NCBI RefSeq assembly: GCF_000018945.1
Contig: NC_011978.1
Location: 528,729 to 592,728 of the forward strand
DNA from: Thermotoga neapolitana DSM 4359
Lineage (GTDB): Bacteria > Thermotogota > Thermotogae > Thermotogales > Thermotogaceae
Direction of reading: 5' to 3'
DNA: 64,000 nucleotides
Shown: one piece after another, positions 1 to 64,000 of the stretch
How the letters are laid out: each line of letters opens with the position of its first letter
Numbering within the stretch: the stretch's first letter is position 1
Made by a program: the position numbers and the translations under genes
The notes under the pieces: model-generated
Told to the model about the DNA's origin: nothing
The model's input: the letters and a program-made list of their open reading frames with translations, nothing else
Database searches by the model: none

Positions 1-767
1 AAGTCGATGAAACTTCTTCGTCCTTCCTTCCTCACAAATTCCCTGTACGCTTCACTGTAGGAAAGAGATCTCGAATCGTAAAGAGCGTACTCATAGATCA
101 TCAGCGTTCGATCGGGAAACACGGCCTCCCATATGTTACCATCACCGACAGAACCTTTGAAGGTGGGATCTTCCCCCGGCACTATCAGGACAGCCGGAGC
201 AGGACTGGTTACCATCTCTCTCAGAAGAGTCACGCCATGCTTCTGAAAACCAGCGGTTTTCATCACCAGACCAAAAACAGAAAGATGATAGGTGAAGGCC
301 TCAACAAAGTATCCCCTTTCGTCTTTTCCTATCATTGAACCAGGGATAACCCGGTATCCTCCATCATCCGTTGCGTAAGCGAGGGCAAGGTTGTTGTAGT
401 TCTCACCCCTGAAGTATTGGGAATCGAAATAATATTTGAGGTGAATGGGCTTTAAAGCGAACTCGTTCACTCCGTCAGCGAATTCCACTCTGTAAAGATC
501 CCCTATGAACGCGTCGGAATACTTTCTTCTCTCGTCACCTGATATTCTGGTTATCTTCAGAACTTTTTGCTTTCCAAAGGCCCCGCTCGGTACCTCCACC
601 TTGAGATTGATGAAACCCGATTCCGCTCCCTCTTTCCCAACCCTGAGGGAAGCCTCTTTCTGAAAAAGAAAGAACAGTATCAAAACTGCTCCCAGAACGA
701 CAAGGAACGATATGAGAACGATTTTCCTTCTCAGAAGAATCTCCAGGATCTTTTTCAGCAGGCTCAT
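1..767 (-). CDS. Membrane-anchored protein of unknown function (3' end cut by window edge)
   Basis: I do not recognise a family. The reading frame opens with ATG at 765-767 and runs off the left edge, so about 255 N-terminal residues are visible. The protein starts with a short basic stretch (MSLLKKILEILLRRK) and then one strong hydrophobic segment near residues 16-34, typical of a signal anchor with the rest outside the membrane. The remainder is soluble-looking, mixed alpha/beta, with no cysteines or recognisable catalytic motif. Its start overlaps the stop of the polyprenyl synthase gene as ATGA, so the two are probably translationally coupled. Function cannot be inferred from what is visible. 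Confidence 0.75.
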   Translation of the reverse strand, partial: MSLLKKILEILLRRKIVLISFLVVLGAVLILFFLFQKEASLRVGKEGAESGFINLKVEVPSGAFGKQKVLKITRISGDERRKYSDAFIGDLYRVEFADGVNEFALKPIHLKYYFDSQYFRGENYNNLALAYATDDGGYRVIPGSMIGKDERGYFVEAFTYHLSVFGLVMKTAGFQKHGVTLLREMVTSPAPAVLIVPGEDPTFKGSVGDGNIWEAVFPDRTLMIYEYALYDSRSLSYSEAYREFVRKEGRRSFID

Positions 768-1582
768 CTTTCCTCCACCATTTTTTTCAAATTCCTCAAG
801 AAATCGAAGGTTCTGTGAAGTCCCTCTGATTCCAGAGCCTCCAGTACCTCCTCGTAGTATTTATCGGCAAGCTGCTTTGCCTTCTGAACCCCCATCTTTT
901 TGACCAGCGTGACCTTTTTAACATCCTTTCCCACATCTTTTCCTAACTTCTCGAGTGAGCCAAGGACATCCTTTAAATCGTCGTATATCTGAAAAGCAAC
1001 TCCAAACTTCTCCCCCAGTTTCTTCACGAAGGTATGGTCGAGGCCTTTCAGGAGAAAAGGAGCGGAAAAGCAAAAGGCAAACAGTGCGCCCGTTTTGAAA
1101 GAGTACATCTTCTCTACCATTTCTACTGAGATCTCTTTCTCTTGCCTTTCGAATTCAACGTCCATTGCCTCACCCAGAAGAAGTTTGTACGCGGTTTCTG
1201 AGAATTCTTCAAAGAGTTTCGGTTCTCTGACTTTTGCTATCTGTGAAAAAGCCAGAAAGAACAGGCCATCGCCCGCAAGGAGTGCAATTCCCTCACCATA
1301 GGCCCTGTGGCAGGAGGGCTTCCCTCGACGAAAATCCGCGTTGTCTATAGGGGGCAAATCGTCGTGAACGAGAGAAGCCGTATGGAATAGCTCCACAGCA
1401 ACTGCGACATCGACGAGACGCTCCTCTTCCACCCCAATATCCTCACCCACGGTGAGCACAAGGAGAGGCCGAATCCTCTTACCCCCAGCCGTGACCGAGT
1501 ACTGCATCGCGCTTTCGGTGAGAAGGTTGAAGTGCGGCTTCACCAGTTCTTCTATTCTTCTCTCAATCGTTTCCTTCTTCAT
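764..1582 (-). CDS. ispA: Short-chain polyprenyl diphosphate synthase (FPP/GGPP synthase-like)
   Basis: A 272-residue all-helical trans-isoprenyl diphosphate synthase that condenses isopentenyl diphosphate with allylic diphosphates in isoprenoid precursor synthesis. The first aspartate-rich motif is at residues 74-80 (HDDLPPID, followed by RRGKP) and the second at 201-205 (DDLKD), both complete, so Mg-diphosphate binding should be intact. The first motif has the two-residue insertion usual in bacterial short-chain enzymes. The residue five before the first Asp is Ala69 (HTASLVHDD), where E. coli IspA has Tyr; a small residue there usually allows products longer than FPP, so GGPP synthase is plausible. 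The gene overlaps its upstream neighbour by 20 bases and its downstream neighbour by 3. Confidence 0.92.
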   Translation of the reverse strand: MKKETIERRIEELVKPHFNLLTESAMQYSVTAGGKRIRPLLVLTVGEDIGVEEERLVDVAVAVELFHTASLVHDDLPPIDNADFRRGKPSCHRAYGEGIALLAGDGLFFLAFSQIAKVREPKLFEEFSETAYKLLLGEAMDVEFERQEKEISVEMVEKMYSFKTGALFAFCFSAPFLLKGLDHTFVKKLGEKFGVAFQIYDDLKDVLGSLEKLGKDVGKDVKKVTLVKKMGVQKAKQLADKYYEEVLEALESEGLHRTFDFLRNLKKMVEER

Positions 1583-2111
1583 CTTCTTCCCTCTTCTTCT
1601 CTATCATCTGCTTGAACACATCTATGTTGAGATTTTCGATGAACTTTTTGAATTCCTCCTCTTCGTTTCTGTCTTCTCCTATCTCCAGCTCGATAGCGTG
1701 CTTTTCCACGAGGTTTTCGGACACAAAAATGGTTGCACCGGTTTTGACGGCCAGTATTATCGCGTCGGATGGTCTGGAGTCGATCTCTATGAGGGCAGCC
1801 TCCTCGTCCTCTTCGTCGGTGTAGGTGAGATCACGCAGTATCAGAGAGGCGTAAAACGTGTTGTCCTTCAAAGAGTGTATTACGACTTTCTCCACCCGGG
1901 CCTCAAGTGATTCGAGAACACTCAGGAGCAGATCGTGCGTCAGAGGACGGGGAAAGTCCACCTTCTCCAGGGCCAGTGCAAGGGCATGACCTTCGCACGC
2001 TCCTATCCAGATGGGAAGTACCTTGCTGGTACCCTCTATGCCCAGTATTACAACGGGTGTGTTGCTCACCCTGTCCAGAACAAGAGCTTTCACCCAGGCC
2101 TTCTTCAACAC
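1563..2111 (-). CDS. DUF151 / bifunctional nuclease family protein
   Basis: A 182-residue protein of the DUF151 (bifunctional nuclease) family, compact acidic proteins present in many bacteria and plants; the T. maritima homologue is a structural-genomics target. The family motifs are visible: PVVILGIEGT near the N-terminus, LPIWIGACEGHALAL, then the SRPSDAIILAV block. The C-terminal quarter is very Glu/Lys-rich with a UVR-like short helix. I chose GTG at 2109-2111 because GGAGGGAGG lies just upstream; an in-frame ATG 48 bases further upstream would add residues not seen in the family. In vivo substrate is uncertain; nuclease activity is reported for some relatives, not shown here. Confidence 0.88.
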   Translation of the reverse strand: MLKKAWVKALVLDRVSNTPVVILGIEGTSKVLPIWIGACEGHALALALEKVDFPRPLTHDLLLSVLESLEARVEKVVIHSLKDNTFYASLILRDLTYTDEEDEEAALIEIDSRPSDAIILAVKTGATIFVSENLVEKHAIELEIGEDRNEEEEFKKFIENLNIDVFKQMIEKKREEDEEGND

Positions 2112-2224
2112 ATTTCCCTCCCTCCAGATTTTTCCGCTCCAGAGATATTCTACAACCAAATTTCAGATGGTGGCAAAATTTTTGAATTAGAATGGAGTTG
2201 ATCAAACTGAAAAAGGGAGGAGTT

Positions 2225-2818
2225 ATGGTGGGTACATTCAGAATCTACGTTGCCACTACGAACCCACATAAAGTCGAAGAGATCAAAGAAATCGCTCCAG
2301 AGTGGGCAGAGATTTTACCTTCGCCGGAGAAAATCGAAGTGATCGAAGATGGAGAGACCTTTCTGGAAAACTCCGTGAAAAAGGCGATCGTTTATGGGAA
2401 AAAACTCAAATCTCCTGTGATAGCCGATGATTCTGGGCTTGTTATCTACTCTTTGGGAGGGTTTCCGGGAGTTATGTCCGCTCGATTCATGGAAGAATAC
2501 ACCTACGAGGAGAAAATGAAAACAATTTTGAAGATGCTGGAAGGCAAAGACAGAAAAGCCGCTTTTGTTTGCAGTGCCACGTTCTTCGATTTTCAAAGAA
2601 ATCTCCTCGTTTCCGTAGAGGACAGAGTAGAGGGTTATATAGCTGAAGAAATAAGGGGAACGGGTGGGTTTGGCTACGATCCCTTCTTCGTACCAGAAGG
2701 GTACGACAGGACCTTCGGTGAAATGCCTGAACTCAAGAAAAAACTCAGCCACAGGTCCAGGGCTTTCAGAAAACTGTTTTCGATACTCTCGAAGATCTCA
2801 GAATCAGAAAGCCTGTGA
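2225..2818 (+). CDS. rdgB: dITP/XTP pyrophosphatase (Ham1/RdgB family)
   Basis: House-cleaning nucleotide pyrophosphatase that hydrolyses non-canonical purine nucleotides (ITP, dITP, XTP) to monophosphates, keeping deaminated bases out of nucleic acid. About 197 residues, the usual size. Signatures include the N-terminal [11 protein letters not shown], the ADDSGL active-site motif, the FPGVMSARF segment and [11 protein letters not shown] followed by FGEM and [12 protein letters not shown] at 2225 follows a GGGAGGAG ribosome site; GTG at 2228 is an alternative, and an ATG at 2192 lacks a ribosome site. The gene runs convergently into lgt and the two coding sequences overlap by 53 bases. Confidence 0.95.
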
Positions 2819-3635
2819 AACCCAGAAGAATCAAAACAGCGCTCAAAAGTTGAGCAGCCCTTATGTTGCCCATCATCAGACTGTCGACCCTGAGTCTTTC
2901 TATCATGATCCTTCCAAGGGAGTATAAAAGAAAATAAAGGCAGGTTATCTCCCCCGGTCTCTTGCGGTATTTTCTGTAATACACGCTCAACATAAAAAAC
3001 ACCAGAAGGTCCCAGACAGATTCGTACAGAAAGGTTGGATGGAAAAAGGAGTAATCCCTGTACAGAACGGGCCTGTAAGGTTCAGGAACGAACATCTTCC
3101 AGGGAAGATTCGTTGGCACTCCAAAGGCCTCGTAGTTGAAAAAGTTGCCCCATCTGCCTATCGCCTGTCCCAGTGGAAGAACGGAGGTGAAAAGATCCGT
3201 TGCCTGCAAAAATGAAAAGGAAGGCCTCTTAAAAACGATGTAGAGAAAACCCGTTATCAGAGCACCGATTATGGCTCCGTGTATGGCAAGACCACCCTCC
3301 CAGATCTTCAAAACGTCCCAGAAACTCCTGTAGTATCTCAGGTTGAAGAGAACGTAATAGAGCCGGGCTCCCACGATGCCAAAAATTGCTCCATAGAAGA
3401 CCAGTTCGTCGAACTCTTCCACATTGATTCCTTCTTTCTTTGCCCTTTTTCTGGCCAGGAAATAGCTGAGGAGAAATCCTGTCAGGATGAGGGTTGAATA
3501 CCATCGAAGTTCAAAACCGCCGATTCTGAAGATGTATCTTCTCACAAGAATCTCGCCACTGAACACCTTCACAAGGAAGATCGAAAGAAGAAGAACCCCA
3601 AGAACGACCAGTAACGCTGTCAGGGTCCTCTTCAT
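2766..3635 (-). CDS. lgt: Prolipoprotein diacylglyceryl transferase
   Basis: Integral membrane enzyme that transfers diacylglycerol from phosphatidylglycerol to the lipobox cysteine of prolipoproteins, the first step of lipoprotein maturation. The 289-residue sequence has about seven hydrophobic segments and the Lgt signature [13 protein letters not shown] near the middle, together with [13 protein letters not shown] and [12 protein letters not shown] at 3633-3635 follows AAGGAGGAG; a more distal ATG would add six residues but overlaps the ribosome site. Its start codon overlaps the stop of the upstream RemA-like gene as ATGA. The 3' end is antisense to the last 53 bases of rdgB. Confidence 0.95.
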
Positions 3636-3877
3636 CTTCTCCTCCTTCCCCATATGACACGAACCGCTATCCTGTACCTTGTGGGAATGAGAACCACGTG
3701 ACCGCTGTCCATGATGACCGCCGTTTTCGCCTGCTTGCCGAAAGTGGCGTTTATTATTTTGTTTGCGTAGAAGTCTATATTTTTCAACTTCTTTTCCATG
3801 GCAGTGCTGACGGGCATCACCGCAACGATTCGTTCTCGAGGAAGGAAGACCTTCCTTCCAAAGGAAACAAAGCTCAC
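3632..3877 (-). CDS. RemA/DUF370-family DNA-binding regulator
   Basis: An 81-residue basic protein that resembles Bacillus RemA (DUF370), a ring-forming DNA-binding protein controlling biofilm matrix genes. The shared core is INATFGKQAKTAVIMDSGHVVL, equivalent to [22 protein letters not shown] in RemA, followed by a basic C-terminus. GTG at 3875-3877 is chosen because GGAGGTGAAA lies immediately upstream; an ATG 60 bases further out has no ribosome site and would add a non-family extension. It is translationally coupled to lgt (4-base overlap), so it is the first gene of a two-gene operon. Regulatory targets are unknown. Confidence 0.85.
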   Translation of the reverse strand: MSFVSFGRKVFLPRERIVAVMPVSTAMEKKLKNIDFYANKIINATFGKQAKTAVIMDSGHVVLIPTRYRIAVRVIWGRRRR

Positions 3878-3898
3878 ACTTTCACCTCCATCATGGTG

Positions 3899-3908
3899 TA
3901 TGATACCA
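3899..3908. promoter_or_regulatory. Overlapping divergent -10 elements
   Basis: Between the RemA-like gene and the flavin reductase gene, the forward strand carries TATGAT (3899-3904) and the reverse strand carries TGGTATCAT (3908 down to 3900), an extended -10. Each would start transcription 15-20 bases upstream of its gene. Good -35 hexamers are not obvious. Because the two elements share bases, the promoters may compete. Confidence 0.4.
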
Positions 3909-3927
3909 TTTTCTGGGGGGTGAGAAT

Positions 3928-4377
3928 ATGGACGCACTGGGAAAACTCTACACTTCCACCGCTATAGTTACGGTGAACGTCGATGGTAAAATGAACGGTA
4001 TCACCGTGGCGTGGGTGACGAGGGTGTCCTGGCAACCTCCCATGGTGGCGGTTTCCATAGGAAAGACGAGGTACACGAGGGAACTCCTCGACAAGTCGGA
4101 CTCTTTCGCCGTCTGTATATTGGGAAAGGACGCAAAAGAAATCGCAGAGTACTTCGGAACTGTTTCCGGAAGAACAACCGACAAATTCAAAAAATACTCC
4201 TACACAATGAGTGAAGGAAACCTTCCGATTCCAGAGGGAACGATCGCATATCTTGAGTGCGAAAAAGCGGGCAGGTTCGAAGCGGGAGATCACATCGTCT
4301 ACGTTGGAACGGTGAGAAGGCAAAAGCTGCTGAAAGACGAACAACCACTTCTGTTTGGAGAACACAGGCTGATATAG
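3928..4377 (+). CDS. Flavin reductase-like / flavoredoxin FMN-binding protein
   Basis: A 149-residue single-domain protein of the flavin reductase-like FMN-binding family (split beta-barrel). The family pattern is present: N-terminal STAIVTVNVDGKMNGITVAW, then SWQPPMVAVSIGKTRYTRELL, a SFAVCILGKD block, GRTTDKFKK, and the late conserved GDHIVYVGTV. Members bind FMN and act as flavoredoxins or NAD(P)H:flavin oxidoreductases, usually in the cytoplasm. The ATG at 3928 follows GGGGGGTGAG. It stands alone between a divergent promoter and its own terminator at 4377-4408. The electron donor and acceptor cannot be told from sequence. Confidence 0.88.
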   Translation: MDALGKLYTSTAIVTVNVDGKMNGITVAWVTRVSWQPPMVAVSIGKTRYTRELLDKSDSFAVCILGKDAKEIAEYFGTVSGRTTDKFKKYSYTMSEGNLPIPEGTIAYLECEKAGRFEAGDHIVYVGTVRRQKLLKDEQPLLFGEHRLI

Positions 4378-4408
4378 AAGGCAGGGAACTCCCTGCCTTC
4401 ATTTTTTT
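4377..4408 (+). terminator. Intrinsic terminator after the flavin reductase gene
   Basis: A perfect inverted repeat, GAAGGCAGGG with CCCTGCCTTC around a four-base AACT loop (4377-4400), followed by a run of seven T (4402-4408). It begins at the last base of the stop codon. Confidence 0.9.
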
Positions 4409-4470
4409 CAACAGTTTTGAAAACATCCTGAACAGAACGCATATACGATAGAGATCGGGAGGTGATTCAG

Positions 4471-5772
4471 GTGAGAAGACTCATCGTGCTGGTTCTGGCT
4501 CTTTTGCTGGTTGCTTTTTCATTTTCACAGGTGAAGAACATCATCTACTTCATCGGAGACGGAATGGGACTTTCACAGGCGTATCTCACGAGTCTGATCG
4601 AGGGAAGACCGCTCTCGTTCATGAAAACCCCTTACACAGGTCTTGTGAAGACCCACTCTGTGGACAGCTGGGTGACGGATTCTGCCGCCGCGGGAACTGC
4701 TCTGGCAAGCGGTTTTAAGACGAAAAACGGTATGATCAACGTTCTTCCCGACGGCACAAGGGTTCCCACCATCTTTGAGATAGCAAAAGCATATGGAGCC
4801 AAAACGGGCATCGTTGTCACCTGCAGAGTGACACATGCGACACCGGCAGCCTTCTATGCGCATGTCAAAAGCAGAAGCGAAGAAAACGAGATAGCAAGGC
4901 AACTCGTGGAAAGTGAAACAGTGGATCTGGTCATGGGAGGAGGATGGGCAAACTTTCTTCCTGAAAGCCTTGGTGGTAAAAGATCGGACGGTCTCAATCT
5001 CATCGAAATGGCGAAGAAAAAGGGCTACGTCTATGTGACAAAAAAGGAAGATCTGATGAAACTTCCAGAGAACACCGAAAAGGTCCTGGCGCTTTTTGCG
5101 CCGAGCCATCTTGACCCAGCAAGCAGTAGAGAGGAACAGCCCATGCTCTACGAAATGGTGAAGAAGGCCCTGGAAATACTCTCAAATGATGAAGAGCCCT
5201 TCTTCCTCATGGTGGAAGGTTCTCAGATCGATTGGGAAGCACACGACAACGATATCTACGGTGTTTGGAAAGAAGTCGTGGAGTTCGACAGAGCGGTTCA
5301 GGTGGCTCTCGACTTTGCCCTCAAAAGAGGAGATACCCTCGTGATCGTGACAGCAGACCATGAAACAGGAGGTCTTGCACTCTCTTCGGGTGACTACAGG
5401 GTTGATGTGGACAGAATCAGAAAGTTCTCAAAGACCACCGACTGGATCTTGGCGAATTACTCTTTGAAAGATCGCGAAAGTTTCAAAAAGGCCATCGAAA
5501 AATACTTCGGTCTGACTCTGTCCGACTCGGATCTCGACAGAATCACCTCTTCAAACAATTCCAAAGTAGAACTCGGAAGGGTGTTGAGCGAAAAGGTGAA
5601 CGTTGGCTGGACCACCACATCACACTCCGGTGTTCCGGTCCCCATCTATGCATTCGGTCCCGGTGCGGAGAACTTCACAGGATTTCTGGACAACACCGAT
5701 ATCCCGAGGATCATGATGAAACTCGCTGGATACTCCCTTCAGTATCCACTCGTGAAAGAACCTGTGAAATGA
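4471..5772 (+). CDS. phoA: Secreted alkaline phosphatase
   Basis: A 433-residue metal-dependent phosphomonoesterase. The N-terminus is a signal peptide (MRRLIVLVLALLLVAFSFSQ), so it should act outside the cytoplasmic membrane. Catalytic landmarks: YFIGDGMG (metal ligand Asp), VTDSAAAGTALASG with the phosphorylated Ser in DSA, TADHETGG (Asp/His metal ligands) and HSGVPVP near the C-terminus (His ligand). I chose GTG at 4471, five bases after GGGAGGTGA; a GTG at 4462 lies inside that ribosome site. It releases inorganic phosphate from extracellular organic phosphates. A bidirectional terminator follows directly. Confidence 0.95.
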   Translation: MRRLIVLVLALLLVAFSFSQVKNIIYFIGDGMGLSQAYLTSLIEGRPLSFMKTPYTGLVKTHSVDSWVTDSAAAGTALASGFKTKNGMINVLPDGTRVPTIFEIAKAYGAKTGIVVTCRVTHATPAAFYAHVKSRSEENEIARQLVESETVDLVMGGGWANFLPESLGGKRSDGLNLIEMAKKKGYVYVTKKEDLMKLPENTEKVLALFAPSHLDPASSREEQPMLYEMVKKALEILSNDEEPFFLMVEGSQIDWEAHDNDIYGVWKEVVEFDRAVQVALDFALKRGDTLVIVTADHETGGLALSSGDYRVDVDRIRKFSKTTDWILANYSLKDRESFKKAIEKYFGLTLSDSDLDRITSSNNSKVELGRVLSEKVNVGWTTTSHSGVPVPIYAFGPGAENFTGFLDNTDIPRIMMKLAGYSLQYPLVKEPVK

Positions 5773-5797
5773 AATGAGGGGCTCTGTGCCCCTCATT
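5773..5797. terminator. Bidirectional terminator between phoA and pheA
   Basis: AATGAGGGGC and GCCCCTCATT form a perfect ten-base-pair stem around a five-base loop. T-rich stretches follow on both strands. It lies between the convergent alkaline phosphatase and PheA genes and overlaps the PheA stop codon. Confidence 0.85.
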
Positions 5798-7451
5798 CAA
5801 ACACGTCCAGTTCTTCGATCTCATCGAACACCCCGATTATCTTGTAGAACGCTGTTACCTTTTCGAGATCTTTCAGGTCTTCCTTGCCAAGAGGTGCCTC
5901 CACTTCCACGAAGAACACGTAATCTCCAAGAAACGTTCTGGCTGGTCTTGATTCCAGTTTTCTCAGATTCATTCCCTTGTTTGCAAAGACATCCAAAACC
6001 GCTTTCAAAGCCCCGGGTTTGTCCTGAACACCGAAGAACAACGATGTGTACTTTCCCTCCATCTTACCCGTCTTTCGCCTTATGATGTAAAATCTTGTGA
6101 TGTTCTTTTCTTTTAAATCCTGGATACTCTTTCTCAGAATGAACAGACCGTACATCCTGGCTGCATTTTCTGACATGATGGCAGCAGATTCATCGTCGAG
6201 TAGATTCACCGCGTCGCTCGTTGAGGTGGTGTAACGGATCTCCGCGTGGGGCAGATAAGCGTTGATAAAACCAAGGGATTGTGAGATCGCCTGAGGATGA
6301 GAGTAAATCCTCTTGATCTCTTTCAGATCGAGCCTTCTTTTTGCAACAAGGCAGTGATGAACCTCCAGTTTTGCCTCACCGAATACTTCCACTTCGTGGT
6401 TCAGCAGGGCATCCAGCACAGGAATCACCGTTCCGTGGGTGGAGTTCTCTATTGGAACGATTCCATAATCTGCTTCTCCTTTCTCCACCATCCTTATGAT
6501 CTCGTCCGTTGAGGCACAGTACTTTATCGGTATCCTCGAGCCGATCAGTTTCAAAGCCATCTCATCACTGAAGCTCCCCATAGGACCGAGGACTGCCACC
6601 GTCTTTGAAATACCAAGTAGTCTGTATTCTTCCTCTTTCGCAAGTTTCATGATCTCCTCAAATACACGTCTCACACGCACAGGGTTCAAGCTGGTCCTGT
6701 CCAGAATCTCTTTCACTTTCTGCTCTTCAACCTCTCTGAGGTCCACGGGAGAATCTGTCTTTTTCTTCTCCTCTGCGATTCTTTTTGCGACTTTCATTCT
6801 TTCATCGATCAAACCTAATGTTACAAAATCTATAAGCCTGATCTTGTGCCTCATCTCGTTCAAACTGACAGGAGGTCTGAAGAGTTTTGAAAACTCACCT
6901 ATCAACTCGCTGTGTTCGACGGGAAAGTCGTTGTCTTTCAATCGAGGGATGACCTTTTCTGCCAGAGCCAGAAAGTTACCAGTTTCCTCCCTCCAGTTCA
7001 GAAGGTGAGAAGCATACCCCATAAGAAAAGAATCTTTCAGTGCGCGAGCAAGGAAAAGAAGAACAGAATACTTCTCCAGAATCTCTTTGTACTCTCCCCA
7101 GGAAACGTCCTTCAGGATAATTCCAAGATTCTTCAAAAAGTCCAGAAACGTGGTGATACGTTCATCCTCGCTCTTTTCGAGGACGTAAAACTCTGAGAAT
7201 GCGAACTCCTTGTAAAAAACGGGAAAGATGCTGACAAAGGGAACAGACCTTTCTCTATAGAACGCTACAGACTTATCTTTGAATGGATAAAGATCCACAA
7301 CGGCTTTTCCGGAAAGGTCCACATCCAAAAGATCCTCAGATACCACAAGTTCGGCCTGAAGGATCGAATCTGTGAGTTCCCAGACAGTACCTATTAACTC
7401 TTTCTTCAGGGATTCTGTCAGGGGACCTTTTCCGCGTATGTGCACTTTCAA
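5793..7451 (-). CDS. pheA: Chorismate mutase / prephenate dehydratase with N-terminal TyrA-like remnant and ACT domain
   Basis: About 552 residues, much longer than a usual P-protein. From the C-terminus: an ACT domain (roughly 470-545, with ESRPARTFLGDYVFFVE, the phenylalanine-sensing motif), a prephenate dehydratase domain (roughly 275-460, VAVLGPMGSFSDEMA, VPIENSTHGTV, and STSDA carrying the catalytic threonine region), and an AroQ chorismate mutase helix set (roughly 200-270, RHKIRLIDFVTLGLIDERMKVAKRI). The first 200 residues resemble a decayed prephenate dehydrogenase: MKVHIRGKGPL where GxGxxG is expected, then GKAVVDLYPFK and PFVSIFPVF. I prefer TTG at 7449-7451, preceded by GGAGG; ATG at 7497-7499 is an alternative without a clear ribosome site. 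The enzyme makes phenylpyruvate for phenylalanine. Confidence 0.88.
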   Translation of the reverse strand: MKVHIRGKGPLTESLKKELIGTVWELTDSILQAELVVSEDLLDVDLSGKAVVDLYPFKDKSVAFYRERSVPFVSIFPVFYKEFAFSEFYVLEKSEDERITTFLDFLKNLGIILKDVSWGEYKEILEKYSVLLFLARALKDSFLMGYASHLLNWREETGNFLALAEKVIPRLKDNDFPVEHSELIGEFSKLFRPPVSLNEMRHKIRLIDFVTLGLIDERMKVAKRIAEEKKKTDSPVDLREVEEQKVKEILDRTSLNPVRVRRVFEEIMKLAKEEEYRLLGISKTVAVLGPMGSFSDEMALKLIGSRIPIKYCASTDEIIRMVEKGEADYGIVPIENSTHGTVIPVLDALLNHEVEVFGEAKLEVHHCLVAKRRLDLKEIKRIYSHPQAISQSLGFINAYLPHAEIRYTTSTSDAVNLLDDESAAIMSENAARMYGLFILRKSIQDLKEKNITRFYIIRRKTGKMEGKYTSLFFGVQDKPGALKAVLDVFANKGMNLRKLESRPARTFLGDYVFFVEVEAPLGKEDLKDLEKVTAFYKIIGVFDEIEELDVFE

Positions 7452-7586
7452 TCCTCTCAACCTCCACTGAAAATTCTGTTTTTTGGAATCTTTAAGCATT
7501 ACTTTACTCTAATACATCTTCGTTATATATATTAATCCTCACGAGAACAATCATTAACACACCGCATAAAGTTGCAAAGAGGAGCA

Positions 7587-7595
7587 TGGTATAAT
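7587..7595 (+). promoter_or_regulatory. Extended -10 promoter for the DUF4914 gene
   Basis: TGGTATAAT, a consensus extended -10 element, lies 35 bases upstream of the GTG start at 7631. No good -35 hexamer is seen at the usual distance, which is common for extended -10 promoters. Confidence 0.6.
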
Positions 7596-7630
7596 TTGGC
7601 TTGAAAACTATTCTACAGAGGGGTGATAAA

Positions 7631-9502
7631 GTGAAAACAGCCGTTCTGAACAGATTCGTGTTTTCCGACGAAGTTAAGGATATCATAGAGAGCGCTTCAG
7701 AAATAATAATACCAGAAAGCAGAAAAGAAATTCTTGAACTTGCAACAGGCAATAAAGACGTTTTTGAAGTGGGATACGACGTTCCAGGAAAAGGCTTCGT
7801 AGTGGAAGCAACCGTTACACGTTGCAGAAATGGCCTGGTGGTGAATTATCCTGAACCATACATGAGAAGAAGAGATCCAGATGCCCTTGTGGTTGGAGAC
7901 AATAAGGAAACAGACAAGCCAAGGTTCAAGGACCGATTCGGAAAAGACTTCGAACCTATTCGGCAGGAAACCTTCGACTGGTTGAAAAAACAGGAGTTGA
8001 TCCTTTTACCCTTCATGGCAGGAGGATACGATTATGGCTATCCGGCCGTTCTGATAGCCCCGAAGAACGCCGGCTTTTTTGTGGGAGGACTGGCAGATCT
8101 TCAGTTCTTCGTTCCGGCAAGCAAAATCCCGGAGAATTTCAAGCCGAGGTTGTACATGTTCCTGGCACCCCCCTTCAGACACACCCATTTCAACGGAAAA
8201 CAGGTGGTGGTCCATTACAGGCACAATTCCCATTACGAGATATTCTCTTACAATCTCTATCCAGGACCAAGTGCGAAGAAAGGAGTCTATGGATTTTTAC
8301 TCTACATAGGTGAAAAAGAAAAATGGGTCACCGCACACGCTTCTGCGGTGAAGGTGATCACCCCGTACGAAAATGAACTCGTTATCATGCACGAGGGAGC
8401 AAGCGGTGGTGGAAAGAGTGAGATACTCGAAGAGATCCACAGAGAACCTGACGGCAGGATAAAACTCGCGGAAAATCTGATAACGGGAGAAAAGTTCTAC
8501 ATAGAACTCAAAGAAACCTGTGCGCTCCAGCCGGTGGCCGACGACATGTTCATGTGCCACCCGAAACTCCAAACGGGGAAAAAACTCGTAGCGAAGGATG
8601 CGGAAGCTGGATGGTTTATAAGAGTGGACCACATAACGGAGTACGGAAGTGCTCCAGACTTGGAAAGGCTGACGATACATCCACCTGAACCTTTAATTTT
8701 TCTCAACATTCATGCCGTTCCAGATTCAACAGCCCTGATCTGGGAACACATCGAAGATGAACCGGGGAAACCCTGTCCGAACCCGCGTGTCATCATCCCA
8801 AAGAGATTCATGAAAAACGCCATCTCCGATCCCGTAGAAGTGGATGTGAGAAGTTTCGGTGTGAGAACACCTCCGTGTACAAAAGAGAAGCCAACGTACG
8901 GGATCATCGGCCTTATGCAGGTACTACCCCCCGCAATAGCGTGGCTCTGGAGGCTGGTGGCACCAAGAGGATTCGCCAACCCGAGTATAGTCGGTACGAA
9001 GGGAATGACGAGCGAAGGTGTGGGATCTTTCTGGCCGTTCTCTTCCGGAAAGATGGTGAGGCTCGCCAACATTCTTCTTGAGCAGATCATAGACACACCC
9101 GGAACCAGGTACATCCTCGTTCCAAACCAACACATAGGAGTCTACAAGGTCGGATTCATGCCGGAGTGGATCGCAAGGGAGTACCTCTCAAGAAGAGGAG
9201 GAGTGAAATTCAAACCGAACCAGCTCGTGCCGTCAAAATGTGCTCTGCTTGGATTTTCACTCAAGGAAATGAAGATCGAAGGAATAACGATCCCCAAGGA
9301 ACTTCTGCAACCACATCTGCAACCGGAATTGGGAGAGGAAGCCTACGAAAAAGGAGCACAGCAACTCAGAGACTTCTTCAAGAGAGAACTCAAAAAATTC
9401 CTCACAGAGGATCTGAACCCGGTTGGAAGAGAGATCATCCAGTGCTGCCTCGACGATGGGTCCCTTGAGGATTATCTGAAGATCATTCCCATGAACTTTT
9501 AA
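7631..9502 (+). CDS. DUF4914 protein with HprK/PEPCK-type P-loop
   Basis: A 623-residue cytoplasmic protein that I assign to the uncharacterised DUF4914 family. A P-loop GASGGGKSE is at residues 256-264 and a VADD motif at 302-305. That pair is the signature of HPr kinase (GxSGxGKSE plus VADD) and fits the PEP carboxykinase-like fold, so a nucleotide-dependent kinase or related activity is likely; this is inference. Other conserved-looking stretches are PPFRHTHFNGK, VHYRHNSHYEIF and EGVGSFWPFSSGK. GTG at 7631 follows GGGGTGATAAA; a TTG-type start 30 bases earlier would precede the ribosome site. It is monocistronic, with its own promoter and terminator. Substrate unknown. Confidence 0.82.
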   Translation: MKTAVLNRFVFSDEVKDIIESASEIIIPESRKEILELATGNKDVFEVGYDVPGKGFVVEATVTRCRNGLVVNYPEPYMRRRDPDALVVGDNKETDKPRFKDRFGKDFEPIRQETFDWLKKQELILLPFMAGGYDYGYPAVLIAPKNAGFFVGGLADLQFFVPASKIPENFKPRLYMFLAPPFRHTHFNGKQVVVHYRHNSHYEIFSYNLYPGPSAKKGVYGFLLYIGEKEKWVTAHASAVKVITPYENELVIMHEGASGGGKSEILEEIHREPDGRIKLAENLITGEKFYIELKETCALQPVADDMFMCHPKLQTGKKLVAKDAEAGWFIRVDHITEYGSAPDLERLTIHPPEPLIFLNIHAVPDSTALIWEHIEDEPGKPCPNPRVIIPKRFMKNAISDPVEVDVRSFGVRTPPCTKEKPTYGIIGLMQVLPPAIAWLWRLVAPRGFANPSIVGTKGMTSEGVGSFWPFSSGKMVRLANILLEQIIDTPGTRYILVPNQHIGVYKVGFMPEWIAREYLSRRGGVKFKPNQLVPSKCALLGFSLKEMKIEGITIPKELLQPHLQPELGEEAYEKGAQQLRDFFKRELKKFLTEDLNPVGREIIQCCLDDGSLEDYLKIIPMNF

Positions 9503-9525
9503 AGCGGGGGACAACCCCGCTTTTT
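9501..9525. terminator. Bidirectional terminator between DUF4914 and LUD genes
   Basis: AAAGCGGGG and CCCCGCTTT form a nine-base-pair stem with a GACAA loop, and runs of T flank it on both strands. It lies between two convergent genes. Confidence 0.88.
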
Positions 9526-10172
9526 CAAAGTCCAAGGTCTTCAAGTGTCAAGATCACCTTGAACCTTCCAGGCTGCCTCACACCGGATTCCACTACCAAG
9601 AAATAATCGCATATTCTCTGGGGAGAAGAACAGTCAGCGCAGAATCCCGTCTTCGTACATGGGGTTTCCAGATTCAATCGCTTTGAATTCATCGGAGAAA
9701 TGTACCTCAACCTCTCTCTTGCTTCTTCGACATCTTTTACCACTTTGTTCACGCTTGCGATCACGATCACATTCCTGGGACCGTAGACAACCGCTGCCAC
9801 CCTGTTCCCGTTTCCATCGAGAAAGACCAGTTTTCCATCCTCCGTTATAGCATTTGCACTGGTGAAGTAGTAATCAGCCCAGAAACTCTTTCTGTATATC
9901 TCCTCCACTTCCTCTCTGGTTTTGGCGGAATACCTGTCAAGGAAGTTGTATTTTCCACTGCGCAGAAGATCGAGAACACCAGTATCAGCCAGTGTGAGAG
10001 AACCACCAACCGCCACGGTTGCGCCTTCTGGAACGATCTCTTTTACTTTCTCAACGACTTCTCTCCTGTCTTTCACCACCCAGACCTCATGTTTCTTTTT
10101 TCTTAAACTGTTAGCCAAATGCTCAGCGATCTTCTCTTTCTTCCACAGCCACAAATCTTCTCTCAGACTCAC
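9525..10172 (-). CDS. LUD-domain (LutC/YkgG-like, DUF162) protein
   Basis: A 215-residue protein of the LUD family, which includes LutB/LutC of lactate utilisation. Typical family features are PEGATVAVGGSLTLADTGVLDLL, the aspartate/tyrosine segment WADYYFTSANAITEDGKLVFLDGNGNR, and GPRNVIVIASVNKVV. The C-terminal cysteine cluster CTKTGFCADCSSPQRIC (about residues 172-188) could bind an iron-sulfur cluster or zinc. The start is GTG at 10170-10172, eight bases after AAGGAGGTG. No lutA or lutB neighbour is present, so a role in lactate oxidation is not supported by context. It lies beside oriC, transcribed away from it. Confidence 0.85.
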   Translation of the reverse strand: MSLREDLWLWKKEKIAEHLANSLRKKKHEVWVVKDRREVVEKVKEIVPEGATVAVGGSLTLADTGVLDLLRSGKYNFLDRYSAKTREEVEEIYRKSFWADYYFTSANAITEDGKLVFLDGNGNRVAAVVYGPRNVIVIASVNKVVKDVEEARERLRYISPMNSKRLNLETPCTKTGFCADCSSPQRICDYFLVVESGVRQPGRFKVILTLEDLGL

Positions 10173-10223
10173 AGAAAAACACCTCCTTGGATTATGAATT
10201 TTGAGACTTAAACACTAAAATAT

Positions 10224-10262
10224 CTTACCTACAACTAAAATGGTAGGTTTAGTGGTAGGTTT
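10224..10262. repeat. DnaA box cluster, left
   Basis: Three 12-mers: CTTACCTACAAC (10224-10235, forward, weak), AATGGTAGGTTT (10239-10250, reverse) and AGTGGTAGGTTT (10251-10262, reverse). The last two are adjacent and in tandem. Confidence 0.8.
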
Positions 10263-10355
10263 CTGAACACTACTTATGGTATCTATTGGTAGAAAACACA
10301 CAACATGAAGTAGAAAAAGTGATGAAGAATCATTCTTTGCTTCTTTTTTCACAAA

Positions 10356-10367
10356 TAACCTACCACT
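10356..10367 (+). repeat. DnaA box, forward
   Basis: TAACCTACCACT differs from the Thermotoga 12-mer only at its first and last positions. Confidence 0.85.
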
Positions 10368-10401
10368 TCTCTCTGAAATCAGCTTCCAAAGCCGATTTGA
10401 A

Positions 10402-10413
10402 GGTGGTAGGTTT
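10402..10413 (-). repeat. DnaA box, reverse, perfect consensus
   Basis: GGTGGTAGGTTT is the exact reverse complement of AAACCTACCACC. Confidence 0.92.
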
Positions 10414-10480
10414 CTGTATGATTCACCAAAAGAGCACTTTAGTTCTCACAAACAATTTTACCGTAAAATCTTCGTTCTTT

Positions 10481-10533
10481 GAAATCCTCTTCTGAAGAGA
10501 GTTTCAGAAAACCTACCACCTGAAATCCTCTTC
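10481..10533 (+). repeat. 12-base direct repeat GAAATCCTCTTC inside oriC
   Basis: GAAATCCTCTTC occurs at 10481-10492 and again at 10522-10533, 41 bases apart, about four helical turns. The second copy begins just after the perfect forward DnaA box. It is unrelated to the DnaA box, so it could be a site for another origin-binding protein. Confidence 0.6.
10509..10520 (+). repeat. DnaA box, forward, perfect consensus
   Basis: AAACCTACCACC, exact consensus, between the two copies of the GAAATCCTCTTC repeat. Confidence 0.92.
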
Positions 10534-10550
10534 AAAAGCGACTTATAGAA

Positions 10551-10598
10551 TAACTTACCACTAACCTACCACTAACCTACCACCTGGGTGGTAAGTTG
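10551..10598. repeat. Phased DnaA box array
   Basis: Three head-to-tail forward boxes start at 10551 (TAACTTACCACT), 10562 (TAACCTACCACT) and 10573 (TAACCTACCACC), each 11 bases apart, so they lie on the same face of the helix. An inverted copy, GGTGGTAAGTTG, follows at 10587-10598. Confidence 0.88.
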
Positions 10599-10650
10599 CA
10601 GACATGATTCTTTCTTGCATCAGAAAACGGATAGAAATTTTCAACTTGAG

Positions 10651-10693
10651 AAACCTACCACTTTGCGGTCTGTTTTATTACTACTACTACTAA
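10651..10693 (+). promoter_or_regulatory. DnaA box, GC-rich spacer and DnaA-trio unwinding element
   Basis: A forward DnaA box AAACCTACCACT (10651-10662) is followed by a short GC patch (GCGGTC) and then four TAC triplets and one TAA (10679-10693). This order matches the bacterial origin unwinding system described in Bacillus subtilis, where repeated trinucleotides (DnaA-trios) guide DnaA onto single strands. The tract runs directly into the -10 region of the next gene. Confidence 0.75.
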
Positions 10694-10696
10694 GAG

Positions 10697-10702
10697 TATA
10701 AT
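10697..10702 (+). promoter_or_regulatory. -10 element of the DUF177-rpmF operon
   Basis: A perfect TATAAT, 19 bases before the ATG at 10721. The -35 position falls in the TAC tract of the origin, so promoter and unwinding element overlap. No clear -35 hexamer. Confidence 0.5.
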
Positions 10703-10720
10703 AGTCATGAGGTGAGAAGA

Positions 10721-11269
10721 ATGGACTGGAAAGTTGAACTTGCAGAAATTGAAAAGAAAAAACGATTTTTTCTGGAAGGTGAGTACAAAAGTGAAGGAAT
10801 AGAACTGGATGTGGGTTTTTGTAAGTTCCTGGAGCCGGTTCGGGTGAAGATGGTTGTTGCAAAGACCAAAGATGGATTCACCATCGGTGGGTACGTTCAC
10901 ACAGCGATAGAGCACCCGTGTGCCAGATGTCTGGAACCAACGCGTGTGGAGATAAAAGGTGTGATAGAGGCACTTTATCTTCCAGAGAGCATGCGAAAAA
11001 ATGTAAAAGAAGAGAAACTTGAATCTTTGAAGAATATCATATACTATCATGAAACGGAATTCGATCTTTCAGAGAGAATCGTTGAAGCGATAGTGGTGAG
11101 TGTACCCGAAAAGGTTCTGTGTAAACCGGATTGTAAAGGACTGTGCCCGCACTGCGGAACCAATTTGAACGAAGAACCCGATCACAGGTGTGATAAAATT
11201 CCTGTGGTCGACAGTCGATTCGAGATCCTTGCTAAACTGAAGGATAACCTTGAGAACAGGGAGGTATAA
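10721..11269 (+). CDS. DUF177/YceD-family protein
   Basis: A 182-residue cytoplasmic protein of the YceD (DUF177) family, which is almost always encoded just before rpmF, as here. In E. coli and plants it is linked to 23S rRNA accumulation and 50S assembly. Family features: CARCLEP with Cys67 and Cys70, and a second cysteine set Cys134, Cys138, Cys142, Cys145 in VLCKPDCKGLCPHCGTNLNEEPDHRCD, probably a zinc site. ATG at 10721 follows GAGGTGAGA; the GTG at 10712 sits in the ribosome site. It is the first gene to the right of oriC and heads a long forward operon. Confidence 0.9.
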   Translation: MDWKVELAEIEKKKRFFLEGEYKSEGIELDVGFCKFLEPVRVKMVVAKTKDGFTIGGYVHTAIEHPCARCLEPTRVEIKGVIEALYLPESMRKNVKEEKLESLKNIIYYHETEFDLSERIVEAIVVSVPEKVLCKPDCKGLCPHCGTNLNEEPDHRCDKIPVVDSRFEILAKLKDNLENREV

Positions 11270-11273
11270 AGGT

Positions 11274-11456
11274 ATGGCAGTTCCGAAGCAAAAAAGATCC
11301 CGATCGAGAACACATCACAAAAGAGCAAAGATCTACAGGGCGATCAGTGTTCCTCTGGAAAAGTGTCCGAACTGCGGAGAGTACAAAATGCCACACAGAG
11401 TCTGCCTGCACTGTGGTTACTACAAAGGAAAACAGGTTCTCGAGATAGCGGAGTGA
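11274..11456 (+). CDS. rpmF: Ribosomal protein L32
   Basis: Sixty residues, highly basic, with the classic L32 start MAVPKQKRSRSRTHHKRA. Two CxxC pairs (CPNCGEY and CLHCGYY) form the zinc-binding version of L32, a component of the 50S subunit. The ATG follows GGGAGGTATAAAGGT, four bases after the end of the DUF177 gene, and four bases separate it from plsX, so the usual yceD-rpmF-plsX order is kept. Confidence 0.97.
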   Translation: MAVPKQKRSRSRTHHKRAKIYRAISVPLEKCPNCGEYKMPHRVCLHCGYYKGKQVLEIAE

Positions 11457-11460
11457 TGCG

Positions 11461-12444
11461 GTGAAGATAGCAGTCGATGTGATGGGTGGTGACAGAGCGC
11501 CCGATGAAATTTTGAAGGGCGCTCTTTTGGCTTCAAAGGAATTGGAGAGTGAGATCGTCCTCGTAGGACCCAGAGAGATCGTTGAAAATGCGGGTCTTTC
11601 GTTTGTTGAGACAACAGAAGTTGTGAACATGGATGATCCACCACTCGAGGTTTTGAGAAAAAAGGACTCATCCATGCACGTCGGTTTGAAACTGGTTGCC
11701 GAAGGCAAAGTGGACGCATTTGTGAGTGCCGGAGCAACCGGACCCCTTTTTCTCGGTGCCACTTCCATCGTGGGGAAGATAAAAGGAGTGGAAAGACCAG
11801 CCCTTGGCGTGGCGGTTCCTTCTCTCAAAGGCTTCACAGTTTTGATCGATGCAGGAGCGAACGCGAAGGTCAGACCAGAACACCTTCTGGACTTCTCGCT
11901 CATGGGAATTGCCTACGCAAGAGTGCTGGGTGTGGAGTCACCAAGAGTGGGGCTTTTGAATATCGGCTCGGAAGAAAACAAAGGTCACGAAGATCTGAGA
12001 AAGGCCTTTTCCCTTCTGAAAGAACATCTTGGAGATAACTTTTACGGGAACGTGGAAGGACACGACATAAACCTTGGAACGGTTCATGTGGTAGTGACGG
12101 ATGGGTTCTCAGGGAACGTTGCTTTGAAGACCATGGAGGGAACGGCAAAGTTGATCACATCTGTGATGAAAGAGTCTATAAAAGAAGGCGGACTTTTTTC
12201 TTTGATCGGAGCATTTCTCATGAAAAAGAGCTTTGATCGAATGAGAGAGAGACTCGATCCAAGGACTTACGGAGGAACTTTCATACTCGGTATAAGAGGA
12301 ATCGTTGTGAAGGCTCACGGTTCCTCGGATGCGAAGGCTATAAGACATGCCATCAGAGTGGCTGAAAGAGGAATCAGGATGAACCTCGTTCGTGAAATTG
12401 AGAGGGGGATACCACATGTGCGGAATAGTGGGGATGGTCGGTGA
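11461..12444 (+). CDS. plsX: Phosphate acyltransferase PlsX
   Basis: A 327-residue peripheral membrane enzyme that converts acyl-ACP to acyl-phosphate, the first step of phospholipid synthesis by the PlsX/PlsY route. The N-terminus MKIAVDVMGGDRAPDEILKG and the later VSAGATGPLFLGA, GANAKVRPEHL and VVTDGFSGNVALKTMEG blocks are family hallmarks. It starts with GTG at 11461 with a weak GGAG site, in keeping with coupling to rpmF. The C-terminus extends 29 bases into glmS in another frame. Confidence 0.95.
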   Translation: MKIAVDVMGGDRAPDEILKGALLASKELESEIVLVGPREIVENAGLSFVETTEVVNMDDPPLEVLRKKDSSMHVGLKLVAEGKVDAFVSAGATGPLFLGATSIVGKIKGVERPALGVAVPSLKGFTVLIDAGANAKVRPEHLLDFSLMGIAYARVLGVESPRVGLLNIGSEENKGHEDLRKAFSLLKEHLGDNFYGNVEGHDINLGTVHVVVTDGFSGNVALKTMEGTAKLITSVMKESIKEGGLFSLIGAFLMKKSFDRMRERLDPRTYGGTFILGIRGIVVKAHGSSDAKAIRHAIRVAERGIRMNLVREIERGIPHVRNSGDGR

Positions 12445-14239
12445 GAACCTGAAACTTGAAGATCTTGTCTCCTCCCTTCAGAAGCTCGAATACAGAGGTT
12501 ATGATTCGGCAGGGATTGCTTACCTGCAGAAAGATCATTTCGATGTATACAAAAGAAGGGGAAAAATAGACGTTCTGAGAAACGGTCTGAAACAGAAACT
12601 GAAAGATAGTTTTCTTGTTGGGATCGCTCACACCAGGTGGGCAACGCACGGAGAACCCAACGATGTGAATGCCCATCCTCACATGGACTGTAGAAAAGAA
12701 ATCGCCGTTGTTCACAACGGAATAATAGAGAACTACAGGGAGTTGAAAGAATTTCTGGAACAGAAAGGTCACACCTTCTCTTCCGAGACTGATACGGAAG
12801 TGATCGCTCATCTCATAGAAGAAGAGTTCGAAGGGGATCTACTGGATGCCGTTTTGAAAGCGGTCAGAAAGTTGAAAGGAGCCTACGCCATAGCGGTCGT
12901 TCACAGGAGTATTCCGGATACGATCGTTGCTGCACGAAAGGGCAGTCCTCTTGTTGTTGGAACTGGCAAAGGAGTTGGTATCCTCGCCTCGGATGTGACA
13001 CCTCTTTTGAGGTTCACAAAGGATGTGGTCTTTCTGGAAGATGGTGACGTTATGGTCCTGAGAAAAGATAGGTTTGAGATCTACAACGTGGACGGGGTGA
13101 AACAGAGCAGACGAGTCTACCATGTTGATTGGGATGAAAAATCCGCAGAAAAAGGCGGCTACAAACACTTTATGTACAAAGAGATCATGGAAGATCCACA
13201 GGCTCTTGTGAACGCCCTTGTTGGCAGGATAAAGAACGATCGACCGTTCTTTGAGGAACTCGAGCACTACGAGGAATTTTTCAAAAACATAGACAGAATT
13301 CGCGTTGTATCGTGTGGGACCAGCTATTACGCAGGACTTGTTTTCAAGTACTTCGTGGAAAACAACACAGATATAGACGTCGATGTGGAGGTTTCGTCCG
13401 AGTTTAGATACAAAAGACCTCACGTGAAAGAAGGAGACGTTTTACTGGCGATTTCCCAGTCTGGTGAGACGGCGGATACCCTTGAATCTGTTCGACTCGC
13501 AAAAAAGCACGGTGCAAGGATAGTCTCCATAGTGAACGTGGTGGGATCCACACTCGACAGAGAATCCGATGTGACACTCTTCATGAACGCGGGACCGGAG
13601 ATAGGAGTTGCCGCCACGAAAACCTACGTGGCCGAGCTTGCGGTGCTGTACCTTCTCGGTTTGAAAATAATGGAGATAAACGGATACTGGAATAAAGAAG
13701 CGGATGAGATTCTGGACAGGCTCGTTCGAATGCCAGAACTTCTCGAGAATGTTCTCAGGAAAGATCCACAGATAAGGGAACTTTCTGAAAAGTACAAGGA
13801 TTTCAAACATTTCATGTACATTGGAAGGGGATACGGCTATCCAACGGCGCTCGAGGGAGCTTTGAAACTCAAAGAGATCACGTACATTCACGCCACTGCA
13901 TACCAGGCTGGCGAGTTAAAACACGGTCCCATAGCGCTCCTTGATCCAGAGTTTCCTGTTTTTGCTGTGATGCCGGATGACTCATTGTTCTTCAAAACCA
14001 AAAGTAATGTTATAGAGTCAAAATCCAGGAATGCAAGGGTGATAGTTCTGGGAACAGAGGGGAACAGAAGCCTCGAAGAGATTACGAGTGATATCATACA
14101 CGTTCCTCCAACGCACGAAAGTCTCTACCCGTTGATGATGGCACCTGTGATTCAACTGTTTGCTTATCACATAGCCGATATGAAAGGACTCGATCCTGAC
14201 AAGCCAAGGAACCTGGCGAAGAGTGTGACCGTTGAGTGA
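12416..14239 (+). CDS. glmS: Glutamine-fructose-6-phosphate aminotransferase (isomerizing)
   Basis: A 607-residue enzyme that makes glucosamine-6-phosphate from fructose-6-phosphate and glutamine, feeding cell-wall amino sugars. The N-terminal class II glutaminase begins MCGIVGMVG, leaving Cys1 as nucleophile, with HTRWATHG and HNGIIENY. Two SIS sugar-isomerase domains follow (roughly 280-420 and 450-600), with SCGTSYYAG, SQSGETADTL and ELKHGPIALLD, and the C-terminal DKPRNLAKSVTVE. ATG at 12416 follows AGAGGGGG and overlaps plsX. I see no glmS ribozyme upstream, since the start lies inside the preceding gene. Confidence 0.97.
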   Translation: MCGIVGMVGENLKLEDLVSSLQKLEYRGYDSAGIAYLQKDHFDVYKRRGKIDVLRNGLKQKLKDSFLVGIAHTRWATHGEPNDVNAHPHMDCRKEIAVVHNGIIENYRELKEFLEQKGHTFSSETDTEVIAHLIEEEFEGDLLDAVLKAVRKLKGAYAIAVVHRSIPDTIVAARKGSPLVVGTGKGVGILASDVTPLLRFTKDVVFLEDGDVMVLRKDRFEIYNVDGVKQSRRVYHVDWDEKSAEKGGYKHFMYKEIMEDPQALVNALVGRIKNDRPFFEELEHYEEFFKNIDRIRVVSCGTSYYAGLVFKYFVENNTDIDVDVEVSSEFRYKRPHVKEGDVLLAISQSGETADTLESVRLAKKHGARIVSIVNVVGSTLDRESDVTLFMNAGPEIGVAATKTYVAELAVLYLLGLKIMEINGYWNKEADEILDRLVRMPELLENVLRKDPQIRELSEKYKDFKHFMYIGRGYGYPTALEGALKLKEITYIHATAYQAGELKHGPIALLDPEFPVFAVMPDDSLFFKTKSNVIESKSRNARVIVLGTEGNRSLEEITSDIIHVPPTHESLYPLMMAPVIQLFAYHIADMKGLDPDKPRNLAKSVTVE

Positions 14240-14258
14240 TTTCTGGAGGTGAAAATCG

Positions 14259-14591
14259 GTGGTCGAGATTCTGAGAAGGCTCATCGAAAAGATTTCTGAA
14301 AAGGGCGGAGAAAATCCTGTGGTTCTCGACATGAGAAAAACACCCGTTCCAACAGAATATTTCGTGATAGTCACTGCAAACTCTTACACTCATATGAAGG
14401 CCCTGAGAGATGAGTTGGTCGACCTGATAAAGGAGATGTCACTTCCTCTGATTTACTACGACAGGGGTGAGCAATACGAATGGTTGATCATAGACGCTGG
14501 AAGCGTGGTTATACACATATTCACCGAAAAGGGAAGGGATTTCTACGATCTGGAAGGTCTGTGGATAGACGCGGACAGAATAGAGATCTGA
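14259..14591 (+). CDS. rsfS: Ribosomal silencing factor RsfS
   Basis: A 110-residue RsfS/Iojap protein that binds ribosomal protein L14 on the 50S subunit and blocks subunit joining in starvation. Recognisable segments are [29 protein letters not shown] and the conserved W-x2-D-x-G-x-V-x2-H-x-F ([28 protein letters not shown]). GTG at 14259 follows CTGGAGGTGA. It lies 19 bases after glmS and 13 before clpX in the same forward operon. Confidence 0.95.
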
Positions 14592-14604
14592 GGAGGATGA
14601 GAGA

Positions 14605-17026
<2,422 letters not shown>

Positions 17027-17066
17027 GTCTTTCACCTCCTCCGATTGCTTTTGTTCGATAAAAAAA

Positions 17067-17143
17067 TGGTCGGGGCGACTGGACTTGAACCAGCGACCTC
17101 CTGCTCCCAAGGCAGGCGCGCTAGCCACCTGCGCTACGCCCCG
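17067..17143 (-). tRNA. tRNA-Pro (anticodon UGG)
   Basis: A 77-base cloverleaf on the reverse strand. The acceptor stem CGGGGCG pairs with CGCCCCG, starting with the C1-G72 pair typical of bacterial tRNA-Pro. The D arm is GCGC, the anticodon arm CCTGC-CTTGGGA-GCAGG with anticodon TGG, and the T arm GCTGG-TTCAAGT-CCAGT. Discriminator A and an encoded CCA end the gene. A run of six T follows directly on the transcribed strand. Confidence 0.97.
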
Positions 17144-17153
17144 AACCAATTAA

Positions 17154-17182
17154 ATGATACCATCTAGTTCGCTTCAGTTCAA
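17154..17182 (-). promoter_or_regulatory. Promoter of tRNA-Pro
   Basis: On the reverse strand, TTGAAC (17182-17177), a 17-base spacer and TATCAT (17159-17154) preceded by TGG. It would start transcription about ten bases upstream of the tRNA. The -35 hexamer overlaps the last codons of the SPW-repeat gene. Confidence 0.75.
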
Positions 17183-17508
17183 CTGGTTTGCTCCTTTTTC
17201 TTCTTGAGATAGAACGAAAGAATCAGATCCAGAACACCGAAGATGATACCGTTTGCGATGGCAGCTCCTCTAGATCCGGTTATACCGGGTATGAAAGCGG
17301 AGATAATGAGCCAGATTCCTGTTAACAAAACGATCCACGCCGGTACTCTGGAGTCTTTCAGGCTTGTCAGCCCTGTGATCAGAAAGATGATTCCCACTAC
17401 GAGAAAGTTCGCCAGGTTCGCTCCTTTGGATCCCGAAATTCCAGGTATCAGAACTGAGACGATCAACCAGATAGCGAAGATGAGGGTGATCCATCCCTTC
17501 ACGGTCAT
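17179..17508 (-). CDS. SPW-repeat integral membrane protein
   Basis: A 109-residue protein made of two tandem copies of one hydrophobic repeat. The first copy begins GWITLIFAIWLIVSVLIPGI and the second AWIVLLTGIWLIISAFIPGI, each followed by GSKGANLAN or GSRGAAIAN and a second membrane helix. This gives four predicted membrane segments and fits the SPW-repeat family (W-x-G-x-W-x2-S-P pattern). The C-terminus is a short lysine-rich cytoplasmic tail. ATG follows GGGAGGTGATCATCC. Function unknown. Confidence 0.8.
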   Translation of the reverse strand: MTVKGWITLIFAIWLIVSVLIPGISGSKGANLANFLVVGIIFLITGLTSLKDSRVPAWIVLLTGIWLIISAFIPGITGSRGAAIANGIIFGVLDLILSFYLKKKKEQTS

Positions 17509-17647
17509 GGATGATCACCTCCCAGTTTGATATTTTAACACCGTCGATTCGTTTTACAGATTAAAGTTTTGTGAAAAATCAGAAAAATCCCACTGCAAAA
17601 AGCGATGTTGTATCATATGTATTAAGAGTGTCCGATGGGGGGATTTG

Positions 17648-19003
17648 ATGAAAACGGTTCTCATAGTCGATGACAGTAAATTCTGGAGACTTGTCGTGTC
17701 CGACATTGTGAGAAAGATCGAAAAGGATGCAGAGGTTGTGCTGGCGGAGAACGGAACGGAAGGGCTTCAGAAAGCATTGAGAAACAGACCAGATTATTTC
17801 ATTATCGACTACAACATGCCTGACTTTTCTGGGATCTATCTTTCCGTTGTTCTGAGAGAATTCGAAATGTTCAAGAATTCCGGAATAGCAATTCTTACGG
17901 GTTCTTCCGATACGGTGAACCAGTTCTGGGCCGAAAGAAGTGGTGCTAACGTCTTCATCAACAAGGGAAAAAAGGAGGAGATAGAAGATAATTTGAGGGC
18001 TTTCCTGGAGAAACCCTTCAGATCGAACAAAAGCTGTGAGCTGGAAGAGGTTGGAAACGTTTTTCAGATAGTTGAGAACAGGTTGAAGAGAGAAATGCTG
18101 GAAAAAGAGATTTTATCGTATCTGAGATTCACCAGAGACGAAAGGTACGTTGTCTCTTTACTGGGAATTCTATTCAGATACTTTTCTGGATTCGGTGCGT
18201 TCAGAGTTCTTCTTCTTTCAACGAGTGAGGGAAGGGTTTATTCTCTTGGAAAGCCTGTGAAAAAGGAACTTTTGAGGGATTATCTCCTTTCCAGAATGGA
18301 AAGACCTACTTCCCCTTCCTTCTGGTCGTTTCATGGGGTGTTCAGTGAGGAAGGAAAACCCTCCGAGAACAACCTCCATTTTGTTGTGAAGGATGAAAAT
18401 GAAGAACTTGGCGTTCTTCTCTTTGAGGATGTGGAAAATCGGTATCTTTTGAACATCGCTCTGAGAAATTCGGTTTCCAGCCTGAGCGTTTTGTTCAGGA
18501 ATCTGAACGACTTCAGAGATTACATGGTCGCTTCGGAGACCGATTCCCTCACCCAGTTGCTGAACAAAAGAGCTATTATGAAGTTTCTCGAGGAAGCACT
18601 CAGAAAAAGAGAAGGTGTAGCTGTCGCCATGTTGGACATCGATGATTTCAAAAAAATAAACGACACCTTCGGACATCCCATCGGCGATGAGGTATTGAAG
18701 GTCGTTGGTGAAACACTGAAGAGGACTGTTTCAAACGGCAAGGCTGGAAGGTACGGTGGGGAGGAGTTCATGATCGTGTTTGAAACCGGAGATCGCAATC
18801 TGGTTGAAAGCACCATGAACGGTATCATGGAAAAAATTCGAAACTTCAACTGGAAGAGTATATTCAACGTGGAGAGGAAAGTCACACTGAGTGGTGGGGT
18901 GGCCTTTTCTGATGAAAACTCCTCTCCCGCCGGACTGGTAGAAGAGGCCGACAAGAAACTCTACGAGGCCAAACGCTCCGGAAAGAACCGCTTCGTGATA
19001 TAA
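17648..19003 (+). CDS. Response regulator with C-terminal diguanylate cyclase (REC-GGDEF)
   Basis: A 451-residue signalling protein. The N-terminal receiver domain (1-120) has the acidic pair in VLIVDDSKFW and the phosphoacceptor Asp in FIIDYNMPD, with a conserved Lys in FINKGKK. A middle region (about 150-290) of mixed alpha/beta character is GAF-like but not confidently assignable. The C-terminal GGDEF domain (about 295-450) begins DSLTQLLNKRA and has an intact active site GRYGGEEF, so c-di-GMP synthesis is expected. I see no RxxD inhibitory site at the usual place. ATG at 17648 follows a GGGGGG stretch. The trp operon begins 28 bases downstream. Confidence 0.9.
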   Translation: MKTVLIVDDSKFWRLVVSDIVRKIEKDAEVVLAENGTEGLQKALRNRPDYFIIDYNMPDFSGIYLSVVLREFEMFKNSGIAILTGSSDTVNQFWAERSGANVFINKGKKEEIEDNLRAFLEKPFRSNKSCELEEVGNVFQIVENRLKREMLEKEILSYLRFTRDERYVVSLLGILFRYFSGFGAFRVLLLSTSEGRVYSLGKPVKKELLRDYLLSRMERPTSPSFWSFHGVFSEEGKPSENNLHFVVKDENEELGVLLFEDVENRYLLNIALRNSVSSLSVLFRNLNDFRDYMVASETDSLTQLLNKRAIMKFLEEALRKREGVAVAMLDIDDFKKINDTFGHPIGDEVLKVVGETLKRTVSNGKAGRYGGEEFMIVFETGDRNLVESTMNGIMEKIRNFNWKSIFNVERKVTLSGGVAFSDENSSPAGLVEEADKKLYEAKRSGKNRFVI

Positions 19004-19031
19004 TAACTGAAAAACACAGAGGGTGAGCAGC

Positions 19032-20405
19032 ATGCATGTGCTCAAACTTGTGTCGGATCTTGAAACACCCGTTTCGACTTTCATGAAGGTATCTGCAAAC
19101 GAGGATTTTGCCTTTCTTCTGGAGAGTGCGGAACTCGGTTCTGCCTTCGGTAGGCATTCCTTCATAGGTATCGGAAGAAGAGATGAGCTTGTGTTCGAAA
19201 AGGGAGTTTTGAGATCTTCAAGCCAGCGATTTGAATACGCTTCCTCTCCCCTGAAATCGATCAAAGACTGGCTTGAAGTATACAGATACGAGATCAAACA
19301 CGACGAACTTCCTTCTTTCAGAGGAGGAGCAGTTGGTTTCGTCAGCTACGATTACATCTCTCACATAGAGAAAGTTAAAGTCAAGGAGTCGATCTTTCCC
19401 ACTTTCTACTTTGTAATACCTGAACATCTCATAATCTTCGACCATCTGAAAAACAACGTCTTCATAATCAGTGAAAACCCAGAAGATCTTGCATCCAAGA
19501 TTCTGAAACCCCTTGAAAGCCGTCCGGAAAGGAACATCTTTGTGACGGAGCCAGAGTCGAATTTCGAGCGAGAACAGTTCTACAGAGCTGTTGAGAAGGC
19601 CAAAAGGTATATTGTAGAGGGTGATATATTCCAGGTGGTACTTTCCCAGTGTTTCACCTTCAAGACGACTCTGGATCCCTTCTACATATACAGAGCCCTG
19701 AGAATGATAAATCCTTCTCCTTACATGTTTTACCTGAAGTTTGGTGACATCATCGTTCTTGGGTCATCCCCAGAGACCATGGCGAAGGTGGAAGGAAATA
19801 AAGCCACGGTGAAGCCAATAGCAGGAACCAGGCCGCGCGGAAGAACCGTCGAAGAAGACATGAGGCTGGAAGAAGAACTTCTGAACGACGAGAAGGAAAT
19901 AGCAGAGCACGTGATGCTTGTCGATCTTGGAAGGAACGACCTCGGCAGGGTTTGCAAGGAAGGAACGGTTCGTGTTGAGAAGAAGATGGTCATAGAAAGG
20001 TACTCTCACGTTATGCACATAGTTTCACAGGTGAGTGGAGAGGTGAAAGAGGACAAAGACGCTGTCGATGTTTTCGAAGCCACCTTTCCTGCTGGTACCG
20101 TTTCCGGTGCCCCAAAGGTAAGAGCCATGGAGATCATAGAGGAACTGGAACCAACTCCAAGGGGGCCGTACGCGGGCGCAGTCGGGTACTTTTCCTTCCC
20201 AGACGAGAACGGAAAAATGAACATGGATTCTGCGATCACCATTCGATCCTTTTTCTTCAAAGGGAAACAGGGATGGCTTCAGGCGGGAGCGGGGATCGTG
20301 TACGATTCCATCCCGGAGCGTGAGTACCAGGAAACTCTGAACAAACTGAGGGCACTTTTCAGGAGTCTGGAGATCGCCCAGAGGATCCAGGGGGGATTGC
20401 CTTGA
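19032..20405 (+). CDS. trpE: Anthranilate synthase component I
   Basis: A 457-residue chorismate-binding enzyme that, with TrpG, makes anthranilate, the first committed step to tryptophan. The N-terminal [18 protein letters not shown] carries the LLES tryptophan feedback motif. The catalytic half has VVLSQCF, SPEPYMFY-type [40 protein letters not shown] and [21 protein letters not shown] at 19032 follows AGAGGGTGAG. No leader peptide or attenuator is seen in the 28 bases after the REC-GGDEF gene. Confidence 0.97.
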
Positions 20406-22036
20406 AAAGGGTGATAGTCATCGATAATTACGACTCTTTCGTCTACAACATCGTGCAGTATATAGGAGAAGTGGAGCCCGAATGCAGGATAGAGATCTTC
20501 AGAAACGATGAGATAACGATCGATGAGATAGAGAAAAAGAACCCAAGTCATATCGTCATCTCTCCCGGTCCCGGAAGACCGGAGGATGCGGGTATCTCCG
20601 TTGAGGTCGTGAAGCACTTCAGCGGGAAAGTTCCCATACTCGGTGTGTGCCTCGGGCATCAGGTGATAGGATACGCTTTCGGTGGAAAGATCATCCATGC
20701 CAGAAGAATTCTTCATGGAAAGACATCCAGGATTCTGCACAACGGCAAAGATATATTCCAGGGTCTTAAAAATCCCATAGTTGCCACGCGGTATCATTCA
20801 CTCGTTGTGGAGGAGAGATCTCTTCCTGAAGATCTTGAGGTCACAGCCAGGAGTGACGACGGAGAAATCATGGCTTTGAGGCACAGAGAGCATCCAACGT
20901 TTGGAGTACAGTTTCACCCGGAGTCCGTCCTGACGGAGGAAGGGAAGAGGATCATAAAGAACTTTCTGAACCTGGGTGAGAAAAAGGAGCAGGTGGAAAC
21001 GAGTGCTCTGGATATCGTCTCGGCCATCAGGAAACTTGTGGAGTTTCAGGATCTTTCTTTTGAAGAGAGTCGCCTCGTGATGGAGCACATCATGTCGGGA
21101 AAGGCAACGGACGCACAGATAGCGGGGTTCCTCGTGGCCTTGAGGATGAAAGGAGAAACCGGAGATGAACTCGGTGGCATGGCAGTGGTCATGCAAGAGA
21201 AGGCAGTTCATGTTAAAGCGCCTTCTCCCCTCACCGTCGATACCTGTGGAACCGGTGGGGATGGATTTGGGACCTTCAACATATCGACTGCAACAGCGTT
21301 CGTGGTGGCTTCTGCCGGAATACCCGTTGCAAAGCACGGTAACAGATCGGTTTCCAGCAAGGTGGGAAGTGCCGACGTTCTGGAAGCGGGAGGATACAGA
21401 CTCGAAAAGACACCAGATGAGATAGAAAAAGAACTCAGGGAGACAGGTTTTTCTTTCCTCTTTGCTCCTCTTCTTCATCCAGCCATGAAGCACGTGATGC
21501 CGGCAAGAAGACAGCTCAAAATCAGAACGGCTTTCAATCTCCTTGGCCCCATCACGAATCCCGCTCGCGTGAAACATCAGATCGTTGGTGTTTTTGATTT
21601 TTCCTTCGCACACAAGCTGGCACAGGCCCTGCAAAGACTTGGTACAGAGCGTTCTGCGGTCGTCTCTGGAGGCTTCACCGACGAACTCACCACGTGCGGT
21701 GAAAACGAGGCTCTTTTGGTCACTCAGGAGGAAATCACACCCTTGATCGTAGATCCAGAGGAACTTGGTTTGAAAAAAGGAGATTCAGAAGAGCTGAAAG
21801 GTCCCTCCGACCCCAAGGAAGCCTATCGCTTGATGGAGAGTGTTCTGAAGGGAGAGGCCAGCAGAACGCAGGTGGAAACCGTTGCACTGAACGCGGGTGT
21901 GCTGTTCTGGCTGGTTGGGGAGAGCGATACGATCAGAGACGGTGTGGAAAAAGCCCTTGATCTGATCACCTCAGGACAGGCTTACAGAAAGTTGAAGGAG
22001 GTAATGGACTATCAGAAAACTCTGGGAAATAGTTGA
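20402..22036 (+). CDS. trpGD: Fused glutamine amidotransferase / anthranilate phosphoribosyltransferase
   Basis: A 544-residue fusion. Residues 1-190 form the class I glutamine amidotransferase that supplies ammonia to TrpE: nucleophile Cys in [10 protein letters not shown] and His/Glu in VQFHPES. A short linker leads to anthranilate phosphoribosyltransferase (about 205-544), with the PRPP-binding glycine motif [33 protein letters not shown] and the [10 protein letters not shown] block. It begins with TTG at 20402, which overlaps the trpE stop as TTGA, after an AGGGGGG ribosome site. The fusion is typical of Thermotoga and some enterics. Confidence 0.97.
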
Positions 22037-22769
22037 AAGAAAGAAAGAGGATATTTTGAACATAGAAGAGGAAAAGATCTCTTCGCAGAGGAGAAACCAC
22101 AGTTTCGTGAAGGCCCTTTCTGGAAGAGAAAGGGTGAAGATCATAGCAGAGTTCAAGAAGGCATCCCCCTCTGCGGGAGATATAAATGCTGATGCTTCTC
22201 TGGAAGAGTACATAGAGATATACGACGAACTGGCCGACGCGATCAGCATACTCACGGAGAAACACTTCTTCAAAGGAGACATCGAGTTTGTGAGAGTTGC
22301 CAGGAAACTTTCAAAAAGGCCAATACTGGCAAAGGATTTTTACCTTGATCCTGTACAGGTGAGACTGGCTTCCAGTGCCGGGGCAGATGCTGTTCTCATC
22401 ATCGCTCGCATACTGACAGAGGAACAGATAAAGAACATCTATGAGACGGCAGAGGAGCTGGGAATGGACAGTCTTGTGGAAGTCCATTCCAAGGAAGATC
22501 TTGAGAAGGTCTTCTCTGTGATCAGGCCAAAGATCGTGGGAATCAACACGAGGGATCTGGATACTTTCGAGATAAAGAAGAACGTACTCTGGGATCTTTT
22601 GCCGCTCATACCGGATGACGTGGTGGTGGTTGCAGAAAGTGGCATAAAAGATCCTGTGGAGTTGAGAGACTTGAAAGGTAAGGTGAACGCTGTTCTCGTC
22701 GGCACTTCCATCATGAAGGCGAAGAATCCAAGAAGATTCCTCGAAGAGATGAGAGCATGGTCAGAGTGA
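22011..22769 (+). CDS. trpC: Indole-3-glycerol phosphate synthase
   Basis: A (beta/alpha)8-barrel that closes the indole ring. Core motifs are [14 protein letters not shown] (substrate Lys), ILAKDFY (catalytic Lys), [21 protein letters not shown] and VAESGIKDP. No ATG, GTG or TTG opens the full-length frame. The residues just upstream of the first TTG (22056) read [15 protein letters not shown], matching the N-terminal helix known in TrpC of T. maritima. The frame is closed by TAA at 22002, and an ATC at 22011 lies eight bases after AAGGAGGT. I therefore start at ATC, giving 252 residues; TTG at 22056 after AGAGGA is the conventional alternative. Confidence 0.9.
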
Positions 22770-23374
22770 AAATCTGTGGGATCACGAATCTGGAGGATGC
22801 CTTGTTTTCTGTGGAAAGCGGTGCCGATGCAGTAGGATTCGTGTTCTATTCAAAGAGCAAGCGTTATGTTTCTCCCGAAAAGGCTCGTGAAATTTCTCTC
22901 AATCTACCTCCCTTCGTGTTCCGGGTGGGGGTCTTTGTGAACGAATCCCTTGAAAGTGTTCTGGACATTGCTTTTCATGCAGGGTTGAACGCTGTCCAGC
23001 TCCACGGTGATGAAAGCGTTGAGTTCTGTGAAAGACTCAACGAAAAGATCATGGTGATAAAGGCCGTGGGAATCTCGGAAGAGCAGGATGTCAGGCGAGC
23101 ACTTGAGTACAGGAAATTTCCCGTTCTTCTTGACACCAAAGTTTCAGGCTACGGGGGTAGCGGGAAGGTTTTCAACTGGTCAGTTGTTTTGCCTTACAGA
23201 GACCAGTTTCGCTATCTCATACTTTCCGGAGGATTGAACCCCAGGAACGTGGAGAGGGCAATCGAGATGGTGAGACCGTTCGCTGTCGATGTATCTTCCG
23301 GCGTGGAAATTTCCCCGGGGAAGAAGGATCACAATCTGGTCAGAGAATTCATAAAAAAGGCAAAGGGGCTGTGA
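22757..23374 (+). CDS. trpF: Phosphoribosylanthranilate isomerase
   Basis: A 205-residue (beta/alpha)8-barrel that performs the Amadori rearrangement of phosphoribosylanthranilate. The catalytic Cys is in VKICGIT and the catalytic Asp in [16 protein letters not shown]. The phosphate-binding end LSGGLNP and VDVSSGVE is complete. In T. maritima this enzyme is a thermostable homodimer. ATG overlaps the end of trpC by 13 bases. Confidence 0.96.
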
Positions 23375-23377
23375 GAG

Positions 23378-24547
23378 ATGAAAGGTTACTTCGGTCCTTA
23401 CGGTGGTCAGTACGTTCCGGAGATACTCATGCCAGCTCTTGAGGAACTCGAGGAAGCGTATGAAAGCATCACAAAGGATGAGTCTTTCTGGGAGGAGTTC
23501 AATCGACTTTTGATGGACTACGCGGGCCGTCCCACCCCACTTTACTTTGCAGAGAGGTTGAGCAAGAAATACGGTGCGAAGATCTACCTGAAACGGGAGG
23601 ATCTTCTCCACACCGGTGCCCACAAGATAAACAACGCACTCGGTCAGGTACTTCTTGCAAAAAGGATGGGGAAAACAAGGATAATAGCGGAAACTGGTGC
23701 GGGCCAGCACGGAGTGGCAACGGCCACCGCTGCTGCGCTCTTTGGCATGGAGTGTGTCATATACATGGGAGAGGAAGACACGATCAGACAAAAACCTAAC
23801 GTTGAAAGAATGAAACTCCTCGGTGCGAAGGTGGTTCCCGTAAAAAGCGGTAGCAGAACCCTGAAAGATGCCATAAACGAAGCCCTCAGAGACTGGATAA
23901 CGAACCTTCAGACCACGTACTACGTCATCGGATCCGTGGTGGGACCACATCCCTACCCGATCATAGTGAGAAATTTTCAAAAGGTGATAGGTGAAGAGAC
24001 AAAAAGGCAGATCCTTGAAAAAGAGGGGAAACTTCCGGATTACATCCTGGCCTGTGTAGGAGGGGGAAGCAACGCTGCCGGGATATTCTATCCCTTCATA
24101 GACAGTGGAGTGAAACTGATAGGGATAGAGGCAGGTGGTGAAGGTCTCAACACGGGAAAACACGCCGCTTCCCTTCTGAAAGGAAAGGTGGGGTACCTTC
24201 ACGGAAGCAAGACCCTCGTTCTTCAGGATGAATGGGGTCAGGTTCAGATAACACACTCCGTATCGGCTGGTCTGGATTATTCCGGGGTCGGTCCCGAACA
24301 TGCCTACTGGAAGGAGACCGGAAAAGTCTTCTACGACGCTGTGACCGACGAAGAAGCACTGGACGCCTTCCTTGAACTTTCCAGGCTCGAGGGGATCATT
24401 CCCGCTCTCGAGAGTTCCCATGCTCTGGCCTATCTGAGAAAGATAGACATCAGGGGCAAAACCGTCATCGTGAATCTTTCCGGGCGCGGTGATAAGGATC
24501 TTGAATCCGTTCTCAACCATCCGTACATCAGGGAGAGGATAGGATGA
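23378..24547 (+). CDS. trpB: Tryptophan synthase beta chain
   Basis: A 389-residue PLP enzyme (TrpB1 type) that joins indole with serine. The PLP lysine is in [13 protein letters not shown], the catalytic Glu in [13 protein letters not shown], and the phosphate-binding loop is GGGSNAAG. The COMM-domain region and [13 protein letters not shown] are typical of the TrpA-partnered form. Three bases separate it from trpF, and its stop overlaps the trpA start as ATGA. Confidence 0.97.
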
Positions 24548-25266
24548 AGGGATTCATCGCATACATTCCAGCAGGATTTCCCGATCTTGAAACCACCAGG
24601 AAAGTCCTGCTCGCTCTCAACGATCTCAGAATAACTGGGGTGGAAGTGGGTGTTCCCTTCTCCGATCCGGTTGCCGATGGGCCGGTCATTCAACTGGCCC
24701 ACAGTGTAGCCCTCAGGAACGGTGTTACCATGAAGAAGATCCTGGAAATGCTCCGGGAGATCTCCGTTGATTACGAACTCTATCTGATGAGTTACCTCAA
24801 CCCGATAGTGAACTATCCTGAGGGAAAAGATAGGCTCCTTGACGAGTTGAGAAGGCTCGGTGTGAAGGGGCTTATCATTCCTGATCTTCCCTTAAGAGAA
24901 GTGAAAAACATCGAGATATCTTTTCCCATCGTTCCTTTTGTGGCACCGAACACCAGAGATGAAGACCTCGAAGCGATAAACACGATTCGCGCACCCTTCG
25001 TTTACTACATCTCCAGATACGGTGTCACAGGAGAAAGGGAAGACCTTCCCTTTGCGGAACACATAAAGAAGGTGAAGAAGAAAATAGCACTTCCGCTTTT
25101 TGTAGGATTTGGAATATCAAGACACGAGCAGGTGAGAAAGGTGTGGGAGATAGCCGACGGAGTAATCGTCGGAAGCGCCCTTGTGAGGATCATGGAAGAA
25201 AGCAAAAGGCAAGAGATACCACAAAAAGTAGTTGCCAGAGTGAAAGAACTCATTGGAGAAAAATGA
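24544..25266 (+). CDS. trpA: Tryptophan synthase alpha chain
   Basis: A 240-residue (beta/alpha)8-barrel that cleaves indole-3-glycerol phosphate and channels indole to TrpB. The catalytic Glu is in [17 protein letters not shown] and the second catalytic Asp in GLIIPDLPL. The active-site loop [10 protein letters not shown] and the phosphate site [11 protein letters not shown] and GVIVGSALV are present. It ends the operon and is followed at once by a strong terminator. Confidence 0.97.
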
Positions 25267-25288
25267 CCCCGCGGCCGCGGGGTTTTTT
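25267..25288. terminator. Terminator at the end of the trp operon
   Basis: A perfect 16-base palindrome (CCCCGCGGCCGCGGGG) followed by six T starts at the base after the trpA stop. The T run includes the stop codon of the convergent RlmN-like gene, so it may act in both directions, although the reverse strand has only a weak U tract. Confidence 0.88.
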
Positions 25289-26222
25289 AAACGTACTGAT
25301 ACCCTTCTTCTAACTTCTTCTGGCTCATCAGATGTCTTTGAACGTACTGACCGCAGTTGCTACCTATTTTGTTTTCCTCCAGTTCACCGATGCTCAATAT
25401 CACTTCAAATCCTGCTTCTCTAAGTTTGCTCACAAACTTTTGGTGCTTTATGAGGACGCCTTTTTCAACGTCGACGTCAGACTTGAGGTCGTTTTCTCTT
25501 GAACGGTAGGTGGGGTTCACCGGGGTGATCTTCACGAGGAACTTTTTAGGATCGAAAAGGTCGACGATAACATCGGGATCCAGTGAATAGTTTTGGGCTG
25601 CGGCAAAGTTCAGTGTGATCTTTCTGTCTCCCTGCTTCACAAACGTTTTGCCGTATTCTGATATTTCTCTGAGAGACCATTTCTTCACAGGCATGATACG
25701 GTCTCTTTCTCTTTCGTTCGTCGAGTGAATGGAGAACTGAAGCTGAAACCTTCCTCTGTAGTGTTTCTCTTTTATCTTCAAAAGTTCTTCGAAGAAACTG
25801 TCCGTTCCGTGGGGTGCTACTGTAGAGATCGACGGCAGAAGACCGAAGGCGTTGTATCTTTTTGGAAGATCTTCCAGTACATCGAGTACGGCATCGTTCA
25901 GAGCGGGTTCTCCCATTCTGGCAAACTGTATCTTGAACTTCTCCACCGGGACTTTTCTGTCCGGATATCTGCTCTCCACAAGAAAGTCTATCTGTTCGAG
26001 GATCTCCTCTGAGGAGAGTTTTCCTCTGTAGAATCCACCTGCATCGCACATGAAACATCCAACGGGACATCCGACCAGAGTGGAGACGATGAGTACCCAC
26101 TTTTTCTCGCGCGGAACGGGAGGCTGGATGGATTCCACAAATTCCACGAGGTTTCCCTTTGAAGTCTCTCCAAGATAGACGTAGGCAACTTCTTCCTTTC
26201 CTATCCTTCTGATGATTCTCAC
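25287..26222 (-). CDS. RlmN/Cfr-like radical SAM protein
   Basis: A 311-residue radical SAM protein with the cluster motif CPVGCFMC. It follows the RlmN/Cfr plan: FARMGEPALN, then STVAPHG, FSIHSTNERERDRIMPVKK, ITPVNPTYRS, and a C-terminal SNCGQ where the cysteine matches the methyl-carrying Cys355 of E. coli RlmN. It lacks the roughly 90-residue N-terminal helical domain of true RlmN. At the place of the second RlmN cysteine (TLCVSSQVGC in E. coli, Cys118) it has Ile (VLIVSTLVGC). It is probably a paralogue with another substrate. It overlaps the upstream hydrolase gene as ATGA and is the last gene of a reverse block. Confidence 0.83.
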   Translation of the reverse strand: MRIIRRIGKEEVAYVYLGETSKGNLVEFVESIQPPVPREKKWVLIVSTLVGCPVGCFMCDAGGFYRGKLSSEEILEQIDFLVESRYPDRKVPVEKFKIQFARMGEPALNDAVLDVLEDLPKRYNAFGLLPSISTVAPHGTDSFFEELLKIKEKHYRGRFQLQFSIHSTNERERDRIMPVKKWSLREISEYGKTFVKQGDRKITLNFAAAQNYSLDPDVIVDLFDPKKFLVKITPVNPTYRSRENDLKSDVDVEKGVLIKHQKFVSKLREAGFEVILSIGELEENKIGSNCGQYVQRHLMSQKKLEEGYQYV

Positions 26223-26800
26223 GTTACGTTCCTCCTTAAAAATGGATTTCTTCTCAGAAGATCCTTCACGGTGGTCGTCTCACCGTGACCCGGGCACACG
26301 ATCCACTCCTGTGGAAGGTTCCTGAAGAACTCTTCTATCCGGCTCAGGGTGACCTTCATGTCCTCTTCGGACCCACCGAGGTCTATCCGTCCTATCGTAT
26401 CCGAGAAGACGGTGTCACCTGTGAACACCACACCATCGAATATGATGAAGCGAGATCCCTTCGTGTGTCCCGGTACTTTTAAAGTCTTGAAACCAGAATC
26501 TATGTCTTTCCACTCGAGTTCCACTACCACGGGATGATCCATGAAACTCAGAGAAAGGTTCGCCGCAGGATCCGTCAACATGTGGGCATCCTCCGGTGAG
26601 ATGAAGAGTTCCTTCACCTGAAGTTCCGGTATTCCCGATATGTGATCACAGTGGCCGTGGGTGATGAGAACAACGACGGGGTCTTTCACAAACTGTGAAA
26701 TACCCTCTCCCGGATCCACTACGTAGAGTGTTCCGTTCATCTCGAAAACGTAGGTGTTTACATCGAAAGGAGATGACGTGATGTACCTTTTGAAGTTCAT
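26219..26800 (-). CDS. Metallo-beta-lactamase-fold hydrolase (glyoxalase II-like)
   Basis: A 193-residue cytoplasmic metallo-hydrolase. The metal motif HGHCDH is in VVLITHGHCDHISGI; further ligands are the His in KVPGHTKGS, the Asp in VFTGDTVF and the His in VCPGHGETT. This set binds two metal ions. Proteins of this size and pattern (YcbL-like) hydrolyse thioesters such as glyoxalase II substrates, but the substrate is not certain. It overlaps both neighbours by four bases, between an FAD oxidoreductase and the RlmN-like gene. Confidence 0.88.
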   Translation of the reverse strand: MNFKRYITSSPFDVNTYVFEMNGTLYVVDPGEGISQFVKDPVVVLITHGHCDHISGIPELQVKELFISPEDAHMLTDPAANLSLSFMDHPVVVELEWKDIDSGFKTLKVPGHTKGSRFIIFDGVVFTGDTVFSDTIGRIDLGGSEEDMKVTLSRIEEFFRNLPQEWIVCPGHGETTTVKDLLRRNPFLRRNVT

Positions 26801-27591
26801 ATTCTTCCCTCTCTTTTCAGGATTTCCATCGCCGTTTCTACGGCGTTTCCCATGGCAATTGACGCCTGTCTGAAACTTCCCTTTGCGTCTCCAACGATGA
26901 AGGTTCTATCATCCTTTTCGACAAAGGAGACGTTTGGAACACGCCCTATGCAGATGAGAAGGGCATCGAATATAAATTCCCCTTTCTCTGTGATCAATTT
27001 TAATCGATCTCCTTCAGCCTTCACTCCAAAAACAGGGCAATTCTCATGATATGAAAATCTTCTGAAATTCCTTGCCCTTTTCACCAGAAGAGGAAGTGCC
27101 CTGATTCTGGACCCCCGGTTGAACAGATGAACCTCCTTTCCTCCTTCCAGAGCCTTCAGTGCACCATCGAAGGCAGCGTCTCCTGCACCGTATATGGCGA
27201 GTTTTTCGAATTCAGGAAGCTCTGAAAACTCGTATACCACCTTATCGGACACTTCAAAGTCCGAGATCCTTTTCGGAACGGTTCCGCTTGCCACAACAAC
27301 GTAATCGAACAGAAAAGATCCCTTTTTCGTGATGACCCTTCGATTCGAGACCTTTATCACTTCCTCTTTCAGAAAAATTGCTCCGGACTCCATCAGTCTG
27401 CTCTCTAAGATCTCACAGACCTTTTCTCCCGGGGCCGGGGGAAATATCGGGAAGTTCTCGACGAGGTAAGCGTTTCTCAGCAGTCCTCCCACTCTGTTCT
27501 TTTCAAAGACGACGACTTCAACGTCGTATCTTCTCAAAAAGACGGCAGCGGCTACTCCGGCCGGTCCTGCTCCAACGATTCCAACGCGCAC
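26797..27591 (-). CDS. FAD-dependent NAD(P) oxidoreductase (thioredoxin reductase-like)
   Basis: A 264-residue two-dinucleotide-fold flavoprotein. The FAD site VGIVGAGPAGVAAA starts at residue 3, followed by VVVFEKNRVGGLLRNAYLVENFP; the NAD(P) site is LAIYGAGDAAFDGALKAL; the late FAD motif is TFIVGDAKG. The CxxC redox pair of real thioredoxin reductases is absent, so it should not reduce thioredoxin directly. GTG at 27589-27591 follows GGAGGAGATACT. It overlaps the isochorismatase-like gene by 40 bases. The electron acceptor is unknown. Confidence 0.87.
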   Translation of the reverse strand: MRVGIVGAGPAGVAAAVFLRRYDVEVVVFEKNRVGGLLRNAYLVENFPIFPPAPGEKVCEILESRLMESGAIFLKEEVIKVSNRRVITKKGSFLFDYVVVASGTVPKRISDFEVSDKVVYEFSELPEFEKLAIYGAGDAAFDGALKALEGGKEVHLFNRGSRIRALPLLVKRARNFRRFSYHENCPVFGVKAEGDRLKLITEKGEFIFDALLICIGRVPNVSFVEKDDRTFIVGDAKGSFRQASIAMGNAVETAMEILKREGRI

Positions 27592-28142
27592 AGTATCTCC
27601 TCCGTTTTTGCGATGTACGCCACACCGTGGGCGAGGTTTTTGAGTGAAGAGAAGTGATACCACTCGTTCTTGTCCCAGAGGGCGTCTTCCACCATTATCA
27701 CTTCGAAACCCCTCACGAAGGCGCTTCGGGCCGTTGTTTCACAACAAAGGTGCGTCATCACTCCTGTTATAACAACTTGCTGAACATCGAGTGATCTGAG
27801 TTCTTTTTCGAGATTCGTAGAATAGAACGCATCGTAGGTGTTCTTTTCGAAAGTCGTCACATCCGAGAAGACAGGCACGGCCCACTTTCGTTCCACCTCG
27901 TTTCCCCACCATCTTTTCATCATGGGAGAGGCCCCCACGTGTACGGTTGCAAAGATAGGGTGGTTGCTTTTTTCGAAGCCTTCCTTCAACCTCCTGATGT
28001 TTTCGACCACAAACTCCACTCCCCAGAGGTACGCTGGGGAGTCAGAGGAGGTGAAATAATTCTGAAGGTCTATTATGAGAAGAGCGGGACGGTTCAGATA
28101 AAATCTTTTTCTCTCACGCTCAGGGAAATAGAACATACTCAC
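27552..28142 (-). CDS. Isochorismatase-like cysteine hydrolase
   Basis: A 196-residue alpha/beta hydrolase of the isochorismatase/nicotinamidase superfamily. The catalytic Asp is in ALLIIDLQNYF and the nucleophilic Cys in GVMTHLCCETTARSAF, including the usual cis-peptide region VMT before it. Members act on amides or vinyl ethers (nicotinamide, isochorismate, N-carbamoyl compounds); I cannot assign the substrate, and the zinc-site histidines of nicotinamidase are not evident. The GTG start overlaps the flagellin-like stop as GTGA without an obvious ribosome site, suggesting coupling. Confidence 0.87.
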   Translation of the reverse strand: MSMFYFPERERKRFYLNRPALLIIDLQNYFTSSDSPAYLWGVEFVVENIRRLKEGFEKSNHPIFATVHVGASPMMKRWWGNEVERKWAVPVFSDVTTFEKNTYDAFYSTNLEKELRSLDVQQVVITGVMTHLCCETTARSAFVRGFEVIMVEDALWDKNEWYHFSSLKNLAHGVAYIAKTEEILCALESLEQDRPE

Positions 28143-28897
28143 ATCAGAAGGTTCAGTACGTTTCTGCTGTTTTCCATCCTGTAGAGAAGACCCGTTATCG
28201 TCACCTGTCTCAACAGTTCGTTTCTGATTTGTTCCATCATGGCTTTTTCAGCTGCTGGTTCGAATACGCTCTCCGATCTGAACAGTTCCGAGTATGCATT
28301 CAGCACGTTTCTGGCGGAAGCTTCCAGTCTGTTCATCCAGGCACCGATGTTTCCTCTTGTCTGAGAAACCTCTTCCAGAACCTGATCGATGGTTCTCAGA
28401 GCCTGCTGAGAGTCCCTTGAGATGTCCGTTTCGAAAAGTTTCGACAGCGTTTCTCTGAGATCTGGTATGTTCAACGTGATGTTCTGTCCCTCGTTTGGCC
28501 CCGTCTGTACCACAAGGTTTTCTCCTTCAAGGATCCTTCTGTTGTTGTACGTGGTCTGCTGGATCGTTCTTCTTATACCCTGAAGTATCCTGCTGTATTC
28601 CTCCTGAAGGAGAGATCTCTCGTTCTCTGTGAGGGTTGAACTGGATGCCTGAACGGCGAGTTCCCTGGCTCTTTGAATGGCTGCTGTGATGCTTTCAAGT
28701 CCGGCGTCTGCTGTGTTAAGAAGCCCTATACCACTGTAGATCTGCGAAAGGGTCGATCTGTATCCCTCAATCTGACTTCTCAGCCTTTGCTGGATAGAAA
28801 GTTCCGAGACAGAGTTGAATCGGTAAACGGTTCTGTTCGTCCTTTCAGGGTACAACTGTTCTATGTATCTCACCAAACTGACGTTGTCGATCCTCAT
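28139..28897 (-). CDS. Flagellin-like protein
   Basis: A 252-residue protein with both conserved flagellin ends. The N-terminal helix carries RLRSQIEGYRSTLSQI, then IGLLNTADAGLESITAAIQRARELAVQA, STLTENERSLLQEEY and NNRRILEG; the C-terminal helix has RGNIGAWMNRLEASARN. The variable middle domain is almost absent. The last residues are MENSRNVLNLLM. No flagellar genes are nearby; the gene is the head of an overlapping block with an isochorismatase-like hydrolase. It may be a minor flagellin or a hook-junction (FlgL-like) protein. ATG follows GGGGGGATCTCC. No convincing sigma-28 promoter is visible. Confidence 0.82.
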   Translation of the reverse strand: MRIDNVSLVRYIEQLYPERTNRTVYRFNSVSELSIQQRLRSQIEGYRSTLSQIYSGIGLLNTADAGLESITAAIQRARELAVQASSSTLTENERSLLQEEYSRILQGIRRTIQQTTYNNRRILEGENLVVQTGPNEGQNITLNIPDLRETLSKLFETDISRDSQQALRTIDQVLEEVSQTRGNIGAWMNRLEASARNVLNAYSELFRSESVFEPAAEKAMMEQIRNELLRQVTITGLLYRMENSRNVLNLLM

Positions 28898-28945
28898 GGA
28901 GATCCCCCCTTTCCCTTCTAATTTTTGCACGATCGTAACTCTTTT

Positions 28946-30100
28946 TCAACCTGCTGTTCTTTTGAACCTGAAAAGAAGAGCGAAGGCTATCAATTGAGAG
29001 AAGAGAGAAACAAGAATCAGATAAAGTCGATTGGTATCGTAAAGGATTCCCAGAATCCACGATCCCAGAAACCAGAACACTCCGTACACCGTAAAGAACA
29101 TTCCGTAAGCAAAGCCACGCTTTTCCTGTGAAACTATCTTCGCAACGGCTGCCCTCATGATCGACTCCTGAGCACCCATGCCTATACCCCACAGAACTGT
29201 TCCTGCGAAGATGAGAGGGAAGTATCCGGAAAACGAAAATATCGGAAAGAAGGCAGAAAGAAGAACAGGATAAAGAAGCGCTGGAAAGCCTTTTCTGTCG
29301 AAGAGATATCCGAAAACGAGGGCACTCACGGCATCAACTGCCATCGCAAGGGAATACACGGCAGGAACGAGAAAATCTTTTGTGGTTTCAAAGTTCTTCA
29401 TGTGGTACGCGATCAGAGGAAAATCAGCAAATCCAAACGCTATCATCGAAACAACGAGCAGGTAGAACCAGTATGTACGTCCTAGATTTCGATCGGCGGA
29501 CCTGACTTTCTTCACCTTTTCGATCCGGGTAGAAGGGAACACAATGCGTGCTGTGAGAAGAAGAGCGAGCGCGACAAGGGCGGGTATGAAGAGTACGAAA
29601 AAGCAAAACCTGTAACTTTTTCCAAAGGCAAGAGCAAAGGTGACCGAAAGTGGACCCAGGATGGCTCCCACCTGATCCAGTGCTTCGTGAATTCCAAAAC
29701 TCTTGCCTGTTCCAATTTCTTCTGCTGCAAAGGAAAGGAGCGTGTCTCTTGCGGGTGTTCTCAATGCCTTTCCAAATCTTTCCATTAGGATCAAAGCGAG
29801 TGCCACCTGCCAGTTTCCTGCAAAGGCAAGCATGGGAACGGCCAGAAGGTTCACAGTGTAGCCGAGGATGGTGAAGAGCCAATACTTTTTGGTAACGTCG
29901 CTCAAAACACCAGATACAAGCCGAAAGGCGTATCCTATCAGCTCTCCCAATCCTACGGCGAAACCCAGTGTTGCGGCACTCGCTCCGAGAGTTTTCATGA
30001 ATGGTCCCACGATGCTTCTTGCTCCTTCGTACGTTATGTCCGCAAAGAGACTGACCAGTCCAAGGAGTATGATGAACAGAAAAGCCTGTTTTTTCGACAT
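28946..30100 (-). CDS. Major facilitator superfamily transporter
   Basis: A 384-residue inner-membrane protein with about 11-12 hydrophobic helices. MFS hallmarks include FADITYEGARSIVGPFMKTLGAS in the first helix pair, a loop GVLSDVTKKYW of the motif A type, and a related GYLFDRKGFPALLYP in the second half. The TYEGARS start is typical of a family of putative drug or sugar efflux carriers. The substrate is unknown. ATG at 30098-30100 follows GGAGGGATCTGT; a long upstream extension in the same frame has no ribosome site. Confidence 0.9.
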   Translation of the reverse strand: MSKKQAFLFIILLGLVSLFADITYEGARSIVGPFMKTLGASAATLGFAVGLGELIGYAFRLVSGVLSDVTKKYWLFTILGYTVNLLAVPMLAFAGNWQVALALILMERFGKALRTPARDTLLSFAAEEIGTGKSFGIHEALDQVGAILGPLSVTFALAFGKSYRFCFFVLFIPALVALALLLTARIVFPSTRIEKVKKVRSADRNLGRTYWFYLLVVSMIAFGFADFPLIAYHMKNFETTKDFLVPAVYSLAMAVDAVSALVFGYLFDRKGFPALLYPVLLSAFFPIFSFSGYFPLIFAGTVLWGIGMGAQESIMRAAVAKIVSQEKRGFAYGMFFTVYGVFWFLGSWILGILYDTNRLYLILVSLFSQLIAFALLFRFKRTAG

Positions 30101-30134
30101 ACAGATCCCTCCATGTAGCAGCGTTCGGTTATAG

Positions 30135-30140
30135 TATAAT
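30135..30140 (+). promoter_or_regulatory. -10 element of the M20 peptidase operon
   Basis: TATAAT lies 17 bases before the ATG at 30158 in the short divergent gap. No convincing -35 hexamer, so the 5' leader would be very short. Confidence 0.5.
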
Positions 30141-30157
30141 GGAGTGGAGGGGAAAAG

Positions 30158-31219
30158 ATGAAATGGATGGAAATCTACGAAAAACTCGTTAACACGGATA
30201 CTGGTCCCGATCTTTCCATGGAAGAAAAACTGAACAGAACATCGTTTCTGGCGGAGATTCTGGAGAAACTCGGATTCAGGGTAGAGAGAAGAAAAGCCGC
30301 TCATGTTGCCTTCCTTGGAGAGCCTCCTTACGTAACCCTAATAGGTCACCTCGATACGGTGTTTCCCGAGGGAGAATCGAGGAAAAGACCTTTCAGTGTG
30401 GATGGAAGCATCGCAAGAGGTCCCGGCGTCTGTGATATGAAGGGAGGAGTGGTGATTCTCCTTGAAGCCCTCGAGAGGTTCCTGAAGGAAGACGAAGCGA
30501 ATCTCTGTGTTGTGTTGAACGTGGACGAAGAACTTGGATCTCCTGTAAGCAGGGACACTTTTGAGGAAATCGCTGCGATGAGTTCTCATTGCCTTTCCTT
30601 TGAACCGGGAAGAGAAAACGGAGAACTCATCTCTTCCAGAAAAGGAATCATCTCTCTCTGGTTGTTTGCACACGGAAAGAAGGGACACGCCTCAAGACCA
30701 GACGAGGGTGTGAACGCCATAACGGAGATCTCTTTCAAGGTGCTTGAACTTTCTTCTTTGAACGGGAAGTTTCCCAATTTGACGATAAATCCCACCGTTG
30801 TTAGAGGAGGCGCCGAAAGCAACGTTACACCAGATAAGGCGGAAGTTTACTTTGACATCAGGTATTACGAGGACAAGGAATTCGAGTTTTTGAAGAAAAC
30901 TCTGGAGAAGATCTCCACCGTGCACCCTGAGGCAACGGTCTCCTACAGGATGAAGATCAGAAGGTCTCCCATGAAGGAAGATCCGGCCTTTATCAGTACG
31001 GTGAAAGAAGCGGCCGAAGAGATCGGGATGAAGCCCGTTTTTGTGAGGGCGACGGGTGGGGGAGATGTGGCGTTTTTCTCGCAGAGGGGAATTCCTTCTG
31101 TGGACGGACTCGGAATACCGGGAGGAAGAATGCACTCTGAGGAGGAATACGCAAGAATCAACCTTTTTGAAGAAAGGGTGAACCTTGTCGTTCACCTTCT
31201 GAAAAAGATCCGGAGGTGA
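30158..31219 (+). CDS. M20-family metallopeptidase/deacylase
   Basis: A 353-residue co-catalytic zinc hydrolase of the M20 (ArgE/DapE/carboxypeptidase G2-like) family. Zinc ligands and catalytic residues are visible in LIGHLDTVFPEGE (His and Asp), GPGVCDMKGGV (bridging Asp), VDEELGS (catalytic and ligand Glu), SFEPGRENG (Glu) and GRMHSEEEY (C-terminal His). The dimerisation lid domain sits at about 165-280. The specific substrate (amino acid amide, succinyl- or acetyl-amino acid) is not clear. It ends two bases into the ribosome site of the next gene, so the pair is co-transcribed. Confidence 0.9.
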   Translation: MKWMEIYEKLVNTDTGPDLSMEEKLNRTSFLAEILEKLGFRVERRKAAHVAFLGEPPYVTLIGHLDTVFPEGESRKRPFSVDGSIARGPGVCDMKGGVVILLEALERFLKEDEANLCVVLNVDEELGSPVSRDTFEEIAAMSSHCLSFEPGRENGELISSRKGIISLWLFAHGKKGHASRPDEGVNAITEISFKVLELSSLNGKFPNLTINPTVVRGGAESNVTPDKAEVYFDIRYYEDKEFEFLKKTLEKISTVHPEATVSYRMKIRRSPMKEDPAFISTVKEAAEEIGMKPVFVRATGGGDVAFFSQRGIPSVDGLGIPGGRMHSEEEYARINLFEERVNLVVHLLKKIRR

Positions 31220-31224
31220 AAAGA

Positions 31225-32613
31225 ATGTTTGTAGATACAACTCTTCGGGATGGCCATCAATCACTCATTGCTACGAGAATGAAAACAGAAGATATGTTGC
31301 CTGCCCTTGAGGCTTTCGACAGGATGAACTTTCACTCCATGGAAGTCTGGGGCGGTGCGACCTTCGACGTTGCGGTCAGGTTTTTGAACGAAGATCCCTG
31401 GGAGAGATTGAAGAAGATAAGAAAAGGATTGAAGAACACCAGAATTCAGATGCTTCTGAGGGGGCAGAACCTTGTTGGCTACAGACACTACGCGGACGAT
31501 GTGGTGGAACTCTTCATAAAGAAGGTGGCCGAGTATGGACTCGATATCATCAGAATCTTCGATGCTCTGAACGACGAAAGAAACCTTCAAAAAGCGATAG
31601 AAGAGTCGAAAAAACACGGTCTTCATGTTCAGGGAGCGATCAGTTACACTGTGAGTCCTGTTCACACCCTCGAGTACTACCTTGAATTTGCAAGAAAGCT
31701 TGTGGACATGGGTGTGGATTCCATCTGCATAAAGGACATGGCAGGTCTTCTTACACCGAAGAGGGCTTACGAGCTTGTGAAGGCGTTGAAGGAGAAGTTC
31801 TCCGTTCCTGTGGAGGTTCACTCTCACTGTACAACCGGCTTTGCACCTCTTGCATACCAGGCGGCCTTTGAGGCAGGTGCAGATTTCTTCGACACGGCCA
31901 TCTCTCCCTTCTCGATGGGAACGTCTCAACCTGCCTTTGAATCCATGTACTACGCCTTCAAAGGAAACGGAAAAGAGGATTTCGACAGAGAGGCTTTGAA
32001 ATTCCTGGTGGAACACTTCACCAAAGTGAGGGCCAGGTATGTTGAATACGACGTGGGAATGAAGTATCCTGACTCCAGGATCATATTCTCCCAGATCCCA
32101 GGAGGGATGTACTCCAATCTCCTGAAGCAGTTGAAAGAACAGAGAATGGAGCATCTTCTGGACAAGGTGCTGGAGGAGGTTCCCCGGGTTCAGAAGGACC
32201 TGGGATATCCCCCACTTGTCACACCGACGAGTCAAATCGTTGGTGTTCAGGCCTTTTTGAACGTCGTCTACGGAAGATACGAGAGGATAACCAACGAGAC
32301 GAAAAATTATGTGAAAGGGCTCTACGGAAGACCCCCTGCACCGATAGACCCGGAACTGGTGAAAAAGATTCTTGGTGACGAAAAACCCATAGACTGCAGG
32401 CCTGCTGACCTACTGGAACCCGAACTGGAAAAGGCAAGAGAAGAACTTGGTGTTCTTGTAGAAACGGATGAAGATCTTCTCATAGCCGTCATTCTTGGAG
32501 AAGTTGGAAAGAAATTTCTGAGGAAAAGATACGAGGAAAAGATAGGTGTGGATTTCAACTATCTGGAGTCTCTCTCTGATTTCACCGACGACATGCCCGT
32601 GTACCCTATTTGA
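31225..32613 (+). CDS. Carboxyltransferase subunit (PycB/OadA-type, no biotin domain)
   Basis: A 462-residue HMGL-like TIM-barrel carboxyltransferase. The metal site uses the Asp of VDTTLRDGHQS and the two histidines of VEVHSHCTTG; the carbamylated Lys is in SICIKDMAG. The C-terminal conserved carboxylase domain (about 300-462) is present but there is no biotin-carrier MKM motif, so it must use a separate carrier. Alternatives are the oxaloacetate decarboxylase alpha subunit, pyruvate carboxylase subunit B or transcarboxylase 5S. ATG at 31225 follows CGGAGGTGA. Its last 55 bases are antisense to the histidine kinase gene. Confidence 0.9.
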   Translation: MFVDTTLRDGHQSLIATRMKTEDMLPALEAFDRMNFHSMEVWGGATFDVAVRFLNEDPWERLKKIRKGLKNTRIQMLLRGQNLVGYRHYADDVVELFIKKVAEYGLDIIRIFDALNDERNLQKAIEESKKHGLHVQGAISYTVSPVHTLEYYLEFARKLVDMGVDSICIKDMAGLLTPKRAYELVKALKEKFSVPVEVHSHCTTGFAPLAYQAAFEAGADFFDTAISPFSMGTSQPAFESMYYAFKGNGKEDFDREALKFLVEHFTKVRARYVEYDVGMKYPDSRIIFSQIPGGMYSNLLKQLKEQRMEHLLDKVLEEVPRVQKDLGYPPLVTPTSQIVGVQAFLNVVYGRYERITNETKNYVKGLYGRPPAPIDPELVKKILGDEKPIDCRPADLLEPELEKAREELGVLVETDEDLLIAVILGEVGKKFLRKRYEEKIGVDFNYLESLSDFTDDMPVYPI

Positions 32614-33416
32614 ACTTCGAAGACGTTGCTTTCTCCTTCTCTTCTGTAGGCAATCTTGAAGCCGTGCATTTCGAAGAACTGTCTTGAGAGGTATAGGCCC
32701 ATGCCTGTGCCTCTGCTTTTTTTCTTCTTTTCGAACAGATTCGCACGGACCTCATAGGGTATCTCTGGTCCGGGGCTTTTTATAACCACCCTGTCCTTTC
32801 TCACGTGGACACGGACCGGTCCTGTGGAATATTTCACGGCGTTCTCTATCACGTTGTAGAAGGCTCTGAAGAGCTTTGTGGGATCTGCCTGGATCGTTAT
32901 TTCTTCTTCGTAATCGAGAAAGACCCTTTCTGGAAATCTTTCCGCAACGTCGTTTACAAGTTCCACCAGGTTCACCGGTTCTTTTCTCAGTCTTTCGATA
33001 CCGGCCTCGATTTTTGCGAACTCGTAGAATTCCTCCACGATCCTTTGAAGACTCTCGTCTTTGACTTCGTTCCACAGTAGCGATTTCACATCGTGAACAA
33101 AGCCGGTTACAACATCTTTCAACCTTTCGGTTTCTTTTTCCTGGATGACAGTGTTCTGAACGAGTGTGTTGATTTCCTCTGAGAGTTTTGTGATCTCGTC
33201 GTTCAGGAAGTCGTCGAACGTTTGCTTTCTGGAAATGGATTCTCTGAGTTTCAGGAGGCGTTTGCTCACAAGAACTTGCGTGGCAACACTCACCAGAAGT
33301 GCAGAGAAAAAAGAAAAGATTGCAACATCTATGAAGTTCACCTTGGAACCCCAGAAGATGCTGAGAAGAGTGGTGTTCACAAGAAACGTGATGAGAAACG
33401 TGCGCAGAGCGATCAT
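32559..33416 (-). CDS. Sensor histidine kinase
   Basis: A 285-residue membrane kinase. Two N-terminal hydrophobic segments (about 5-22 and 30-50) enclose almost no extracytoplasmic loop, so sensing is probably within the membrane or by a partner. The phosphoacceptor is His108 in GFVHDVKS, and the ATP-binding domain has the N box NVIENAVKYS and a G box RGTGMGLYLSRQFFE. The start overlaps the response regulator stop by four bases. It forms the last gene of a zinc-uptake-type operon. The C-terminal 18 residues lie antisense to the carboxyltransferase gene. Confidence 0.92.
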   Translation of the reverse strand: MIALRTFLITFLVNTTLLSIFWGSKVNFIDVAIFSFFSALLVSVATQVLVSKRLLKLRESISRKQTFDDFLNDEITKLSEEINTLVQNTVIQEKETERLKDVVTGFVHDVKSLLWNEVKDESLQRIVEEFYEFAKIEAGIERLRKEPVNLVELVNDVAERFPERVFLDYEEEITIQADPTKLFRAFYNVIENAVKYSTGPVRVHVRKDRVVIKSPGPEIPYEVRANLFEKKKKSRGTGMGLYLSRQFFEMHGFKIAYRREGESNVFEVQIGYTGMSSVKSERDSR

Positions 33417-34072
33417 CTTTCTCCCCCCACAAAGGTGTATCCTATCCCCCAGACCGTTTTTATGTACCTGGGCCTGTTCGGGTCGTCTTCTATGGCTTTT
33501 CTGATCCTTTTTATCACTGTGTCGACGGCCCTCGGTGAAACAGGCTCTTCCCAGAACGTCTCCAGGAGTTTTTCTCTCGTCACGACCTTTCCTGCGTTTT
33601 CCACAAGAAAAAGAAGAATCTCGAATTCTCTCCTGGGAAGATGTATCCTCTTCCCTTTCAGATAAACGGTTGCCCCGGTTGCATCCACTTTCAATTCACC
33701 GAAATCGTAGAGATTCTTCTTTTGCCTCTCCAGGAATCTTTTCACCCTCGCAAGGAGGATATCCGGGTTGAAGGGCTTTGTTACGTAGTCGTCTGCCCCT
33801 GCTTCGAAACCCTTCAGAACGCTCTCGTCGTCCGAAAGCAGTGTGAGGAGTATCACCCAGGTTTCAGGGTGTTCCTCTTTTATCATCCGGCAGAGTTCGT
33901 ATCCACTGTAATCTGGCAGTTTCACATCGAGGACCACAACGTGGAAAATTTCCTCACTGTTGAGGAAGTCCTCTCCGGTGAGAAAGGTTTCCACGTGTCC
34001 CAGTTTTGAAAGTTTTACACTGAGGATCTCCAGAATTTTTCCATCATCATCGACAACGGCAATTTTCCACAT
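33413..34072 (-). CDS. OmpR/PhoB-family response regulator
   Basis: A 219-residue regulator with an N-terminal receiver domain (phosphoacceptor Asp49 in VVLDVKLPDYSG, acidic cluster VVDDD at 7-10, Lys in DYVTKPFNPD) and a C-terminal winged-helix DNA-binding domain (LPRREFEILLFLVENAGKVVTREKLLE and AVDTVIKRIRKAIEDDPNRPRYIKTVWGIGYTF). ATG at 34070-34072 shares a base with the stop of the znuB-like gene and has no separate strong ribosome site, so translation depends on the transporter genes. Its partner kinase overlaps it downstream. A longer frame upstream is an artefact inside znuB. Confidence 0.93.
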   Translation of the reverse strand: MWKIAVVDDDGKILEILSVKLSKLGHVETFLTGEDFLNSEEIFHVVVLDVKLPDYSGYELCRMIKEEHPETWVILLTLLSDDESVLKGFEAGADDYVTKPFNPDILLARVKRFLERQKKNLYDFGELKVDATGATVYLKGKRIHLPRREFEILLFLVENAGKVVTREKLLETFWEEPVSPRAVDTVIKRIRKAIEDDPNRPRYIKTVWGIGYTFVGGER

Positions 34073-34869
34073 CAAGAAAATTTTAACATTGGAATGAAGG
34101 AAACGAAAGCAACTATCACGATGACGGGACCGGGTGGCAGGTTGAGGATGTAGGCAACAAGAAACCCAGAGAAGAAGGTGAGTACGTTGAACACAGTAGA
34201 TATCAAAATCAGCGATTTGAAAGATTTTCCAAATGTTCTGGCAACCAGGCCGGGAAGTATCAAAAGGGCCCCCGTGAGAATGACACCCACCACTTTGACA
34301 GTTGCAACCACGGTGATCGCTATGAAAGAGGTGATCAGAAGACGCACAAGGCCTGTCTTTATACCGTAGAACCGGGCCATTTTCTCGTCCACGATGAAAT
34401 ACTTGATTTCCCATCTAAACAGCGATATCAAAACCGTGTTTATCACCAGAATGAGAGATGTCAACATCACATCTGAACGGTTCACAAGCAGAACATCTCC
34501 GAACAAAAATCCCATCACATCCGTTTGGTATCTTCCCGAGACGGAAAACAACACAACACCGATGGCCATGAAGAGCGGAAGAAGGATACCTATGGCACTG
34601 CTTTCGTGGAGCTTTGAGCGGGAAAAAAGAGTCACGGCGAGGGCAAAAACCAGCGCTGTGGCAAAAGAGATCAGTCTGGGATCACCACCAAGGAGAGCAG
34701 ATAGCGCAAGACCGGCAAAGACCGCGTGTGCCGTCCCATCCCCTATGAACTCCATTCTCTTGAACACCACAAAGGGGGAGACAATTCCTGCCAGGATGGC
34801 AGTGAGCACACCACCGATGAAAGCTGTTCTCAAAAATTCGTACTGGACGAGATCATGGAAGAAGTTCAA
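34072..34869 (-). CDS. znuB: Metal ABC transporter permease (ZnuB-like)
   Basis: A 265-residue polytopic membrane protein of the ABC-3 family, with about eight hydrophobic helices and FVVFKRMEFIGDGTAHAVFAGLAL near the N-terminus, the family hallmark. It forms the membrane channel of a zinc or manganese importer, with the ATPase and binding protein encoded upstream. It overlaps the ATPase gene by four bases and leads directly into the two-component genes. The metal ion is inferred from the Fur/Zur regulator, not seen directly. Confidence 0.9.
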   Translation of the reverse strand: MNFFHDLVQYEFLRTAFIGGVLTAILAGIVSPFVVFKRMEFIGDGTAHAVFAGLALSALLGGDPRLISFATALVFALAVTLFSRSKLHESSAIGILLPLFMAIGVVLFSVSGRYQTDVMGFLFGDVLLVNRSDVMLTSLILVINTVLISLFRWEIKYFIVDEKMARFYGIKTGLVRLLITSFIAITVVATVKVVGVILTGALLILPGLVARTFGKSFKSLILISTVFNVLTFFSGFLVAYILNLPPGPVIVIVAFVSFIPMLKFS

Positions 34870-35588
34870 TTTTTTCCCTCCCTGTGAAATATCTCGTAGT
34901 GTCTCGGTCCTCTGATCCAGATGTCGAAATCTGTGAAGATCTTCTTCAAATCATCCGGGCTGATGGTTTCCGTTGGGCCGTGGCAGTGAAGGGTCCTGTT
35001 GAGACACATGACCGTGGTACATTCTCTGAAGACCATGCCGATGTCATGGCTGACCATCACAACCGTGATGTTCCTTTCTTTCCTCAATCTGTTCAAGAGT
35101 TCGTAGAACGCAGCTTTCCCCATTTCGTCCACACCGGCCTCTGGTTCGTCGAGCACGAGGATGTCCGGTTCAGAGAGCAATGCCCTTGCAAGGGACAATC
35201 TCTGGAACTCCCCCCCAGAGAGGTTTCTTATGAGATCGTTTTCTTTGTGGGAGATCCCAACGCCGATCAGAGTGGATCTCACCTTTTCCCAGTCGATTCT
35301 TTTTGACCTTCCGTACATTCCCATAGCGGCAAACTCTCTCACAGTCATGGGAAACTCCCTCTGAACCTCTTGAGTCTGTGGAAGGTATCCTATCCTTCCT
35401 CTTATCACAACCTTTCCTTCATAGTCTTTTATTTCCCCCACCAGGATTTTCACCAGGGTGGTCTTTCCTGCACCGTTTGGGCCGATTATTCCAACGAATT
35501 CTCCTTTTTCGACGGAAAATGTTATGTTCTTCAGTATCTCAAAATTCCTGACTCTGTAGGTGAGGCCTTTCACTTCTATGATCTTCAT
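34866..35588 (-). CDS. znuC: Metal ABC transporter ATP-binding protein (ZnuC-like)
   Basis: A 240-residue ABC ATPase: Walker A GPNGAGKTT, Q-loop YLPQTQEVQ, signature LSGGEFQRLSLARAL, Walker B ILVLDEPEAGVD and H-loop MVSHDIG. It resembles ZnuC/MntB-type importers and powers uptake by the neighbouring permease. Four-base overlaps on both sides place it in the middle of a tightly coupled operon. Confidence 0.92.
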   Translation of the reverse strand: MKIIEVKGLTYRVRNFEILKNITFSVEKGEFVGIIGPNGAGKTTLVKILVGEIKDYEGKVVIRGRIGYLPQTQEVQREFPMTVREFAAMGMYGRSKRIDWEKVRSTLIGVGISHKENDLIRNLSGGEFQRLSLARALLSEPDILVLDEPEAGVDEMGKAAFYELLNRLRKERNITVVMVSHDIGMVFRECTTVMCLNRTLHCHGPTETISPDDLKKIFTDFDIWIRGPRHYEIFHREGKN

Positions 35589-36388
35589 CTCAGTGCCTCC
35601 TCGATCGTTTTCAGGTTCTTCTTCAAAAGTTCCGAGATGGTCCTCTCTCCACCTGTTCCGAGTGGGTCCAGTACGAAACTATTCATCTTCAGTTCCTTTT
35701 CGAGGGATGACAACATCTCACCCGGTTGCTGGGGTTCTCTGAACAGTGCCACTATTTGATTTTTCTTTTCGAGGATCTCTCTGATCGTGGAGAAACTCGC
35801 TGCGTGTTCGTGCCCGCTGGAAAGAGAAAGAAGTTTCAGTCCGAACTCCTCGAACAGATACAGAAAACTTGGGTGTGACATGACCACGATTTTTCCTCTG
35901 TGCGGGGAGAAAATTCTGAAAGACTCCATGATCACCTCGTTCAACTCTTCGATGAGGTTCTTTGTGTTTTGTTCTATTTCTTGACGTTTTTCCGGGAACC
36001 TCTCAGAAAGTACTCTGTACAGCCCTGGAACGATGTGGTACTTGAGGAAGAAAGGATCGAGCCATACATGAGGGTTCTCACCTTCCAGGAGTATCTCAGG
36101 GATGAAGTCTGAAACATACACGGTCTTTTCACTGTATCTTTTCAGATAAGGTTCAAGGCCCATTCCGTTCGCCACTATCAGATCTGCCTCTTCCAGCGTT
36201 CTGGCGTCGGTTGGTTTCAGTGAGAAAAGATGTGGATTCGCATTCGGTGGAACAAGAAGAACCACATTGGAATCGTCTCCCAGAATCTGAGAGACAAGCA
36301 AATAGTACGGATTTATCGTGACCACAACCTTTTCAGAAAAAGCGAGCAAACCGAGCGTGAGTATCAGAACGAAGAACAATCTTTTCAT
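35585..36388 (-). CDS. znuA: Metal-binding lipoprotein-like solute-binding protein (ZnuA-like)
   Basis: A 267-residue cluster A-I solute-binding protein with a signal peptide (MKRLFFVLILTLGLLAFS) but no lipobox cysteine. Candidate metal ligands are the His in NANPHLFSL, the His in ENPHVWLDPFF, the His in VVMSHPSFLYLFEEFGL and the conserved late Asp in VLDPLGTGG. The long His-rich loop of many zinc proteins is absent, so either zinc or manganese is possible. ATG at 36386-36388 follows CAGGAGGTGATCCTC. Located outside the cytoplasmic membrane, it delivers the metal to ZnuB/ZnuC. Confidence 0.9.
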   Translation of the reverse strand: MKRLFFVLILTLGLLAFSEKVVVTINPYYLLVSQILGDDSNVVLLVPPNANPHLFSLKPTDARTLEEADLIVANGMGLEPYLKRYSEKTVYVSDFIPEILLEGENPHVWLDPFFLKYHIVPGLYRVLSERFPEKRQEIEQNTKNLIEELNEVIMESFRIFSPHRGKIVVMSHPSFLYLFEEFGLKLLSLSSGHEHAASFSTIREILEKKNQIVALFREPQQPGEMLSSLEKELKMNSFVLDPLGTGGERTISELLKKNLKTIEEALR

Positions 36389-36393
36389 GAGGA

Positions 36394-36750
36394 TCACCTC
36401 CTGCAGCTTTCACAGATACCGTATATCAAGAACAGGTGACTTTCCTCTGAAAAACGGTACTTTTTCTGGAGCGCATCGATGAGTTCTCTGGCACACTCTT
36501 CGAACGGAAAGAGCTTTCCACATCTTTCACATACCATGAAGTGGTAGTGGTTGTCTCTTCTGAAAAAGTACCTCACTCCTCTGTTCACACTGAAAGAGCC
36601 GACGAGCTTTCTTTCCTCCAGGAATTTCAACGCCCTGTAGACTGTGGAAAGATTCACCCCAGTCTTCTTGTAGATCTCTTCCGCTGTGAGGGGAATTTTC
36701 GACTCTTCGATGATCTTCAGTATTTTCTTTCTGTTCTCTGTCATTCTCAT
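36394..36750 (-). CDS. Fur-family metalloregulator (Zur-like)
   Basis: A 118-residue Fur-family repressor. The winged helix holds LTAEEIYKKTGVNLSTVYRALKFLEERKLV; the metal site is HYHFMVCERCGKLFPFEEC, and the C-terminal CESC supplies the second pair of cysteines for structural zinc. Context (head of a ZnuA/ZnuC/ZnuB-type operon) points to zinc sensing, although iron or manganese sensors look similar. ATG at 36748-36750 follows AGGTGAG. A 21-base palindrome overlaps the presumed transcription start, so it probably represses its own operon. Confidence 0.9.
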   Translation of the reverse strand: MRMTENRKKILKIIEESKIPLTAEEIYKKTGVNLSTVYRALKFLEERKLVGSFSVNRGVRYFFRRDNHYHFMVCERCGKLFPFEECARELIDALQKKYRFSEESHLFLIYGICESCRR

Positions 36751-36759
36751 GTTCTCACC

Positions 36760-36780
36760 TGCAAATGCAAAGCATTTGCA
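36760..36780. promoter_or_regulatory. Zur/Fur operator palindrome
   Basis: TGCAAATGC and GCATTTGCA are perfect nine-base arms around a three-base AAA spacer. The palindrome lies just upstream of the regulator start codon and covers the predicted start of transcription, the expected place for an autoregulatory Fur-family operator. Confidence 0.75.
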
Positions 36781-36785
36781 AATAT

Positions 36786-36791
36786 ATTATA
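36786..36791 (-). promoter_or_regulatory. -10 element of the Zur-znu operon
   Basis: TATAAT on the reverse strand, six bases upstream of the operator palindrome. Transcription would start inside the palindrome. The -35 region is AT-rich and not convincing. Confidence 0.6.
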
Positions 36792-36875
36792 CCACTGAGA
36801 TCTTCTTTTTTGTCTGTAAAAACAATATTTCTAAAAAGTCAGAATCGATGTTCCAGAATATGCGATCAATCGGTT

Positions 36876-36904
36876 TTGAACGCTATGCCGAATTATGGTA
36901 TAAT
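36876..36904 (+). promoter_or_regulatory. Strong forward promoter upstream of the KamA-like gene
   Basis: TTGAAC (36876-36881), a 17-base spacer ending in TGG, and TATAAT (36899-36904). Both hexamers are near consensus and the -10 is extended. The predicted start is about 105 bases upstream of the gene. Confidence 0.78.
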
Positions 36905-36935
36905 GAACACGAAAAACAACATACCCTCATTCTCC

Positions 36936-36957
36936 TCGAAGAATTCTTCGATTTTTT
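36936..36957 (+). terminator. Terminator-like hairpin inside the KamA leader
   Basis: A perfect 16-base palindrome (TCGAAGAATTCTTCGA) followed by six T. It lies about 25 bases after the predicted transcription start, so it would end a transcript of roughly 45 bases or act as an attenuator. The stem is AT-rich, so it would be weak at high temperature. Confidence 0.5.
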
Positions 36958-36975
36958 AAGTGCACGAATTTTTAA

Positions 36976-36997
36976 TATATAACTTTGTTAAAACAAA
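36976..36997 (+). promoter_or_regulatory. Possible second promoter and small inverted repeat before the KamA-like gene
   Basis: TATATA (36976-36981) is followed by TTTGTT-AA-AACAAA (36984-36997), a perfect small inverted repeat. The position, 20-40 bases upstream of the start, would suit a second promoter with an operator. There is no good -35. Confidence 0.3.
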
Positions 36998-37015
36998 TGT
37001 GGGAGGTGATCCTGT

Positions 37016-38113
37016 TTGAAGGTCAGATACTATACGAGTGTGACACAGGTAGAACAACTGAGTCCTGAAGAGAAAGAGAAACTGAAGAGAGTGGAAGAGA
37101 GATTCAGATTCAGGGCGAATTCCTACTATCTTGGCCTCATCAACTGGTCGGATCCGGATGATCCGATCAGAAAGATCATCATACCTGAAGAGGATGAACT
37201 CGAAGAATGGGGATCACTGGACGCATCCAGTGAAAGGTCTTACACGGTTGCCAAGGGGCTTCAGCACAAGTATCCCGACACAGCTCTTTTTCTCGTAAAC
37301 GATGTGTGTGGAGGATTTTGTAGATTCTGTTTCAGAAAAAGGCTTTTCATAAACGTTGGAGCCGAGGTGATACGGGACATCACGCCCCAGCTCGATTACA
37401 TCCGCTCACATAAAGAGATAACGAACGTTTTGCTCACGGGTGGTGATCCTCTGCTTCTGTCCACGGAGAAACTGGAGAAGATCATTGGCTCCCTGAGAGA
37501 AATTGATCATGTTCATATAATAAGAATTGGAAGCAAGATCCCGGCGTTCAATCCCTACAGGATAATCGATGATCCCGAACTTTTGAGAATGATCAGAAAG
37601 TACAGCACGAAGGAGAAGAAAATATATGTGATGACGCAGTTCAACCATTCAAAGGAGTTGACAGAAGAGGCAATAGAAGCGGTGAATCTTTTGAAGGATG
37701 CGGGAGCAGTTCTCTGCAATCAGACACCTCTTCTGAGAGGGATAAACGACTCACCGGAAACCCTGGGAGAGCTTCTTGACAGGTTATCCTTTGTTGGAGT
37801 GACACCTTACTACGTGTTTCAAAACAGGCCGGTCTCTGGAAACAGAAAGTTTGCTGTGCCAATCGAGAAAGGGTACGAGATCTTCACAAAAGCTATTTCG
37901 AACCTCTCCGGTGTTGCCAAGAGGGTAAGGTACGTGATGTCTCACAGAACGGGCAAAATAGAGATAGCGGCTCTGACAAAGAATTTCATCGTTTTCAAGT
38001 ATCATAGAGCACACGACGAAGAAAACAGAAGAAAGGTGATGGTCTACAGGAGAAACCCGAACGCCCTCTGGTTCGACGATTACACAGAATTGATAGAAGA
38101 ATACACGGTTTGA
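37016..38113 (+). CDS. KamA-family radical SAM aminomutase-like protein
   Basis: A 365-residue radical SAM protein of the lysine 2,3-aminomutase family, with cluster motif CGGFCRFCFRKR, LLTGGDPLLL and the conserved NQTPLLRGINDS. Classical aminomutases have a glycine-rich GGGGK motif with the PLP lysine; here the equivalent is SHRTGKIEIAA, with the Lys kept and the glycines mostly lost. It also lacks the longer C-terminus of clostridial LAM. The substrate could be an amino acid other than lysine. TTG at 37016 follows GGGAGGTGATCC. It has its own promoter region and a terminator directly after it. Confidence 0.85.
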   Translation: MKVRYYTSVTQVEQLSPEEKEKLKRVEERFRFRANSYYLGLINWSDPDDPIRKIIIPEEDELEEWGSLDASSERSYTVAKGLQHKYPDTALFLVNDVCGGFCRFCFRKRLFINVGAEVIRDITPQLDYIRSHKEITNVLLTGGDPLLLSTEKLEKIIGSLREIDHVHIIRIGSKIPAFNPYRIIDDPELLRMIRKYSTKEKKIYVMTQFNHSKELTEEAIEAVNLLKDAGAVLCNQTPLLRGINDSPETLGELLDRLSFVGVTPYYVFQNRPVSGNRKFAVPIEKGYEIFTKAISNLSGVAKRVRYVMSHRTGKIEIAALTKNFIVFKYHRAHDEENRRKVMVYRRNPNALWFDDYTELIEEYTV

Positions 38114-38117
38114 AAGA

Positions 38118-38142
38118 ACACCCCTTTCGGGGTGTTTCTTTT
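38118..38142. terminator. Bidirectional terminator after the KamA-like gene
   Basis: AACACCCC and GGGGTGTT form a stem around a TTTC loop, with T-rich sequence on both sides. It separates the convergent KamA-like and nitroreductase genes. Confidence 0.85.
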
Positions 38143-38695
38143 AGAACGTGTTGTATCTCACGATCACTTCGTTTCTTGGATACTTTGGTTTTGGATCGTC
38201 CGGGTACCCGACGGGAAGGATCACTTCAAGTCTCAACTCAGAGGGAGTGTTCACGAGTTTTTCCACTTCTCTGAAGTCTGGAGGAGTGTAGGGAACACTC
38301 CCCAGTCCTTTTTCTTCCAAGGCAAGAAGAAGGTATCCAACGGCAAGCCAGACTGACTCTCTCGAGTATGGTGCGCTCTTTTCCGAAAAGACAAGCAAAA
38401 GGTAAGGTGCTTCTTTCAGAAAAGGTTTTCTCCATGTAAATCTTTTTTCATCGAGCCACTCTTTCAATCTTCCCCTCACATTTTCGTAGAAAGTCTTTTC
38501 AGATCTTTCACAGACTCTTCTGATCTGTCCTTTCAGTTTTTCATCTTCCACGATGAGGAATCTCCAGGGCTGGGCGTTCATGCCAGAAGGGGCTTCGTTT
38601 GCCACTTTTAGCGAGTAAATCAGGTCTTCAAGAGGTGGCTTTTCTTTTTTGAACCTTCGAACGGTCTTTCTCTTCTTTGCAAGATCGTACAGCAT
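38141..38695 (-). CDS. Nitroreductase-family flavoprotein
   Basis: A 184-residue FMN-dependent nitroreductase-like protein. The FMN-binding start KKRKTVRRFKKEKPP, the NEAPSGMNAQPWRFLIV segment and the late VGYLLLALEEKGLGSVPYTPPDF and LEVILPVGYPDDPKPKYPR are typical. Members use NAD(P)H to reduce nitro groups or quinones, or carry out dehydrogenation. ATG at 38693-38695 follows CGGAGGTTTGAAA and lies two bases after the stop of the acetamidase gene, so the two form one transcript with nrdJ upstream. Confidence 0.92.
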   Translation of the reverse strand: MLYDLAKKRKTVRRFKKEKPPLEDLIYSLKVANEAPSGMNAQPWRFLIVEDEKLKGQIRRVCERSEKTFYENVRGRLKEWLDEKRFTWRKPFLKEAPYLLLVFSEKSAPYSRESVWLAVGYLLLALEEKGLGSVPYTPPDFREVEKLVNTPSELRLEVILPVGYPDDPKPKYPRNEVIVRYNTF

Positions 38696-38697
38696 TT

Positions 38698-39555
38698 TCA
38701 AACCTCCGAGAAGATGTACTTCGGGATACGTGCCTTCACAGTTTTGCTGGGATTCACCAGCTGGGAAATCCCGATGTCCACACAGAGGCTTGCGATCATG
38801 TAGGCGTCCTTGAACGGTATGGTCTTTCTTCTTTGAATGAACCATACTGCTTCTCCTGTTACTTCTTTCAGGGCTTCCTCGATATCTGGTAGTGAAACAA
38901 CAATGTAATAGGAATCTTTTGTTTCCACCATGGGCCATTTGATTTCTTCTCTGGTGATATCTACCTCCACGACCACTTTCGCAGAGACTTCACACGCAGA
39001 AACACAGACTTCACCATCTGCCATCGCTGCGTGAACATCTCCGAGGGCAAGCAGTGCACCCTCGTGGAAAACGGGAAGATAGACTGCGGATCCTTCTGTG
39101 ATCTCTCTTGTGTCCATGTTTCCTCCATGTCTGTGGGCGGTCCCTGTGGGGTATTCTCCCTCGGCTGGAGCGACACCGATCACTCCGATCATTGGATGAA
39201 TGGGTATTCTGATGTGATCGAAGAGGACTGCCCACCTTTCTATCTCCAGTTCTTTCGTGTGAAATCCTTCTATCTCATCCCCAAGAACACCGAACCCTTT
39301 CCCGGTTACGATCACACCCTTCTTTGGAAGCTCGATCCTCTTGATCCGGACGACCAGTGTGTCACCGGGTTTTGCTCCGTTGACGTAGACAGGTCCTGTG
39401 GCGGGATTCACCTTTGAAAAATCGATCTTTTCGTAGTTTCCCCCAAGGGCATCGATCGTTTCGAAAACCACCTGTTCACCTGGCTGCACCTCTTCTGCCG
39501 GTGTCATATGTTCTGAAAAAGAATAAACGTGTTTCTGAGATGAAACGATCTTCAC
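38698..39555 (-). CDS. Acetamidase/formamidase family protein
   Basis: A 285-residue member of the acetamidase/formamidase (FmdA_AmdA) family; the T. maritima homologue is a structural-genomics protein. Family segments: a beta-rich N-terminus with [90 protein letters not shown] and, near the C-terminus, [17 protein letters not shown]. It is predicted to hydrolyse short-chain amides to ammonia and acid. GTG start after GAGGGGATGAAAGC, 12 bases after nrdJ. Confidence 0.92.
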
Positions 39556-39567
39556 GCTTTCATCCCC

Positions 39568-42051
39568 TCACTCACACTTCGACCATCCACAGTTTTTACA
39601 ACTCACACAGCCTTCCTGCTTTATCAGAGAATTCTTCGAAAGACACACGGGACAGTAAACGTTTCCCTCGTCGTCAACGTAGTATCCGTTTTGCCATCTC
39701 AAGTTGTTTGCCACGATGAACTTTTCTCTTTCTACCGGTTCTTCTTCAGTTTCTGACTCCTCTTTACCAGTTCTGAGCCAGAGCTTTGCGAAGTCATCGA
39801 GAGCCTTCTTTATCTCTTCGGCAAGTCCCCGGCAGTATTCTCCCTTCACCTTCGAGAGCTGTTCTATGATTTCGTCCATGGAAACACCCGCTCTGAGGGC
39901 TATGGAGGAGAGTCTTCCAATCGCTTCGGCCATTTCGGTGCCATTTGAGATGAATATCTCCACGGCTTCACCAGTGTCGTCGAAGGATATCGTTATGTAG
40001 GTGGTCCCGTCCGGTCTTTTGTACTTTCTCGTGACGCTTCTGAGAGTGTCTTTTCTTGGTCTTGGATGGAGTTTCATCTTCTCGTCAACGACGAAGAACT
40101 GTACCTTCGGTGCCTCAGGTGTTTTAAGGGCCTTCGTGAGTACCTGTGTTTGTAAGGATCCATCTCTGTAGATGGTGATGCCCCTGACGTTCGTTCTGAG
40201 TGCTTCGAGATACACGTTGAGAACGTCGTCCACCGTTGCGCTCTGTGGCATGTTGATCGTTTTGGAGATGTTGTTGTCTACGTATCTCTGGAACGCATCC
40301 TGCATGAGAAGGTGATCGATGGGATCTATGTCGAGTGCAACAACAAAGACTCTTTTTATCTTCTCTGGAACGTCGGGAATGTCCTTCAAACTTCCCTTCT
40401 CTATGAGATCTTTCTCGATTCTCCTGAGGATCTCCGGATCCAGTTTTTCCCTGAGCACCTGATTCACGTAGAGAAGGGGTTCTTTTGTTCCATCTTCCTT
40501 CGTCATGTATCTGGTGTAGGCAAGAAGGAAGTTCGGTTCAAGTCCAGAGGAGGTGTCGGCTATGTTCGAAATCGATCCAGTCGGAGCGATGGTCAAGAGT
40601 GCCACGTTTCTTCTGTACTCTCTGGTCATCTTCATGACCTCTCTTATCTCATCGTCGTAGTTACTGGTTCCCATGGCGAAGGGCACGAACCCTTCCTCTG
40701 TTCTGTATCTGGAGATTTCAAGCAGCGGGAAATTCCCTTTCTCTTTCCCGAGTTCATAAGAGGCCCTGTGGGCGTGAAGTGCTATGAAGGCCATGAGATT
40801 GGAAGCAAAGTCACGTGCTTCCTGTGAATCATATGGGAGTTCCAGTTTGTAGAGAAGATCCGCAAACCCCATTATTCCAAGACCGAGTCTTCTGCTTTCC
40901 TTGACTGCCTTTGTGATCTTGTCTATCGGGAATACGTTCACGTCGATGACGTCATCGAGAAAACGAACAGCTATCTGAACGAGTTCCTGAAGGGCTTCAA
41001 GATCGACAAAACCGTTGTTGTAGAACTTTGCAACGTCGATCGAACCCAGGTTGCACGCTTCATAATCGGAGAGTCCAATCTCTCCACAGGGGTTGGTGGA
41101 GTTGATCTTCCGGTGTGGGTAGAGGGGATAGTACCTGTTCATCTCGCCGAGGAAGGCAAGTCCGGGATCACCACTCTTCCAGGCGTTGCTGGCGATCTTT
41201 CTGAAAAGTTCTCTTATCTTCACTCTCTTTCTGATGGTGCTTCTTGGATGGGAGAGTTCCAGTTCACCATCTTCTTCGTAAAGTTTAAGTATTTCCTTTT
41301 TGTCCATCGGGATACCAACAGAGAGGTTGAAGAAGTTCAGTACCGCCTCGCCCGTGTTCTCTCTCTTTGCGTCTATGAATTCTTCTATATCAGGGTGGTC
41401 TATGTTCAGAATACCCATCAGAGCCCCACGTCTTCTGTATCCCTGTTTCACTACGGAGATGGCAGAGTTGAAAACGTGCATGAACGAGACAGGACCCGAT
41501 GCCTTTCCGTGTGTGCCCGCAACGAAGCTTCCTTTTGGTCTCAGTTCGGAGAAATTACTTCCCACACCGCCTCCCACTTTTGTAATGAGTGCGTACTCTT
41601 TCACCGCTTCGAAAATTTCTTCTATGCTGTCACCCACGGGTACAACAAAACAGGCAGAGAGCATGTGAAGATGATTTCGAGTTCTGTAAATCTCCTCGTA
41701 ATCTTCCAGGGTCATCTGGTCGATGGGTTTCCAGAGAAGCTCGTACCTCACACCGAGTCCCGCGTTGAAGAGTGTGGGACTGTTGGGAAGGAACAGCCTT
41801 GCCTTCAGAATTTTGAAGAAGGTATCCTCCCATTCCTTTATTCTGTCGAGTTTTTCACCTTTTTTGTAAGACGGATTCAAAAGTTCGGCGGTTGCCACCA
41901 CCCTTGCCACTCTTCTTGCCACGTCTTCCCACCTGGTTTCCAGGTATTTTCCATCCAGATCTCTCATGAAGTATCGATCTTTGAGAATCGTCTGCGCATT
42001 CCTGGAAGGTTCAACATCGATCCACTTTTCGATCAGAGTGGACAGTTTCAT
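39568..42051 (-). CDS. nrdJ: Adenosylcobalamin-dependent ribonucleoside-diphosphate reductase (class II)
   Basis: An 827-residue class II ribonucleotide reductase that makes deoxyribonucleotides with coenzyme B12. The ten-stranded barrel carries the substrate cysteine in MLSACFVVP, the loop NPCGEIGL with the radical cysteine, CNLGSID and the LTIAPTGSISNIADTSSGLEP block. The extra C-terminal part ends in a zinc ribbon and redox pair CPVCLSK...CVSCKNCGWSKCE, used for thioredoxin re-reduction. ATG at 42049-42051 follows AGGAGGGGTATC. An upstream extension has no ribosome site. I see no cobalamin riboswitch in the 164-base upstream gap. Confidence 0.95.
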   Translation of the reverse strand: MKLSTLIEKWIDVEPSRNAQTILKDRYFMRDLDGKYLETRWEDVARRVARVVATAELLNPSYKKGEKLDRIKEWEDTFFKILKARLFLPNSPTLFNAGLGVRYELLWKPIDQMTLEDYEEIYRTRNHLHMLSACFVVPVGDSIEEIFEAVKEYALITKVGGGVGSNFSELRPKGSFVAGTHGKASGPVSFMHVFNSAISVVKQGYRRRGALMGILNIDHPDIEEFIDAKRENTGEAVLNFFNLSVGIPMDKKEILKLYEEDGELELSHPRSTIRKRVKIRELFRKIASNAWKSGDPGLAFLGEMNRYYPLYPHRKINSTNPCGEIGLSDYEACNLGSIDVAKFYNNGFVDLEALQELVQIAVRFLDDVIDVNVFPIDKITKAVKESRRLGLGIMGFADLLYKLELPYDSQEARDFASNLMAFIALHAHRASYELGKEKGNFPLLEISRYRTEEGFVPFAMGTSNYDDEIREVMKMTREYRRNVALLTIAPTGSISNIADTSSGLEPNFLLAYTRYMTKEDGTKEPLLYVNQVLREKLDPEILRRIEKDLIEKGSLKDIPDVPEKIKRVFVVALDIDPIDHLLMQDAFQRYVDNNISKTINMPQSATVDDVLNVYLEALRTNVRGITIYRDGSLQTQVLTKALKTPEAPKVQFFVVDEKMKLHPRPRKDTLRSVTRKYKRPDGTTYITISFDDTGEAVEIFISNGTEMAEAIGRLSSIALRAGVSMDEIIEQLSKVKGEYCRGLAEEIKKALDDFAKLWLRTGKEESETEEEPVEREKFIVANNLRWQNGYYVDDEGNVYCPVCLSKNSLIKQEGCVSCKNCGWSKCE

Positions 42052-42215
42052 GATACCCCTCCTAGTTTTTAACAACATATTGTGTGTTCTTTCACAGAAA
42101 TTCAACATGTGGTGGGATTTCCCGAGAAATTATACTCCATTCTTCTGTGAAAACACTGAAACAATCCTGGGAAATTTCTAAAGATTTTCCGTGGTATCCT
42201 TGAGAGGGTGAGAAG

Positions 42216-42947
42216 TTGAGAGTGAGAGAAATACAGGTAAAAAGCGCTTTGACTTTTTCTGAGGTCAAAAAACGGTACACTCTCAGCCCCTACGTGGGCT
42301 GTACCAACTCTTGCGTGTACTGCTACGCCAGAGACTACGCACGACGCTACAAAGAGATGAAGTGGGAATCGGAGATCATCGTGAAGAAGAACATAGACGA
42401 GGCCCTGAGAGGTGATATCATCAGAAAGAAACCAGTATACGTCTTCATGAGCACCATGTGTGATCCCTATCAGCCCATCGAGGAAAAGTACAGGCTCATC
42501 CGGAAGTGTCTTGAAGTTTTTCTGGAGTTTCCGCTTCTGGAGATCGAGCTGATGGTTCTCACAAAATCCACCCTCGTTCTGAGGGATTTGGATCTGTTCA
42601 AAGGGATGAAAAAGATCACCGTTGGACTCACCGTCACAACCGATGACGATGAAATTCGCAGGGTCTTTGAACCCAACGCGGCTTCCATAGAAGAGAGGAT
42701 CGAAGTTTTGAAAACCCTGAAGGAAAACGGCGTGCGAACCTGTGCTTTCATCAGTCCTATGCTTCCAATGGATCCGGAGAGACTGTCGAAGATGTTGAAA
42801 CCACACGTGGACTGTGTGTTCATCGATGATATGCACTACAGGTGGCGTGTGAAGGAGTTCTACAAAAAACTGGGCCTCTCCTGGGCCCTTGAGGATGAGT
42901 ATTTCGAGAAAACCAGAAAGAGATTGCTCGAACTTTTTCAAAAATGA
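42216..42947 (+). CDS. SPL-like (SplB/Rv2578c-type) radical SAM protein
   Basis: A 243-residue radical SAM protein of the spore-photoproduct-lyase-like family. The cluster motif is CTNSCVYC in LSPYVGCTNSCVYCYARDYARRYK. Further features are MSTMCDPYQPIEEKYRLIRKCLEVF and ELMVLTKSTLVLRDLDLF. True SplB has an additional distant cysteine for H-atom return; this small protein has candidate cysteines at CDPY and CLEV, but their roles are uncertain. TTG at 42216 follows GAGAGGGTGAGAAG. The nrdJ gene is divergent. Substrate unknown; DNA or amino acid radical chemistry is possible. Confidence 0.83.
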   Translation: MRVREIQVKSALTFSEVKKRYTLSPYVGCTNSCVYCYARDYARRYKEMKWESEIIVKKNIDEALRGDIIRKKPVYVFMSTMCDPYQPIEEKYRLIRKCLEVFLEFPLLEIELMVLTKSTLVLRDLDLFKGMKKITVGLTVTTDDDEIRRVFEPNAASIEERIEVLKTLKENGVRTCAFISPMLPMDPERLSKMLKPHVDCVFIDDMHYRWRVKEFYKKLGLSWALEDEYFEKTRKRLLELFQK

Positions 42948-42966
42948 AAGGGGCGACCTGCCCCTT
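42948..42966. terminator. Hairpin terminator between the SPL-like gene and xylB
   Basis: AAGGGGC and GCCCCTT form a seven-base-pair stem around GACCT. On the reverse strand it is followed by a T-rich tail (TTTCATTTTTG), so it mainly ends the xylose operon; on the forward strand the U tract is short. Confidence 0.75.
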
Positions 42967-44443
42967 AAGTTCTGAACATCTCTTTGAGTGAGGTGTAGAG
43001 TTTTTTGAACTTCTCGTGCAGTTTTTCATAAACTTCTGTGTTCTCAAAGACAGGGTCCGTGTAACTCTTCACACCGAACCACTCTTTTGAGATCTTCGCA
43101 GGATCTTCTTTCGTTGCACCGGAGACGGCTAAAATGGCGGCCCCGTAAGAAGCACCTTCATCCACGACGGGCTTTTGTATTCTAAGCCCGGTCATGTCTG
43201 CTAGCATTCTGTTCCACACCTTGCTCTTCGATCCGCCACCGGTGATCCTCACGTTGTTGAGTTCCACTCCGAGTTCTTTCAGTATATCGAAAGAATCCTT
43301 GATACCGAAGGCAACCCCCTCGAAAATCGCCCTCACCATGTCCCATTTGGTGTTGTAGGAGGAGATCCCGAAGAAGACTCCCCTAGCGAAAGGATCGCGG
43401 TGTGGTGTTCTTTCACCGTTCAGATAAGGAAGGAAGACGATTCCGTTTGAACCGATCGGTACTTTTTCCACCTCATCGTTGATCCTATCGTAGTCTTCGC
43501 TCAAGAACTTCTCTTTGAACCACTCCAGCGAATACGTGGCAGAGAGCATCACACCCATGTGGTACCTCGTATTTGGAACAGTGTGGGCAAAGAAATGAAC
43601 CCTGCCTTTTGGATCTGGTTCTTTTCCTTTCGTGGGAGCCAGAACGGTACCGGAGGTACCCAAACTCACCATAACGTCTCCAGGTTCCACAACGGCTATT
43701 CCAAGGGCGGCACAGGCGTTGTCTGCTCCTCCTCCTATCACGAGGGTGTCTTCGGAAAGACCAAGAAACTTTGCCACATCAGGTTTTACTCTTCCAACTA
43801 CACCGTTCGATGGAATTATCTCCGGGAGTATGTGTTCTGGTATTTTGAGTTCTTTCAGAACGTCTTCGTTCCATTCCATCTTGGAGACACTGTACATCAC
43901 CGTTCCAGAAGCATCGGAGTGTTCTGTTTTCACAGCACCCGTGAGCATGTAATTTATGAAGTCTTTGGGAAGCATAATCTTTGCGATCTTTTCGTAGATC
44001 TCTGGTTCGTGTTTTCGAATCCACAGTATCTTGGGAAGTGTGAAACCTGGAAGGATGGGATTTCCGACCAGCTTGAGGACGTTCTCTTCTCCCCCAAGGA
44101 TCTGTGTGGCCTCTTCACATTCTTCGTATGTTCTCTGATCGCACCAGAGAATGGCGTTTCTCAGGACCTTCCCTGTGTTGTCTATTGCCACAAGGCTGTG
44201 CATCTGTCCACTGGTGGAGATCGCTCTTATTTTCCCTCCGATTTCCTCTGATCTTCCGGAAAGTTCCTTCAGTATCTTCCTGACGGCCTCCCACCAGGAG
44301 AGAGGGTCCTGCTCAGCCCAGGCAGGCTGAGGAGTGATCATTGAGAGTCTTTCGCTCGACGCAAACAATATCTCTCCCTTTTCGTTCACGAGGATTCCCT
44401 TCACACCGGTCGTTCCCACATCGAGTCCCACGTACAGATCCAT
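42965..44443 (-). CDS. xylB: Xylulokinase
   Basis: A 492-residue FGGY-family sugar kinase that phosphorylates D-xylulose. The N-terminal VGLDVGTTGVKGILV phosphate loop, STSGQMHSLVAID, WCDQRTYEE (substrate and catalytic Asp region) and GGGADNACAALGIAV are typical of XylB, as is the C-terminal GGGSKSKVWNRMLADMTG. It is the last gene of the sugar operon; its start shares a base with the ATPase stop (TGATG). A GTG one codon upstream is possible. It links uptake to the pentose phosphate pathway. Confidence 0.95.
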   Translation of the reverse strand: MDLYVGLDVGTTGVKGILVNEKGEILFASSERLSMITPQPAWAEQDPLSWWEAVRKILKELSGRSEEIGGKIRAISTSGQMHSLVAIDNTGKVLRNAILWCDQRTYEECEEATQILGGEENVLKLVGNPILPGFTLPKILWIRKHEPEIYEKIAKIMLPKDFINYMLTGAVKTEHSDASGTVMYSVSKMEWNEDVLKELKIPEHILPEIIPSNGVVGRVKPDVAKFLGLSEDTLVIGGGADNACAALGIAVVEPGDVMVSLGTSGTVLAPTKGKEPDPKGRVHFFAHTVPNTRYHMGVMLSATYSLEWFKEKFLSEDYDRINDEVEKVPIGSNGIVFLPYLNGERTPHRDPFARGVFFGISSYNTKWDMVRAIFEGVAFGIKDSFDILKELGVELNNVRITGGGSKSKVWNRMLADMTGLRIQKPVVDEGASYGAAILAVSGATKEDPAKISKEWFGVKSYTDPVFENTEVYEKLHEKFKKLYTSLKEMFRT

Positions 44444-45972
44444 CACGCAACCCTCCCGTTCTGTCTTCTCTGACCGGATGCATAGTACATGATTTCTTCC
44501 TGTGTGACTTTTTTCTCTCTGTTGTCCAGAACGGCCGTGATTTCACCCTCCCACATGACAACTATTCTGTCGCTGAGATTCAATATCTCCGGAAGCTCTG
44601 AGGAGATCATGATCACGGCCTTTCCCTGTGCGGCCAGTTCTCTGATCATCCTGTGTATCTCCGCCTTCGCACCGACGTCTATACCACGGGTGGGTTCATC
44701 GAAAATCAAAATGTCGGCGTTCGTTGCAAGCCATTTTGCCAGAACCACCTTCTGTTGGTTCCCGCCAGAGAGATTTTCGGTGATCTGGTATATGGATGGT
44801 GTTTTTATGGAAAGCCTCTCCACGTACTCTTCGGCCACTTTATCTTCTCTCTTTTCATCGAGCACAAGACCCCATTTGCTGATGTCCTTCAGCGATGGAA
44901 GAACGATGTTGTCCTTAACCGTCATTCTCAGAACGAGTCCCTGGAGTTTTCTATCCTCCGGTATGAGTCCTATCCCCAGTTTTATGGCATCCTCTGGATT
45001 TTCTATCTCAACCTCTTTTCCGTTCACGTATATCTTTCCGGATTCTTTCCTGTTCACACCGAATATCAGAAGCATCGTTTCTGTTCGTCCGGCTCCTACA
45101 AGACCCGCAAATCCTAGAACTTCACCTTTTCTCACTTCGAAGGAGACGTTTTTTACCTTATCTTTCCATTTCAGGTTTTCGACCTTGAGGGCAACTTCCC
45201 CGGGTTCTGTTTCTATTCCATGAGGAAAGAACTCCACTTCCCTTCCCACCATGAGTTTTATAATCGTGTCCACATCGAATTCGCCTCTTTTCAACTCACC
45301 CACTCTCTTTCCATCTCTCATCACAACGATCCTGTCGCTGATTCTTATGACCTCGTCTAATCTGTGTGAGACGAAGACCACAGAGATACCCCTTTTCTTC
45401 AGCATCTCTATGATCTCGAAGAGTCTTTCGGCTTCCTCCACAGTGAGAGATGAGGTGGGCTCGTCCATGAAGATGATCCGGGGTTCCTTCACCAGTGCCT
45501 TACATATCTCCACCATCTGCCTCTGTGCGGTGGTCAGTTCTTTTACCAGGACATCTGGAGGAAACTTCGCACCTATGAGATCGAGCAGTTCTTTTGACTT
45601 CTCGTACATGAAATCCTCATCCACCCTGCTTGAAAGGTTTCTTTTTCGACCTCTCACCGCCTCGTAGGCGAGAAATATGTTCTCGGCAACCGTCATGTTG
45701 TCACACAGGTTCAATTCCTGGTGGATGACGCTGATTCCTTTTCTGAACGCATCAACTGGAGAGTGAAATTCCACCCTTTCACCGTTGATCAGTATCTCAC
45801 CGGAATCGGGTTTCAGGACACCTGTGAGGATCTTTATCAAAGTTGATTTCCCTGCACCGTTTTCACCGATGAGGGAAACGATCTCGTTTTCATGAACTTC
45901 GAAATCGACGTTGTCGACCGCCAAAACTCCCGGAAATCTCTTCACCACACCCTTTGCTTTCAGGATCTCCAA
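44443..45972 (-). CDS. Sugar ABC transporter ATP-binding protein (RbsA/XylG-like)
   Basis: A 509-residue protein with two ABC domains. The first has Walker [10 protein letters not shown], signature [15 protein letters not shown] and Walker [12 protein letters not shown]. In the second, Walker A is replaced by GLVGAGRTE, as usual for the RbsA/XylG group, while the second signature [15 protein letters not shown] is intact. It drives the permease for a monosaccharide, probably xylose and glucose. It starts with TTG at 45970-45972 after GAGGTGAT. A strong hairpin lies just upstream, after the binding-protein gene. Confidence 0.9.
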
Positions 45973-45991
45973 TTTTCATCACCTCATAAAA

Positions 45992-46014
45992 GGGAGGGGG
46001 AGAACTCCCCTCCC
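45992..46014 (-). terminator. Intergenic hairpin after the xylose-type binding protein gene
   Basis: GGGAGGGG and CCCCTCCC pair around a short loop; on the transcribed strand the stem is followed by TTTTATGAGG. It lies between the binding-protein gene and the ATPase gene, where a partial terminator or mRNA-stabilising hairpin would raise the level of the binding protein over the ATPase. Confidence 0.7.
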
Positions 46015-46020
46015 GTGTCC

Positions 46021-46992
46021 TCAGAATTTTATCGGGATTCCGAGTTCCTCCATCTTTTTCAGGTATTCATCGAGGTTCTCCGGCGTGACTACATCAACAC
46101 CCGTGTCGATGACATAGTCCACTTTTCCATCAACAGTGACCTTGGGAAGCATCATAAGGGTGTTCTGGACACCTATCTTGTTCATCAGATAGAGCACCGT
46201 GACGGAGAGGTAACCCATCATGTACGGCCTCTGTCCCATCGTTGCCTGGATAACACCTTCCTTCACGTACTGAAGAATGTCCGGGGTTGTGTCGAAACAC
46301 ACTATCTTTACTTTTCCAACCTTTCCAGCGTTCTTCACCACGAGTGCCTGACTGGGTCCGTTGTAGGCGTAAACACCGAAGAAGGCATCAAGATCCGGGT
46401 GAGCGTTCAGGGCTGCCTCTGCGAGCGACACGGCCCTTGCCCCATCTTCTTCATCGTTGAGTATGTCGACTATCTCTATCTCCGAATCTGCAATGGCATC
46501 TTTGAATCCCTGGATCCTCTGGAGTGAGTTCATCGCCGTGAGAGAACCCGTTCCGATGACGACCTTTCCCTTTCCACCGAGGAGTTCTTTCATGATGAGT
46601 CCAGCGGTGTATCCTGCCTGGTAGTTATCCGTTCCAATGTAAACGTACCTTCCACTGTCCGGAGAATCCGTGTCCAGTGTTATCACCGGTATACCCATCT
46701 CGAGAGCCTTTTTGATCGTGGGAATGACTGCCGTTGGGTCGGACGGTGCGATAGCGATTCCATCAACTCCTTCGGCTATGAACGACTCGAGCATCTGAAG
46801 CTGGGCGTTGATATCTTCCTTTTGTGGGACAAAGAACTTCGTGTCCACTCCGAGAGCCTTTCCAGCAGCCTTGACCCCCTGTTCAACCTGAGACCAGTAA
46901 GGATGGACGGATTTTCCGATGACACCGATGGTGAGAGCAAGGGATAAACCTGTGATCAGCACAACCGAAAGAAACACCAGAAGCTTCCTCAT
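46021..46992 (-). CDS. Sugar-binding protein of the xylose/ribose-type ABC transporter
   Basis: A 323-residue periplasmic-type binding protein (type I, RbsB/XylF-like) with a signal peptide (MRKLLVFLSVVLITGLSLA). Recognisable parts: GVIGKSVHPYWSQVEQGVKAAGKALG, EGVDGIAIAPSDPTAVIPTIKKA, GIPVITLDTDSP and YIGTDNYQAGYTAG. The T. maritima homologue is, as I recall, reported to bind xylose and glucose. ATG at 46992 follows GAGGGAGTGTTCTT. The upstream neighbour is a polysaccharide deacetylase. Confidence 0.9.
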   Translation of the reverse strand: MRKLLVFLSVVLITGLSLALTIGVIGKSVHPYWSQVEQGVKAAGKALGVDTKFFVPQKEDINAQLQMLESFIAEGVDGIAIAPSDPTAVIPTIKKALEMGIPVITLDTDSPDSGRYVYIGTDNYQAGYTAGLIMKELLGGKGKVVIGTGSLTAMNSLQRIQGFKDAIADSEIEIVDILNDEEDGARAVSLAEAALNAHPDLDAFFGVYAYNGPSQALVVKNAGKVGKVKIVCFDTTPDILQYVKEGVIQATMGQRPYMMGYLSVTVLYLMNKIGVQNTLMMLPKVTVDGKVDYVIDTGVDVVTPENLDEYLKKMEELGIPIKF

Positions 46993-47017
46993 AAGAACAC
47001 TCCCTCTTCAGAGTGAT

Positions 47018-47710
47018 TCACTCCACGTACACCCACATTTTCCCCCTGTACTCTGGATTTTTTGGGTTCACTCCTTTTCGTTTGAAGAGTTCTTCCAGTG
47101 TGACGAACCTGTAACCTCGTTCTTTGAGCTCTGGAATGAGTATTCTGAGAACCTCAACGATGGGATGTGGCTCTGGCTGTACGTCGTGAAGGAGGATTAT
47201 TGCACCATCTTTCACACCATCTAGCACATTTTGCACGATCTTTTCTGGATTCCTATCGCAACCCACCCAGTCATAGCCGAGAACACCACTGATGAAGGGC
47301 ATGTCTATCACTTCGAACATGACATCACTCACGGCCAGATTTGGCGGCCTGAAAAACCGAGGTTTTTTTCCTGTGTATTTTAGAATCAACTCGTTTGTGC
47401 GCTCGATGTACTCTCTGATCGTCTCTGGATCCTTTCTGTCCAGAGGTTCGTAGTTCCACGAGTGATTCTCCACTTCACATCCCATCGATACCATTCTCTC
47501 AAGAATTGCTTTTGTGCTTTCATTCAACCTCTGCCCCACGACAAAGAAGGTGGCCACAACATCGTATTCTTCCAGAACGTCAAGAACCTTTGTTGTGAGT
47601 ATCGTATCCGGACCATCATCGAAGGTCAGGGCCACCAGTTTTTCATCTCCATCCGCGAACATCAACCCTGAGGTGATTAGAAGAAAGACGAAAAGTGCAC
47701 GAACGCTCAC
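47018..47710 (-). CDS. Secreted polysaccharide deacetylase (NodB-like)
   Basis: A 230-residue carbohydrate esterase 4 domain after a signal peptide (MSVRALFVFLLITSGLMFA). Motif 1 is LTFDDGPD; motif 2 is ENHSWNYEPL, where the second metal-ligand His of HSxxH is replaced by Tyr; motif 3 is RFFRPPNL; then YDWVGCD and the catalytic His in ILLHDVQPEPHP. Loss of a metal ligand could mean altered or no activity. Its position inside the sugar uptake operon suggests removal of acetyl groups from xylan fragments outside the membrane, which is inference. The GTG start overlaps the permease stop as GTGA. Confidence 0.87.
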   Translation of the reverse strand: MSVRALFVFLLITSGLMFADGDEKLVALTFDDGPDTILTTKVLDVLEEYDVVATFFVVGQRLNESTKAILERMVSMGCEVENHSWNYEPLDRKDPETIREYIERTNELILKYTGKKPRFFRPPNLAVSDVMFEVIDMPFISGVLGYDWVGCDRNPEKIVQNVLDGVKDGAIILLHDVQPEPHPIVEVLRILIPELKERGYRFVTLEELFKRKGVNPKNPEYRGKMWVYVE

Positions 47711-48660
47711 TTACTTGCAAGCCTCCTTCTGAGGATGTCGAGTGTCACCGCCACAACGATGACGATTCCAATGACCACGTTGTGCCAGTATGTCGAAACG
47801 TTGAGAAGAACGAGAGCATTCCACAGAAGACTGATGATACTGGCACCTATTATGGCTCCAAGGACGCTTCCTTCTCCTCCTGTAAGACTCGTTCCCCCGA
47901 TCACGGTGGAGGCTATGGCGTAGAGTTCGTACATGTTTCCAACACCCGGTTGTCCCTGCGAGAGACGGGCCGCCACGATGATTCCCACAAGACCAGCAAG
48001 GAAACCAGAAACCATGAAGGCGATCATTCTCACCCTGTCCACGTTGACACCAGAAAATCGCGCCGCGATTTCGTTGCCCCCTGAAGCCCTCAGATGTTTT
48101 CCATAGACCGTTTTCCTGAGGAAGAAATCTGCAACGAAAGCCACCACAAGAAGAATCCACACCGGAATTGGTATCTTCAGAACTTCACCCTGTCCGATCT
48201 TCAAAAAAGATGAGGGAAGGCCTATGATCGGCCATCCCCTCGTGATCACGGCAGCCATACCGCGAGCGATCGTCAGAGTACCGAGTGTGATGATGAAGGC
48301 AGGAACCTTGAGTTTCGTCACGAACAGACCGTGCCATGCACCAACTCCTATAGAAAAGAACAGAATGAGAATCAGAGATAGCCACACAGGAACTCCATGT
48401 GTCATGAGCCATGCGACCATGACTCCCGTGAGTGCCACCATGGAGCCGGGGGACAGATCGATGGCCCCTCCACCAGAAATGATCACAAAGGTCTCACCGA
48501 TTGCCAGAAGGCCGAATATGGCTATCTGCCTTCCAAGGGCCTGAAGGTTGAACGTTGTTAAAAAGCGAGGATTCAAAACAGCAGTGAAGACAGCAAGACT
48601 GATGAGGGCAACAAGAGGTCCAAGTTCCCTGAAGGCCTTTTGTCTGAACTTCGACGCCAA
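47707..48660 (-). CDS. Sugar ABC transporter permease (RbsC/XylH-like)
   Basis: A 317-residue membrane protein with about nine hydrophobic helices. The family motif GGGAIDLSPGSMVALTGVMVAWL and the EAA-like region GGNEIAARFSGVNVDRVRMIAFMVSGFLAGLVGI, then STVIGGTSLTGGEGSVLGAIIGA, are characteristic of the RbsC/XylH group. It forms the channel for the sugar bound by the protein encoded two genes downstream. It is placed between the alcohol dehydrogenase and the deacetylase. Confidence 0.9.
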   Translation of the reverse strand: MASKFRQKAFRELGPLVALISLAVFTAVLNPRFLTTFNLQALGRQIAIFGLLAIGETFVIISGGGAIDLSPGSMVALTGVMVAWLMTHGVPVWLSLILILFFSIGVGAWHGLFVTKLKVPAFIITLGTLTIARGMAAVITRGWPIIGLPSSFLKIGQGEVLKIPIPVWILLVVAFVADFFLRKTVYGKHLRASGGNEIAARFSGVNVDRVRMIAFMVSGFLAGLVGIIVAARLSQGQPGVGNMYELYAIASTVIGGTSLTGGEGSVLGAIIGASIISLLWNALVLLNVSTYWHNVVIGIVIVVAVTLDILRRRLASK

Positions 48661-48672
48661 GTTATTCCCTCC

Positions 48673-49836
48673 TCAGTAACACCTTCTGAATATCTCCTCC
48701 ATGTCCTTTGCCGTCAGGTTCCCGGGTGTTACAACGACAACCCCATTCAATATCCTGTAGCCGGTTTCTGCCATCTTTGGTATGTCCTCTTCTTTCACTC
48801 CAAGTTCACTCAGTCTCTTGTTCAACCCGAACATCTCCTGGAAGTCTCTGAGTTTTTTGATGGCGAGTTTTCCGGCTTTTCTGTCGTCTGTTTCGTACAC
48901 CCCGAACACTTCTCTTCCAACGATGGCGAGTCTTTCATAGGCGTGGTCGAATATGTACTCGAACAGATAAGGTCCCGTGATGCACAGTCCAAGACCGTGC
49001 GTGATCTCCGGGTAAAATCCACTGAGACCGTGTTCAAGCGCGTGGTTTGCGATGACACCGGTCAGTGTTTCTGTGATACCTGCTTCGGTGCTTGCCCAGG
49101 CAAGGTTCGTTCTGGCTTCCATGTCCTCTCCGTTTTCGTAAGCGACAGGAAGATACGTCACGATCCTCTTCATGGCATCCAGAGCGAGAACGTCCGAGTA
49201 AGGATTTGCGTTCACGTTCAAGAAGGCCTCTATGGCGTGGTAGAACGCATCCATAGAAGTGTAAGCGGTCTGATCTTTGGGAAGGGTCTTCATCACCTCA
49301 GGATCCACCAGGGAAAGAACGGGGAAGGTGTTTCTGTAGCCGATACCCACCTTTTCTTTCGTTTCGGGGTTTGTGATCACGGCGAATGGGTCGGCTTCCG
49401 TTCCCGTTCCATGGGTGGTCGGAATGGCAACAACGGGGATGGACTTTTCAGGGATCTTTCCCCCTCCCACGGGAACGTAGTCCCAGAATTTTCCTTCGTT
49501 TGGAGCGGTGATGGAGATCGCCTTTGCACTGTCTATGGGGCTTCCACCACCAAGTCCCACGATGAAATCTATCTTTTCTTTTCTCACGATCTCTGCGGCT
49601 TCATCCACATGATCCGATATCGGGTTGGGAACGATCTTGTCGAAAACGATGCTTTCAACGCCTGCTTTTTTGAGAAGATCCTGTACTCTCTGGAGAAGAC
49701 CCGTTTTTTTCGTGCTGGACCTTCCAGTGACGATCAACGCTTTCTTTCCCAGTTTCTTCGCCCTCTCTTCCAGTTCATCTACTGCACCCACTCTGAAGAT
49801 TATTTCTGTTGGAAGATAACATGATATTTTGAACAT
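48673..49836 (-). CDS. Iron-containing alcohol dehydrogenase
   Basis: A 387-residue group III (iron-dependent) alcohol dehydrogenase. The dinucleotide-binding part has FIVGLGGGSPIDSAKAI, and the metal site uses the Asp and His in SMDAFYHAIEAFL and the histidines of ANHALEHGLSGFYPEITHGLGL. ADHs of this type reduce aldehydes or oxidise sugar-derived alcohols with NAD(P). Being between the regulator and the permease suggests a role with the imported sugar, for example a sugar-alcohol or glycolaldehyde step. ATG at 49836 follows GAAGGAGGTGAACGT. Confidence 0.92.
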   Translation of the reverse strand: MFKISCYLPTEIIFRVGAVDELEERAKKLGKKALIVTGRSSTKKTGLLQRVQDLLKKAGVESIVFDKIVPNPISDHVDEAAEIVRKEKIDFIVGLGGGSPIDSAKAISITAPNEGKFWDYVPVGGGKIPEKSIPVVAIPTTHGTGTEADPFAVITNPETKEKVGIGYRNTFPVLSLVDPEVMKTLPKDQTAYTSMDAFYHAIEAFLNVNANPYSDVLALDAMKRIVTYLPVAYENGEDMEARTNLAWASTEAGITETLTGVIANHALEHGLSGFYPEITHGLGLCITGPYLFEYIFDHAYERLAIVGREVFGVYETDDRKAGKLAIKKLRDFQEMFGLNKRLSELGVKEEDIPKMAETGYRILNGVVVVTPGNLTAKDMEEIFRRCY

Positions 49837-49849
49837 ACGTTCACCTCCT

Positions 49850-50986
49850 TCATCTCACTTTTTCTATGATGTCTTCCACGGCCAGCACAGCCGCACCAAC
49901 GAGGTTTGAACTGATGTTCCTGAAAGCGGTGGGTCTTATTTTCAAATTCCTCACCGCCGCTTTCAGGGCTCTCTGGCGGACAAAATCCTCTATGATACTG
50001 AAGAAACTGTCTCCAAGATCCACAACTTCTCCTCCCAGGATCACCAGTTCCGGGTTCAGGATGTTCACCAGGTTTACGATGCCGACCGCTATGTTCTCGG
50101 CGAATCTCATCAAAACTCTCTTTGCGTCGTTCTTTTGCTTGAGTGCCTGAAATTTCTCTATCGAGTTTCTTCCTTCGAGTTCTTTTCCGTACTGTTCAAT
50201 TGCCCAGTTTATGGAAGAGACCAGTTCCCAGCATCCCCAGTTTGAGCAGTGACACTGTCTATCGGAGTACATGTTTACGGTCATGTGTCCCGCTTCTCCC
50301 GCCGTGAAGGAAGGACCCCTGAAGATCTTTCCATCGACCATCAAACCCGTTCCGACACCTTCTCTGATGATTATGAACACGGCTTCTTCGACGTTTCTCA
50401 GATCCTCGGAGTGGTACTTCTCAGCGAGCATGGAAAGGTTCGCTTCGTTGTCCGCAAGAACGGGAACATCAACTTCCAGAAGATCCTCTATATTCACGTT
50501 CTCCCAACCGAGATTTGGAGCAAGAAGGATCTTTTTCTCTTCCAGATCCACCATCCCAGGAACGGAGAAAGAAATCCTTGTGATACTGTGTTCGCGTGAG
50601 ATACGCTCGTATATTTCTCTTGCCGTTTTGAAGAACTCTTCCGGATTCTTCGGAGTGTTGAACGTACCACGCAGTTCCACTTCTCCATCGAAAAATCCAA
50701 TGCCGTAGGTGGTGATGTTCACACCTATATCGAAGACAAGGCTCAAAAAAGCCTCCTTCTTCAAATCAAGAAGCACCCTTCTTCTTCCAGGGGAATTTTT
50801 TCCCATGGTTCCAATCTCTCTTATGTAGCCTTCGTCTATGAGTTCTTTGGTCAGTCTTGTTACGCTGCTTGGGGTGAGCCCCGTGATCTCTGAGATGTCG
50901 GATCTGGAGAGGGGATGATTTTCATGTATCACCTTTAGGATCGTTTTTTTGTTGAGAATCTTTATTCTTGGGGAGTTGTATTTCAA
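49850..50986 (-). CDS. xylR: ROK-family transcriptional repressor (XylR-like)
   Basis: A 378-residue regulator with an N-terminal winged helix (LSRSDISEITGLTPSSVTRLTKELIDEGYI, about residues 25-60) and a C-terminal ROK sugar-kinase-like domain containing VGTGLMVDGKIFRGPSFTAGEAGHMTVN, followed by the zinc-binding CHCSNWGC (about residues 255-262). The gene leads the sugar operon, so a xylose- or glucose-responsive repressor is likely. TTG at 50984-50986 follows AGGGAGGTATCGAAC. An upstream promoter has a pair of ATTAAT sites around its -10. Confidence 0.9.
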   Translation of the reverse strand: MKYNSPRIKILNKKTILKVIHENHPLSRSDISEITGLTPSSVTRLTKELIDEGYIREIGTMGKNSPGRRRVLLDLKKEAFLSLVFDIGVNITTYGIGFFDGEVELRGTFNTPKNPEEFFKTAREIYERISREHSITRISFSVPGMVDLEEKKILLAPNLGWENVNIEDLLEVDVPVLADNEANLSMLAEKYHSEDLRNVEEAVFIIIREGVGTGLMVDGKIFRGPSFTAGEAGHMTVNMYSDRQCHCSNWGCWELVSSINWAIEQYGKELEGRNSIEKFQALKQKNDAKRVLMRFAENIAVGIVNLVNILNPELVILGGEVVDLGDSFFSIIEDFVRQRALKAAVRNLKIRPTAFRNISSNLVGAAVLAVEDIIEKVR

Positions 50987-51028
50987 GTTCGATACCTCCC
51001 TGCACGAAGATTTCAAATTATATTCACA

Positions 51029-51060
51029 TTAATTATATGCAGGAATTAATTTAAAATCAA
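51029..51060 (-). promoter_or_regulatory. Promoter of the xylose-type operon with possible operator
   Basis: Reverse strand: TTGATT (51060-51055), a 17-base spacer and TATAAT (51037-51032). The sequence ATTAAT occurs on both sides of the spacer end (about 51028-51033 and 51045-51050), giving a symmetric pair that could bind the ROK repressor. Confidence 0.7.
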
Positions 51061-51096
51061 GGTCGAATATCTGTGATAGCAAACCTTTATAGCCGT

Positions 51097-52059
51097 TTAC
51101 CGGCGATTATCAGAATTTAGCCGCAAAAATCTCAATTTTTCTGTGATTTCCTTGATACCCCTGGCGGTGACTCTCTCTTTTTCTTCGGACTGGTACCATC
51201 CTTCGGTGAATCCAAAACTTTCTGCGAGTTCCAGAATTTTTTCATACTCTTCATGATGAACCCTTCTGTTTATCTCGGGAAATTTTCTGGCATCGAAGTG
51301 AGGAAGGTACTGACTCATGATAGAGACGGGAATGCGCGTGGAAAGAGAAGAAAGGAAAGAAAAGATTTCCGAGTAATTCACAACGTTTCCGGGAAGGACG
51401 AGAATCCTGACGATGAGGCCCTTCATCTTCTCTTCGTTGAAGGGTCCTACCTGCCTGAACATTTCAATCGTTGCTTTTTGGACCACCGACCAGTAATCCG
51501 GTGTTTTTGAATACCTCAGGGATGCTTCGTCGCTTGAATACCTTATATCGGAAAGATAGATGTCCACGATGCCCTCCAGAAGTTTGAGTATCTCTGGATC
51601 TTCGTATCCGCTGGTGTTGTAGACCACGGGAAGTTCCAGTCCTCTTTCGATGGCAATCTTCAAGGCCGATACTATGAACGGCAGGTGTGGTGTGGGAGTG
51701 ACAAGGTTCAACGTTTTTGCACCGTGCCTTTGAAGGACAAGAAAGATCTCCGCGAGGTCTTCCACTTCGATCTCTGTTCCGATGCCGTTCTGACTGAATC
51801 CCATGTTCTGGCAGTACACACACTTCATGTTGCACCCGCTGAAGAACACCGTACCAGCACCCGTCTTTCCAGAGATGGGAGGCTCTTCCCCAAAGTGAAG
51901 GACAGCGTTCGAGAGTTTTGGGAAAGCGTTGAGCCTGCAAAAGCCGACTTCCCTGTATCTGTTGACTCTGCATTTTCTGGGACAGAGCTGGCATTCTTTC
52001 AGGTTTTCCCAGAGGATGTTTTCAATCTTCTCGATCCTTTTCAACTTCTCCCGGAACAT
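51097..52059 (-). CDS. PflX-like radical SAM protein (COG1313)
   Basis: A 320-residue radical SAM protein. The N-terminus holds an extra cysteine set CQLCPRKCRVNR and GFC, followed by the cluster motif GCNMKCVYC. Segments VSIMSQYLPHFDARKFPEINRR and YNTSGYEDPEILKLLEGIVDIYLSDI match the COG1313/PflX group of glycyl-radical activating enzyme-like proteins. No glycyl radical enzyme is adjacent, so the target is unknown. ATG at 52057-52059 lies inside the end of murA in another frame, with GGGAGC about ten bases upstream. Confidence 0.85.
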   Translation of the reverse strand: MFREKLKRIEKIENILWENLKECQLCPRKCRVNRYREVGFCRLNAFPKLSNAVLHFGEEPPISGKTGAGTVFFSGCNMKCVYCQNMGFSQNGIGTEIEVEDLAEIFLVLQRHGAKTLNLVTPTPHLPFIVSALKIAIERGLELPVVYNTSGYEDPEILKLLEGIVDIYLSDIRYSSDEASLRYSKTPDYWSVVQKATIEMFRQVGPFNEEKMKGLIVRILVLPGNVVNYSEIFSFLSSLSTRIPVSIMSQYLPHFDARKFPEINRRVHHEEYEKILELAESFGFTEGWYQSEEKERVTARGIKEITEKLRFLRLNSDNRR

Positions 52060-53305
52060 ATTCGATCTTTGCTCCCAATTTTTTGAATTTCTCCACAACG
52101 TTTTCGTAACCCCTGAATATGTGTTCAACGTTGTTTATCTCCGTGGAACCTTCCGCGATGATACCTGCTATGAGAAGGGCGGCTGTTGCCCTCAGATCTG
52201 TTCCCTCAACAGGAGCTCCACTGAGTTTTTCCACACCTCTCACTATGGCGACGTTTCCGGATACCTCTATGTCCGCTCCCATTCTTTTCAGTTCATCAAC
52301 GTGCAGAAATCTTGTTTTGAACACGTTCTCGGTGATGACTGAAACTCCCTTCGCCACAGAAAGGTACACCATCATCTGGGGCTGAAGATCGGTGGGAAAG
52401 CCCGGGTAGGGATTCGTTGTGATGTCCACCGGGTCTGGCCTTTCTTTCATCTTTATCTCTATGGAATCCTGGAAGATCTTCAAGGTAGCACCCGTTTGTT
52501 CGAGTTTTTCAAGAAAGTTCGTGAGATGCTCGGGTTTCAGGTTTTTTACCAGTCCTTCTCCTTTGCTTGCTGCGATGGCGATCAGGTATGTTCCCGCTTC
52601 TATTCTATCCGGGATGATTCTGTATCGTGTTCCTCTCATCTTCCTGACGCCGAATATTTCTACACGACTGGTACCGGCTCCCTTCACGTTTCCTCCCATC
52701 GCGTTGAGAAAATTCTGAAGATCGACGATCTCTGGTTCCATGGCGGCGTTCTCGATGACAACGTGCGATCCATTCAGAAGGGATGCGGTTGTCATGAGGT
52801 GTTCCGTTGCTCCAACGCTTGGAAACGGAAGTGTGATCGTAACGTCCTTTACCTTTTTCTCGAGAACGGCTTCGACAAAACCGTGCTCCACTTTTATGGA
52901 AAAACCAAGTTTTCTAAGACCTTCCAGATGAAAGTCAACGGGCCTCACACCGATGGAACATCCACCGGGCAAAGCAACCCTTGCTCCTCCTGTTCTCGCG
53001 GCTATCGGTCCGAGTACGTTGAAAGACGCTCGCATCTTTCTGACCAGTTCATATGGTACCTCCTGAGATATATCTTTAACCCTTTTTATGATGAGATTGT
53101 TGCCATTGAACATGACTTCGAAACCTATTGAGGTCAGAATGTCCTTCATGACAAAAACGTCCTGGAGTTTTGGAACGTTTTCAAGAACAATTTCTTCATC
53201 GCACAAAATGGATGCCGCCATTATGGGCAAAGCAGCATTCTTGGATCCAGATATCTCCACTTCGCCTCTGAGGACAGTTTCTCCTCGAACCAGAAATTTC
53301 CCCAA
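52022..53305 (-). CDS. murA: UDP-N-acetylglucosamine 1-carboxyvinyltransferase
   Basis: A 427-residue enolpyruvyl transferase that commits UDP-GlcNAc to peptidoglycan synthesis. SGSKNAALP holds the substrate Lys22-Asn23, and PGGCSIG gives the catalytic cysteine at residue 116, so fosfomycin sensitivity is expected in principle. RPVDFHLEGLRKLG, GATEHLMTTASLLNG, RIIPDRIEAGTYLIA and GFPTDLQPQMMVYL are all conserved. It starts with TTG right after the stop of the upstream GGDEF-like gene; the ribosome site AAGGCGGTG lies in that gene's end. Confidence 0.96.
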   Translation of the reverse strand: MGKFLVRGETVLRGEVEISGSKNAALPIMAASILCDEEIVLENVPKLQDVFVMKDILTSIGFEVMFNGNNLIIKRVKDISQEVPYELVRKMRASFNVLGPIAARTGGARVALPGGCSIGVRPVDFHLEGLRKLGFSIKVEHGFVEAVLEKKVKDVTITLPFPSVGATEHLMTTASLLNGSHVVIENAAMEPEIVDLQNFLNAMGGNVKGAGTSRVEIFGVRKMRGTRYRIIPDRIEAGTYLIAIAASKGEGLVKNLKPEHLTNFLEKLEQTGATLKIFQDSIEIKMKERPDPVDITTNPYPGFPTDLQPQMMVYLSVAKGVSVITENVFKTRFLHVDELKRMGADIEVSGNVAIVRGVEKLSGAPVEGTDLRATAALLIAGIIAEGSTEINNVEHIFRGYENVVEKFKKLGAKIEYVPGEVEKDRED

Positions 53306-53875
53306 TTACGACACCGCCTTCTCAAGTTCAGAAAGTACTTTTTCCAGATCCATGAAGTCTTCTGGGTAACTCTTAAAAGCGATCTTATGTTCTGCCGGTA
53401 TACCTTTGATGGAGTTTTCGATTCTTTCTGCTATCTTCGGTGCCACACTCTTTGACACATCGACAACGAAGAGTGCGAAGATATCCTCCGAGTACCTTCC
53501 AACGCTGTCGAGCGGCACTCTCACACATTCTTTCAGGACTTTCCCCACTTTCATGAGAGTACTTTCCTTATCTGTGTCAGAAGGTTGCACTTTCACGAAG
53601 AAGATCGTGTACGGTGTGTTCTCTTCGAATGATCTCTGGTGCTGGTAGGAAAGGAGTCTCAGGAAGTGATCTTTTGAATAGACCCTTGTCAGAGGATCGA
53701 TCATCTTCTTGGTTCCAAGTTTCTCGAAGAAGTCATCGAAAACCTGAAACTGTTTCTTCAACACCTCGTTGTACTCCTCGATGAGCGATTCCAGTTCTTT
53801 TTCTCTCTCCTGACATTGCCTGAGTTTTTTTTCGAGTTCTTCGATCTTCTTCAAAAGTTCTGCAGTATCACTCAC
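53306..53875 (-). CDS. Degenerate GGDEF-domain protein with N-terminal coiled coil
   Basis: A 189-residue protein. Residues 1-55 are a charged coiled coil (ELLKKIEELEKKLRQCQERE and so on). The rest follows the GGDEF fold: DPLTRVYSKDHF at its start, then VGKVLKECVR, and GRYSEDIFALFVVD at the active-site turn. The GGDEF motif itself is replaced by YSEDI, so it should not make c-di-GMP, though it might still bind it or dimerise. GTG at 53873-53875 follows GGGGGTG. It ends one base before murA, so the two are co-transcribed. Confidence 0.8.
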   Translation of the reverse strand: MSDTAELLKKIEELEKKLRQCQEREKELESLIEEYNEVLKKQFQVFDDFFEKLGTKKMIDPLTRVYSKDHFLRLLSYQHQRSFEENTPYTIFFVKVQPSDTDKESTLMKVGKVLKECVRVPLDSVGRYSEDIFALFVVDVSKSVAPKIAERIENSIKGIPAEHKIAFKSYPEDFMDLEKVLSELEKAVS

Positions 53876-53970
53876 GCTGAACACCCCCAACTGGCTTCTT
53901 CAGAGATATTATATACTGTAGATGTTCTTAGCGATATTCTACCATGGAGAGCCGACAAAGAGGTGGGACG

Positions 53971-55146
53971 ATGGTTGTCGATTACAAAGACCTGGAAAAC
54001 TTTACAACGTGCCCCAGGAAGTTCTATCTGAGCAGAGGGCAAGAACCTTTTTACTCTAGCACGTTTGAGGACCTTCTGTTCGTGGGATTTTCTCTGGAAA
54101 ATCCCGTTGTCGAAGCTGAGGTTGAAGGCATGAAATTGATCGCAAGGCCTGATCTGGTTGTGAAGGAGCAGGGTGGATGGAAGATCGTGCTGAAGAAACG
54201 AGCAAAAAAGTTCAAGGAAAAATATGCTCTGGAAGCCGCTTATCATGCTTTCGTGTTCACAAGAGCCGGTCTTGCTGTCAGCGGGGTTGAGATTCTATCG
54301 GATAGTTTCTCACGGAGGATGGAAAACTGGAGAAACCTGGTGCCCGTCGTTGAAAATATCTTACTGGAGATGAGGGAAATTTCGGAAGATCCCGACCCAA
54401 AGGTTGGAAGGCACTGCAGGTACTGTGATTTTCTGGAAGATTGTGAGAAAAAGTTGCTCGAAAGAAAAAGCCTGTTGCTCGTGAACGGTATCGGTGAGGA
54501 GACAAGAAGGATTCTTTATGAGATGGGAATAGAGACCATTGAAGATCTTTCAAACGCCGATCAGAGGGCTATGGAGAAGATCTTTGGAAAAGAGAAGGGA
54601 AGAAGGTTCATACTGGCAGCACGTGCCTTCCTTGAAGATCGGGTCATAGTGATAGAGCCGCCTGAAAGACTTCCGGAGGGAATAGTGGTGGATATAGAGT
54701 ACTATCCAGCTGAGGAAAGGGATTTTCTGTATGGGTTTTTGATAGATGATGAATACAGATACTTTCTGTTCGATGAGGAGAAGGACAAACTGGTCGAGTT
54801 TTTGAATTCTCTGGACAGCAGTTCAAGGTTCTACCATTACCATGGTCCCGAGAAGCGAAAAATCCTGAGAATGGTTAATAAATTCACCTTTCTCGATGTC
54901 TTCTCCATTTTGAAGCGCCACTTTGTCTTCCCCGTTATGTCTTACTCTCTCAAGAGAATAGCCAGATATCTCGGCTATGAGTGGAGAGTCCCTCTGAACG
55001 GTTATGAAATAATCTCTCTCTACGAAACCTGGCGGAAGACAAGGGATGCGGAAATACTCAAGCAAATGATTCTCTACAACGAGGACGATGTGAGAGCAAC
55101 GAAAAGAGTTCTGGACTTCATGAGATCTCACTCCTCTTTTTCATAA
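53971..55146 (+). CDS. TM0106-family RecB/Cas4-like nuclease with C-terminal exonuclease domain
   Basis: A 391-residue protein of the family named after its T. maritima homologue. The N-terminal Cas4/RecB-like domain has Cys14 plus Cys149, Cys152 and Cys158 (CX2CX5C), a likely [4Fe-4S] site. The nuclease Asp is Asp61 in IARPDLVV, but the expected acidic residue of ExK is missing in KIVLKKRAK (71-79). A helix-hairpin-helix lies near 171-215. The C-terminal DEDD-type exonuclease has DIE at 241-243 and the final YNEDDVRAT motif, both complete. ATG at 53971 follows AGAGGTGGGACG. It probably processes DNA ends; no cas genes are near. Confidence 0.85.
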   Translation: MVVDYKDLENFTTCPRKFYLSRGQEPFYSSTFEDLLFVGFSLENPVVEAEVEGMKLIARPDLVVKEQGGWKIVLKKRAKKFKEKYALEAAYHAFVFTRAGLAVSGVEILSDSFSRRMENWRNLVPVVENILLEMREISEDPDPKVGRHCRYCDFLEDCEKKLLERKSLLLVNGIGEETRRILYEMGIETIEDLSNADQRAMEKIFGKEKGRRFILAARAFLEDRVIVIEPPERLPEGIVVDIEYYPAEERDFLYGFLIDDEYRYFLFDEEKDKLVEFLNSLDSSSRFYHYHGPEKRKILRMVNKFTFLDVFSILKRHFVFPVMSYSLKRIARYLGYEWRVPLNGYEIISLYETWRKTRDAEILKQMILYNEDDVRATKRVLDFMRSHSSFS

Positions 55147-56087
55147 GGAACACCATCGGCGGCAGGTGGTCTTGTCCTTCCGATCAGTCCCGCCACAACC
55201 ACGAGGGTGACAACGAATGGAAAGAGGTTGAAGAGGGGTTTTACAGTTGCCGGCACGTTGAGCAAAGGACTGCTTTGAAGCTGATTGGCAAGAGCCTCGG
55301 ACATACCGAAGAGAAGACATGCCCACATGGCACCGACGGGATTCCAGTTACCGAGTATCATGGCGGCCAGGGCGATGAACCCTCTTCCCCCCGTCATGAG
55401 TTCTCTGAAGTTTCCCACTTCGCCTATGGAGAGGAAAGCACCGCCCATGGAGGCCAGGGCACCACTCATGAGTACACCGAAGTACCTGATCTTGAAGACG
55501 TCAACACCGAGTGTGTCCGCTGCTTCCGGGTTTTCTCCAACTGCCCTCATTCTCAAGCCAAGGGGTGTCTTGTATATCAGAAACCATGCGAAGGCAACCA
55601 GAGCGAAGGCAAGAAGGACAATGGGACTGATCGTGCCGATTGCTTCTCCGAGAAACGGAACGCTCGAAACCCCAGGTATGCTTATTTCGTTGATCCTGCC
55701 AACGTAGGGTGTTTGCCCGGGCTGGCCAAAGATCGGCTCCATGAGGAAACCCGTCAATCCCTGTGCCACGAGGATGAGTGCCGTTGCACTCACTATTTGA
55801 TTCCCTCTCCACTTAATACTGGCCCAGGCATGGAACCAGGAAAAACCAACACCGATTGGAATGGATAGCAAAAAACCCAGCCAGACGTTTCCAGTGTAGT
55901 AAGTGATGACCACGGAAGAGAAAGCTCCCAGCAGCATGATACCTTCCAGGGCGATGTTCACAACTCCGGTGATTTCACTGAACACTCCTCCAAGTGAAGC
56001 AAAGAGGAGGGGGGTTGATGCGGTGAGTGTGAGTTTGTAGAAGAGAGGGTTTGTGAATATATTCCAGAGAACTTCCAGAATTTTCAT
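55128..56087 (-). CDS. Nucleoside ABC transporter permease (NupQ/YufQ-like)
   Basis: A 319-residue membrane protein with about nine hydrophobic helices, of the BPD_transp_2 type used by BMP nucleoside importers. The typical GGVFSEITGVVNIALEGIMLLGAF opens the protein and FGVLMSGALASMGGAFLSIGEVGNFRELMTGGRGFIALAAMILGNWNPVG marks the second half. It pairs with the second permease encoded upstream, whose stop overlaps its start by four bases. Its 3' end overlaps the convergent nuclease gene by 19 bases. Confidence 0.9.
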   Translation of the reverse strand: MKILEVLWNIFTNPLFYKLTLTASTPLLFASLGGVFSEITGVVNIALEGIMLLGAFSSVVITYYTGNVWLGFLLSIPIGVGFSWFHAWASIKWRGNQIVSATALILVAQGLTGFLMEPIFGQPGQTPYVGRINEISIPGVSSVPFLGEAIGTISPIVLLAFALVAFAWFLIYKTPLGLRMRAVGENPEAADTLGVDVFKIRYFGVLMSGALASMGGAFLSIGEVGNFRELMTGGRGFIALAAMILGNWNPVGAMWACLLFGMSEALANQLQSSPLLNVPATVKPLFNLFPFVVTLVVVAGLIGRTRPPAADGVPYEKEE

Positions 56088-57118
56088 CTTCTCACCTTCC
56101 TGGCTCTGAGGAGAGTTTTGACGATTCTATCGGCGGCGACAAGGAATATCACGATTCCCTGTATGATCGTTACGATGTGTTTTGGAACGCCCACAAACTG
56201 CATGTTGCTGGAACCCGTCCTGAGTGAAGCAATCAGGAAAGAGGCGAAAATGATTCCTATCGGATGATTCTGACCGATCAGGGCGATCGATATACCGTCG
56301 AAGCCTTTTCCCCCCGAGAGGGTTCCGAGGAATCGATGATGAAGCCCCATGACCTCAAGGGCTCCTGCAAGTCCGGCCAGTGCACCGCTTATTGCCATGG
56401 ACATAACGATATTCTTCGAAATGCTTATTCCACCGTATTCAGCAGCGTATGGGTTGAATCCGGTCGCTTTCACTTCGTAACCGGTCCTGGTTTTTTCAAG
56501 GACGATGTATATGACAACGGCTGTGATGATCGAAATCACAATACCTGATGTCATCTCGAGTGCCCCAACGGTGACGATGGGAGGAAGTTTTGCAGAAGGA
56601 GCGATCTCCGGACTTTTCGGTGTACCGGAACCAACAGCCAGTGGTCCTGTGATGAGATAAGAAGAGATGTAAGTGGCTATCCAGTTCAGCATTATGGTGG
56701 TGACAACTTCATGGGCACCCGTCTTTGCCTTCAGATATCCTGCTATGGACGCCCACACTGCTCCGCCCAGCATTCCAGCGATCATCGTCAATGGAATGGC
56801 AAGTGATGGTGGAACACCCCTCATGTTCATTCCAACCACCGTAGCAAGGATGGCGCCCATTATCATCTGACCCTCTGCTCCTATGTTGAAGATGCCTGCC
56901 CTGAAACCGAATCCAACCGCAAGTCCAGTCAGTATCAGCGGAGTGGTCTTTATGATCGTGTCTGCAAGGGCCTGAAGATTTCCAAAAGCCCCTTCGATCA
57001 TAGCTTTGTAGGCTATCACAGGATTTTGTCCTATTAAAACGATCACAACGGCCGCAATCAGAAGAGCTATGACAACCGAGAAGAACGGGACAAGAAATGC
57101 CCAGATTCTTCCTTTCAT
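56084..57118 (-). CDS. Nucleoside ABC transporter permease (NupP/YufP-like)
   Basis: A 344-residue permease with about ten hydrophobic helices. Family features: VGFGFRAGIFNIGAEGQMIMGAILATVVG, AKTGAHEVVTTIMLNWIATYIS, and ATGFNPYAAEYGGISISKNIVMSMAISGALAGLAGALEVMG. It forms the membrane channel with the second permease. It overlaps its neighbours by four bases on both sides. Confidence 0.9.
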   Translation of the reverse strand: MKGRIWAFLVPFFSVVIALLIAAVVIVLIGQNPVIAYKAMIEGAFGNLQALADTIIKTTPLILTGLAVGFGFRAGIFNIGAEGQMIMGAILATVVGMNMRGVPPSLAIPLTMIAGMLGGAVWASIAGYLKAKTGAHEVVTTIMLNWIATYISSYLITGPLAVGSGTPKSPEIAPSAKLPPIVTVGALEMTSGIVISIITAVVIYIVLEKTRTGYEVKATGFNPYAAEYGGISISKNIVMSMAISGALAGLAGALEVMGLHHRFLGTLSGGKGFDGISIALIGQNHPIGIIFASFLIASLRTGSSNMQFVGVPKHIVTIIQGIVIFLVAADRIVKTLLRARKVRR

Positions 57119-58638
57119 TTCCTGATCTCCTCCAGTCTGTGCCCCGCCATCATCAAACCAACTTCTTCTCTGGTCGTTTCCTCCGGCCTTACCTCACCCA
57201 TTATCTGACCTTCGTACATCACAAGGATTCGGTCACTCAGGGAAAAGATCTCGTCCAGTTCCATGGAGATGAGAAGGATTCCAACGCCTCTGTCCCGCAT
57301 AGATACGAGTGTTTTATGGATGAACTCTATAGCTCCCACATCGAGTCCCCGTGTCGGCTGAGCCACTACGAGGAGTTCTGGTGAGAAACTCAGTTCACGG
57401 GCAACTATTATCTTTTGCTGATTGCCCCCTGAAAAACTTCCGGCGAGAAGTTCGATGTTCCTTGGCCTTATATCGAACTCCTCGAAGAGTTTTCTGGAAA
57501 AAGACTTTATTTCTCTGAAGTTGAGGAAACCGTTCTTTACAAAGGGTTCTATCATGTGCCTTCCGAGGATGGTGTTGAAGTAGGCGGGGAAGTCAACTAT
57601 GAGGCCTCTTTTCAAACGATCTTCGGGAACGTGATAGATACCAAGGTCTCTCAGACGTTTTGGATCGTATCCTGTTATGTCTTTTCCTTTGAAAAGCACC
57701 TTTCCCTTTTCCACTCTCCTCAAACCGGTGATTGCTTCTACCAGTTCAGACTGGCCGTTGCCAGCAACACCCGCTATGCCCACTATTTCTCCTTTTTTCA
57801 CCTCGAGCGAGATACCTTTCACCGCATCAAGACCCCGGTTATCCTTGACCCACAGATCTTTCACTTCAAGGAGGGTCTCTCCAGGCTTTTTCGGTTTTTT
57901 CTCAACGGTCAGAACCACATCCCTTCCCACCATGAGTCTTGCTATTTCCTGGGGGGTCGTCTGAGAGGTGATGAGATTTCCGGTTACTTTTCCCTGTCTC
58001 ATCACGGTGATTCTGTCGGAGATGGCCATGACTTCGTTCAGTTTATGTGAAATGAAGATGATCGTTTTTCCATTTTTCTTCAACCTTCTCAGAATGTCGA
58101 ACAGTTCTTCTGTTTCCTGTGGCGTCAGGACCGCTGTTGGCTCGTCGAGGATGAGGATGTCCGCACCTCTGTAGAGGGTTTTTATGATCTCCACTCTCTG
58201 TTGCAGACCGACAGGCATGTCTTCTATTTTCATGTCGACATCCACCATGAGACCGTACTCTTCTGAAAGTTTCTTCACTTCATTCCTTGCCTTTTTCCTG
58301 TCCAGAATCAATCCTTTTTTTGGTTCCATGCCGATTATCACGTTTTCGTAGGCGGTCAGGTTCTCCACCAGCATGAAATGCTGATGCACCATGCCTATTC
58401 CGTGTTTTATGGCATCTGCAGGTCCGGAGAACTCCACCTTCGTCCCGTTTATGTATATCTCTCCTTCATCGGGTTTCAAAAGGCCGTAGAGTTGTTTCAT
58501 CAGAGTGGTCTTTCCCGCCCCGTTTTCACCCACGATGGCATGTATCTCTCCCTTTTCCACGAAGAGATCAACATGGTTGTTCGCCAGAACCCCGGGAAAT
58601 CTTTTGACGATACCTTTCATCACAACCGCGTATTCCAC
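57115..58638 (-). CDS. Nucleoside ABC transporter ATP-binding protein (NupO/YufO-like)
   Basis: A 507-residue double ABC ATPase. Domain one: Walker A GENGAGKTT, signature VGLQQRVEIIKTLYRG, Walker B ILILDEPTAVLTP. Domain two: an altered Walker A GVAGNGQSE, signature FSGGNQQKIIVAREL and Walker B VAQPTRGLD. This layout belongs to the guanosine/BMP uptake systems. A hairpin lies between it and the binding-protein gene upstream. It energises import of purine or other nucleosides. Confidence 0.9.
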   Translation of the reverse strand: MEYAVVMKGIVKRFPGVLANNHVDLFVEKGEIHAIVGENGAGKTTLMKQLYGLLKPDEGEIYINGTKVEFSGPADAIKHGIGMVHQHFMLVENLTAYENVIIGMEPKKGLILDRKKARNEVKKLSEEYGLMVDVDMKIEDMPVGLQQRVEIIKTLYRGADILILDEPTAVLTPQETEELFDILRRLKKNGKTIIFISHKLNEVMAISDRITVMRQGKVTGNLITSQTTPQEIARLMVGRDVVLTVEKKPKKPGETLLEVKDLWVKDNRGLDAVKGISLEVKKGEIVGIAGVAGNGQSELVEAITGLRRVEKGKVLFKGKDITGYDPKRLRDLGIYHVPEDRLKRGLIVDFPAYFNTILGRHMIEPFVKNGFLNFREIKSFSRKLFEEFDIRPRNIELLAGSFSGGNQQKIIVARELSFSPELLVVAQPTRGLDVGAIEFIHKTLVSMRDRGVGILLISMELDEIFSLSDRILVMYEGQIMGEVRPEETTREEVGLMMAGHRLEEIRK

Positions 58639-58657
58639 CGAATCACCCCTGAGAAAT

Positions 58658-58677
58658 GGAGGGGGAACACCCCCTCC
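58658..58677 (-). terminator. Intergenic hairpin after the BmpA-like gene
   Basis: GGAGGGGG and CCCCCTCC form a perfect eight-base-pair stem around AACA, directly next to the stop codon of the binding-protein gene. The poor U tract suggests partial termination or protection of the upstream mRNA. Confidence 0.7.
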
Positions 58678-59753
58678 TCAGAACGGGAATTCTATCTTTG
58701 GTACCTCGAATGCGTCGAGTTCCTCCTGTGTTTCAGGAACCTTGAGCGTACCTTCTTTCATAAGTTTTTCGAGGTACAGAAGCTCCGCTATGACTCTGTT
58801 TGGCACGATCCCCTTCGTGTACTTCATCGGACTTATTCCAACTGCGTCCTCAGAGATACCAAGGACCCTGTGTCCACCTTCGAACGTTCCTTCGTAGGCC
58901 CAGACAACACCGTAGTAAGCGGCAACATCGACCCTCTTCATCGCACTCGCAAGAACGGCACCGGGGGCCATGTAATCCTGATCCATATCAACACCTATGG
59001 CGAAGAAGCCTTTTTTGTTCTCCACGTAGTAATCTATCAGATCGACAAGATCGCTGGATCCAGCAAGAGAAGAAAATTTCTCTCTGGCGGCTTCTATGAC
59101 GCCGTTTCCACAGGCACCGGAGGCATGGAACACGATGTCAGCACCCTCTGCGAACTGTGACATGGCAAGGTCCTTGCCCTTCTTGGGATCTTCGAAGTCC
59201 TGTGTGTAACCTCTCAATATCTTCACGTTTTTCCTGTGGAGGACAGAGTAGGTCTTTATTCCCGCTTCGTACCCGTACCTGAACCTTTCCACGGGTGGGA
59301 TGGGGATGCCTCCAACGAAGCCAACTGTTCCCGTCTGTGTCATGGCGGCTGCAACGTATCCAACGAGGAAAGCGGCTTCCTGTTCCTTGAACGTGAAGGT
59401 GATCACGTTGGGAAGGATCTGTCCCTCAGGTGGTGTGATGTCGATTCCCACAAAGTACGTGTCCGGATACTGCTTTGCAACCTTGAAGAGGGCATCCGTC
59501 ATCATGAAACCCACCGCGAAGACCAAGTCTGCTTCTTCTGCTGCCTTGCTGAGGTTTGGAACGTAGTCAGATTGTTCGTAGGACTGTATAACCTTTGCTT
59601 CGATTCCCAGTTCATCTGCTGCCTTCTTTATACCCGCCCAGGTTCCATCGTTGAAGGACTTGTCGCCGAGGCCACCGACGTCCGTCACCATGACAACTTT
59701 GAACCCAAACAACGCGATAGCAAATACCAGAAAAGCCACCATGAAAACCTTCC

Positions 59754-59757
<4 letters not shown>
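58678..59757 (-). CDS. BmpA/Med-type nucleoside-binding protein
   Basis: A 359-residue substrate-binding protein with a signal peptide (MRKVFMVAFLVFAIALFGF) but no lipobox Cys. BMP-family features: VTDVGGLGDKSFNDGTWAGIKKAADELG, VGFMMTDALFKVAKQYPDTYFVGID, VGGIPIPPVERFRYGYEAG and HASGACGNGVIEAA, then AIGVDMDQDYMAPGAVLAS. Relatives (BmpA, PnrA, guanosine binders) take up purine nucleosides. The start overlaps the stop of the large unknown membrane protein gene as ATGA. Confidence 0.9.

Positions 59758-64000
<4,243 letters not shown>

What the first reader, a model, noticed from the sequence alone, without database searches (positions are those of the whole stretch)
10200..10700. Chromosomal replication origin with ten or more 12-mer DnaA boxes
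A 550-base gap without genes contains many copies of AAACCTACCACC and near variants in both orientations. Two are perfect (10402-10413 reverse, 10509-10520 forward). The 12-mer differs from the usual 9-mer TTATCCACA and is the one reported for T. maritima DnaA. The origin lies by yceD-rpmF rather than beside dnaA, which is itself unusual.
Basis: partly seen in the sequence, partly recalled or inferred. Interest (0 to 1): 0.8.

Follow-up and report, generated by a model that had tools for sequence, protein, structure and literature searches.

The report
Thermotoga chromosome replication origin
This gap between genes is the spot where this heat-loving bacterium starts copying its chromosome; it is the same origin already studied in Thermotoga maritima, and comparing relatives suggests that its odd DnaA-binding signal arose from the ordinary one while the layout of the origin stayed put.

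Summary
Window 10173-10711 is intergenic and holds ten 12-mer DnaA boxes in both orientations. The only two perfect AAACCTACCACC copies in the 1.88-Mb genome lie here. Dinucleotide shuffles of the gap give at most 2 boxes against 11 seen.

Box order, orientation and spacing match the characterised tma-oriC, including inverted box 2. A TAG-repeat unwinding element lies outside box 1. In 800 kb of sampled genome, orientation-corrected fourfold-site GC skew and keto skew put the origin at 522-545 kb, around the cluster at 539 kb; A/T skew alone is inconclusive. dnaA is about 0.8 Mb away.

What is new is comparative. Related families carry box clusters with recognisably similar spacing at different loci. 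Box consensus runs TTTTC[AC]ACA, TT[AT]TCTACCAC, AAACTTACCAC, AAACCTACCACC, in step with DnaA's recognition loop (RDHSS, SHPT, THPS, SHPV). So the T. maritima 12-mer looks derived, not ancestral as once proposed. In this species a fourth TAG replaces the TTATT motif of the T. maritima unwinding element.

Verdict: a new member of a known kind.

The parts
10173..10711 (.). Intergenic region holding the complete oriC (about G000:C1:538,901-539,439)
10551..10702 (-). [quoted passage not shown] read on the minus strand as in the T. maritima papers
   Evidence: Alignment with the T. maritima orthologue G091, whose sequence matches published oligos TMA28, 912, 824 and 930
10678..10692 (-). Core of the unwinding element: TAG-TAG-TAG-TAG-TAA on the minus strand (eTrio; T. 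maritima has three TAG)
   Evidence: eTrio shown essential in vitro for T. maritima
10663..10677 (-). Spacer between the TAG repeats and box 1 (GC-richer CAGACCGC next to box 1)
10651..10662 (+). DnaA box 1 (AAACCTACCACT)
10587..10598 (-). DnaA box 2, inverted as in T. maritima (CAACTTACCACC)
10573..10584 (+). DnaA box 3 (TAACCTACCACC)
10562..10573 (+). DnaA box 4 (TAACCTACCACT), 11 bp from box 3
10551..10562 (+). DnaA box 5 (TAACTTACCACT), 11 bp from box 4
10509..10520 (+). DnaA box 6, perfect 12-mer
10402..10413 (-). DnaA box 7, perfect 12-mer
10356..10367 (+). DnaA box 8 (TAACCTACCACT)
10251..10262 (-). DnaA box 9 (AAACCTACCACT)
10239..10250 (-). DnaA box 10 (AAACCTACCATT)
10697..10702 (+). 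TATAAT, identical in all seven genomes; probable -10 element of the yceD-rpmF-plsX promoter, abutting the unwinding element
   Evidence: no standard -35 found, so inferred
9525..10172 (-). Left flanking gene, LUD-domain protein (PF02589)
10712..11269 (+). Right flanking gene yceD (PF02620), followed by rpmF, plsX, glmS

Best explanation
This is the single chromosomal replication origin (oriC) of this Thermotoga species, orthologous to the reconstituted T. maritima oriC. Likely mechanism, shown in vitro for T. maritima and inferred here by orthology: ATP-DnaA binds boxes 1-5, forming a head-to-tail oligomer on boxes 2-5 despite the inverted box 2. HU bends the roughly 65-bp spacer between boxes 1 and 2. 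The TAG-repeat unwinding element next to box 1 melts, and its single-stranded TAG repeats are held by the DnaA molecules on boxes 3-5. Helicase is then loaded and two forks leave. Boxes 6-10 are not needed for the minimal in vitro reaction and probably tune initiation (inferred). Across the order, box spacing is largely kept while box sequence, individual box orientation and chromosomal neighbourhood change.
For: Box cluster far above chance. Same ten boxes at near-invariant spacing (12, 104-107, 45, 108, 42-43, 11, 11, 13, 65) in seven Thermotoga genomes, including the one matching published T. maritima oriC oligos. TAG-repeat element beside box 1 in all seven. Fourfold-site GC skew scanned over all origin/terminus pairs: best origin 522.0-545.5 kb (cluster at 539.0-539.4), 1 of 500 block permutations reach it; keto skew same interval, 0 of 500; raw cumulative GC skew minimum at 522 kb and maximum at 1,415 kb. 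In a relative (G063) GC, TA and keto skews put the origin beside its own, differently located box cluster and not at dnaA, 0 of 300 each. Published biochemistry for T. maritima.
Against: No replication experiment was seen for this species. The TTATT motif of the T. maritima unwinding element is absent here. A/T fourfold skew alone is ambiguous (best interval 475-498 kb, 522-545 close behind; 24 of 500). The first 40-block skew sample was not significant in strength for GC or A/T alone, although its best interval also held the cluster. The skew breakpoint has a resolution of about 23 kb.
Confidence: 0.97

Rival explanations
1. A DnaA-titration or DnaA-reactivation site (like E. coli datA or DARS) that is not the origin.
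For: Such sites also consist of DnaA boxes, and boxes 6-10 could serve such a role (established knowledge of E. coli; mentions DARS).
Against: It has an unwinding element orthologous to one that opens in vitro, and the strand-composition breakpoint lies here. No second cluster of comparable boxes exists in the genome.
Confidence: 0.015
2. An operator array for a transcription regulator of the divergent LUD and yceD genes.
For: It lies between divergently transcribed genes, and an invariant TATAAT adjoins it.
Against: In related families similarly spaced arrays with related boxes sit between quite different genes, and the 12-mer is the published DnaA box.
Confidence: 0.005
3. On the history of the box only: the 12-mer is the ancestral bacterial box and the 9-mer evolved from it by shortening, as proposed after the 2006 T. 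maritima work.
For: Proposed in the literature on the grounds of the deep branching of T. maritima.
Against: A sister order in the same phylum uses TTTTC[AC]ACA boxes with a canonical RDHSS recognition loop, and intermediates (TT[AT]TCTACCAC, AAACTTACCAC) occur in families of the same order as Thermotoga. By parsimony the 12-mer is derived.
Confidence: 0.12

Closest known systems
Thermotoga maritima oriC (tma-oriC; Ozaki 2006, Lu 2023, PMC10316083)
   Same: Ten boxes, same order, orientation and spacing; inverted box 2; TAG-repeat unwinding element next to box 1; same neighbours DUF4914-LUD / yceD-rpmF-plsX.
   Different: Four TAG instead of TTATT plus three TAG; boxes 3-5 begin TAAC and box 5 is ACTTACCAC; the GC-rich spacer differs.
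Bacillus subtilis and Helicobacter pylori origins with DnaA-trios
   Same: TAG-rich trinucleotide repeats in the unwinding element flanking a DnaA-box cluster (described in PMC10316083).
   Different: Box sequence is the usual 9-mer type; the origin adjoins dnaA and is bipartite.
Escherichia coli oriC
   Same: Unwinding element plus DnaA oligomerisation region; recruitment of single-stranded DNA by DnaA.
   Different: Box TTATCCACA, boxes uniformly oriented within each half, IHF site, TT[A/G]T(T) motifs instead of TAG repeats.
Predicted origins of other Thermotogota families (found here)
   Same: Arrays of about 8-14 boxes with 11/12-, 44/45- and often 65/66-bp spacings, usually with TAG repeats beside the outer box.
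   Different: Other box consensus, other neighbours (CBS-ACT gene with glnA or minD; Mut7-C gene with DUF4416-like gene; groES with coaD region), some boxes flipped.

Membership tests
T. maritima-type oriC | Cluster of about ten AAACCTACCACC-type boxes | tested here: met
T. maritima-type oriC | Boxes 1-5 with box 2 inverted and published spacing | tested here: met
   65, 13, 11, 11 in all seven genomes; published layout
T. maritima-type oriC | Three TAG repeats (eTrio) in the unwinding element | tested here: met
   Four TAG at 10681-10692 minus strand
T. maritima-type oriC | Auxiliary TTATT motif upstream of eTrio | tested here: not met
   Replaced by a fourth TAG in G000, G094, G095 and G096; in vitro this motif is only stimulatory, so it is not treated as defining
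T. maritima-type oriC | Same gene neighbourhood (LUD / yceD-rpmF) | tested here: met
T. maritima-type oriC | Cognate DnaA with the same DNA-recognition loop | tested here: met
   G000 NRSHPVVADS, G091 NRSHPVVVDS
Bacterial chromosomal origin | Leading/lagging composition changes sign at the site | tested here: met
   (for relatives)
Bacterial chromosomal origin | Replication initiates here in vivo | not testable with these tools
   Needs marker-frequency sequencing
Bacterial chromosomal origin | ATP-DnaA-dependent opening of the unwinding element of this species | not testable with these tools
   Shown only for T. maritima
Canonical 9-mer (TTATCCACA) origin next to dnaA | TTATCCACA boxes and adjacent dnaA | tested here: not met
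   Boxes differ; dnaA at 1,618 kb, origin at 539 kb

The most novel reading that the evidence does not exclude
Within Thermotogota the origin is a conserved, spacing-defined module that has changed its chromosomal neighbours between families while its DnaA box drifted from the canonical 9-mer type through intermediates to the Thermotoga 12-mer, in step with the DnaA recognition loop. The T. maritima 12-mer is thus a derived, co-evolved box, and natural flips of single boxes at fixed spacing (box 2 inverted in Thermotoga, direct in the Pseudothermotoga-like family) repeat in nature the published engineered flip that left unwinding intact.
Probability: 0.72. Interest if true: 0.55.

Novelty: new member of a known kind. 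Interest (0 to 1): 0.4.

Why it matters
By itself the finding is a correct re-discovery of a known origin in a near relative of T. maritima. The comparison matters more. It gives a natural series of initiator/box pairs inside one phylum, from canonical to the most divergent box known. It argues against the proposal that the 12-mer is the ancestral bacterial DnaA box. And it suggests which features of an origin are kept (phasing of boxes, TAG repeats beside box 1) and which are free to change (box letters, orientation of single boxes, neighbouring genes, TTATT motif). All of these can be tested by swapping DnaA domain IV and boxes in the existing in vitro opening assay.

Tried and rejected
Plain GC skew on 40 blocks: no signal (p 0.53); orientation-corrected fourfold sites on the same 40 blocks placed the break correctly but weakly for GC and TA alone; 80 blocks settled GC and keto, not TA. 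Search of named genomes with YceD returned mostly distant hits, as near genomes are left out there. Box clusters next to dnaA or upstream of yceD in the other genera: none found except in sister genus G090. Genera g2, g3, g5 of the same family and g12-g14 of family f3: origin not located with any box pattern tried. Double TTWTCCACA hits in f9, f10 and f11 were isolated pairs, not clusters. A left neighbour that I took for pckA is a DUF4914 protein. A weak DnaA-domain hit inside the window (58009-58200) is an ABC-transporter ATPase, not a second DnaA (by its sequence). No Rfam family and no convincing sigma-70 promoter or terminator in the region.

Full report
Check of the observation. The gap between an LUD-domain gene (9525-10172, minus) and yceD (10712-11269, plus) is 539 bp. 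It holds ten 12-mers close to AAACCTACCACC, two of them perfect at exactly the stated places. Those are the only perfect copies in the 1,884,562-bp genome. With the 9-mer core ACCTACCAC and one mismatch allowed there are 11 sites in the gap; shuffles give mean 0.11 and maximum 2, and the genome background is 0.146 per kb.

Identity with a known origin. A 2023 paper (PMC10316083) describes T. maritima oriC: ten boxes, a 149-bp minimal origin with boxes 1-5, box 2 inverted, and an unwinding element whose three TAG repeats (eTrio) are essential. The orthologous region of G091 (a genome of 1,860,725 bp, which from memory is the size of T. maritima MSB8) matches the published oligonucleotides TMA28, 912, 824 and 930 exactly in the stretches tested. 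It aligns with the window. All seven genomes of the genus carry the ten boxes with spacings 12, 104-107, 45, 108, 42-43, 11, 11, 13, 65 and the same flanking genes.

Is it the origin in this genome? The fourfold-degenerate sites of 739 long ORFs in 80 blocks of 10 kb were split by coding strand, and every pair of origin and terminus was tried. GC skew was best with the origin in 522.0-545.5 kb and the terminus in 1,415-1,438 kb; 1 of 500 block permutations did as well. Keto skew gave the same origin (0 of 500). TA skew alone was ambiguous: its best interval was 475-498 kb, with 522-545 kb close behind (24 of 500). The raw cumulative GC skew had its minimum at 522 kb and maximum at 1,415 kb (p 0.034). 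The cluster is at 539.0-539.4 kb. dnaA is at 1,618 kb, 0.81 Mb away by the shorter path, towards the terminus. Earlier, smaller samples were weaker.

Difference from T. maritima. In the unwinding element, G000 and three relatives (G094, G095, G096) have four TAG repeats in a row where T. maritima and two relatives read TATTAT-TAG-TAG-TAG-TAAATAATA. The E. coli-like TTATT motif is thus replaced by one more TAG. This agrees with the in vitro result that TTATT is only stimulatory and TAG repeats are essential. An invariant TATAAT (10697-10702) adjoins the element and probably belongs to the promoter of yceD-rpmF-plsX (inferred; one search finds no standard promoter).

Origins in the rest of the phylum. 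A search of 103 Thermotogota genomes for paired boxes and then for clusters found these. (a) G090, a sister genus: same place, box AAACTTACCAC. (b) Family f2, all ten genomes examined (G056-G061, G063-G066): upstream of a CBS-ACT-type gene with glnA or minD on the other side where seen, box TT[AT]TCTACCAC or AAATTTACCAC. Spacings are 66, 12, 11, 11, 44, 111, 45, 33 in G064 and close to that in the genus g9 and g7 genomes; genus g8 has 75, 12, 12, 21, 45, 108, 44, 32. (c) Family f3, genera g10-g11: near a DUF4416-like gene, with a Mut7-C gene on the other side where it was in the stretch read, box AAACTTACCA, spacing more diverged. (d) Sister-order family f8 (G008, G009, G010, G012, G013, G015, G016, G017): between groES and the coaD region where the genes were read, 9 to 14 exact boxes TTTTC[AC]ACA with 11, 44/45 and 9 bp spacings. 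TAG repeats lie beside the outer box in most clusters read, not in G008 or G075. Of two million random eight-site layouts over 300 bp none matched the Thermotoga spacing within 3 bp, whereas f2 genome G064 does for seven consecutive intervals. The genes flanking the f2, f3 and f8 clusters are not in the window, and the f2 and f3 ones lie at 1,648 kb and 803 kb in G000. Gene names for these flanks are read from the translated sequences, not from a family search.

Are those clusters origins? In G063 (f2) GC, TA and keto fourfold skews each chose 143-241 kb, which holds its cluster at 148.8 kb, and not dnaA at 1 kb (0 of 300 each). In G068 (f3) the keto and raw GC optima lie at its cluster (1,206 kb) and the GC fourfold optimum is one interval away (1,248-1,258 kb), but the strength was not significant and TA skew disagreed. 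For f8 no skew was computed.

Box and initiator change together. The DnaA recognition loop reads RDHSS in f8, SHPT in f2, THPS or SHP[TA] in f3 g10, SHPL in G090, SHPV in Thermotoga. The box runs from TTTTC[AC]ACA through TTTTCTACCAC, TTATCTACCAC, AAATTTACCAC and AAACTTACCAC to AAACCTACCACC. The register TTTTC-CACA / TTTTC-TACC is an inference. A review reports the proposal that the 12-mer is ancestral and the 9-mer a shortened form (PMC4285127). The pattern here, with a canonical box and loop in a sister order, points the other way. Loop and box change only a few times, so this is suggestive, not statistical.

Box orientation. Box 2 is inverted in Thermotoga but direct in f2, at nearly the same place (gap 4 against 3 bp). 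Box 8 also differs. The published engineered flip of box 2 kept wild-type opening, so nature appears to have done the same experiment.

Verdict. The window feature is an ordinary, functional-looking oriC of known type. The added value is the comparative series. Full-text searches of open papers found no description of origins in Pseudothermotoga or Fervidobacterium, but subscription papers and origin databases such as DoriC could not be searched.

Noticed in passing
window 10678-10702: An invariant TATAAT abuts the TAG repeats of the unwinding element, so the promoter of yceD-rpmF-plsX probably overlaps the site of origin opening.
   Followed up: partly
G000:C1:1618034-1618975 (L211): dnaA lies about 85% of the way from the origin to the opposite point of the chromosome, near the inferred terminus; in the T. 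maritima-sized genome G091 the distance is similar (157 kb against 944 kb).
   Followed up: partly
L141, L142, L143 (G097-G099): In genus g5 of the same family dnaA sits about 4 kb from plsX-rpmF-yceD, facing it, yet no box cluster was found there.
   Followed up: partly
L153, L154, L141, L143: DnaA of genera g2, g3 and g5 has SPSV[IV]S in place of the usual xH[PS]xV recognition loop, losing the otherwise conserved histidine; their boxes and origins were not found with any pattern tried.
   Followed up: partly
L367 (G084), 1501-1555: Four exact and one near TTATCCACA-type boxes spaced 11-12 bp apart, near what may be a replication-protein gene and a phage-like gene; possibly a prophage or plasmid origin rather than the chromosomal one.
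   Followed up: no
G090:C6:259892-260431 and G095:C1:719692-720234: The match to the DUF4416-like gene has one in-frame TGA in both genomes.
   Followed up: no
window 7601-9502: Gene left of the LUD gene is a DUF4914 protein (633 aa, PF16260), conserved beside the origin in the genus; function unknown.
   Followed up: no
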